A stretch of 32,008 nucleotides of DNA from a virus, in IMG/VR virus record IMGVR_UViG_3300028862_000081, positions 1 to 32,008 of that record. One strand, 5' to 3'. The translations under genes were made by a program, and so were the position numbers. The notes below the pieces were generated by a model. It was given only the letters and a program-made list of their open reading frames with translations. It ran no database searches and was not told the origin of the DNA. Shown one piece after another: positions 1 through 32,008 of this stretch; within the stretch, counting starts at the first letter, position 1; each line of letters begins with the position of its first letter.

Positions 1-161
1 GCATTCCCGTAGGTGGTATATTGGGATCTATCTTGGGCTTGACCAAGACCTATGATCATATTATCCCAACCATCCTCATGGAATACTTCGGTTACTATAT
101 TTGTTGCAGGAATTACCTTTCTGGGTCTTCCGGGTTTACGTTTTTCAGTTTCTTCGGGCAC
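1..161 (-). CDS. Possible portal protein, N-terminal 53 residues only (partial)
   Basis: A GTG start at 161 follows AGGAGG and opens a frame that runs off the left edge without a stop. The visible start is a charged, Pro/Arg-rich stretch (EETEKRKPGRPRK) followed by a motif ending in GWDNMIIGLGQAQDRSQYTT. I recall an aspartate/tryptophan-rich start and a 'GLGxxxDRS' segment from the beginnings of DUF1073-like phage portal proteins, and a portal gene directly after terL is the usual phage order. Both points support a portal, which would form the dodecameric DNA entry ring of the capsid. A promoter lies just upstream at 189-218. Only 53 residues are visible, so the call rests mainly on position. 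Confidence 0.5.
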   Translation of the reverse strand, partial: MPEETEKRKPGRPRKVIPATNIVTEVFHEDGWDNMIIGLGQAQDRSQYTTYGN

Positions 162-188
162 AAGGGCCTCCTGTGAATATATGAAACC

Positions 189-218
189 ATATTAAGGCGT
201 AAGCCCAAAAACTGTCAA
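189..218 (-). promoter_or_regulatory. Sigma70-type promoter for the portal-like gene
   Basis: On the minus strand TTGACA (218-213) is followed, after 18 bp, by TAATAT (194-189). It lies between the terL stop and the GTG start at 161, so the downstream structural genes can be transcribed separately from terL. Confidence 0.6.
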
Positions 219-227
219 GCTATACCC

Positions 228-1580
228 TTAGTTATAAAGAGCCATCCAATCCCCCCCTATAGAGAATCCACCGTGGAGAAGTATAGAGGCAGCACTATCA
301 GGACAGTCATCTAGATACTTGGTGTCTTCTGACCAGTCTGTGATTTGCAGGAGGTATTCGTCGTCTGTTTCTTCTGCGAATATAATACTATCCCATTTAT
401 CTTTAAGGACAGAGGCTATTTTGAGTTGTTTATGCATAGACTCATTATAGAGTTCGGGGTATATCATAAACGTCTTAGCCAACGGATGCTCTTCAAGCAT
501 ATGAAGGGTGTAGCCTTTGTCGGAATTCTGTTCTGAGTATACTGTATGTGCGTCGTATTGCTGGAGACGCATGAAGATCTTAGGAATAATATCTTTAATA
601 TGTTCGTGCCAGACAAATCCTACCATATTCACTTTTCCATCTGGCATTTCTGCTGCTATAGTAAGGGCGGTAGTATCTGTACCACTATAAGAAGCATCAA
701 TATGTGCACATACTCTTTTATTGTGCGCTTTATTCCATCTGCCCATATGAGGATCAAAGAATATCTGGTCAGATTCATTCTTGTATGACAATTCATAGTT
801 ACAAGCAAAATATGCTGGGGACATGACGCTTCTGGCTTTTTCTATTTCTTCTTCTTTGATGAAAGGGAGCATTTGATAAGGATACTTAGGAATATTAATT
901 CCTTCTGCCTCAAGGACTGACCAATAATCTTCTCTCTGATATGGTGTTCCTATAATTATGGAGTATCCTGTTTTTTTAACGATATTACCACGGGCTTCAG
1001 CCATAACAAGCTTTGTATAGTCTCGCTCTGATTGATAGAGGCGGTCTTGAAGGGTTACAACGTCGTCTGCTATAAGGACATCAACGTGAACACCTGTAAG
1101 ATTACTATCTATCCCTACTGCCATAACCGTAGGCTCTGGTGAGCAGGAGGTTCTAACAGAAAGATTGATTCTTCCTTCTTTTCTTATATTGAAACGCCAT
1201 TCTGCTTTGTCTGGGATCCTGCTATCTTTCATAGCAAACCAGCAGAAGGTAAGAAGCTCATGTATGATGGGGGATTCGCAAAGATTCATTATAGTACGGA
1301 GTACTTCAGCGGCATTACTATAACTTTTACGCATAATACAAATAGTTTCATTCTTATCTCGCATGAGACGGTAGATCACACCAACTATAACCATAGCTGT
1401 ACTCTTGAAAGAACTTCGACTAGCCATTAATGCACAATCTTGTCTATTATCGTGTACGTATTTAATCCACCCTGAATGGACTTCTGTCATATCCTTAAAG
1501 CCACAAAGATGTCCTATAAGATGTGGGTATTCCACCAAGGTAGCAACTCTATCCCAAGTGAAAAAGCTAGTACGACTCAT
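228..1580 (-). CDS. terL: Terminase large subunit (ATPase-nuclease)
   Basis: This is the motor protein that packages DNA into the prohead and cuts the concatemer. It is 450 residues long, normal for the family. A degenerate Walker A (SRSSFKST, about residues 54-61) lies in the N-terminal ATPase domain. Walker B is VLIADD (168-173), and the coupling motif is IIGTP (209-213). The C-terminal RNase H-like nuclease shows the expected acidic residues: D295 in IDASYSGTD, E350 in VYSEQN, and aspartates near 425-428 (DDCPD). The start has TAGGAGA five bases upstream. The gene is preceded by a terminator with an embedded promoter (1592-1640) and followed by a portal-like gene. The family call is secure. 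Confidence 0.95.
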   Translation of the reverse strand: MSRTSFFTWDRVATLVEYPHLIGHLCGFKDMTEVHSGWIKYVHDNRQDCALMASRSSFKSTAMVIVGVIYRLMRDKNETICIMRKSYSNAAEVLRTIMNLCESPIIHELLTFCWFAMKDSRIPDKAEWRFNIRKEGRINLSVRTSCSPEPTVMAVGIDSNLTGVHVDVLIADDVVTLQDRLYQSERDYTKLVMAEARGNIVKKTGYSIIIGTPYQREDYWSVLEAEGINIPKYPYQMLPFIKEEEIEKARSVMSPAYFACNYELSYKNESDQIFFDPHMGRWNKAHNKRVCAHIDASYSGTDTTALTIAAEMPDGKVNMVGFVWHEHIKDIIPKIFMRLQQYDAHTVYSEQNSDKGYTLHMLEEHPLAKTFMIYPELYNESMHKQLKIASVLKDKWDSIIFAEETDDEYLLQITDWSEDTKYLDDCPDSAASILLHGGFSIGGDWMALYN

Positions 1581-1591
1581 TAGTATCTCCT

Positions 1592-1628
1592 AAAAACAAA
1601 AAAGCTAGTGTCATTATAACACCAGCTT
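1592..1628 (-). terminator. Rho-independent terminator directly upstream of terL
   Basis: Read on the minus strand, the arms at 1628-1619 and 1611-1602 pair over 10 bp. One pair is a G-U wobble in the RNA; in the plus sense the same position would be an A-C mismatch, which favours the minus strand. A U-rich run follows (1601-1592). It would end transcripts from the small genes and methyltransferase upstream. The run of U residues abuts the terL ribosome site. Confidence 0.8.
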
Positions 1629-1640
1629 CATATTCGTCAA
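1613..1640 (-). promoter_or_regulatory. terL promoter overlapping the terminator hairpin
   Basis: TTGACG (1640-1635), 16 bp, and a perfect TATAAT (1618-1613) on the minus strand. The -10 element lies in the loop of the terminator hairpin, so a transcript starting here lacks the 5' arm of that hairpin and would not be terminated by it. Confidence 0.7.
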
Positions 1641-1649
1641 GGAATACCC

Positions 1650-1796
1650 TTATTCATCATCATTAAGTACTTGTAATGCGTCACTATAGCCGTCCCAATT
1701 ATCTACTCCACCACAACGCAATGCCTCAAGAACAGATTCTTTGTATAATAGGTTTTCATATGTAATCCTTGGTATAGTAACTGTTTCATACTCCAT
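1650..1796 (-). CDS. Small hypothetical protein (48 aa)
   Basis: A 48-residue acidic protein (starts MEYETVTIPRITYENLLYKE) with TAGGAG nine bases before the ATG. It begins two bases after the stop of the preceding gene, so the two are co-transcribed. The sequence looks like a short helix-forming regulator or adaptor, but I recognise no family. The terL terminator follows about 20 bases after its stop. The ribosome site and operon-tight spacing are the main evidence that it is real. Confidence 0.65.
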   Translation of the reverse strand: MEYETVTIPRITYENLLYKESVLEALRCGGVDNWDGYSDALQVLNDDE

Positions 1797-1798
1797 AT

Positions 1799-1972
1799 TT
1801 ATCTGCTCCTAAGCCGTTCTTTCTTACTACAGCGAATTCGCCCAGCAGGATTTGTCACATATGTGCTCCTCCCCTCATGGATGAATGTAACAGAAACGCC
1901 CCGCTTTGCTTCAAGGACTTCTACATTATTCATAAGAACACGCTCACCTTTAACTGAATCAAATCTTGTCAT
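1799..1972 (-). CDS. Small basic hypothetical protein (57 aa)
   Basis: The start at 1972 (MTRFDSVKGERVL) is chosen because AAGGAG lies just upstream; a further in-frame start at 1996 has no such site. It overlaps the stop of the methyltransferase gene by 14 bases, which suggests translational coupling. The protein is basic, ends in an Arg/Lys-rich tail (RIRCSKKERLRSR), and has a beta-rich middle. No family recognised. Confidence 0.6.
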   Translation of the reverse strand: MTRFDSVKGERVLMNNVEVLEAKRGVSVTFIHEGRSTYVTNPAGRIRCSKKERLRSR

Positions 1973-2567
1973 TTTTTCTCCTTGTATAATTATCATAGCT
2001 ACCTAGAGTAGCCCACGGTTGTACATCCATAATAGATGTATTCCAACAATCATGCTTCCATCCCTTATCAAATACAAACCACCCTGTAATCAAGTTTCCT
2101 ACACAGAAATGTCCGTTTTGTTCTGGTGGCGTTCTGTAGTCAACTTGCCTATTAAAGATATACACATGTTTAAGATTTTTCCATAAACCCTGTTTATACC
2201 TTCCATATGCACCAAAGAAATTTGTTTTTCCAAGTAAAGTATATCCATGCTCACATACTTCCTGACATTTTTGTATAGTCTCGTCGAATATACTGAATGC
2301 AGGATTTGTTACTATGTATTCTACCTTTCCGTCAAATTCAAGAAAGTTCTTACCTGTAGTTCTGATATCATCGGTTACTACATCGTATTCATTGAGCTGC
2401 AATACATCCGCTATAGCATTGTCTCCTGCCATAGGCTCGTAGATCGTATCAAAGCACCCGAATTCGTATGTGTCACAAAGTAGTTGTGTTAGACTTTCAG
2501 GCGTGCGGTAGAAATCTGACTCAGGTCTTTGGCTTACTGGTTTTCGAGCCGCGTAGCTCTTTCCCAT
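1959..2567 (-). CDS. SAM-dependent methyltransferase, probably DNA adenine-N6 type
   Basis: The start at 2567 (MGKSYAARK) has GGAGG nine bases upstream; an earlier in-frame start would lie deep inside the preceding gene. The 202-residue protein has 'DFYRTPESLTQLL' (about 18-30), a SAM-binding motif I of the EPxAG type (EPMAGDN, 44-50), an acidic end of the second strand (TDDI, 65-68), and a catalytic-type VTNPAF motif (86-91) corresponding to (N/D)PP(F/Y) of amino-methyltransferases. This layout is common in phage proteins that methylate adenine, protecting the DNA or marking packaging sites. The second Pro is replaced by Ala, so activity and specificity are not certain. Confidence 0.75.
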   Translation of the reverse strand: MGKSYAARKPVSQRPESDFYRTPESLTQLLCDTYEFGCFDTIYEPMAGDNAIADVLQLNEYDVVTDDIRTTGKNFLEFDGKVEYIVTNPAFSIFDETIQKCQEVCEHGYTLLGKTNFFGAYGRYKQGLWKNLKHVYIFNRQVDYRTPPEQNGHFCVGNLITGWFVFDKGWKHDCWNTSIMDVQPWATLGSYDNYTRRKNDKI

Positions 2568-2745
2568 CTTCGTATTCCTCCAGCATGATTGCTGCGTCGT
2601 TGATAAGCACTGCTCGTTCCTCACCCTTTTTGTCCCTGCCGTAGTACAATCCACTAAGATCAAGTACGTTATACAGGATAACGTCTTTCAAAAGGATTAC
2701 ACCACTTCTCTGGCACATAGTATCTGTCGTAATTTTTACTGTCAT
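2521..2745 (-). CDS. Small hypothetical protein (74 aa)
   Basis: It starts with an ATGA overlap at the end of the preceding Rossmann-like gene, and GGAGG lies in the last codons of that gene, so it is translationally coupled. It has a beta-rich N-terminal half (MTVKITTDTM...GVILLKDVILYNV) and an acidic helix ending in a Lys-rich tail (ELRGSKTSKPKT). Its last 47 bases overlap the methyltransferase start in another frame. No family recognised. Confidence 0.65.
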   Translation of the reverse strand: MTVKITTDTMCQRSGVILLKDVILYNVLDLSGLYYGRDKKGEERAVLINDAAIMLEEYEDGKELRGSKTSKPKT

Positions 2746-3164
2746 AGTTGTCCTCCCATATAGATTCCATTTATATTAATCCCGTCTTCCCAGAAGATAT
2801 TAAATCCTAAAGCTTTGGCATACCCCACCAAAAAAGCTACGGAGGGGCGCTCTGCTATCCTTTCGCTAGATGCCATCAAAGGTGTAGCAAGTAGTTTAAT
2901 GTTCTTGTGCCTATTTTCTACTATGGCACAAGCCAACATCACACATACCGTATTCTTGAGGGGCAAACCTAAAGCATGTATCTTACTCAAAGGAACATCC
3001 CTATAAGTAAATTTTGGTGCTTTACTTTCCAAACCATGCAGCTCGTAATAACGGTTACATTGTTCAAGTTTAGTTATGCCCACTGACCACACCTCTGCGC
3101 CCGCAAGTTCATCGTCAAGGATATCCCTAGCTGTCCCACAGATAATTAGAGTATCATACTCCAC
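2742..3164 (-). CDS. Rossmann-like phage protein of unknown function
   Basis: I choose a GTG start at 3164, with GGAAG seven bases upstream and overlapping the stop of the preceding gene; longer starts would run through that whole gene. The 140-residue product begins with a hydrophobic strand and glycine turn (EYDTLIICGTARD) and then AEVWSVGITKLE...RYYELHG. That order (strand-GxA, then 'VW..N', then 'R.(Y/F)E(L/M)H') is what I recall from Rossmann-like proteins in many gut phages. A nucleotide or sugar ligand is possible but unproven. Confidence 0.55.
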   Translation of the reverse strand: MEYDTLIICGTARDILDDELAGAEVWSVGITKLEQCNRYYELHGLESKAPKFTYRDVPLSKIHALGLPLKNTVCVMLACAIVENRHKNIKLLATPLMASSERIAERPSVAFLVGYAKALGFNIFWEDGININGIYMGGQL

Positions 3165-3360
3165 GGGATGTCTTCCAATCATCCATGAAAAGATCAAGAA
3201 CGTGATCCATACTGTCTCCGTCTCCCTGATTCGCGTAGTCTTTGGTATCTGCCAACATAAACGCTGGTTCAAGACCTTCTGCAAATCCTGCATCCCAAGC
3301 CTTGAATACATCCGTTTTAAGTTTCAAATACAAAGCTGCCCTGTCTTCTGCTGTCATCAT
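3154..3360 (-). CDS. Small acidic hypothetical protein (68 aa)
   Basis: TAAGGAGG lies five bases before the ATG at 3360 (MMTAEDRAALYLKLKTDVFK), which sets the start. A strong promoter lies at 3388-3416, so this is the first gene of the operon that runs leftwards to the terL terminator. The protein is mainly helical and acidic towards the C-terminus. No family recognised. Confidence 0.7.
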   Translation of the reverse strand: MMTAEDRAALYLKLKTDVFKAWDAGFAEGLEPAFMLADTKDYANQGDGDSMDHVLDLFMDDWKTSRGV

Positions 3361-3387
3361 AATAGCCTCCTTAATCTCTCTTTCTCT

Positions 3388-3416
3388 AGTATACTTTATA
3401 ATAAAGGGGATGTCAA
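3388..3416 (-). promoter_or_regulatory. Sigma70-type promoter
   Basis: TTGACA (3416-3411), 17 bp, TATACT (3393-3388) on the minus strand. It lies directly after the transglycosylase stop and before the gene starting at 3360. Confidence 0.8.
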
Positions 3417-3422
3417 CCCTTT

Positions 3423-3947
3423 TTACCAACTTTCGTCCCATTGATCTAATAAAGATAAAATCTGTTCTGTGTAACGCAAGCATCTCGGCGGGATATCTTT
3501 AATGCTTTTCATATTCTTTACGTTGTCTACTCCCCAAGTATACGAGAGCACGCCAAGATATACTGAACCATGAAATAATTTAATGTTTGCTGCTAGCTGG
3601 TTGCATCCTACTATAGCAGAATGATCTGGGTTGTCCCATCTGTAATCTTCCCATTTTATATCTGAGTAAGTCCCCACTTCATATACAATATATTTTCTGT
3701 ATTGCTGCATAAGTCCTACAGAACGGAAATTATCTACAAGCTCACTCTTGGCTGTGGGGATAAATCGGCTTTCGCTGTATGCTACACAATGCGGTAAGCC
3801 ACGAGGCAATTCCGCTTGGTCTCCACGAAGGGTCAGGATAGACTTTATTTTTGTACTTTCGTGCCAATCGGCGGGCCTCTCTGCGAAAAAAGGCTGAATC
3901 ACGGCCAACCATAGGGTGACCATAATAAGTAGTTTCTGAAATTTCAT
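3423..3947 (-). CDS. Secreted SLT-type lytic transglycosylase
   Basis: The first 22 residues form a clear export signal: a basic start (MKFQK), a hydrophobic core (LLIMVTLWLAVI), and a likely cut after QPFFA. The mature part has the goose-lysozyme/SLT signature: AYSESRF, with Glu59 as the likely catalytic acid, followed by GLMQ at 78-81 and an aromatic YTWG segment near the C-terminus. These enzymes cleave the glycan strands of peptidoglycan. At 174 residues it is a single catalytic domain with no wall-binding domain. Export by a signal peptide suggests either lysis from outside the membrane or a virion-associated role. It is coupled to the preceding gene through TAATG with GGAGG upstream. 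Confidence 0.8.
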   Translation of the reverse strand: MKFQKLLIMVTLWLAVIQPFFAERPADWHESTKIKSILTLRGDQAELPRGLPHCVAYSESRFIPTAKSELVDNFRSVGLMQQYRKYIVYEVGTYSDIKWEDYRWDNPDHSAIVGCNQLAANIKLFHGSVYLGVLSYTWGVDNVKNMKSIKDIPPRCLRYTEQILSLLDQWDESW

Positions 3948-4138
3948 TAGTTTCCTCCAAAGGAAGCTGTTTGGTTTTGTTCATATCGTTCCTCCACTTC
4001 TACATCATATTCTGCTAGAAGGTTCTGTATCAGATAATACTCTCTATATGACAGCACAACCGTTAGACGTAACATATCATCGCTATGACTTAGATCTCTC
4101 CCCGGAGACCGAAAAGAGTCTCGTTTTTTTATTTCCAT
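3947..4138 (-). CDS. Small hypothetical protein (63 aa)
   Basis: I choose the ATG at 4138 (MEIKKRDSFRS) because AAGGAG lies upstream and the promoter -10 element (4169-4164) would leave any earlier start untranscribed. The protein has a basic start, then a mid-length amphipathic helix (LVVLSYREYYLIQNLL-like region, acidic after it). Its last codons contain the ribosome site of the transglycosylase gene. No family recognised; a lysis accessory role is possible from context only. Confidence 0.65.
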   Translation of the reverse strand: MEIKKRDSFRSPGRDLSHSDDMLRLTVVLSYREYYLIQNLLAEYDVEVEERYEQNQTASFGGN

Positions 4139-4163
4139 ATTGTTTGATCTCCTTGATTTATCC

Positions 4164-4192
4164 ATTTTAACACAGATAGAAGTACTTGTCAA
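4164..4192 (-). promoter_or_regulatory. Sigma70-type promoter for the transglycosylase operon
   Basis: TTGACA (4192-4187), 17 bp, TAAAAT (4169-4164) on the minus strand, with TGTGT before the -10 as in several promoters of this window. Confidence 0.8.
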
Positions 4193-4289
4193 CCCCTACC
4201 AAGGGTATCCCTTTACTTATTTTCACCTTTTCTATATATTTACGCCCACGAACACGAAAAGCTAGGGGAAACTTCGGATAACCTGTCAT
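4167..4289 (-). CDS. Possible gene fragment or 3' exon (40 aa)
   Basis: A short minus-strand frame reads like real protein (GRKYIEKVKISKGIPLVGVD is its middle, ending KYFYLC). It has no convincing ribosome site: GGGG sits one base before the ATG. It overlaps the left part of the structured RNA candidate and the next promoter. It lies in the same orientation as the short gene at 4555-4734 on the other side of that RNA. It may be a degenerate gene end or an exon. No family recognised, and it may be chance. Confidence 0.3.
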   Translation of the reverse strand: MTGYPKFPLAFRVRGRKYIEKVKISKGIPLVGVDKYFYLC

Positions 4290-4544
4290 ACCCCAATATA
4301 GCTGCTAGACAGGGAGAACCTACGAAATAGCAAACGGTGACAAGTGTAGATGACAGAGCCGTAGTAGTAGGCAGAAGATATACTTCTGATAAATCAGTCA
4401 AGCATGTAGATGGATATCTATTCTACTGCCTAGGGTACGACGTGATGCCGTGCTCCTGAAACACTCCCCCCTAAAGGATAATCTCCTCTAGGAGAGGACA
4501 AGTGTTTCTAGGGAAACTCTGTGATACTGTTAATATATAGAGTT
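4260..4544. ncRNA. Structured RNA candidate with a pseudoknot
   Basis: About 285 bases without a convincing gene but rich in perfect helices. AGCTA (4260-4264) pairs with TAGCT (4299-4303) and GGGG (4265-4268) with CCCC (4291-4294). CCTGTC inside that loop (4282-4287) pairs with GACAGG outside it (4308-4313), giving an H-type pseudoknot. Further pairings are TAGGCAG (4368-4374) with CTGCCTA (4426-4432), TAGAT (4407-4411) with ATCTA (4416-4420), GTACGAC (4435-4441) with GCCGTGC (4447-4453), GAAACACT (4458-4465) with AGTGTTTC (4501-4508) enclosing TCCTCT/AGAGGA (4484-4498), and AACTCTGT (4515-4522) with ATAGAGTT (4537-4544), the last using a G-U pair that works only in the plus-strand RNA. I cannot match it to a known class; strand is unresolved. 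Confidence 0.5.
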
Positions 4545-4554
4545 AAGGCAGGGT

Positions 4555-4734
4555 CTACTTAATTATCAAACCAGAATACAAATCGTACGTCCGTCTCTCC
4601 ACGTCCAGTAAATCCACCAACATCACATCTTTTATGATAGAAGAGCCTCGACGGTCAAACGTGATAGATTTATCTTCCCCGTATATATGGGAGAAATAGT
4701 CATAGTAGTCGGTATTCTTGTCTAGGATATACAT
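4555..4734 (-). CDS. Short hypothetical protein, possibly truncated (59 aa)
   Basis: AAGGAG lies before the ATG at 4734, four bases after the stop of the upstream gene. The protein begins MYILDKNTDYYDYFSH and continues with GEDK.ITFDRRGS. From memory, proteins with this N-terminus are widespread in gut phage genomes and are usually well over 100 residues, but I cannot verify that here. The frame ends abruptly just before the structured RNA candidate, so it may be truncated or interrupted. No function is known to me. Confidence 0.65.
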   Translation of the reverse strand: MYILDKNTDYYDYFSHIYGEDKSITFDRRGSSIIKDVMLVDLLDVERRTYDLYSGLIIK

Positions 4735-4737
4735 TGG

Positions 4738-5088
4738 CTACTCCTTAAATAGTATCTTGTGTATTACGCGGATATCTTCAAGCGATAGTTTTTGCATATT
4801 ATGCCCATATTCAAACCCCTTACTAATTTCGCGGCATTTATCAACTACTTCTTGTTCATCAAGAATCTGTTGGCGTGATTCGTATACAATGAAATTACAA
4901 GAGTATCCCTTTCCGTCATTATACCCATTTTCAAGAGAGAACCGTTCACCCCAATACTTTTCAAGAGTAAACCATTTTCGTCCCACAGTTTCTACAACTG
5001 CCTCTGATATAAGCGCTTCTCCTTTTTTATGGCGTGCAGCATTTCCTATACTTTTTACATATACAGGTTGTCCTACTTTTATGTTCAT
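4738..5088 (-). CDS. Hypothetical protein with beta-barrel-like N-terminus (116 aa)
   Basis: AAGGAGGT lies eight bases before the ATG (MNIKVGQPVYVKSIGNAARH). The N-terminal half alternates hydrophobic and polar residues as in a small SH3-like or KOW-like beta barrel, with VETVGRKWFTLE in its second strand pair. The C-terminal half is helical and charged (QQILDEQEVVDKCREISKG). I recall similar 'KVGQxVYV' starts in many phage hypothetical proteins. Function unknown; it lies in a leftward operon with 5117-5398 and 4555-4734. Confidence 0.7.
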   Translation of the reverse strand: MNIKVGQPVYVKSIGNAARHKKGEALISEAVVETVGRKWFTLEKYWGERFSLENGYNDGKGYSCNFIVYESRQQILDEQEVVDKCREISKGFEYGHNMQKLSLEDIRVIHKILFKE

Positions 5089-5116
5089 TTATACCTCCTT
5101 GGTATACTTTTACCTT

Positions 5117-5398
5117 TTATCCCTTCTCTGTTGCTGTAGATTCAACAGTGAAGCCTAAATACACATAAATAGGGCATTTTACAGAGGTGCAGACAGCACT
5201 GGGAAGGTCTTGTCTACACCATCTGCAATAATCCCTTATTGCTTTGACCCTATTACATCCTCCCACCGCTCTTTTAAGCCCATACAACTGGCAGTCTTCT
5301 CTCCCGCAATCTGATCTACCTTCATGACAGTCTTTACATCGCCTTATAATACACTCTTTAGCTGTTATATCACCTCCGGTATACCCAGATAATAACAT
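5117..5398 (-). CDS. Cysteine-rich protein, probable metal-binding (up to 93 aa)
   Basis: The frame carries ten cysteines in an ordered pattern (C...CKDC, C...C, C...CRWC, C...C), typical of small zinc-binding folds. The start is uncertain. The ATG at 5398 overlaps the promoter -10 element at 5394-5389, so it would not be in the transcript from that promoter. A near-perfect ribosome site (GGAGGTGAT) sits at in-frame codons 8-10, followed by ATA (codon 11), but by no ATG, GTG or TTG in frame. Either another promoter is used or translation starts at a non-standard codon. No family recognised. Confidence 0.6.
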   Translation of the reverse strand: MLLSGYTGGDITAKECIIRRCKDCHEGRSDCGREDCQLYGLKRAVGGCNRVKAIRDYCRWCRQDLPSAVCTSVKCPIYVYLGFTVESTATEKG

Positions 5399-5417
5399 AT
5401 ATAAACGCCTGTGTCAA
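5389..5417 (-). promoter_or_regulatory. Sigma70-type promoter
   Basis: TTGACA (5417-5412), 17 bp, TATTAT (5394-5389) on the minus strand, with ATATGT before the -10. It drives the cysteine-rich gene and the two genes to its left. Confidence 0.8.
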
Positions 5418-5422
5418 TAGAA

Positions 5423-5438
5423 AAAAGCCAGTAAGGAG
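5423..5438 (+). repeat. Direct repeat, left copy, flanking the radical-SAM gene
   Basis: AAAAGCCAGTAAGGAG occurs here and again at 6580-6595 in the same orientation, with partial similarity continuing for about 12 more bases (GACGAAAATACA versus TCAAAATTATA). The copies lie on either side of the gene at 5504-6481. Confidence 0.65.
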
Positions 5439-5452
5439 ACGAAAATACATAT

Positions 5453-5499
5453 TTTATAAAAAAACACACCTATACCCTACATAAAAGCATCTCAGGTGG
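5453..5499 (-). terminator. Possible terminator of the radical-SAM gene
   Basis: On the minus strand CACCT (5497-5493 region) can pair with AGGTG (near 5470-5466), followed by TGTTTTTTTATAAAA. The stem is only five firm base pairs with a long loop, so this is tentative. Confidence 0.4.
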
Positions 5500-5503
5500 G
5501 AAG

Positions 5504-6481
5504 CTAGAGGGCTTTATTATATAGACGTATAGATGAATCTACTCTGGTAGGATTCTTAGGATACCGTTTTATAAGAAATTGCTCAAATGTAAGGGATTTG
5601 AAGAATTGCACCTGATTACACCACGACGCCAGATCCACATAGAAGTCAGAGTACACGCTGCCCCAGCAAGAAATATCACGCATGATATAAGGGAGTATTT
5701 TATGATCCCCACACCACATAATACGAAATACTGTATCCTCTAAGGACATAGATGGATGAACATAAACATAAAACTTTATTTGCCAATCTTTTCGCCAATT
5801 CAACAGGGGTAATTTCTCCTCTATCACTGGTAAATATGCTTTATTATCAAAAGCAAAAATATACTCCTTCATATAACGCAATCTACTAAGCAGCACACTG
5901 TTTTCTGAATCCAGTAGACGTATATCAAGTCCTTGGTTAAACTGACAGCGTATTCTTTTCTCCACAAGCTCTGATAATATAGCTTTATGTGATGGGAGGG
6001 CAAGTATATTATTGTCCATAAAGACCGTACCCCTATTATTTCCTCCTACTATAGCATCTGTAGTAGAAACTTGTCTGATTATCCCTTCTTTTTCAGGGAC
6101 AAAGCAGAAAGAACACTTTCTGATACAACCCCGAGTGATAAACCCATAATTATAGGTATTTTCCTCATATAAAGTGTAATCTGGTTGCAAACACTCAATA
6201 TAGTCGGGAAGACATGCTTTTATATCTCCTGACCCTGTGCCGCCATATATAATCCCTTTTCCAGAGATATACTTTCTATTGCCCATGAATACAACGGAAC
6301 AATAAACCCTGTCGTATGCTGTTGTATCTATATGGTGAGGCGTCTTTTTCCTGTTTGGATAGTATGGAATATTTAGACATACTAGTTGTATTGTGTCGCC
6401 AAGAGCTTTATGGTGAGTACTCAATTTCATAAGGGCCAAGTTAGGGATGGTTGAATCTGCATCTATTAATAATATGTTCAT
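5504..6481 (-). CDS. Radical SAM protein
   Basis: The 325-residue protein has the 4Fe-4S-binding CxxxCxxC of radical SAM enzymes in FITRGCIRKCSFCFV (C119, C123, C126). Before it lies a Rossmann-like region (MNILLIDADSTIPNLALMK) placed like the cobalamin-binding domain of B12-radical SAM enzymes. I do not see the DxHxxG cobalamin motif, so B12 use is doubtful. The substrate is unknown; RNA, nucleotide or peptide modification are options. The chosen ATG lies exactly where transcription from the promoter at 6488-6517 should begin and has no ribosome site, so the mRNA may be leaderless. The gene stands alone between two direct-repeat copies, as if inserted as a unit. Confidence 0.8.
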   Translation of the reverse strand: MNILLIDADSTIPNLALMKLSTHHKALGDTIQLVCLNIPYYPNRKKTPHHIDTTAYDRVYCSVVFMGNRKYISGKGIIYGGTGSGDIKACLPDYIECLQPDYTLYEENTYNYGFITRGCIRKCSFCFVPEKEGIIRQVSTTDAIVGGNNRGTVFMDNNILALPSHKAILSELVEKRIRCQFNQGLDIRLLDSENSVLLSRLRYMKEYIFAFDNKAYLPVIEEKLPLLNWRKDWQIKFYVYVHPSMSLEDTVFRIMWCGDHKILPYIMRDISCWGSVYSDFYVDLASWCNQVQFFKSLTFEQFLIKRYPKNPTRVDSSIRLYNKAL

Positions 6482-6487
6482 AATGAC

Positions 6488-6517
6488 ACTGTACCACGAA
6501 GATGGTAGGTGTGTCAA
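6488..6517 (-). promoter_or_regulatory. Promoter of the radical-SAM gene, placed for a leaderless mRNA
   Basis: TTGACA (6517-6512), 18 bp, TACAGT (6493-6488) on the minus strand. Only six bases separate the -10 element from the ATG at 6481, so the A of the start codon would be about +1. Confidence 0.7.
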
Positions 6518-6579
6518 GGGGAATGCAGTAAGGGAAGCAGAATAGTATTTTTTATAGAAATAGATGGTGTGGGTTGGGG

Positions 6580-6595
6580 AAAAGCCAGTAAGGAG
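6580..6595 (+). repeat. Direct repeat, right copy, flanking the radical-SAM gene
   Basis: Second copy of AAAAGCCAGTAAGGAG (first at 5423-5438). It lies about 60 bases upstream of the radical-SAM promoter. Confidence 0.65.
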
Positions 6596-6641
6596 TCAAA
6601 ATTATATTCGGGACTGGCGCAACAGCACACACCCATGGCAT

Positions 6642-6660
6642 GGGGGGTACCCGCCCCCCC
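6642..6660. repeat. GC-rich inverted repeat
   Basis: Six G residues (6642-6647) face seven C residues (6654-6660) across the loop TACCCG. It is a striking GC island within an AT-rich spacer and could form a very stable hairpin on either strand. No U run follows, so it is not a classical terminator. Confidence 0.6.
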
Positions 6661-7178
6661 GCGATTCCATCGCCTCTTATACCCTATATATAGCATGACT
6701 TGACCTCTTGTCCGCTTGCTTGCCTTGCCTATACATAGCGTACTACTCATAGTATAGCACTATATGTAGAGTACTACGAATACCGGTAGACAGAATACAC
6801 ATTATGTGCAGTAGAAAATAATATTCTTGACCGACACTAGGAATGTTAGTTGATAGTAACAAAGTGTATTAGTCATCTAGTACACTAAAACTGGGTATTC
6901 TAATCGATATATATTTATCTATATAATTATATCTATATATAATGTACGATATCACTGTACATACAGATAATTGCAGGACATTACATTACGTTGAACTATG
7001 GTATAACTTTATATACCTTGTCTGCTATTCCCTTACTTCCTACCATAGGTCTTATAGTGTGCATACATGGTCTATATCAGTGTATATAGTAGCGTTATAC
7101 TATGGATTGTCTATTGCATATATACTTTATTATACATTGTGTCATATTGACACACTTGCTGCAATCTGATTGAGGCAT

Positions 7179-7207
7179 AAAAATACCCTAGATTATTAGT
7201 CTAGGGT
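7179..7207 (-). terminator. Terminator at the end of the small-gene island
   Basis: ACCCTAGA (7185-7192) and TCTAGGGT (7200-7207) form a perfect 8-bp stem with a 7-base loop. On the minus strand it is followed by ATTTTT. It closes the leftward operon whose last gene ends at 7260. Confidence 0.8.
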
Positions 7208-7259
7208 TATTACTGCGCTTATTGTGTGCTATTCCTTCTTTACTCGCCTATAGTACCCA

Positions 7260-7430
7260 TTATCTTTCTGCCATGATAGACTGTAAATACTCTGCCGGAA
7301 AAGTAGTAACTGGATTGAATTCACAAAAGCATGCTACGTCATTTTCCGTGATAGTTACTATATTGGCGCGCAATACTTCTGGTAGATTCTCGCTATTAAT
7401 AAACGTTACGAGATAGGTTTTTTTGCTCAT
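7260..7430 (-). CDS. Small hypothetical protein (56 aa)
   Basis: The frame MSKKTYLVTFINSENLPEVL... ends at 7260. Its ATG overlaps the stop of the preceding gene (ATGA at 7430-7427), with GGAG about ten bases before the ATG. It has a beta-strand start, a short acidic centre with two cysteines (ACFCEF), and a helical end. It is the last gene before the terminator at 7179-7207. No family recognised. Confidence 0.7.
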   Translation of the reverse strand: MSKKTYLVTFINSENLPEVLRANIVTITENDVACFCEFNPVTTFPAEYLQSIMAER

Positions 7431-7600
7431 TTGGGCACTCCATTTTCTAACACTGTATTGTTATATCTTGCAAGGGAAATTTTGGCCATTGCAAGATAGT
7501 TATTGATTATTTCCATATCCGCCGGAAAATTAGCATTTTGGTTTAATATAGCTACTATGGATTGTAAGTATATTAATACTGTTTGTTTATCTTGATTCAT
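7427..7600 (-). CDS. Small hypothetical protein (57 aa)
   Basis: It starts within the stop of the preceding gene (ATGA at 7600-7597) and ends within the start of the next, so it is embedded in a chain of coupled genes. The product (MNQDKQTVLIYLQSIVAILN...) reads as two amphipathic helices joined by a short NFPADME turn. The same turn appears as FPAEY in the next gene, which hints at a distant relation. No family recognised. Confidence 0.7.
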   Translation of the reverse strand: MNQDKQTVLIYLQSIVAILNQNANFPADMEIINNYLAMAKISLARYNNTVLENGVPK

Positions 7601-7866
7601 TTTCGTATCCTTTTTACTAGTGTTATACGTGTATTGCCATAATCGGGCAAAGTACGAATATATCTTTCATACTGTGTCACAAATTCTAGTACTTCGGGCG
7701 TGTTATAGTCCGTAGCTTTACATTCCCGATAGTATCCGTAACTTGCCGTGCCCTGATACCAATCACAGGTAAAATACTCGATACTTTTTTTATCATATGT
7801 TTCAGGGAAAAACATGATCAATCGTCCGCCATTTTTTGCCGTATCCCGCTTTACTATAGCTGACAT
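7597..7866 (-). CDS. Hypothetical protein (89 aa)
   Basis: AAGGTAG precedes the ATG at 7866. The protein has a basic start (MSAIVKRDTAKNGGRL), an aromatic middle with DWYQGTASYGYY, and a basic end (RITLVKRIRK). It overlaps its upstream neighbour by 13 bases and its downstream neighbour by 4. Function unknown. Confidence 0.7.
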   Translation of the reverse strand: MSAIVKRDTAKNGGRLIMFFPETYDKKSIEYFTCDWYQGTASYGYYRECKATDYNTPEVLEFVTQYERYIRTLPDYGNTRITLVKRIRK

Positions 7867-8150
7867 TTTTCTACCTTCCTTTGATTGTAGTATGTATAAT
7901 CAATATCCATTATTGGCATATTCCAAAATAGCCGAATTTGGTTTATTCTGTCAACTAAATTACAGAATCCATACTTTGCATGAATTCTATCTTGCCAATA
8001 TGAAGTTCTGAACACAAGTTTATCAGATAAGTGAAGCAATATATCATATGCTTCTATTGAAATTCGGCCTTGATTGTACTTATCTTGATTGGCATTGAAA
8101 GAATTCCGCAAATTCTGCTTAACTTCAATTTTTACGCTATCTGATATCAC
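7854..8150 (-). CDS. Hypothetical protein (98 aa, GTG start)
   Basis: The GTG at 8150 overlaps the TGA of the preceding gene (GTGA) and is preceded by AAGGCGGGGG, so it is translationally coupled. The product begins MISDSVKIEVKQNLRNSF and is mostly helical, with Asn- and Tyr-rich segments. No motif recognised. Confidence 0.7.
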   Translation of the reverse strand: MISDSVKIEVKQNLRNSFNANQDKYNQGRISIEAYDILLHLSDKLVFRTSYWQDRIHAKYGFCNLVDRINQIRLFWNMPIMDIDYTYYNQRKVEKCQL

Positions 8151-8350
8151 AGTGCCCCCGCCTTATAAAGAGTGATATTTTCTTGACCGGATAGGTCAAT
8201 AACCAAAATAATCCGCGAATTCTCCATTTTTACCTGTAGTACTCTACCTTGATAACATACTTTTCTGTCAAATGTTGAAGCGTCCAAACAGTGTTCCGTA
8301 TAAAGCATATTATAGAAAACCACTTCAAATTTACTGATATCAAATTTCAT
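8147..8350 (-). CDS. Small hypothetical protein (67 aa)
   Basis: AAGGTAGG precedes the ATG at 8350, which overlaps the stop of the preceding gene by ATGA. The protein (MKFDISKFEVVFYNMLYTEH...) looks beta-rich, with alternating hydrophobic residues in RIILVIDLSG. No family recognised. It is part of a run of six genes linked by short overlaps. Confidence 0.7.
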   Translation of the reverse strand: MKFDISKFEVVFYNMLYTEHCLDASTFDRKVCYQGRVLQVKMENSRIILVIDLSGQENITLYKAGAL

Positions 8351-8514
8351 TTTTTGCCTACCTTTGAACGATTTACAGTGTAAAGGGTTTTCCCTTTACT
8401 GATAATAACGTCATTTGAATGAACGTAACGTGCGTTATACTTTGCAAGATTAGCCTTGAAGTTGTCTACGGCTACGTTCATTGACTCTTTATACATGCTG
8501 TTTGCTGTTGTCAT
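8347..8514 (-). CDS. Small hypothetical protein (55 aa)
   Basis: The ATG at 8514 (MTTANSMYKESMNVAVDNFK) has AAGAGGT upstream, whereas an earlier in-frame start lies inside the promoter. It has a helical N-terminal half and a basic beta-like C-terminus (TLYTVNRSKVGKK). It is the first gene after the promoter at 8535-8563. Confidence 0.7.
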   Translation of the reverse strand: MTTANSMYKESMNVAVDNFKANLAKYNARYVHSNDVIISKGKTLYTVNRSKVGKK

Positions 8515-8534
8515 ATCAATTACCTCTTGATATA

Positions 8535-8563
8535 AATATACCATAGTACATAAAGGATTGCAA
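8535..8563 (-). promoter_or_regulatory. Sigma70-type promoter within the small-gene island
   Basis: TTGCAA (8563-8558), 17 bp, TATATT (8540-8535) on the minus strand, with a TATGG step before the -10. It starts a second transcript after the terminator at 8595-8626. Confidence 0.65.
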
Positions 8564-8594
8564 GGAAAATATGCATTATTTTGTACGAATTTTA

Positions 8595-8626
8595 ATAAAA
8601 AAAGCCAGTATTTTTATATACTGGCT
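8595..8626 (-). terminator. Rho-independent terminator
   Basis: AGCCAGTAT (8603-8611) and ATACTGGCT (8618-8626) form a perfect 9-bp stem with a 6-base loop, followed on the minus strand by a run of T residues (8602-8597). It ends the upstream half of the island, just after the gene at 8634-8738. Confidence 0.85.
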
Positions 8627-8633
8627 ATCCGGT

Positions 8634-8738
8634 TTATTTTCTCTTTTTGTATCTTTTTTCGTCAAGACGTTTCAAGCTGATAGGCTTGCTAGACTTTTTT
8701 GGCATTTTTTCAAAAGTGTTATCTTGTTTATTCGTCAT
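8634..8738 (-). CDS. Tiny basic protein (34 aa)
   Basis: It starts inside the stop region of the preceding gene (ATGACGAATAA, overlap of 11 bases). The product, starting MTNKQDNTFEKMPKKSSK and ending LKRLDEKRYKKRK, is highly basic, so it may bind nucleic acid or acidic proteins. It is followed at once by a strong terminator. Its short length keeps confidence moderate. Confidence 0.55.
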   Translation of the reverse strand: MTNKQDNTFEKMPKKSSKPISLKRLDEKRYKKRK

Positions 8739-9381
8739 TTTTTACCGTCCTTTTATAAGCTACAAATTCAACGCCGAATTGTTCGCAACTATCAATACAG
8801 AATAGAATTTCATGGTTTGGATGCTTTGCCTTTAGTTCCTTGTAAACTGTTTGCGGATTCTCCGATATTTCCAGAATTCCGATGTGCCATTTTTCATCTA
8901 TTAACACAAATTCGGCATTATCAAGATATTTTGTGTCGAAATACCATGCCTTATTTGGATTGTCTATATACTCTGTTAATAGTTCGTCATAATCAATACA
9001 GTCAAGGCATAATAGCTCACAACCGTTGACAATAACATATTCTGGAGACCATGAATAACTATCCGGGGAAATACGGATAAATTTTCCGCATCTGTGGCAC
9101 GACGTCCATTCGTCACCCCATTCTAGTTCAAATTCGGCATCGAAAAAATCTAGTACAGTTTTTTCGTTGCTAGTATTAATGTCAAGAGCTTTACAGAATT
9201 CTATACCAGAATTCCCTTTGTTCCAATCACCAAACAGCACGGCAAATTTTCCTTTGCCTAAAGTATAACCGTGTTCGCCATATTCAAAAGCATATTGTAT
9301 ATTTGTGTTACATAATACTTCAAATATGTCAAATTCTGTACCGTCCATAAAAAACGTGTCGTCAATTCTTGTAAATTCCAT
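8728..9381 (-). CDS. Hypothetical protein with a zinc-ribbon-like cysteine cluster (217 aa)
   Basis: The ATG at 9381 (MEFTRIDDTFFMDG) is chosen because GGGG lies upstream and it starts just after the preceding stop; the earlier in-frame start would overlap that gene by 74 bases. Two cysteine pairs, CHRCGK and CLDC with a 30-residue spacing, look like a zinc ribbon in the middle. A charged KELKAKHPNHE helix and a beta-rich end follow. Very acidic overall. I know no family; such proteins in phage islands are often host-takeover factors, which is only a guess. Confidence 0.65.
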   Translation of the reverse strand: MEFTRIDDTFFMDGTEFDIFEVLCNTNIQYAFEYGEHGYTLGKGKFAVLFGDWNKGNSGIEFCKALDINTSNEKTVLDFFDAEFELEWGDEWTSCHRCGKFIRISPDSYSWSPEYVIVNGCELLCLDCIDYDELLTEYIDNPNKAWYFDTKYLDNAEFVLIDEKWHIGILEISENPQTVYKELKAKHPNHEILFCIDSCEQFGVEFVAYKRTVKNDE

Positions 9382-9382
9382 A

Positions 9383-9760
9383 TCAAAATTCCCCTTTATT
9401 GTTAAACACAGTATCGATAAATTCCTTGATAATACTGTAAAATTCTGTTTCGTCAATATTCATACCTTCTAAAGTACTATTGACCGGAGATTTTCTATAT
9501 ACTATCTGAGCATAATAAATAATAACCCATAAACTACGTGACGGTATAGTATAGGAATTTGTATATAGGTCAATATCAAGGCGAGTAAATTTCTTTTTTG
9601 CCTTGCTATTCTTGTTTAGTACTTTTTTGACAAATTTGTCTATATTCTTTCCTTTATCAATAAAGCTTGACGGAAAAAAAGACTGTTCGTGTGTTTCATA
9701 CCAGAAGTCTGCCTTCATAGGATTCTGATAATCTGCCGATACCCTGATAAAATTTTCCAT
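9383..9760 (-). CDS. Hypothetical protein (125 aa)
   Basis: AAGGAAAC lies before the ATG at 9760. The protein has a central basic segment (KKVLNKNSKAKKKFTRLD) flanked by acidic and aromatic parts, and ends in a helix (EFYSIIKEFIDTVFNN). No motif recognised. Its stop is two bases from the start of the zinc-ribbon gene, so the two are co-translated. Confidence 0.65.
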   Translation of the reverse strand: MENFIRVSADYQNPMKADFWYETHEQSFFPSSFIDKGKNIDKFVKKVLNKNSKAKKKFTRLDIDLYTNSYTIPSRSLWVIIYYAQIVYRKSPVNSTLEGMNIDETEFYSIIKEFIDTVFNNKGEF

Positions 9761-9783
9761 GTTTGTTTCCTTGCTATAAAGTT

Positions 9784-9803
9784 AATAGGTAAAAAAACCT
9801 ATT
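9784..9803. repeat. AT-rich inverted repeat between two island genes
   Basis: AATAGGT (9784-9790) and ACCTATT (9797-9803) form a perfect 7-bp stem with an A6 loop, overlapping the stop of the gene at 9799. No U run follows on the minus strand, so a processing or pause site is as likely as a terminator. Confidence 0.4.
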
Positions 9804-10065
9804 GAATCCAGAAAATAGATTTTAGTTCATTATATACTTTTTGAGCGTCCACTATATCATGATAGAGTATTATATCAGTCGGCAAGTGAAATTCAGTATC
9901 GTCAAAATTGCCAGAATTAATGCTAATGATATTTTGACCGTTAGTACATTCTTTCAATTCGGTACTATGAATTTCAGAAAAATTCCCGAATTCGTCAACA
10001 TAATACAAGATACCGTGTTTTCGTTCAACGGCAATCTGTTTACCTCGCACTAGAAATTTTCTCAT
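9799..10065 (-). CDS. Hypothetical protein (88 aa)
   Basis: AAAGGTGG lies before the ATG at 10065 (MRKFLVRGKQIAVERKHG), which overlaps the preceding TGA by ATGA; an in-frame GTG nine bases earlier is an alternative. The protein is beta-rich at the start, with a DDTEFHLPTDIILYHD segment, and helical at the end. Function unknown. Confidence 0.65.
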   Translation of the reverse strand: MRKFLVRGKQIAVERKHGILYYVDEFGNFSEIHSTELKECTNGQNIISINSGNFDDTEFHLPTDIILYHDIVDAQKVYNELKSIFWIQ

Positions 10066-10571
10066 TTTGTCCACCTTTTACCATTCATAAAGTCGGCAAG
10101 ATGTTTACCTTGAATTTCTGACTTACAATGCCCGTATACTTCTTTTTTAGTATCATTGTATACCATAGTGGCATAATCGGGAATAGCACTTGCTTGAGTA
10201 CTAAAATGGTCAAATTGTATAGTATTATCAATATACACGGTAACAATATTACCATTACTACATTTTGTATCTATTCTAACAATACGATCATCCATAATAG
10301 CGCCCCCGCCATATGAACGTGCGGACTTTATCAATAGTGGGATTTTAGTAGTTCCCGTTGAGCGGTCAACATGACCAATAACATCGAATTCTTCATTCCA
10401 ACATTTATTATCTTTACCATAAAAAATGCGAATTCGCTGTTTTCTTTCTTTTGACGTTTCAAGCCAGTCAATCACTTTATCTGGTGTATCTTCATGGAAA
10501 AATGTACCGTTTTTTACTTTATACCGTTTTCCGTTTACTTCGGTCAACTCTGGTTTTGTTGCTATACTCAT
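10062..10571 (-). CDS. Hypothetical protein (169 aa)
   Basis: AAGGGGA precedes the ATG at 10571 (MSIATKPELTEVNGKRYKVK). The protein has alternating hydrophobic strands (IRIFYGKDN, VIGHVDRSTGTTKIPLLIK) and two Gly-rich turns (SYGGGA), which suggests a compact beta fold. I recognise no family. It is the second gene of the island, after a possible intervening terminator. Confidence 0.65.
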   Translation of the reverse strand: MSIATKPELTEVNGKRYKVKNGTFFHEDTPDKVIDWLETSKERKQRIRIFYGKDNKCWNEEFDVIGHVDRSTGTTKIPLLIKSARSYGGGAIMDDRIVRIDTKCSNGNIVTVYIDNTIQFDHFSTQASAIPDYATMVYNDTKKEVYGHCKSEIQGKHLADFMNGKRWTK

Positions 10572-10590
10572 AATAATCCCCTTATAACTC

Positions 10591-10614
10591 AAAATCTAGT
10601 CTACTAGGTAGACT
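10591..10614 (-). terminator. Possible weak terminator or attenuator
   Basis: AGTCTAC (10598-10604) and GTAGACT (10608-10614) form a 7-bp stem with a 3-base loop. On the minus strand AGATTTTG follows, so the U run is short and delayed. Confidence 0.4.
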
Positions 10615-11085
10615 TTAGAACGCTTGCATATAGTCAAAATAAAGAGAAAAAGCTTCCTCCGTGTTACCGGCGCCAGAATAAATGGGTATGATTTTTTTTG
10701 CTATTAATCTTTCCGCCTCTTGTTTTTTTGCGTTCCGCTCTTCAGGCGTGTTACAGAATACGAACGATTTTATGGTCTCATGATCGCCGATATTGATAGG
10801 GTGTTTCACTTCTTTATAGTTGTTATTTTCAAATATATCAGTGTAACACTTTCGGCATGCATCGGCAACGGCAGAACTAAACTTGTCATATCCGTATCCA
10901 CCGGCATAACCTTCACCAGCAACATAAATTCCATTGTACGAATTTCCGCTATACAACTGGACAAGCGCACGGCACATTCCCGAGTCCGTCCAACGTGCTA
11001 AAATCCGGCCTTCCTTTTCTTTTGTTACCTTATTAAGTAACAAAATTACGGTATCCATTGGATAATCAACAAAGTGTTTTCCCAT
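10615..11085 (-). CDS. Hypothetical protein (156 aa), first gene of the island
   Basis: A weak GGGAAA site precedes the ATG (MGKHFVDYPMDTVILLLNK). The centre holds a Gly/Tyr-rich segment (YVAGEGYAGGYGYDKFSSAV) followed by a helical, charged C-terminal half with EERNAKKQEAERLIAKK. I do not recognise a family. The promoter at 11134-11162 makes it the first gene transcribed, which is typical of early host-takeover genes, but no function is shown. Confidence 0.7.
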   Translation of the reverse strand: MGKHFVDYPMDTVILLLNKVTKEKEGRILARWTDSGMCRALVQLYSGNSYNGIYVAGEGYAGGYGYDKFSSAVADACRKCYTDIFENNNYKEVKHPINIGDHETIKSFVFCNTPEERNAKKQEAERLIAKKIIPIYSGAGNTEEAFSLYFDYMQAF

Positions 11086-11133
11086 TTTTTCCCTTTCCGG
11101 TTTATAGGCTTTCCGGTTGCCTTGATATACTAG

Positions 11134-11162
11134 ATAATAATGATATGAGCATTGAGAGTCAA
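11134..11162 (-). promoter_or_regulatory. Promoter of the small-gene island
   Basis: TTGACT (11162-11157), 17 bp, TATTAT (11139-11134) on the minus strand. Confidence 0.75.
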
Positions 11163-11245
11163 TACATTTATAGGTTTATTTTAAGCGAATTTATACGATT
11201 TTTATTGTCTTCTATATATACACTGATTTTATGTTTCTTATAAAG

Positions 11246-11519
11246 TTATACACAATATGGAATTCTTAAAATTCAGTACTTTAGGCGAATTCTCTATGGT
11301 TCAACGTACGGAGAAAACCGACGAGCCGATATAGTTTCTACAAATGCCCAAATTTTGCGTTATACGGAGAATTTCAAAATATGTGAATTTTTCCGGTCAA
11401 AGTTATTCGCAAGTTATCCACAATCGGTTGTCCACAAGTTATCCACAGCCCTTGACTTTTTTGTCTTATTATGATACTATACAATAAGTTATGCACAATT
11501 TGTCAACAAGTTATACACA
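11246..11519 (+). other. Cluster of DnaA boxes, candidate replication origin
   Basis: Five perfect matches to the DnaA box TTATNCACA lie on the same strand: 11246-11254, 11414-11422, 11439-11447, 11489-11497 and 11511-11519. Two one-mismatch copies lie among them (TTATTCGCA at 11403-11411, TTGTCCACA at 11428-11436). The four sites from 11403 to 11447 are spaced 11, 14 and 11 bases, roughly one helical turn. A long AT-rich tract without genes follows on the right. In bacteria this arrangement marks an origin opened by DnaA. No dnaA gene is visible here, so a host protein would have to act. Confidence 0.7.
11452..11480 (+). promoter_or_regulatory. Rightward promoter inside the DnaA-box cluster
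   Basis: TTGACT (11452-11457), 17 bp, TACTAT (11475-11480) on the plus strand, between DnaA boxes at 11439 and 11489. No plus-strand gene follows for about 2.7 kb, so the product would be a noncoding or priming transcript. Confidence 0.6.
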
Positions 11520-12228
11520 AGCTGCGTTATATCCTATCAATTCGCTTCAATTCTGATATTTCCTAGTAGGATAGTAGTATATAGCTGGCTTACATTTCTT
11601 CTTATTTACTTTGAAAAACAACAAGAACTTCAGTCGTATATACATTATATACATGTATAGTATAATTATAGAGAAAAATTTCAAAAACTTTTTGGTCTCA
11701 GATTTTTATCAGGGAAATATTGTTTTTAAGGCTACTTTTTATTGAATTTTATCGTTTTATAATTAGTTATATAAATTAAATAAAAATAATCCCGTTTTTT
11801 CCTGTAAAAATACTTTTTGCTGATTTTAGTGTTATATTTGTTGTCTTTTTATCTTTATCAGCAGTCTTTTTGTTGTTTTTACCTTGTAAATTAATATTTT
11901 CTTTCTTACTATCTGTTTTATTTATTATTTTTTAGTTTGTTATTTTATTCATTTTCTGGATTTATTATATTGTTTTTCTTATATTGTTTTTCTTAACTTT
12001 ATCTTAACTTTAATCAAACTTATCTGTCATTTTTATCTTTAATTTCAGGTATATTTACCTTTGTTTCTTTGTTTCTTTTTGTATTAATTTTCGTCAGATT
12101 GAATCAAATATATTTTCTTTGTTATGTTTTTTATTTGTTTTTGTTACTTTATTTTTTATCTATTTTGTATAATTAATTTTCGTCTTTTTAAATTGAATAT
12201 TTATTTCTATATTCCCGTGTATTAATCG
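11520..12228. other. Gene-free, strongly T-rich tract
   Basis: About 700 bases with no supportable gene. The plus strand is dominated by T from about 11640 to 12200, with runs such as TTATATTGTTTTTC repeated twice near 11968-11995 and TTAATTTTCGTC repeated near 12085 and 12174. TAGTAGGATAGTAGTATATAG at 11564-11584 resembles DnaA-trio repeats. The position beside the DnaA boxes fits a DNA-unwinding element; transcription of a noncoding RNA is also possible. Confidence 0.6.
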
Positions 12229-12264
12229 AAAAAAGCCAAAATGAAACGAACATTTTTAATAGGC
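12229..12264 (-). terminator. Terminator of the TerS operon
   Basis: On the minus strand GCC (12264-12262) and AAAATG (12256-12251) pair with CATTTT (12243-12238) and GGC (12237-12235), followed by TTTTTT (12234-12229). A 5-base bulge separates the two stem parts. It overlaps the stop codon of the zinc-ribbon gene. Confidence 0.6.
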
Positions 12265-12471
12265 ATTTCTATAGCCATCCTTAATCTGCTGAATACTTTC
12301 GTCATTCTCTTCCACAGATTGTGTCTCGTTGCCACACACACTACATACTCTTCCTGTCTCTGAGTACGTCACTGGCTTACCATGCCACATAATCTCTCTA
12401 TCCTCACAGTAGGGTATATGCGAGGTGAACTTCCCGCACTCTATACAAAAATCATTTATCATCTTCTTCAT
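12256..12471 (-). CDS. YgiT/MqsA-type zinc-ribbon protein (71 aa)
   Basis: The protein has CIECGK near the start and CSVCGN about 34 residues later, with a beta-rich stretch (VTYSETGRVC) before the second pair. This is the zinc-ribbon layout of the N-terminal half of MqsA/YgiT antitoxins. The following acidic helix (NDESIQQIKDGYRNAY) also fits, but the DNA-binding HTH half is missing. It starts with an ATGA overlap at the end of the TerS-like gene. It may be a stand-alone metal-binding regulator; there is no toxin gene beside it. Confidence 0.65.
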   Translation of the reverse strand: MKKMINDFCIECGKFTSHIPYCEDREIMWHGKPVTYSETGRVCSVCGNETQSVEENDESIQQIKDGYRNAY

Positions 12472-13082
12472 GTGAGTACCTTTGCAGGTGCTTTGCTGAA
12501 TATACTATCTATCATCTCTCGTGTTTCCATATCGTTTATATTACCTTCTTTATCTTTAGTAGTCTCGCTGCGGAGCTTTATTATCTCTAGCATAGTGCTC
12601 GTAGTCTTTCTCTTGTCTGGTAAGTCGTATGTTATATGAACTCCACCATCTCTGTCAAGCATCATGTTGACATTATTTATCATTTTTCTTTTTGCGGGGG
12701 ATATGCTGTCTAGTGGTCTAGGGGATCCATCAGAGAAGTAATAGTCAAATATGTCCAGATTACGTAACTCATTTAAGTCTTGTAATAGCTGGACAGGAAG
12801 GACACTACATGCCTCATCCCATATCATATCTAAGAGCTTATCTATCCCTGATTTTATCTTCTCATTACTCAGGAGTTTCTTATAGCGGGGGAGAGCCTGT
12901 TTCTGATCTACACCATACACTTCTTTATAGGCAGCAAGGCCGTCAAAATTATTACTTACATACTTATATACAAATAGAATCTCAAGGGGTTCTAGCTTTA
13001 GTTCTGTTAAGAGGTCGTCGTCATAGTCAGGTAGGATAGTCTTAATCTCGGACTCTACATACTCTTGAAGTTCATTCTTCAT
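12468..13082 (-). CDS. Terminase small subunit-like protein
   Basis: The 204-residue, mostly helical protein contains FVYKYVSNNFDGLAAYKEVYG (about 37-57) followed by a helical region with LPRYKKLLSNEKIKSGIDK. This matches the general Terminase_2/P22-type small subunit pattern (recruit, helix-turn-helix with 'AAY..GY', then 'LL.n..v...i'). A small subunit recognises the packaging start site and loads TerL. A beta-hairpin-like GGVHITYDLPDKR segment lies further on. It overlaps the HNH-like gene by 11 bases. It is unusually far (about 11 kb) from terL. Assignment rests on pattern only. Confidence 0.6.
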   Translation of the reverse strand: MKNELQEYVESEIKTILPDYDDDLLTELKLEPLEILFVYKYVSNNFDGLAAYKEVYGVDQKQALPRYKKLLSNEKIKSGIDKLLDMIWDEACSVLPVQLLQDLNELRNLDIFDYYFSDGSPRPLDSISPAKRKMINNVNMMLDRDGGVHITYDLPDKRKTTSTMLEIIKLRSETTKDKEGNINDMETREMIDSIFSKAPAKVLT

Positions 13083-13512
13083 TCTTGCGCTTTTCCTTTG
13101 GTATTGCTCGTGTCTTCTTTACAAAGTCGTTGGTCATATCTATCATAGTTTGTATAGGCCATTGTCGTGTTCTACTTTCTGCTCGAGCACGGAGGGATGT
13201 GAGGTCAAGAGAGCTATAGTGATCTATAAACCAGTCAAGATATATGAATGGATTGCTTTCATGGTAGTGGGTATACTGGACGTTGGATAAAAGATGGGCG
13301 TTCATAGGATCCCACCGGACATTAGGATAGTCTTTGGGGTTAAATATATATCCTATATGTAATCCTCGCTGCTCTCCACCCATAACACACTCATACTTAT
13401 CGCGCCGCTTGATATAGGCGATAAACACCTTGTCTAAGTTGCTTTCCAGAAGAGACTTACGTTCTTCAAGAGGTTTTCTGAGTGCTACTTCCACTAAAGG
13501 TCTTTTCGGCAT
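13072..13512 (-). CDS. NinG/HNH-like nuclease family protein
   Basis: The ATG at 13512 (MPKRPLVEVALRKPLEERKS) has GGAG upstream. The core reads VFIAYIKRRDKYEC (29-42), LHIGYIF (51-57), VRWDPMNAHLLS (65-76), and then YLDWFIDHY. That order (basic 'YI+.RD', a first His, 'VRWD..N.H', a final aromatic helix) is typical of lambda NinG/Rap-like HNH proteins, which cleave branched recombination intermediates. The zinc-binding Cys pair of the usual knuckle is reduced to one Cys (ECVMGG). HNH genes are often found beside terminase genes and help cut DNA at packaging. Confidence 0.65.
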   Translation of the reverse strand: MPKRPLVEVALRKPLEERKSLLESNLDKVFIAYIKRRDKYECVMGGEQRGLHIGYIFNPKDYPNVRWDPMNAHLLSNVQYTHYHESNPFIYLDWFIDHYSSLDLTSLRARAESRTRQWPIQTMIDMTNDFVKKTRAIPKEKRKNEE

Positions 13513-13557
13513 ATATTGCTCTCCGTACAGCAACCCTACTACAGGAGAACTGTGCGG

Positions 13558-13908
13558 TCAAGTGCTACCCTTCTGTACCTTTTCAAACATCTTCTTTGCC
13601 AAATTCGGTGCATCACGGGCATGTAAGGTAGGGGTGAACACGGGAGTGGATGCACCTTTCTGCCCCGGAGAGATACGCCCCAAGTTCGGCACCAGTATTT
13701 CCTGCTTTTTCAGATGAAGGGTGTATTTTAACAGGTAATTATATGCCAGCCATAAGTTCTTTATGGTGCTAACAGGTGCCGTAGGCACAAGAATAGCTAA
13801 CATATCTCCAAACTGGGCAAAACTTATAGGTTTTTCTCCAGAGACATAATCTTCTAGATATTTATCTATCAGAGGTAGATATTGGTCAAATTTACTTGTC
13901 TGTGACAT
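13558..13908 (-). CDS. Hypothetical protein (116 aa), first gene of the TerS operon
   Basis: AAGGAGAT lies upstream of the ATG at 13908 (MSQTSKFDQYLPLIDKYLED). The N-terminal 70 residues are helical, with an SFAQFGDMLAIL helix and a turn that could be part of a helix-turn-helix fold. The C-terminus is basic and Pro-rich with PNLGRISPGQKG. No family recognised. The promoter at 13939-13967 drives it, away from the iteron array. Confidence 0.65.
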   Translation of the reverse strand: MSQTSKFDQYLPLIDKYLEDYVSGEKPISFAQFGDMLAILVPTAPVSTIKNLWLAYNYLLKYTLHLKKQEILVPNLGRISPGQKGASTPVFTPTLHARDAPNLAKKMFEKVQKGST

Positions 13909-13938
13909 ACAGATGTATCTCCTTTTATTTACTTCTGT

Positions 13939-13967
13939 ATAATAACACGAAATCCAAATATTGTCAA
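13939..13967 (-). promoter_or_regulatory. Leftward promoter of the TerS operon
   Basis: TTGACA (13967-13962), 17 bp, TATTAT (13944-13939) on the minus strand, with CGTGT before the -10. Confidence 0.8.
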
Positions 13968-14050
13968 GAATTCCACTGAATTCTAATATAGTACTCTATA
14001 TTTCTTAATTATATACCTTATCCTATTATATATATTATATGTTATAGTAC

Positions 14051-14142
14051 GAGAAAAACCTATCTACCTTGTAGAGAAAAACCTATCTACCTTGTAGAGA
14101 AAAACCTATCTACCTTGTAGAGAAAAACCTATCTACCTTGTA
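14051..14142 (+). repeat. Iteron-like array: four perfect 23-bp tandem repeats
   Basis: Four identical copies of a 23-base unit (GAGAAAAACCTATCTACCTT plus GTA) occupy 14051-14073, 14074-14096, 14097-14119 and 14120-14142, with no spacers. The array lies between the divergent promoters at 13939-13967 and 14180-14208, directly upstream of an initiator-like gene. A 23-bp period places sites on roughly the same helix face, typical of replication iterons or of cooperative operators. Confidence 0.9.
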
Positions 14143-14179
14143 TACAAATTTATCCGTAAGTATACCCTTGTAAAAACAC

Positions 14180-14208
14180 TTGACAAGTAATTATACCTGT
14201 GATACACT
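14180..14208 (+). promoter_or_regulatory. Rightward promoter of the replication module
   Basis: TTGACA (14180-14185), 17 bp, TACACT (14203-14208), with TGTGA before the -10. Confidence 0.8.
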
Positions 14209-14230
14209 CTCTTTTTAGAGGAGATAATAT

Positions 14231-15619
14231 ATGTCTGAACTACAAAAAGAAAAACGGGGGTATGAGTTTTTCACTATACCCCGATTAAATATAGATGCCT
14301 GTAAGGAATATACAGATATAGGTGCTATGGGATTTATGATGGTATCTTGGCTATCTGAATTTTATGAGCCTGTACGATTGGCTCTGTCAGATGGATCTGA
14401 TCCTCTTGCAGTGAGTAAACATCGTACATATTCATATGAGGGAAGAATTTACCTACAAATATCCTCATCTCTGGCTATTAACCAGTTTAGTGCGTTTGGA
14501 TTAGATACGCCATATAAAGTACATTATCTTCTGGATAAATTGGCAAATCCCTCATGTGGAAAGCCACTTATCAAAATACATTTATTTGGGGATAAAGTGG
14601 CTAGATGCTCTCTAAGGGCTATATATCCTACAGAACATCTTACTAGATTAGTAGTAAATAATACTCATATAGAGAAAAATGAGCAATATGATAATGATGA
14701 AGAACCTCCTACTCCACCTGAACCAGAGGAAGAATATGCTCCTAGTAAGGAATTCTTACAATTTGTAGAGGATACCAAGGATATTCCTGCCTTAGCTAAA
14801 TGTAACGTAAAGAAGCTGCGCGGAGATGGGTATACTAAAGATGCTATGAACGCAGACAAGATACTAAAAACCTTCCTAGAAGGGTCTGTAATAGCACACT
14901 ATGGCACGAATTTCACACGCAAAGTGACTCAGGCACAGTTGGACACCATGACATACGAGGACATCGTGAAATGCGTCCATAATTACACTTATGCCCAAGC
15001 CCCCAGTTTTGCTACAGCGCTTATGCATTTTGATAGAAAGTACTCCCCTGTTATTAACCAATATCTGAAAGAAGTGCCAAAAGATAAAACCGTACCTTCT
15101 AAGAAAGTTGACCCTACGAAACTACCTGCGGAACTACGTATCTTCTACGGTGGAACGTATTCGGAAGGTACGCGGATTGGTATAAATGACAGGATAATGA
15201 ACAAAGCGGGGCAGGAGAAATTCTACACTCACTTCAAACCTTATGATGAACGGTTTTTTAACCTTTATGGTAAGTTTGCCGAATATATAGATGATATGGG
15301 AGAAGCACTCAAGAAGATAAACACCAAGAGAGTTACCCCCTTGACACTTCTGAATAGCTATGTTAAGATGTTGAAGTCTCAGACAGATCCTTATGTAGAG
15401 ACAACTCTTGAGAATGATTTAGAGTATATGGCTATGGGAAACAGTAAGAACGATAATTTTAAGCGTTTTGCTATTTATGCCTGTATGCAAGAAGGTATAT
15501 ATATTTCCTTTAACGAGGGGTTAAATAGTTGGTTAAGGAAACAAATGAGGGGTAAAGAGGTTGCATCTATGGGAGATGTTATAAAGGCATCTATGTCCGT
15601 TAGAGATTTAGAGTATTAG
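14231..15619 (+). CDS. Replication initiator-like protein (462 aa)
   Basis: AGAGGAGA precedes the ATG. The N-terminal 150 residues alternate helices and short strands (FFTIPRLNIDA, FMMVSWLSEFYEPVRLALSD, then YEGRIYLQISSSLAINQF and VHYLLDKLANP), consistent with a winged-helix DNA-binding domain as in phage and plasmid initiators. An acidic Pro-rich linker follows (NDEEPPTPPEPEEEY, about 155-169), and then a mainly helical C-terminal domain with no ATPase motif that I can see. Its position right after a tandem iteron array, and first in the replication operon, supports an origin-binding role. A transcription regulator acting on the same repeats is the main alternative. Confidence 0.5.
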   Translation: MSELQKEKRGYEFFTIPRLNIDACKEYTDIGAMGFMMVSWLSEFYEPVRLALSDGSDPLAVSKHRTYSYEGRIYLQISSSLAINQFSAFGLDTPYKVHYLLDKLANPSCGKPLIKIHLFGDKVARCSLRAIYPTEHLTRLVVNNTHIEKNEQYDNDEEPPTPPEPEEEYAPSKEFLQFVEDTKDIPALAKCNVKKLRGDGYTKDAMNADKILKTFLEGSVIAHYGTNFTRKVTQAQLDTMTYEDIVKCVHNYTYAQAPSFATALMHFDRKYSPVINQYLKEVPKDKTVPSKKVDPTKLPAELRIFYGGTYSEGTRIGINDRIMNKAGQEKFYTHFKPYDERFFNLYGKFAEYIDDMGEALKKINTKRVTPLTLLNSYVKMLKSQTDPYVETTLENDLEYMAMGNSKNDNFKRFAIYACMQEGIYISFNEGLNSWLRKQMRGKEVASMGDVIKASMSVRDLEY

Positions 15620-15630
15620 GAGGGGGTGTT

Positions 15631-15744
15631 ATGAAAATACTACTTAAATGGCTGATGGCTTTGAAAAAATGGGCATCGGATAACAAGCGTAAACAGGAAT
15701 GCGAACGACAGCTAAACAATATGTCGAATGATCTTTGGGTTTAA
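15631..15744 (+). CDS. Tiny basic protein (37 aa)
   Basis: AGGAGGGGG lies upstream of the ATG. The product starts MKILLKWLMALKKWASDNK, an amphipathic, Trp- and Lys-rich helix, followed by a charged stretch (RKQECERQLNNM). It could attach to a membrane or act as a partner peptide. It lies 11 bases after the initiator-like gene and 15 bases before the next gene. No homologue known to me. Confidence 0.6.
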   Translation: MKILLKWLMALKKWASDNKRKQECERQLNNMSNDLWV

Positions 15745-15759
15745 TAATAGGAGTTATAA

Positions 15760-16002
15760 ATGACAGATATGATACTTAATGTCGATTTGAATATGCCTAT
15801 AGATGTGTTTATGGAAGCTATAGAGGAAAAATGTGATGACGACGATATAGAACTCATTGCTGTAGGCTTGGCTAAATTGTGTAAAAAGAAAGATACCATA
15901 GAGGCCATCCGTGATTTCTACACTAAGGTAGCCAATATCTATACTGAGCATGCTCTTACAGAAGTACCTACTCCTACAACAAAATATCAAGGAAGGGATT
16001 GA
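15760..16002 (+). CDS. Small acidic protein (80 aa)
   Basis: ATAGGAG precedes the ATG (MTDMILNVDLNMPIDVFMEAIEEK). The protein is a very acidic all-helical domain with CDDDDIELIAVGLAKL in its first half and IRDFYTKVANIY in its second. No motif known to me. The promoter for the next gene overlaps its stop codon. Confidence 0.65.
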   Translation: MTDMILNVDLNMPIDVFMEAIEEKCDDDDIELIAVGLAKLCKKKDTIEAIRDFYTKVANIYTEHALTEVPTPTTKYQGRD

Positions 16003-16027
16003 CAAATCTATTTATATGTGCTACAGT
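15999..16027 (+). promoter_or_regulatory. Sigma70-type promoter
   Basis: TTGACA (15999-16004), 17 bp, TACAGT (16022-16027), with ATGTGC before the -10. The first base of the -35 is in the last codons of the preceding gene. Confidence 0.8.
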
Positions 16028-16053
16028 AAATGCAGCAAAAGGTGGTTCAACAG

Positions 16054-16518
16054 ATGTTTTCCGTGAATGATAAAGTTTATTGGGTAATAAAACCCCGTGC
16101 AGATAAGCTATTAGAACGTGCGGGGGTTATTATTGCTGTAGTGGAAGCCGAGAGACATCCTAATTCGTGTGGATTCGGGATGGTGGTGGCACAAAATGTG
16201 TATGTCCGTAATGAAACATCTTACTTGGTAAGGATACCGGGGACGAAAAGTATTTTCTGGTTATCTGATAGAATACTTCTCCCGCTGCCTATAGAGAAGG
16301 ATTCTTTGCTTACTACACAGAAACCAGCACAACAAAAGGCGTTGTTCGTGGATAAATCTGATAGGATCAAGATTAAGAAGTTGTGTCGACAACTGGATTT
16401 GGACTTTACGGAGTCGAGGGATTTTGTACATGTGCCGGGGATGCATAAGCGGTTTGTGTTTCATACTATGTGCGGTGTGGAATTTATTTGTGCTATAGAA
16501 TATATAAAGGATCTCTGA
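16054..16518 (+). CDS. Hypothetical protein (154 aa)
   Basis: I choose the ATG at 16054 (MFSVNDKVYWVIKPRADKLL) because AAAGGTGG lies nine bases upstream; the earlier ATG at 16030 is too close to the promoter -10 element to be translated. The N-terminus looks like a small beta barrel (FSVNDKVYWV), with further strands in YLVRIPGTKSIFWLSD. The C-terminal 45 residues are basic with KIKKLCRQLDLDF. Function unknown. Confidence 0.65.
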   Translation: MFSVNDKVYWVIKPRADKLLERAGVIIAVVEAERHPNSCGFGMVVAQNVYVRNETSYLVRIPGTKSIFWLSDRILLPLPIEKDSLLTTQKPAQQKALFVDKSDRIKIKKLCRQLDLDFTESRDFVHVPGMHKRFVFHTMCGVEFICAIEYIKDL

Positions 16519-16664
16519 TGACAGAACAAGAAGAATTTATCAGAGAACATAGGCGAGTTGGGGATTGGTACAATGACAATCCTGTGGGAGTTAAGAAGGT
16601 GGCTGAGTGGATATCTCCGTTCAGTCAATATGATTATTCTATATATGAGGAAGATGAAGATTAA
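16518..16664 (+). CDS. Small acidic protein (48 aa)
   Basis: It starts in a TGATG overlap at the end of the preceding gene, with AAGGAT upstream. The product (MTEQEEFIREHRRVGDWYND...) ends in a run of Asp and Glu (YSIYEEDED). An earlier in-frame ATG at 16470 lies inside the preceding gene and has no ribosome site. Function unknown. Confidence 0.6.
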   Translation: MTEQEEFIREHRRVGDWYNDNPVGVKKVAEWISPFSQYDYSIYEEDED

Positions 16665-16675
16665 GGGGGTTTGTT

Positions 16676-17644
16676 ATGAAGATGGAGGACATTGGGTTTT
16701 ATACTTTATCTGATAAAAGAGCAAAAGAGGTTTCTTGGAAAAGTGATCTTCAAAGATGTGAATTAATTGTTACAAACAGGTGTAATTTCAGATGCCCTTA
16801 TTGTAGGGGCATCGTCCCTGAACTACAGGGGGATATGACCCTTGATCAGGCAAAAGAGGTTATTGATATTTGGGCGAGTGGTAACATCCAGAACGTTAGG
16901 TTCTCTGGTGGTGAACCCACTGTTTGGAAACCGTTGCTTGAATTAGTTCATTATACTAAATCAAAGCCTTCTATAAAGCATATTGCACTATCGACTAATG
17001 GAAGTGCAGACTTTGCGACATACTTAGAGTTGTTTAAGGTGGGGGTAAATGATTTTTCAATCTCGCTTGATGCATGCTGCGCTTCCACTGCTGATACTAT
17101 GGCTGGTACCACAAGTAGATTCGACCATATCAGTAAAATGATTTTTGAATTAAGTCAGTTAACTTATGTATCAGTGGGTGTAGTTCTCGACCAACAGAAC
17201 AACGTAGAGTTGAATAAGATTATTGATTATGCAACATCCTTGGGGGTTTCTGACATCAGAATTATCCCTTCTGCTCAGTCAAATCACAGACTGGAAGTAG
17301 ACGTAAAGACAAACTATAAGATATTGAACTACCGAATTAACAATATTAAGAATGGTATCCATGTGCGAGGAATAAAAGACTCAGATTGTAATAGGTGTCA
17401 TTTAGTTAAAGATGATATGGTAGTTCTGCATGGGAAACACTTTCCTTGTGTAATTTATATGCGAGAGCGGGGGGCACCTATTGGGGATGTTTATGGTAAA
17501 ACGCTTGCGCAAATTCGTAAAGAACGAAAAGATTGGTTTGATAACACAGATACAAAGCAGGATAAAATATGCAAACAGAATTGTTTAGACGTTTGTATAG
17601 CGCACAATAATAGGGTAGAAGAGTATGAAATCAAAAATTCCTAA
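16676..17644 (+). CDS. Radical SAM/SPASM-like protein (322 aa)
   Basis: AGGGGG precedes the ATG. The CxxxCxxC motif lies in VTNRCNFRCPYCRG (C36, C40, C43), followed by SGGEP at 77-81, the SAM-binding motif of the family. The C-terminus carries further cysteines in CNRCHLVK, FPCVIY and ICKQNCLDVC, consistent with a SPASM-like auxiliary iron-sulfur region as in peptide-modifying and MoaA-like enzymes. The substrate is unknown. Its last 20 bases overlap the small gene at 17625, which is a possible partner or substrate. It needs anaerobic or protected conditions, which fits an anaerobic host. Confidence 0.85.
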   Translation: MKMEDIGFYTLSDKRAKEVSWKSDLQRCELIVTNRCNFRCPYCRGIVPELQGDMTLDQAKEVIDIWASGNIQNVRFSGGEPTVWKPLLELVHYTKSKPSIKHIALSTNGSADFATYLELFKVGVNDFSISLDACCASTADTMAGTTSRFDHISKMIFELSQLTYVSVGVVLDQQNNVELNKIIDYATSLGVSDIRIIPSAQSNHRLEVDVKTNYKILNYRINNIKNGIHVRGIKDSDCNRCHLVKDDMVVLHGKHFPCVIYMRERGAPIGDVYGKTLAQIRKERKDWFDNTDTKQDKICKQNCLDVCIAHNNRVEEYEIKNS

Positions 17645-17918
17645 AATAGATTCTCAACTTTTCACTTATTTTCTTTGGGAGGGTGGGAGTATTTCTACAA
17701 TATTCGGATGGCCACACAGATATGAAAGTTTGGTTTCTCATAAAGATGAGCTTTGTTTATATGCAAGAGGATATTGTCTAGGAGAAGAATTATCAGTTAG
17801 ACCCAAACCGGGTTGGTTTGCTATATTATTCGAATACAATGATTTAACGTGGTGGAATCATTTTACTGAGAGCGAATTCAATGAAATATTTTGTGATACA
17901 ACAGATAAAGAAGATTAA
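17625..17918 (+). CDS. Hypothetical protein overlapping the radical-SAM gene (97 aa)
   Basis: The ATG lies inside the last codons of the radical-SAM gene (overlap of 20 bases), with GTAGAAGAG upstream, so the two are coupled. The product (MKSKIPKIDSQLFTYFLWEG...) is rich in aromatic residues and has an acidic end (FNEIFCDTTDKED). It has three cysteines and could be a partner or substrate of the radical-SAM enzyme, but no family motif is visible. Confidence 0.65.
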   Translation: MKSKIPKIDSQLFTYFLWEGGSISTIFGWPHRYESLVSHKDELCLYARGYCLGEELSVRPKPGWFAILFEYNDLTWWNHFTESEFNEIFCDTTDKED

Positions 17919-17927
17919 GGGTATAGG

Positions 17928-17956
17928 TTGTAATAAAAGGAACCTTCCAATATAAT
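17928..17956 (+). promoter_or_regulatory. Promoter upstream of ssb, with an inverted repeat in the spacer
   Basis: TTGTAA (17928-17933), 17 bp, TATAAT (17951-17956). The spacer contains GGAACCTTCC (17939-17948), an inverted repeat that could be a repressor site. Confidence 0.65.
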
Positions 17957-17987
17957 ACAAGACGCGATATACTAAGGAGGTATACTT

Positions 17988-18314
17988 ATGGTTAATGATG
18001 AGAATCTGGTATTGCTTGAGGGTGTTATTACTGGTAACATCTATAAGTCTGATAATGGTGGAAAAGTAGCACTTAATTTCACCATAGAGAGTAAGAAATA
18101 TAATAGTGAAGGTGAAGAAAGGAATTACCCCCATCCTGTGGTAGTTTTTGATCCCCTGTCTACTAAGTATGAATCACGTATTAAGAACGGGACATATGTG
18201 AAAGGCAGAGGACATCTTATGGCACAGACTATTTCTATTGTCGATGATGCAGGAAAGACAAGTTCTAGGGCCATAGATAAAGTAGTTCTGGATTATATCG
18301 AAACGGACGAGTAA
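17988..18314 (+). CDS. ssb: Single-stranded DNA-binding protein
   Basis: AAGGAGGT precedes the ATG. The 108 residues carry an OB-fold pattern: NLVLLEGVITGNIYKSDNGG, then VALNFTIESKKY, then HPVVVFDP, then GTYVKGRGHLMA, each matching a strand of bacterial SSB-like proteins. The acidic C-terminus (LDYIETDE) fits the protein-binding tail, though it lacks the classic DDDIPF. It would coat unwound DNA during phage replication and recruit partner proteins. It sits just upstream of the primase and helicase genes. Confidence 0.8.
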   Translation: MVNDENLVLLEGVITGNIYKSDNGGKVALNFTIESKKYNSEGEERNYPHPVVVFDPLSTKYESRIKNGTYVKGRGHLMAQTISIVDDAGKTSSRAIDKVVLDYIETDE

Positions 18315-18320
18315 AGAAAT

Positions 18321-18339
18321 GGGGTAGCAAGTCTACCCC
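18321..18339 (+). terminator. Intercistronic hairpin after ssb
   Basis: GGGGTAG (18321-18327) and CTACCCC (18333-18339) form a 7-bp stem with a 5-base loop. TTGATTATC follows rather than a U run, so it is likely to stabilise or partly terminate the ssb message. Confidence 0.5.
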
Positions 18340-18361
18340 TTGATTATCTAGGAGGTATACT

Positions 18362-18550
18362 ATGAATGTAGAGGGTGAAGTTAAAAAAGCATTTCCAGAT
18401 AGAGTATTTAGATTTGAGAAGACTACAAAAGTATATGTCAAAGATTATGAATTTTTCAACTCTCATGAGTTTATCGAATTCTTGGAAGCATTAGCTAAAA
18501 AAATGACGGACGATAAGTATATAGGAACAGATTTTTATCTGGACGAATAG
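18362..18550 (+). CDS. Small hypothetical protein (62 aa)
   Basis: AGGAGGT precedes the ATG (MNVEGEVKKAFPDRVFRFEK). The protein is a mix of strand and helix with an acidic end (IGTDFYLDE). It starts 48 bases after ssb and ends three bases before the primase start, so a role in the replication complex is plausible but unproven. No family recognised. Confidence 0.65.
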   Translation: MNVEGEVKKAFPDRVFRFEKTTKVYVKDYEFFNSHEFIEFLEALAKKMTDDKYIGTDFYLDE

Positions 18551-18553
18551 CAT

Positions 18554-19447
18554 ATGAAATTTGATATGGAAAGTTTCTGTAAAGACCACGGGATAGATTA
18601 CTCTTACGAAGGTAAGCAGATCTCCCGTGGATGGATGGGGTTACAGGACGTAGTAAATAAACCCTCAGATACAGAATATCATCTTGCATGGAATATAGCC
18701 GGAAACTACCTTAATAGCTGGATATCTGGTGGGATGTCTTTACGTTCTTACCTCAAGACTGTATGTCCTCAAACTCCCTATGATACTCTCATGGAGCAAT
18801 ACGGGGATGAATATCAGTTTATCCATCGACTTGAGAAGAGACAGAACGCCACACAGCTAGATTTTAACTTTGAACCTCTATCTGAGGTAGCTAAACAGTA
18901 TTTAAGACGTCGTAACTTTGATCCTGATATGCTGGCATCAACGTACGGATTACGTTGGGGAGGAATCTTTGGGGATTGGGCTTTCCGTATTATTATACCT
19001 ATTTATTTTGACGGGCGTGTGGTGTCATGGCAAGGACGTATAATAAGAGACTCACCTGATATACCTCGATACCTCACCCTCTCCATAGAAAAATCACTTG
19101 TAGATCCCAAGAGTGTTTTGTTTAACGAGCAGAATGTTAAGGGTGATACTGTGGTGGTTGTAGAGGGGCCTATGAACACATTTAGGTGGGGAGACGGCGC
19201 GGTAGCATCTTTAGGGACTTCTTTTACTGAGGAACAGGTAAGAAGACTTGCTAAGTACAAGCATGTATATATATTTTTTGATTGCGAAAAAGCTGCGCAA
19301 AAGAAGGGTAGAATGCTTGGAACGCGGTTAGCAGTTCTTGGAGTACCAGATGTACAACTTGTAGATTTAGAGTTCCCCGATAAAAGGGATATAGCAGATT
19401 GTTCAGATGCGTTTATAAATAACCTTAAAGGAGAAATGGGGATATGA
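18554..19447 (+). CDS. TOPRIM DNA primase-like protein (297 aa)
   Basis: A TOPRIM domain occupies about 198-275: the strand and glutamate in VVVVEGP (E204), then HVYIFFDCEKAA (D243), then a charged end. The middle (VAKQYLRRRNFDPDMLASTYGLRW, then IIIPIYFDGRVVSWQGRII) is typical of the DnaG-type catalytic core. In normal primases the third motif is DxD; here it reads D-C-E. The N-terminus shows no clear CHC2 zinc finger. It would make the RNA primers for the polymerase. It lies between ssb and the helicase genes. It overlaps the next gene by four bases (ATGA). Confidence 0.8.
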   Translation: MKFDMESFCKDHGIDYSYEGKQISRGWMGLQDVVNKPSDTEYHLAWNIAGNYLNSWISGGMSLRSYLKTVCPQTPYDTLMEQYGDEYQFIHRLEKRQNATQLDFNFEPLSEVAKQYLRRRNFDPDMLASTYGLRWGGIFGDWAFRIIIPIYFDGRVVSWQGRIIRDSPDIPRYLTLSIEKSLVDPKSVLFNEQNVKGDTVVVVEGPMNTFRWGDGAVASLGTSFTEEQVRRLAKYKHVYIFFDCEKAAQKKGRMLGTRLAVLGVPDVQLVDLEFPDKRDIADCSDAFINNLKGEMGI

Positions 19448-19650
19448 GAAAACAAGAAAAACCAACTCCACGTATTTATACGCAGGAAGAAGCACAAGAA
19501 ATGATTAGTATGATAAACGGTGCCTATGAGATTATAGAACTATGGGGATACGGAATGAAAGAGGTTTCTCCATATAATGTTTTGTGGTCTAAAGAATGGT
19601 TGGAGAAAGCACGGGAACTTGGTGCTTCTCCTGATTGGGGGGATAAATGA
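19444..19650 (+). CDS. Small hypothetical protein (68 aa)
   Basis: It starts in an ATGA overlap at the primase stop, with GGAG upstream, and ends in an ATGA overlap with the helicase gene, so the three are coupled. The product (MRKQEKPTPRIYTQEEAQEM...) is a basic start followed by helices rich in Trp and Tyr. A link between primase and helicase is possible from context only. Confidence 0.65.
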   Translation: MRKQEKPTPRIYTQEEAQEMISMINGAYEIIELWGYGMKEVSPYNVLWSKEWLEKARELGASPDWGDK

Positions 19651-21266
19651 AACGACAGACTAAGAACGGAGACATAATTGAGCTAGACTTTTATGTCCCA
19701 CCTAAAGAATTCCTTGCCACTATAAACCAGATAAAGTCTATAGCTGGTAAGGTATGGGATCCTAAAGAAAAGATATGGACTGTCCCGTTTTCTATAGAGA
19801 ATTCGAGACAATTAGAGAAGTTTGGCTTTTCCCCTTATGGAGAAATAGCAGAACTATTACATCCTCATGTAGCACGAGTAAAAGCACCCACACCACAGGT
19901 AGCGGTGGACTTTACTAACCTACCACAGGGATTGCGTCCCTATCAAAAAGAGGCTATACAGTTCCTCGAAGCGGTAAAAGGTAGGGGTATTCTGGCCCTT
20001 GCTGCCCGCCTCGGAAAGACACTGGTGGCGTTGTGTTATGCTAAATTACACAAAAATACGCTACCTATGGTGGTGTGTTGCCCTGCGTCTATAAAGATCA
20101 ACTGGAGCAGGGAAGTAGAAAAATGGACGGATTTTTCTTATCATATAATCACAGGCACACAGCCATATAAATTACCTAAGAAAGACGTATATATTATTAA
20201 TTATGACATCCTGCATGATCATATGGATAGTTTTGAATCTATAGGACTACTTTGTGTTGATGAGAGTCATCGCATAAGCAATACAACCCTTTCAAAGAAA
20301 GGCACAGATGGAAAGACTATTCGAGTACCTGTACAATGTACGGTGGCTTTTTACCATATAGCTAAGAAAGCAGAGCATGTTATATTCTTGAGTGGCACAC
20401 CCATTACATCTTCTGCCAAACAGTTATTTGTGCCACTGAATGTATTTCTCCCGGAGCATTTCCCCAATCAATATAAGTTTCAATGGAGATATTGTGCTCC
20501 TGCAAGAACTAGATGGGGGATGACTTTTGATGGTCTTTCTCATGAAGAAGAACTATTCGAGCATCTAGACAAGATTATGTTTCGTCGTCGTAGAGAGGAT
20601 GTATTTACAGATCTCCCTAAAGAGTCACATGAGTTTGTTGAGCTGGAGATAGATCAAGATGAGTATGAAGCAGAATTAGAAGAATTTAAGGTGTGGGCAA
20701 GTAAGCATCCGGGCATTACAGAGGAACAAGTAAATGAAAAGCTATCAAAATTCACATCCCTTTCATATAGTAGAAAGGCTACTCAAATAAAAGAATGGTT
20801 GCAAGATCTGTTGCAAACTGGAGAAAAAGTCGTTGTTTTCACATGGCATAAAACTGTATCTGAGGATTTACATAAGACGTTTAAGAAAGAAAGTGTCCTT
20901 ATGTATGGAGAAACGTCTATGGTGGAAAGGCAGGAAGCTATAGATAAGTTCAATACAGATCCTAAGTGTCTAATGTTTATAGGTAATATTCAAGCTGCTA
21001 AAGAAGGTATTACACTAGCTGCTGCGGATATAGCTTGTTTTGTAGAAATTCCTTTTGTCCCCGGTGACTTAGAACAGGCACAGCAACGCATATGGCTTCC
21101 TCAGAAATCAAATCCCCTTAGTTATATATATTTTGTAGCGAAAGGGACTGTGGATGGTAAAAGAATTAAGGGGCTATTGACAAGAAATAAATTAATTAGT
21201 ACCATCTTAGATGGAAAGCCTCTCCTACTGTTTGGTGGAACTTTACTAGAAGAAATATGTAAATAA
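19647..21266 (+). CDS. SNF2-family helicase with N-terminal HARP-like domain (539 aa)
   Basis: GGGGGGAT precedes the ATG. Residues 1-65 (LDFYVPPKEFL, VWDPKEKIWTVPFS) resemble the HARP domain of SMARCAL1, which binds forked DNA. The SF2 motor follows: Walker A as LALAARLGKT (116-125), with Ala-Arg where most SNF2 proteins have the acidic 'DEMG'; DESH at 205-208; SGTP at 249-252; the C-terminal motif as AQQRIWLPQKSNP. SMARCAL1-like enzymes anneal or remodel stalled forks. Here it probably works at phage replication forks. It precedes the RtcB gene, which has its own promoter. Confidence 0.85.
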   Translation: MKRQTKNGDIIELDFYVPPKEFLATINQIKSIAGKVWDPKEKIWTVPFSIENSRQLEKFGFSPYGEIAELLHPHVARVKAPTPQVAVDFTNLPQGLRPYQKEAIQFLEAVKGRGILALAARLGKTLVALCYAKLHKNTLPMVVCCPASIKINWSREVEKWTDFSYHIITGTQPYKLPKKDVYIINYDILHDHMDSFESIGLLCVDESHRISNTTLSKKGTDGKTIRVPVQCTVAFYHIAKKAEHVIFLSGTPITSSAKQLFVPLNVFLPEHFPNQYKFQWRYCAPARTRWGMTFDGLSHEEELFEHLDKIMFRRRREDVFTDLPKESHEFVELEIDQDEYEAELEEFKVWASKHPGITEEQVNEKLSKFTSLSYSRKATQIKEWLQDLLQTGEKVVVFTWHKTVSEDLHKTFKKESVLMYGETSMVERQEAIDKFNTDPKCLMFIGNIQAAKEGITLAAADIACFVEIPFVPGDLEQAQQRIWLPQKSNPLSYIYFVAKGTVDGKRIKGLLTRNKLISTILDGKPLLLFGGTLLEEICK

Positions 21267-21269
21267 GTA

Positions 21270-21298
21270 TTGACAAAGAAAGGTATATGTGATATTAT
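21270..21298 (+). promoter_or_regulatory. Sigma70-type promoter of the RtcB gene
   Basis: TTGACA (21270-21275), 17 bp, TATTAT (21293-21298), with ATGTGA before the -10. It starts just after the helicase stop. Confidence 0.85.
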
Positions 21299-21323
21299 CT
21301 AAGAAGTTGAATAGGAGGTAAGT

Positions 21324-22430
21324 ATGCAGATAATTAAAGGAAAGTACAATTCAGCAAATGTTATGATAGATACCGTGGATGAATCCACTCGGTCGCAAAT
21401 TCAAGGGTTTGTAAATAACCCGTCTTTTGCAGGATCGTATATAGCTATCATGCCAGATTGCCATGCAGGTGCAGGGTCATGTATAGGATTTACTATGCAG
21501 ATGAATGACAGGATTATCCCCGCAGTAGTTGGTGTTGATATTGGGTGTCAAATGCGTTCGGCTAAGTTCAAAGTAGATAATTTTGACCTTCCCGCATTTG
21601 ACAAGTTCATCCACGAGAATATACCATCTGGATTTAATATCAATAATAAGATCTCAAATCTTAATTTCTGGGCACCCACTGCATTACGTGTTGGGGCAGA
21701 TTTAGCACGAGTATCACGTTCTATAGGGACGCTTGGTGGAGGGAACCACTTCATTGAAGCGGGGTATGATTCAGAGGGATATCTTTGGGTCACGGTTCAT
21801 TCAGGATCACGTAACTTTGGTTTGCAAATAGCAAAATACTACGGTGGTGTGGCAGAGTCAGTATGTCGTCGGTATGGAGCTGATACGCAAGGAATTCCGT
21901 TTCTGCTAGTTGACTCTCCAGAAGGAAAGGCGTATATTGAAGATCAGCTTGTTGGAGTAGAATATGCAAGAGCTAATACCAATGCTATGATGGAGAGGAT
22001 TACTAAGTTCTTCAATAAGGACTACGAAGATTTAGTAATATCAGTTCATAATTTCATAGGGGATGACGGTATGATCCGTAAGGGTGCTACCGAAGCCGAA
22101 GAAGGACAGAGACTTATTATCCCGTTCAATATGCGTGACGGTCTCGCTATCTGTGTGGGTAAAGGAAGTAAGAAGTATAACTATTCGGCTCCGCATGGTG
22201 CGGGACGGATACTTTCTCGTTCTAAGGCAAAGGCTACGTTGGATGTAGATTACTTTCAGGAGGAAATGAAACTCTCTGGAGTATATACTACTACAGCAAA
22301 TAAGGGAACTCTTGACGAGTCTCCTGATGCTTATAAGGATAAGGATATTATTCTTGAGAACATCAAAGAGACTGTAGACGTTGTAGAGTTCATCAAACCA
22401 GTGTATAATTTCAAAGCAGGAGGCGAATAA
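21324..22430 (+). CDS. rtcB: RtcB-type RNA ligase
   Basis: TAGGAGGT precedes the ATG. The 368-residue protein has the full RtcB set of motifs: MPDCHAGAG (43-51) and GVDIGCQM (70-77) with the metal-binding Asp, His and Cys, GGGNHFIE near 135, VHSGSRNFG near 160, and APHGAGR with the guanylated His at about 291. RtcB joins 3'-phosphate or cyclic-phosphate RNA ends to 5'-OH ends using GTP and Mn2+, as needed to heal tRNAs cut by host anticodon nucleases. It overlaps the next gene by one base (TAATGG). This is the short, bacterial-type form. Confidence 0.95.
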   Translation: MQIIKGKYNSANVMIDTVDESTRSQIQGFVNNPSFAGSYIAIMPDCHAGAGSCIGFTMQMNDRIIPAVVGVDIGCQMRSAKFKVDNFDLPAFDKFIHENIPSGFNINNKISNLNFWAPTALRVGADLARVSRSIGTLGGGNHFIEAGYDSEGYLWVTVHSGSRNFGLQIAKYYGGVAESVCRRYGADTQGIPFLLVDSPEGKAYIEDQLVGVEYARANTNAMMERITKFFNKDYEDLVISVHNFIGDDGMIRKGATEAEEGQRLIIPFNMRDGLAICVGKGSKKYNYSAPHGAGRILSRSKAKATLDVDYFQEEMKLSGVYTTTANKGTLDESPDAYKDKDIILENIKETVDVVEFIKPVYNFKAGGE

Positions 22431-22717
22431 TGGATTGCAAGATCGACATGTCATGGATTAGAAAAGAGGCAAATTATGTCCTGTCACAAGAGGTACAGAG
22501 GAAACTTTATGGGCGCGTGGAAATTGATGCTATAACACCATACCTCTATCTTGAGGGAGTAAGACTTTTGTTTGGACACAAGAAAGCAACTTTTGATAAC
22601 TGCAAAAGCAGAGAAGTTTCTGTAAATGATGTCCTTTCTGGTCGGTGGAAAGTCAAAGAGATGACCAAGAGTGAAATTGAAAAAGCTTTGGGATATGATA
22701 TTAAGATAGTGAAATAA
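22430..22717 (+). CDS. Hypothetical protein with shared IEKALGY tail (95 aa)
   Basis: AGGAGGCG precedes the ATG, which follows the RtcB stop (TAATGG). The body is charged and helical (MDCKIDMSWIRKEANYVLSQ), with a strand-rich end. The last 18 residues read MTKSEIEKALGYDIKIVK, nearly the same as the tail of the next gene. In such pairs the tail is likely to be a small docking or beta-hairpin module. Function unknown. Confidence 0.7.
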   Translation: MDCKIDMSWIRKEANYVLSQEVQRKLYGRVEIDAITPYLYLEGVRLLFGHKKATFDNCKSREVSVNDVLSGRWKVKEMTKSEIEKALGYDIKIVK

Positions 22718-22727
22718 GGGGGTGAGT

Positions 22728-23357
22728 ATGACAACGTTAGAAAAAGCAGAACATATTATGAAAAACCATAACTGTACTGGGTTTTGGTGTTCGTGTGATG
22801 GGACATATTGTCCTGCATTACGTTGTAATTGTAAGGATAGATATGGAAAGCTCACAGATAATGCTATCAAAGCCGCACAGGCATATATTGACGCGAATAA
22901 GCCAAAGGAGAATAAGTTGAAGACAGTAAAAGAATTTTATCAGTACATAGTAGACAGTTATGAAAGGGGAAATCCCCGATGTGATATGGGGAGTAGTCCT
23001 TATGAATTTAAGCTTTGTAGTAAGTGCCCTGCAACACATCTTTGCGGGAATGATTCTAGAGCACGATATGAATTCTGCAAAGCACAGTTGGCAAAAGAAA
23101 CAGAATTCAAGTATGGACAGGTAGTGTATAACAAACGAGGCAACCTATATACTTTTCTATTTAAGGCAGAGGATGGAACTATGCTGGGTGCGAAGGGGAT
23201 TATTATTCCTCCCGTTACCAATACTAGGGCATGTACATGTACGCTTGTAGTGGACACTTTTTACACAGAGGATCCTACCAAGAAAGAAAAGACCATGACT
23301 ATTACAGATATCGAAAAGGCTCTTGGTTACAAAATTAAAGTAGTAGGAGAAAAATAA
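22728..23357 (+). CDS. Cysteine-rich protein with IEKALGY tail (209 aa)
   Basis: GGGGG lies five bases before the ATG at 22728; a GTG at 22722 is also possible. Cysteines are clustered as NCTGFWCSCDGTYCPALRCNC near the start and CSKCPATHLC later, consistent with two small metal-binding modules. The C-terminal MTITDIEKALGYKIKVV matches the tail of the preceding gene. Overlaps the next gene by one base (TAATGG). I do not know the family; it may be a DNA or RNA binding adaptor. Confidence 0.7.
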   Translation: MTTLEKAEHIMKNHNCTGFWCSCDGTYCPALRCNCKDRYGKLTDNAIKAAQAYIDANKPKENKLKTVKEFYQYIVDSYERGNPRCDMGSSPYEFKLCSKCPATHLCGNDSRARYEFCKAQLAKETEFKYGQVVYNKRGNLYTFLFKAEDGTMLGAKGIIIPPVTNTRACTCTLVVDTFYTEDPTKKEKTMTITDIEKALGYKIKVVGEK

Positions 23358-23569
23358 TGGACTCTATGGAGTATGATGAGTACAGAAGTCGTCTCCGTAT
23401 GATGGACGACACAGAACTAGACCTTGAGATGGACGATTCTTTTATCCAGATGGCTGATGAGGATGAGTCTATCAAGTATGTTCTGTGCGTCCAAGAGCAT
23501 AGAGATAGGGTTCGTAAAGAGAAAGATGCCTATTATATGCAAGTGGCGCGTGATCCTTTATGGAATTAG
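23357..23569 (+). CDS. Small acidic protein (70 aa)
   Basis: It starts in a TAATGG overlap at the stop of the preceding gene, with AGGAG upstream. The protein (MDSMEYDEYRSRLRMMDDTE...) is highly charged and mainly helical, with an acidic first half. No motif recognised. Confidence 0.65.
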   Translation: MDSMEYDEYRSRLRMMDDTELDLEMDDSFIQMADEDESIKYVLCVQEHRDRVRKEKDAYYMQVARDPLWN

Positions 23570-23610
23570 AAGAGGAATTTCAGCGACATTATGGGAAACA
23601 GGAGGAAATT

Positions 23611-23808
23611 ATGGAAAAAGATTATCTGGCAGAAGTGCCACAAAATACAGTATGTTATAGTTGCCAAAACAGGTATGTGGATGCGTTAAAAAACAACCGA
23701 TGTCACGTCCATACTAATTATTACACAGATCGGGAAATTCTACCTGTATGTACTGAATATGAAGTGTGTGATTATTATAAGCAATTAGCTAGGGAGGTAT
23801 GTAGATGA
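23611..23808 (+). CDS. Small cysteine-rich protein (65 aa)
   Basis: I choose the ATG at 23611 because CAGGAGG lies directly upstream; an earlier in-frame ATG at 23560 has no ribosome site. The product (MEKDYLAEVPQNTVCYSCQN...) holds CYSCQ and further Cys and His (CHVHTNYY, VCTEYEVC), consistent with a small zinc site. It overlaps the nucleotidyltransferase start by ATGA. Function unknown. Confidence 0.65.
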   Translation: MEKDYLAEVPQNTVCYSCQNRYVDALKNNRCHVHTNYYTDREILPVCTEYEVCDYYKQLAREVCR

Positions 23809-24479
23809 TAAATTTGGAAGTTCGTAGGCCGGAGTTGGTGAAGAATATCCTTCATCAGATATGTGGTAAAGAGGCATTTATTTGTGGGGGGTTTGCACGC
23901 GTTGTATGCTCTCCTTGTACTGCCCCTATTCCGTCAGAGGATATTGATATATACCTCCTCTCTAAAGATAGTTTTCCTCTTTTGGAAACACGTCTTAAAG
24001 AGTTGTTATATATCAAGTCAAAAGAAAATGATGTCTCGTGTGTATTTACGTATGCTATTACGTCAGACACACTTCATCCTCCTATCAATTTGATTAAGCC
24101 TATAGAGAATGGACATCTTCATACTTTTGGGGATATAGATAAGATCTTGGAAAACTTTGATTTTACTATAGCCCGATGTGGTATCTACCTTTCTGATGGT
24201 ATGGAAATTAAAGCTAGGGGAGATGAGGATTTTGAAAATAACGAGAGGGATCACATCCTCATTATCAAGAATATCCATTGCCCTATAGCAGAGGTTACAA
24301 GGATTTCTAAGTATATGGCTAGAGGGTACAAAATTCCCCTTATGCAAATAGTGAGATGTTTCTTGGATTGGGAAGGAAGAGATCCTACTTACAGGAATGA
24401 ATTGGTCGCAGCACTCGAAAAAGATAAACTCACGGATAAAGATAAAGAAGAGTTGTATAAACGACTATATGTAGATTAA
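23805..24479 (+). CDS. Nucleotidyltransferase of the CCA-adding / poly(A) polymerase head type (224 aa)
   Basis: GGGAGG precedes the ATG. The motif CGGFAR (27-32) followed by SEDIDIYL (44-51) is the GG...DxD signature of the class II nucleotidyltransferase head, with D46 and D48 as metal ligands. LENFDFTIARCGI (about 115-127) is a second typical strand. CCA-adding enzymes repair or build the 3' end of tRNA; the tRNA in this window lacks an encoded CCA. The protein is short (bacterial CCA enzymes have about 400 residues), so the tRNA-binding C-terminal part is reduced. A nucleotide-modifying role on another substrate is the alternative. Confidence 0.7.
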   Translation: MINLEVRRPELVKNILHQICGKEAFICGGFARVVCSPCTAPIPSEDIDIYLLSKDSFPLLETRLKELLYIKSKENDVSCVFTYAITSDTLHPPINLIKPIENGHLHTFGDIDKILENFDFTIARCGIYLSDGMEIKARGDEDFENNERDHILIIKNIHCPIAEVTRISKYMARGYKIPLMQIVRCFLDWEGRDPTYRNELVAALEKDKLTDKDKEELYKRLYVD

Positions 24480-24488
24480 GGAGGAATT

Positions 24489-24785
24489 ATGCAATTTGAG
24501 ACACTTTGTATGGGAAGAGATAATTGGAGAGGAAAAATCCGATACGGAAATGATATAGAGTATCTATGCCATACTATGGATGCGGTCATCTTTACAAAAA
24601 GAGACTTATCAGAAGTAGATCATAGATGTTATACGTATCATACAGAAAAAGAAGTAATAGACCTGTTTAAGTTATACATAAGTCAGGAAAAGATAAGAAG
24701 AGACGAAACCGCACAATATGCCTTACTAGGACATGTCTTTTCTCTAGCAGAAGATGAGATCACACTAGTTAAGATGACTGAGTAA
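24489..24785 (+). CDS. Hypothetical protein (98 aa)
   Basis: AAGGAGGA precedes the ATG (MQFETLCMGRDNWRGKIRYG). It looks like an alpha-beta protein with a helical KEVIDLFKLYISQEK segment. No motif recognised. It lies between the nucleotidyltransferase and DnaB-like genes. Confidence 0.65.
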   Translation: MQFETLCMGRDNWRGKIRYGNDIEYLCHTMDAVIFTKRDLSEVDHRCYTYHTEKEVIDLFKLYISQEKIRRDETAQYALLGHVFSLAEDEITLVKMTE

Positions 24786-24804
24786 GTTTAATCAAGGAGA
24801 TTAA

Positions 24805-26214
24805 GTGAAGAGAGAAACAATTGATTTAAGTGTAGAACGCACCCTTATCACACTTCTACTTATGTCAGATGTAGTGTGTACTAAGATTATCCCTATAATT
24901 AAACCACAGTATATGCAATCAGCGTATTCTAGGGAAATTGTAGCATGGGTTATGGAGTATTATGAGAAGTATAAAGAGGCACCGAAAGATAGCATACAAA
25001 GCATATTTGAACAAAAACGTGCTTATGTTGCTGATGAAGAGGTGCTTACATCTATAGGTGAGTTTCTTGGTAGTTTGAGTGACGATTATGATCCCGAGCA
25101 ATATACCAATATAGACTACTTTGTAGATAACTCAGAAAAATATATCCGTAGGTGTTCTGTCTCTCTATTTAAGGAACGCCTTGAGGCGTGTATGCTGGCA
25201 GGAGAGATAGAAAAGGCAGAACAGCTCATAGCCACATATACGCAGCCGGGGATACCACAGGATACGGGAATAGACATCCTACATGATCATGCTGCCATTA
25301 TAGAGGCTCTTACTACAGGAAGTACGCCTTTATTCACTATACCGGGGGATTTAGGGCTTGTTTGTAATGATTTCTACCGTGGAGATGTATCTTGTTGGCT
25401 AGGAAGGGCAAAAGCCGGAAAGTCTTGGGCCACACTCTATACAGGTGAACAGGCTATGATGCAAGGGTGCAAAGTCACGTATATATCTCTCGAAATGCGT
25501 AAAGAAGAGGCTATAGGACGTGAAGCTATGTCTCTGCAATGGGAAACCCGTACTCCAAGGTCTATCTCCGTCCCCTCCTTTCATTCTGAGAGGGAAGCTG
25601 GGGAGCAAGACAGGGAAGACACTATATTCTCTGTTATGCATGATATGGTGGAAAAAGAGGGGATAAACCTCAGTAATCTAGGGGAATTGGAAAACCAGTT
25701 TAAGATGCGTACAGGCGGGGGAGGCATGAAATTCTTTTTTATGCCTGCAGAAGCCACGACTATTGAAACTATAGACGCATTGCTAGACAATTTGATGTAT
25801 TACCAAGGGTGGAATACTGACGTCCTTTTGATTGATTACGCAGACCTTATGTCTGCCGGAAACAGGGAAGTACGTCACGGATTGGACTATATCTTTAGGA
25901 ATTTGCGCCGTATAGCACAGATGAGGAATATACATATTTCTACCCCGTCGCAGAGTAATTATGTGGGGGATAAAGATGACGGGGAGCTGAGTGAGGCGAA
26001 CGTAGCGGAAGATAAGCGTAAATTGGGACACGTAGCGAAGTTGCTGGCGTTGTATAACACTAAAGAGGAACGTAGTAAAGGGATACTACACGTAAAATCG
26101 ATAGTTGACAGATACGAGCCAAAGACGTATGATACGGCTATAGTGCTGCAATGTCTGGCTATGGGTAAGTTTTGTGTGGATTCAAAGTTATCTGCTAAAG
26201 TAACTTTACAATAA
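24805..26214 (+). CDS. DnaB-like replicative helicase (469 aa)
   Basis: The start is a GTG with AAGGAG upstream. The N-terminal domain (about 1-150) is helical as in DnaB, and the RecA-like motor has Walker A GRAKAGKS (200-207), Walker B LLIDYAD with D344, and TPSQSNY (a DnaB-type sensor motif) further on. A positive KRETIDLSVERTLI-like start and a GGGG loop (RTGGGGMKFFF) lie between. It unwinds the template ahead of the polymerase; the primase is encoded nearby. Of 19 Ile codons in the first 166 residues, ten are ATA. Confidence 0.85.
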   Translation: MKRETIDLSVERTLITLLLMSDVVCTKIIPIIKPQYMQSAYSREIVAWVMEYYEKYKEAPKDSIQSIFEQKRAYVADEEVLTSIGEFLGSLSDDYDPEQYTNIDYFVDNSEKYIRRCSVSLFKERLEACMLAGEIEKAEQLIATYTQPGIPQDTGIDILHDHAAIIEALTTGSTPLFTIPGDLGLVCNDFYRGDVSCWLGRAKAGKSWATLYTGEQAMMQGCKVTYISLEMRKEEAIGREAMSLQWETRTPRSISVPSFHSEREAGEQDREDTIFSVMHDMVEKEGINLSNLGELENQFKMRTGGGGMKFFFMPAEATTIETIDALLDNLMYYQGWNTDVLLIDYADLMSAGNREVRHGLDYIFRNLRRIAQMRNIHISTPSQSNYVGDKDDGELSEANVAEDKRKLGHVAKLLALYNTKEERSKGILHVKSIVDRYEPKTYDTAIVLQCLAMGKFCVDSKLSAKVTLQ

Positions 26215-26227
26215 AGGAGAAGTTATA

Positions 26228-27475
26228 ATGGATAATAACAAAGCATTTAGAGCGTTTTTAGCTAACATCAGGAAAATTGAAGGTGCCGACAAAATCGTCC
26301 AAGCATCGGTAACACTAGCAGGAGTACCTATTGCAGACGTAGTAGTAGGTGTGGATACGGTGGAAGGTACAGAGGTAGTTTACTTTGACAGTAATATGTG
26401 CCTCAGTGACACTTTCCTTAATTATCGCCCAGAACTCAAGACATACCTTGCAAAAGGCAACCGTGTGCGGTGTATTAAACTCAAAGGAGTTATCTCAAAT
26501 GGTCTTTGCGTCCCTATTGAGGTATTATACGGGATGTCAAAACAAGATATTCCAGAAAGTTTCACTCATATCGACGGTGTAGAAATTTGTAAGAAATGGG
26601 TACCAGAAGTGACTCCACAAGGCTCTCGCAGCAGTAAGATGGGGCATGCTAAGAATGCAAAGAAGCCATCACGGGTTATCCCCGAGTTGTTTCATTTCCA
26701 TGTGGATACACAACAGCTTGCAAGGAATCTGCATAAGATCAACACAGATGACATTATTTCTATTAGCCGTAAAATTCATGGCACAAGTGCGATTTGTGGC
26801 CGCCTGCCTGTTAAGAAACCACTTACACTTGTTGGAAAGCTTCTCAGCAAGCTAGGCATTTCTGTACAAAACACCATGTACGACTATCTATACGCTTCCA
26901 GAACGGTTATTAAGAACGTCACCGAGGGCGATTTTACAGATCTTTGGTCTACTGTGGGTGGGGCGAATTTCTTGGGTAAACTGAATAAAGGTGAAACTGT
27001 CTACTACGAAATTGTGGGGTATATGCCGGGGACACAGACGTTTATCCAGAAGAATTATGATTATGGATGCAAACCGGGGGATTACAAGATTGCCGTCTAC
27101 CGTATTACGCAGACAAACGAAGACGGTGTGGTATTTGAGTACGGATGGGCAGCCATGAAAGAACGGTGTGTGGAACTCGGCGTTCCTATGGTGGAAGAAT
27201 ACTACTATGGTAAAGCGTCTGATTGGAAACACACATATTCATCCATAACAGATCTCCCAGCATGGAGAGTAGAATTTATGTCTCTATTAAAAGAACACTA
27301 TCTTGAAAAAGATGCACAGGATAATCTTTGTAAGAAGATGCCAGATGAGGGTATAGTCCTTCGTGTAGAAGCCAAAGAGATCACAGTATTCAAACTCAAG
27401 AGTGAGCGATTTTTCTTGAATGAATCAGCAAGTAAAGACGCAGGAGAGCTTGACATAGAAGAGCAAATAGTGTAG
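26228..27475 (+). CDS. RNA ligase of the Rnl5/DRB0094 type (415 aa)
   Basis: AAGGAGAAG precedes the ATG. The N-terminal region (about 10-105, with ASVTLAGVPIADVVVG and RCIKLKGVISNGLC) is an OB-like domain as in the Deinococcus DRB0094 ligases. The nucleotidyltransferase domain follows: SRKIHG with the lysine nucleophile at about K182 (motif I, KxHG), YYEIVGY (motif IIIa), PDEGIVLRV (motif IV) and VFKLKS (motif V). Such ligases seal RNA ends through adenylation. With RtcB and the nucleotidyltransferase it makes up an RNA repair set. Its stop codon lies within the next promoter. Confidence 0.9.
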   Translation: MDNNKAFRAFLANIRKIEGADKIVQASVTLAGVPIADVVVGVDTVEGTEVVYFDSNMCLSDTFLNYRPELKTYLAKGNRVRCIKLKGVISNGLCVPIEVLYGMSKQDIPESFTHIDGVEICKKWVPEVTPQGSRSSKMGHAKNAKKPSRVIPELFHFHVDTQQLARNLHKINTDDIISISRKIHGTSAICGRLPVKKPLTLVGKLLSKLGISVQNTMYDYLYASRTVIKNVTEGDFTDLWSTVGGANFLGKLNKGETVYYEIVGYMPGTQTFIQKNYDYGCKPGDYKIAVYRITQTNEDGVVFEYGWAAMKERCVELGVPMVEEYYYGKASDWKHTYSSITDLPAWRVEFMSLLKEHYLEKDAQDNLCKKMPDEGIVLRVEAKEITVFKLKSERFFLNESASKDAGELDIEEQIV

Positions 27476-27478
27476 AAT
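27450..27478 (+). promoter_or_regulatory. Promoter of the small-gene to polymerase segment
   Basis: TTGACA (27450-27455), 17 bp, TAGAAT (27473-27478), with AGTG before the -10. Confidence 0.8.
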
Positions 27479-27484
27479 ATGTTT

Positions 27485-27513
27485 TGTCAGGAGAGTTAAT
27501 ACTTTTCCTGACA
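27485..27513 (+). other. 5'-end hairpin of the new transcript
   Basis: TGTCAGGA (27485-27492) and TCCTGACA (27506-27513) form a perfect 8-bp stem starting about seven bases after the -10 element. No U run follows. A hairpin at the very 5' end of a message usually protects it from decay. Confidence 0.6.
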
Positions 27514-27537
27514 TAGAGAACCTGAGGAGGTATATAT

Positions 27538-27585
27538 ATGAAAAGGGTTTTGGCGTTGTTTTGGATTCAAGAGGGGGTGTCATAG
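27538..27585 (+). CDS. Leader peptide (15 aa) coupled to the next gene
   Basis: GAGGAGGT lies upstream of an ATG that opens MKRVLALFWIQEGVS and a stop. The final G of the TAG stop is the first base of the GTG start of the next gene, and GAGGGGG, the ribosome site of the next gene, lies in the last codons of the leader. This suggests translational coupling. The peptide is hydrophobic in the middle and may have no function of its own. Confidence 0.5.
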   Translation: MKRVLALFWIQEGVS

Positions 27586-27770
27586 TGGACAAGATTTTTA
27601 TGAAGATATTTGCCATGATTTCTATTATCATAGTAGATATTTTTGTGGTGCCGTATTTGCTCGGAGTAGCTAGTACGTTATTCATGGTCGGTGGCTATCT
27701 GTTGGTTATTCTTAGTATTTATACTGAGATTAAAATTATTATGTCCTTTTTTAAGAAGGAGTCAAAATGA
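27585..27770 (+). CDS. Small membrane protein (61 aa, GTG start)
   Basis: I choose the GTG at 27585 because GAGGGGG lies nine bases upstream and it touches the leader stop. The product (MDKIFMKIFAMISIIIVDIF...) has two hydrophobic segments (about 8-22 and 27-47) separated by a short turn, with a basic end (FFKKESK). Two-helix proteins of this size can be holins or membrane regulators, but no lysis genes lie next to it, so function is open. Confidence 0.6.
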   Translation: MDKIFMKIFAMISIIIVDIFVVPYLLGVASTLFMVGGYLLVILSIYTEIKIIMSFFKKESK

Positions 27771-27850
27771 ATGTGTATGGCTGTACTCATGGGATGTACA
27801 AGGGTTCCCGCAGGTTACTGGTGGAAACACTATTACTGACTTGCGAATAA
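27767..27850 (+). CDS. Tiny protein (27 aa)
   Basis: It starts in an ATGA overlap at the preceding stop, with AAGGAG upstream. It reads MNVYGCTHGMYKGSRRLLVE and ends LLLTCE. It has no family that I know. The stop lies one base before the thioredoxin-like start, so it may mainly keep ribosomes moving to that gene, which has no ribosome site of its own. Confidence 0.45.
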   Translation: MNVYGCTHGMYKGSRRLLVETLLLTCE

Positions 27851-27851
27851 A

Positions 27852-28103
27852 ATGAAAGAAGTATTATTCCTGAAAACGGATTATTGTGGTGGCTGTAAAG
27901 TTATGCTACCACAGGTAAAGGTGTTCTTTCCTGATGTAAAGGAAATTCGTCTCTATGACGAAGATCCACGTGTAGAGCAGTACAACATCAGGTGTGTCCC
28001 TACTATCATTATCCAAGAAGACGGAGTAGAGGTAGCAAGGCACACAGGTAGTGCATCACGGAATAGGATAGAGCAGTTTTTGAAGCAAAATAACGTAATA
28101 TAG
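27852..28103 (+). CDS. Thioredoxin/glutaredoxin-like protein (83 aa)
   Basis: The redox motif CGGC lies in LKTDYCGGCKVML (11-15 region) followed by the typical strand and the cis-proline motif RCVPTI. It is 83 residues, about the length of a glutaredoxin. It would reduce disulfides, for example of a ribonucleotide reductase, or serve as a polymerase processivity factor as host thioredoxin does for T7 polymerase; the family A polymerase gene nearby makes that thought-provoking but unproven. No ribosome site is visible, so coupling to the preceding tiny gene is likely. Confidence 0.8.
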   Translation: MKEVLFLKTDYCGGCKVMLPQVKVFFPDVKEIRLYDEDPRVEQYNIRCVPTIIIQEDGVEVARHTGSASRNRIEQFLKQNNVI

Positions 28104-28115
28104 CATTTGTGCAAC

Positions 28116-28137
28116 TCCCCGATGCAAGAAACGGGGA
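28116..28137 (+). other. Hairpin just upstream of the tRNA
   Basis: TCCCCG (28116-28121) and CGGGGA (28132-28137) form a stable stem with a 10-base loop, five bases before the tRNA. It may guide processing of the tRNA 5' end. Confidence 0.5.
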
Positions 28138-28141
28138 ACTC

Positions 28142-28215
28142 TGGAGAGTAGCTCAGTCGGTTAGAGCAGGATCCTTATAAGGTCAAGGTCGATAGTTCAA
28201 TTCTATCCTCTCCAA
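28142..28215 (+). tRNA. tRNA-Ile with UAU anticodon
   Basis: A 74-base cloverleaf: the 7-bp acceptor TGGAGAG pairs with CTCTCCA, the D arm is GCTC/GAGC with AGTCGGTTA, the T arm is GATAG TTCAATT CTATC, and the discriminator is A. The anticodon loop CTTATAA gives UAU, reading AUA. The anticodon stem is weak (GGATC with GGTCA: one G-A mismatch at its base and a U-G pair). No CCA is encoded. Ile(UAU) is rare in bacteria, which normally read AUA with lysidine-modified CAU. Confidence 0.85.
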
Positions 28216-28235
28216 TACAACAAGGTGGTAATATA

Positions 28236-30821
28236 ATGGCCAAGAAAGGTTTTTTCAAAAAAGATGTGGGTGAAGTAATTAAAGAGGCACGTGAAGATTG
28301 CTCAGAATGTGGTCTCATAGATACGTGCCATACGCCGCACCTTTCCTATACAGGAAAAGGAAAACTAGGCATAGCCATTCTTTATTCTCATCCTGAATTT
28401 GACCAAGATGACACAGGAGAATTATCCTGTGGTAAAGACTATACTTTTCTCACTCACGCTTTGGACGATATAGGCATCAACTTGGAAGAGGATTGCTACT
28501 ATATTCCTGTCTTAGGCTGCCGCACCCCCCGAAACCGGCACCCGAAGAAGGTGGAGGTCGGGTATTGTGCCCCTCGATTAAAACGCTTCCTTAAAAGACT
28601 AGACCCCAATGTAGTTATCCTACTTGGATCCACTCCGTTTGACGCTATAGTCCATCCTCGTATTAGTGGACGGCTTACAGGCACGCCTTATAACAAATTC
28701 TATGGAGAATGCATTCCAGATCAGGAACTATCAGTGTGGATATGCCCTATGTGGTCTGTGGAAGAGCTTATGGACACGAAAGAGTATGATGATGGAAAAC
28801 GAGGTAAACCTCTCTGGGAACGAGATAGAGCGGTGTTTAACCTGTGGAAAGACCACCTTTATAACGCATGCTCCCTTTATACTCGGAAGGTCGAGGTGGT
28901 GGATTACGTCTCGTTGTGTAAAACAACTCAGGACGTAGATGTTGCTTTAGGGTGGATTGCGGAGGCTATGAGCTGGGGGAAAGTAGCACTGGACTATGAA
29001 ACTTCAGGTCTGAAGCCCCATAAAAAAGGACATAAAATTACATGTGCCTCTATATCTAACAGAAATATATCCTATTCCTTTCCGTTTTTTAAGGATGAAA
29101 CCTTTAAGGAAGCGTGGAAGACATTACTACTATCCTCTATAAAAAAGATAGCCCACAATATGACATATGAATATATTTGGACAAAAGAACTTGAGGGGTA
29201 TTGGTTCACAGAGTGTTATTTTGATACTATGCTGGCTGCTCACTGTATTTACAACAATGCTCCTACAGGGTTGAAGTTTTGTACATATGCTTCTTTTGGT
29301 GTCGTCGGATATGACGAGACTGCGGATCCTTATCTTAAAGCATCTGATGCAGATATTAAATTATATGGCGACAATGCATTCAATAGAATTGATGAAATTC
29401 CCATGGAAGATCTTCTTCTTTATAACGCTTTGGATTCGCTCTTTACTTATAGACTTTATGAACGGCAAGATGCCCGTCTTACAGAGTTTATGCGCTCAGG
29501 ATTCGATATGCTTATGGAAAGTGTTCCTACGCTTGCTAAATGTACACAGAATGGATTTGTCTTAAATGAAGAGCAGTTTAATATTGTGACAAAAGAATTA
29601 GAGGAAAAAATAGAACAAGCAGAAGCAGATGTTATGAGTTCTGATGAGGTTAAACAATGGGATGGGGATACTAAATTTAATTTTAACTCCGCTCCGCAAA
29701 TGTCTCATCTTGTTTATGATATCCTCAAAGTTAAACCCTTTAGTTTCACTGAGGCAAAGAAACCAAGTGTAGATGCAGAAACTCTCTTAAAGATAGGTCT
29801 GCCTTTTGTACGAAAAATAATTCGACATAGGAAGCTGAAAAAACTATTGGGTACATATATTAATCAGTATAAGACTGAGGTCGTCGATGGGGTGGTGCAT
29901 TCATGGTTCAAACTCAATGGTGTAGATACTTTTAGAAGTTCATGCACGGCGGTAAATATTCAAAATTTGCCAAAGCGAGATGAGGAAGCCAAACAAATGA
30001 TTACTTCTCTTGTATTACCGCGTAAAGGACATAAACTTATTTCTTATGATTATAAATCACTAGAAGTACTTATTAATGCCTGCCATAGTGGGGATCAGAA
30101 TTTAATTGCATTTTCATCTGATACAACGAAAGACATGCACAGATCTTCCGCAGCAGATATTTTTATGCTAGAAGAAAGCGAGGTAACAAAAAGAGTTCGC
30201 TCAGGAATTAAAAGTGCCTTTGTCTTCAGTTCATTTTATGGCAGCTATTATAAACAAACGGCACCAGATTGCTGGGAACTTGCACAAGATGAAGGTCTCA
30301 TAGATCATCTTGCATCTAAAGGTATAAATACATACAAACAGTTTGAAAACCGTGTTCATATAGCAGAGGAAATTCTCTGGACAGAACGATTTGCTGTGCA
30401 TGATTCTTGGCGGAAACAGCAATGGCGAAACTACCAGAAAGATGGGTATCTTGAATCATTTACGGGATTCAGATTACAAGCACCTATGTCCAGAAACAAT
30501 TCTTTCAATGGATGTGTTCAAGGAGATTCATACCATATTATGCAATGGGCCTTGAATCAGGTGTGTAAGGAACTTGAAGAAAAGAAAATGGATACATACG
30601 CATGGGCCGAAGTACATGATGCGGCTGATTTCGATTGCAATCCTGCTGAGGAAGAGTATCTTGACTATCTAGTGTGGAAATACTTTATAATAGCAGTCAA
30701 GGAACACTGGCCTTGGATTGTGGTTAATCTACAGATTGAGAAGGAAGCTGGTGACGTGGATGCGAACTGGAGTCAGTTAAAGACTATAGGATTCGTAGGT
30801 GAAAATGGTATGGTAGTATGA
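28236..30821 (+). CDS. UDG-like domain fused to family A DNA polymerase (861 aa)
   Basis: AAGGTGG precedes the ATG. Residues about 15-195 resemble family 4/5 uracil-DNA glycosylases: paired cysteines (CSECGLIDTC), then PVLGCRTPRNRHPKK, then VVILLGSTPFDAI; the usual catalytic 'GExPG' and 'HPS' motifs are not preserved. A 3'-5' exonuclease follows: DYETSG (D253, E255), IAHNMTYEY, and YNALD (Y396, D400). The polymerase domain has motif A SYDYKSLEV (D605), motif B R655...K659...FYG (667-669), and motif C VHDAADF (D795), where the usual Glu of 'HDE' is Ala. It is the replicative polymerase. Confidence 0.9.
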   Translation: MAKKGFFKKDVGEVIKEAREDCSECGLIDTCHTPHLSYTGKGKLGIAILYSHPEFDQDDTGELSCGKDYTFLTHALDDIGINLEEDCYYIPVLGCRTPRNRHPKKVEVGYCAPRLKRFLKRLDPNVVILLGSTPFDAIVHPRISGRLTGTPYNKFYGECIPDQELSVWICPMWSVEELMDTKEYDDGKRGKPLWERDRAVFNLWKDHLYNACSLYTRKVEVVDYVSLCKTTQDVDVALGWIAEAMSWGKVALDYETSGLKPHKKGHKITCASISNRNISYSFPFFKDETFKEAWKTLLLSSIKKIAHNMTYEYIWTKELEGYWFTECYFDTMLAAHCIYNNAPTGLKFCTYASFGVVGYDETADPYLKASDADIKLYGDNAFNRIDEIPMEDLLLYNALDSLFTYRLYERQDARLTEFMRSGFDMLMESVPTLAKCTQNGFVLNEEQFNIVTKELEEKIEQAEADVMSSDEVKQWDGDTKFNFNSAPQMSHLVYDILKVKPFSFTEAKKPSVDAETLLKIGLPFVRKIIRHRKLKKLLGTYINQYKTEVVDGVVHSWFKLNGVDTFRSSCTAVNIQNLPKRDEEAKQMITSLVLPRKGHKLISYDYKSLEVLINACHSGDQNLIAFSSDTTKDMHRSSAADIFMLEESEVTKRVRSGIKSAFVFSSFYGSYYKQTAPDCWELAQDEGLIDHLASKGINTYKQFENRVHIAEEILWTERFAVHDSWRKQQWRNYQKDGYLESFTGFRLQAPMSRNNSFNGCVQGDSYHIMQWALNQVCKELEEKKMDTYAWAEVHDAADFDCNPAEEEYLDYLVWKYFIIAVKEHWPWIVVNLQIEKEAGDVDANWSQLKTIGFVGENGMVV

Positions 30822-31276
30822 GTAAGGTGCCCAACCCAAAGATGCCCCGTATCCCCTTCGGGGATCCTTTCATGCCGGGGTTTGCACCAAACAAATACGG
30901 GCTATGGGTTAGAACGGTAGAAGGGGTATACCACCTATACAATGAAAGTCAGTATATGATCCTTACACAGAAAGCATGGGACACATCTAAGAAAGTTCAG
31001 ATACAGCGAAAACTAGAGAAACGGCATTATACTTTCTGTGGAGCATATGTAAAAGACAATATAACCCCTAAATCTATAGGGCTGTGCTTTATATCGAAGA
31101 AGTTTAAGGTATGCCCCAAGTGTAAAAGGGCTATTATGCGGGAGTTAAAAGCTAACGGAGAGTGGAAGAAACTCAAAGATTCTTGGAAAGCCATGAAAGT
31201 AGAAAATAAAGCGAAATATGTGACAGAAGAGCAAAAACTACTTGACACTGGGGAGCAACCGTGGTATGATATATAG
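30818..31276 (+). CDS. Hypothetical protein with CPKC motif (152 aa)
   Basis: It starts in an ATGA overlap with the polymerase gene. The N-terminus is Pro-rich (PNPKMPRIPFGDPFMPGFAP), the middle is beta-rich, and a CPKC knuckle lies near residue 100 (FKVCPKCKRAIMRELK), followed by a very basic helical tail. A nucleic-acid-binding accessory of the polymerase is plausible, but no family is recognised. Its last codons contain the next promoter. Confidence 0.65.
   Translation: MSKVPNPKMPRIPFGDPFMPGFAPNKYGLWVRTVEGVYHLYNESQYMILTQKAWDTSKKVQIQRKLEKRHYTFCGAYVKDNITPKSIGLCFISKKFKVCPKCKRAIMRELKANGEWKKLKDSWKAMKVENKAKYVTEEQKLLDTGEQPWYDI
31242..31270 (+). promoter_or_regulatory. Sigma70-type promoter
   Basis: TTGACA (31242-31247), 17 bp, TATGAT (31265-31270), with CGTGG before the -10. 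It drives the small membrane gene and the repeat gene that follow. Confidence 0.8.
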
Positions 31277-31295
31277 AGAGTTAAGGAGGTAGCTT

Positions 31296-31397
31296 ATGAG
31301 TTTAGATATGGTATGGTTTTTTGGGGGTGTAATTATAGGTGGATTTATTCTGCCCCTTATTGCATGGAATATTTATTGGAAGTTGAATGGAATGTAG
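31296..31397 (+). CDS. Single-pass membrane peptide (33 aa)
   Basis: AAGGAGGT precedes the ATG. The peptide (MSLDMVWFFGGVIIGGFILP and a short rest ending WKLNGM) has one hydrophobic, Gly-rich membrane segment flanked by an acidic start and a basic end. Such single-span phage peptides can be lysis or superinfection-exclusion factors; nothing more specific can be said. Confidence 0.6.
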   Translation: MSLDMVWFFGGVIIGGFILPLIAWNIYWKLNGM

Positions 31398-31425
31398 GGG
31401 TTGAGAAACCAAAGGAAGGTAAATT

Positions 31426-32008
31426 ATGTGTAAATTTTTTAGTTTTGTTGGGGATGGATATGGCAATTTCTTGTATTCTGATTGGTCGGTAAGAAAGGCG
31501 CTTATTGATAATAAGTCAGATGACTCTCCCGATTCTCATACATGGATACTGACAGGCAATAATGTCCCGGCTAATAGGCAGGATAGATGGTCAAAGTATG
31601 AGTATAACCCTTTGACGAAGAAGTTCACGTTAGATACGCCTGTAGAAGGGCATGATCACGAAGCAGCGGAAAATTGGGTGAACACACTTAACTTCAAAAA
31701 TATTGTTCCTGCCCTTGTTACCAAAAAAATCAAAAACCTGCTAAACAAGGTGGTAAAGGTCACAGAAGCAGATATAGCACTTCTAAAGGAATGGGATTCG
31801 GTCTGGGAGTCGGTCTGGGAGTCGGTCAGGGATTCGGTCTGTGATTCGGTCAGGGATTTAGTCGGGGAGTCGGTCTGTGATTCGGTCTGTGATTCGGTCT
31901 GTGATTCGGTCTGGGATTCGGTCTGTGATTCGGTCTGTGATTCGGTCTGTGATTCGGTCTGGGATTCGGTCAGGGCTTCGGTCAGGGCTTCGGTCAGGGC
32001 TTCGGTCA
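31426..32008 (+). CDS. Protein with C-terminal DSV[W/C/R] tetrapeptide repeats (partial)
   Basis: The frame runs off the right edge. AAGGAAGG precedes the ATG. Residues 1-123 form an N-terminal domain (MCKFFSFVGDGYGNFLYSDW, later KYEYNPLTKKFTLD and LNFKNIVPAL); from memory this N-terminus occurs in gut phage proteins whose C-termini carry similar tetrapeptide runs, which I cannot verify. From residue 124 a 4-residue unit coded by a 12-base repeat runs 18 times (DSVW, ESVW, ESVR, DSVC and so on, DSVR, ASVR). Changes occur at the first and fourth positions while 'SV' is fixed but for one 'LV'. Function unknown. Confidence 0.75.
   Translation, partial: MCKFFSFVGDGYGNFLYSDWSVRKALIDNKSDDSPDSHTWILTGNNVPANRQDRWSKYEYNPLTKKFTLDTPVEGHDHEAAENWVNTLNFKNIVPALVTKKIKNLLNKVVKVTEADIALLKEWDSVWESVWESVRDSVCDSVRDLVGESVCDSVCDSVCDSVWDSVCDSVCDSVCDSVWDSVRASVRASVRASV
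31794..32008 (+). repeat. 12-bp tandem repeat array inside the terminal gene
   Basis: About eighteen units of the type GATTCGGTCTGT, in frame, continuing beyond the window. Units vary mainly in the first codon (GAT, GAG, GCT) and in the fourth (TGG, TGT, AGG, GGG), while TCG GTC is constant except for one TTA. Clusters of identical units (three GATTCGGTCTGT in a row, three GCTTCGGTCAGG in a row) suggest recent expansion by slippage or recombination. Confidence 0.9.

Follow-up and report, generated by a model that had tools for sequence, protein, structure and literature searches.

The window analysed here, meaning the whole 32,008-base virus record IMGVR_UViG_3300028862_000081, carries a cluster of DnaA boxes that is non-random, confined to one strand and helically phased. 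Judging from the sequence, orientation, phasing and density of the boxes, this array is very likely a genuine binding site for the DnaA protein of the host. Our favoured reading of its function, held with somewhat less than even confidence, is that this array captures host DnaA as an accessory of phage replication initiation, helping to open DNA and to load the phage helicase, with an iteron-like site as the phage-owned start.

Five perfect TTATNCACA boxes start at positions 11246, 11414, 11439, 11489 and 11511, all on the plus strand and within 274 bp (11246-11519). The most upstream one, TTATACACA (11246-11254), is isolated. The others belong to tandem groups with an 11-bp pitch: TTATTCGCA (one mismatch, at 11403) followed by the perfect TTATCCACA (11403-11422), TTGTCCACA (one mismatch, at 11428) followed by a second TTATCCACA and then GCCC (11428-11447), and finally the perfect TTATGCACA, the two-mismatch copy TTGTCAACA at 11500 and another perfect TTATACACA (11489-11519). 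The five perfect and two one-mismatch boxes of the original prediction, in a single orientation and spaced by about one helical turn, were thus all recovered, and the additional copy at 11500 completes an 11-bp triplet. Counting the weaker copies, the start-to-start steps from 11403 onwards are 11, 14, 11, 50, 11 and 11, giving two pairs and one triplet. A pitch of 11 bp corresponds to a 2-bp gap, which favours cooperative filling by DnaA in the oriC of Escherichia coli (PMC6727663). Results of the box count, which had been proposed as a check against the whole genome and shuffled controls, showed that the window has no perfect box outside 11246-11519. Dinucleotide shuffles of the whole window gave a mean of 1.9 perfect boxes, and 5000 shuffles of the segment 11240-11525 averaged 0.029, with at most 1 in any shuffle, against the 5 observed. 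The fifth base of the box varies among A, C, G and T, in line with the DnaA consensus, and the extended motif AAGTTATNCACAA is also retained where no box precedes it (11243, 11400 and 11486). A promoter-like sequence (TTGACT-17-TACTAT, with TG before the -10 element) lies between the box groups on the plus strand at 11452-11480, a match at chance frequency in this stretch; a leftward promoter-like site (11162-11134) is located directly left of the array.

We also compared the array with bacterial loci. The tandem unit AAGTTATNCACAAGTTATNCACAA was found in at least 119 of them, and dnaA was present in the same locus (within 8 kb) in 69 of the 119 listed. Tandems of the AAGTTATNCACAAGTTATNCACAA type together with the AAG context are typical of dnaA-linked bacterial loci, and the array shares its tandem unit with bacterial oriCs. 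The boxes adjoin a long T-rich tract, as had been predicted, and the gene-free gap (11086-12255, 1.17 kb, between the minus-strand ORFs 10615-11085 and 12256-12471) is larger than the roughly 700 bases first proposed. Within it, the tract 11641-12228 is a candidate unwinding region 3' of the boxes: T accounts for 327 of its 588 bases, the 300-bp window poorest in GC has only 17%, and the minima of duplex stability over the record at lengths of 100, 200 and 500 bp all lie there. The boxes are oriented toward this long stretch, the weakest in the window.

The resemblance to a bacterial oriC with a basal unwinding system (DnaA boxes plus DnaA-trio) is real, including TTATNCACA boxes, single orientation, tandem pairs with a 2-bp gap, AAG context and weak duplex on the 3' side, but it is incomplete. 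Unlike a bacterial oriC, the phage site has no dnaA gene within the fragment, no consensus DnaA-trio and a position away from the skew minimum, and a T-rich tract of about 590 bp takes the place of a short unwinding element. The DnaA-trio consensus was defined as 3'-GAT-5' repeats within about 16 bp of a box, the polarity of the score being checked on bacterial loci; by this score, none was detected beside a box of this array. A consensus trio was found beside a box in 17 of the 119 bacterial loci listed and in 1 of the 120 viral loci listed, and the score was positive in only 6 of 43 dnaA-linked bacterial loci. Because the trio is found in only a minority of dnaA-linked bacterial loci, its absence here is weak evidence alone, and the contrast between viral and bacterial loci is stronger. 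Under a permissive trio rule (PMC8287927), five weak NTN triplets (TTT TTT GTC TTA TTA) can be read on the plus strand at 11457-11471, 9 bp 3' of the 11439 box, which is roughly what chance would give in DNA so rich in T. The TAGTAG pairs at 11564-11577 were ruled out as a trio, as they have the wrong polarity and no box near enough.

A switch of GC skew at the array, the other expectation for an oriC, was not observed: the cumulative minimum of the window falls at 14211, where the genes diverge. Since skew follows gene orientation in this record, we rejected it as independent evidence of an origin. The total coding-strand skew of the genes at 12.2-13.9 kb is below that of the left arm; skew at codon position 3 showed no head-on effect for these genes.

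The divergent intergenic region between the two gene arms contains a second element, which the original prediction had overlooked. Approximately 2.5 kb to the right of the DnaA-box array, four perfect tandem 23-bp copies of GAGAAAAACCTATCTACCTTGTA (14051-14142, plus strand) lie beside the skew minimum, flanked by outward-facing promoter-like sites. The least stable 60-bp window of the record (13986-14045) is directly left of these repeats, and beside them on the plus strand is an orphan ORF of 462 amino acids (14231-15619), a candidate phage initiator. Together, repeats, weak 60 bp and ORF have the layout of a candidate iteron-type origin with its own initiator, the role of the ORF being suggested by its position; the repeats could alternatively be operators or terminase sites. 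The ORF matched no entry of Pfam, PHROGs, NCBIfam or PDB and gave no protein relatives, and its predicted fold is unreliable (pLDDT 32). Its residues 65-129 show low-confidence secondary-structure order compatible with a winged helix. The core of the 23-bp repeat was matched only twice among viral contigs, each time singly and both times in one other shared sequence context, and no pattern of iteron-like repeats was seen near other viral arrays. The arrangement recalls the origins of iteron plasmids and plasmid-prophages that use DnaA (P1 oriR, F, pSC101, RK2), which share DnaA boxes, an AT-rich region and short perfect tandem repeats that precede the gene of a candidate initiator. It differs from them in that boxes and repeats are separated by 2.5 kb instead of lying within a few hundred bp, and in that the neighbouring ORF matches no known Rep family.

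The gene content provides the context of both elements. The left arm, on the minus strand, encodes the terminase large subunit, a DNA methyltransferase, a radical SAM protein, small unknown ORFs, the terminase small subunit and a NinG/HNH-like nuclease. The right arm, on the plus strand from 14231, encodes the orphan ORF, a radical SAM protein, an SSB-like protein, primase, an SF2 helicase, RtcB, a nucleotidyltransferase, a DnaB-like helicase, an RNA ligase, tRNA-Ile and PolA. The phage therefore possesses its own primase, DnaB-like helicase, SSB-like protein and PolA, without DnaA in the record. The claim that no dnaA gene is visible was indeed borne out within the record, where DnaA domain IV (PF08299) had no match; as the record is a fragment, dnaA may be present elsewhere in the phage. 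Near-identical contigs found through TerL (L170-L173) extend further left and carry portal, head morphogenesis, protease and major head genes there, showing that the record represents only part of a tailed phage. Other features of the record were also noted. The genes for the large (228-1580) and small (12468-13082) terminase subunits are about 11 kb apart, the small one adjoining the NinG/HNH-like nuclease gene. An RNA-repair-like set (RtcB-type RNA ligase, nucleotidyltransferase and a second RNA ligase) forms one operon-like run at 21324-27475, followed by tRNA-Ile at 28142. The contig ends on a 12-bp coding repeat, TGGGATTCGGTC (31792-32007, about 18 copies, encoding an SVCDSV-type protein), and the relative L132 has a coding repeat of the same kind (L132:6457-6665). 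The two radical SAM proteins (5504-6517 and 16676-17644) have no assigned role; an anaerobic ribonucleotide reductase encoded by L132 (12208-14094) suggests an anaerobic host.

We also looked for relatives of the array region. None was found at the DNA level among sequenced phages, and none of the relatives retrieved with TerS, Pol or TerL as queries covered the array. TerS gave one distant match and the 462-aa ORF none, the Pol relatives L132/G002 and L142/G004 stop short of the region, the 89-kb relative G003 lacks a box cluster, and the TerL fragments L170-L173 extend left, away from it.

Phages had been thought to carry such a dense set of boxes only rarely, an idea that the viral sequences contradict. 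The 11-bp tandem pair TTATNCACAAGTTATNCACA occurs in at least 120 viral contigs and recurs in unrelated phages, while the same letters reversed occur in none. Non-redundant viral tandem sites lie outside ORFs in 67 of 95 cases (19.6 expected), their flanking genes are divergent in 28 cases and convergent in 5, and DnaA domain IV was found in 0 of the 50 long viral records with the tandem that were tested. Low GC on the 3' side was present at 33 of 63 viral arrays, and it was not upheld as a general rule. Among deposited phages, a 37-base tandem query matched 167 records at a lenient threshold, including several small-genome phages of 4-6 kb (H51-H53, H56, H57, H64 and H65, some of them named Microviridae), in which the matches are mostly outside annotated genes. 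Inspected examples with boxes include the T5-like phages KIT04, PG07, PM135 and GEC_vB_N3 and Lactococcus phage AM1; T5-like arrays are found near the pre-early A1/A2 genes. The N4-like phage LIT1 has one perfect and two one-mismatch boxes near its genome end. In the T7-like Berlinvirus phages P483 and A7, perfect and one-mismatch boxes form long runs on one strand at a pitch of about 11-12 bp (L314:3431-3556 and L312:22-147), in gene-free DNA near a packaging gene. These runs share the one-strand arrangement, pitch and setting with the array of the window and are denser, with at least 8 boxes each when one-mismatch copies are counted. Replication of T7-type phages starts from RNA-polymerase transcripts and, to our knowledge, neither T7-like nor N4-like phages start replication through DnaA; an array alone does not, therefore, mean an origin. 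In published work, DnaA boxes are named as a feature of the injection stop signal of T5 (PMC13250531), and an Ori-Finder prediction with DnaA boxes exists for phage PseuGes_254 (PMC11512268). A survey of such arrays across phages was not found in the literature searched and may exist elsewhere.

Considering all these data, we propose that DnaA of the host would bind cooperatively within the groups of 11-bp pitch, giving a short filament directed rightward, to the side of the T-rich tract. This filament could strain or open the adjoining weak duplex and might aid the loading of the phage's own DnaB-type helicase, replication probably starting at the iteron-like region with its weakest 60 bp, 23-bp repeats and 462-aa ORF at the skew minimum. 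Both the replication role of the array and its connection with the iteron-like region are what we infer from this arrangement. We favour an accessory role because the box density exceeds that of shuffles, with all perfect boxes in one place at an 11-bp pitch; because a near-identical tandem marks dnaA-linked bacterial loci and the boxes face the long tract of lowest stability; because the phage has its own replisome genes, no DnaA, and iteron-like repeats, weak duplex and orphan ORF at the skew minimum; and because viral tandem pairs are enriched and non-coding. Against it stand the missing consensus trio, here and at nearly all viral arrays listed, the skew minimum off the array, the inconsistent low GC 3' of viral arrays, the boxes in T7-like and N4-like phages, a distance of 2.5 kb that is unlike iteron plasmids, and the fact that none of the relatives found covers the array region.

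The proposal that the phage recruits host DnaA, either to start replication or to titrate it, is very likely right as far as capture is concerned, is supported only in part for a start of the oriC type, and titration is possible. Capture with no origin role is a somewhat unlikely explanation, in which titration would stop host initiation, or DnaA would gate early transcription or a staged entry of DNA, as in the T5 injection-stop proposal. It would account for boxes in phages whose replication is not known to depend on DnaA (Berlinvirus P483 and A7, N4-like LIT1), for the T5-like arrays near A1/A2 with the boxes listed for the stop signal, for the absence of a consensus trio and for the leftward promoter-like site adjoining the array. 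The window resembles the T5-like region in that its DnaA-box array lies within extended non-coding DNA of a large phage genome, but no A1/A2-like PHROG was found among the neighbours scanned and the record, a fragment, has no defined genome end. Moreover, titration would not call for a long T-rich weak duplex 3' of the boxes, a single copy with five strong boxes offers few sites for it, and gene orientation around the arrays varies between phages.

A stand-alone DnaA-dependent origin, at which DnaA alone would open the T-rich tract (11.6-12.2 kb) and replication would start there, appears improbable to us. The directional boxes with adjoining weak duplex and the permissive trio candidate speak for it, as does the lower total skew of the genes at 12.2-13.9 kb, which would be consistent with head-on encounters with a fork coming from the array; this effect is however absent at codon position 3, the skew minimum is at 14211, a consensus trio is lacking and the iteron-type candidate competes within the same window. 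The oriC-like layout is thus confirmed in its phased one-strand boxes and its weak duplex, and not in trio or skew. It is very improbable, in our view, that the AAGTTATNCACAA repeats serve as operators or iterons of a protein of the phage whose specificity only looks like that of DnaA. Such a protein would fit with a retained motif longer than the 9-bp box and with several adjoining ORFs of no assigned function, but dnaA-linked bacterial loci typically show this extended AAG context and the 11-bp tandem, and the variable fifth base follows the DnaA consensus.

In conclusion, the window contains two candidates that can be separated, the DnaA array and the iteron-like region, and the role of each can be tested on its own. 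A cluster of DnaA boxes in a phage is not readable as an origin by itself, as such arrays recur across unrelated phages, some of which are not known to replicate by way of DnaA. It is conceivable, though we think it unlikely, that unrelated DnaA-less phages independently carry phased host-DnaA-box arrays, trio-less, non-coding and often early or terminal, as a widespread capture device that is not an origin, the window being one instance. If true, such a device would block host initiation or time early transcription or DNA entry, and common capture of the host initiator by phages would be a testable and little-described route of host takeover.
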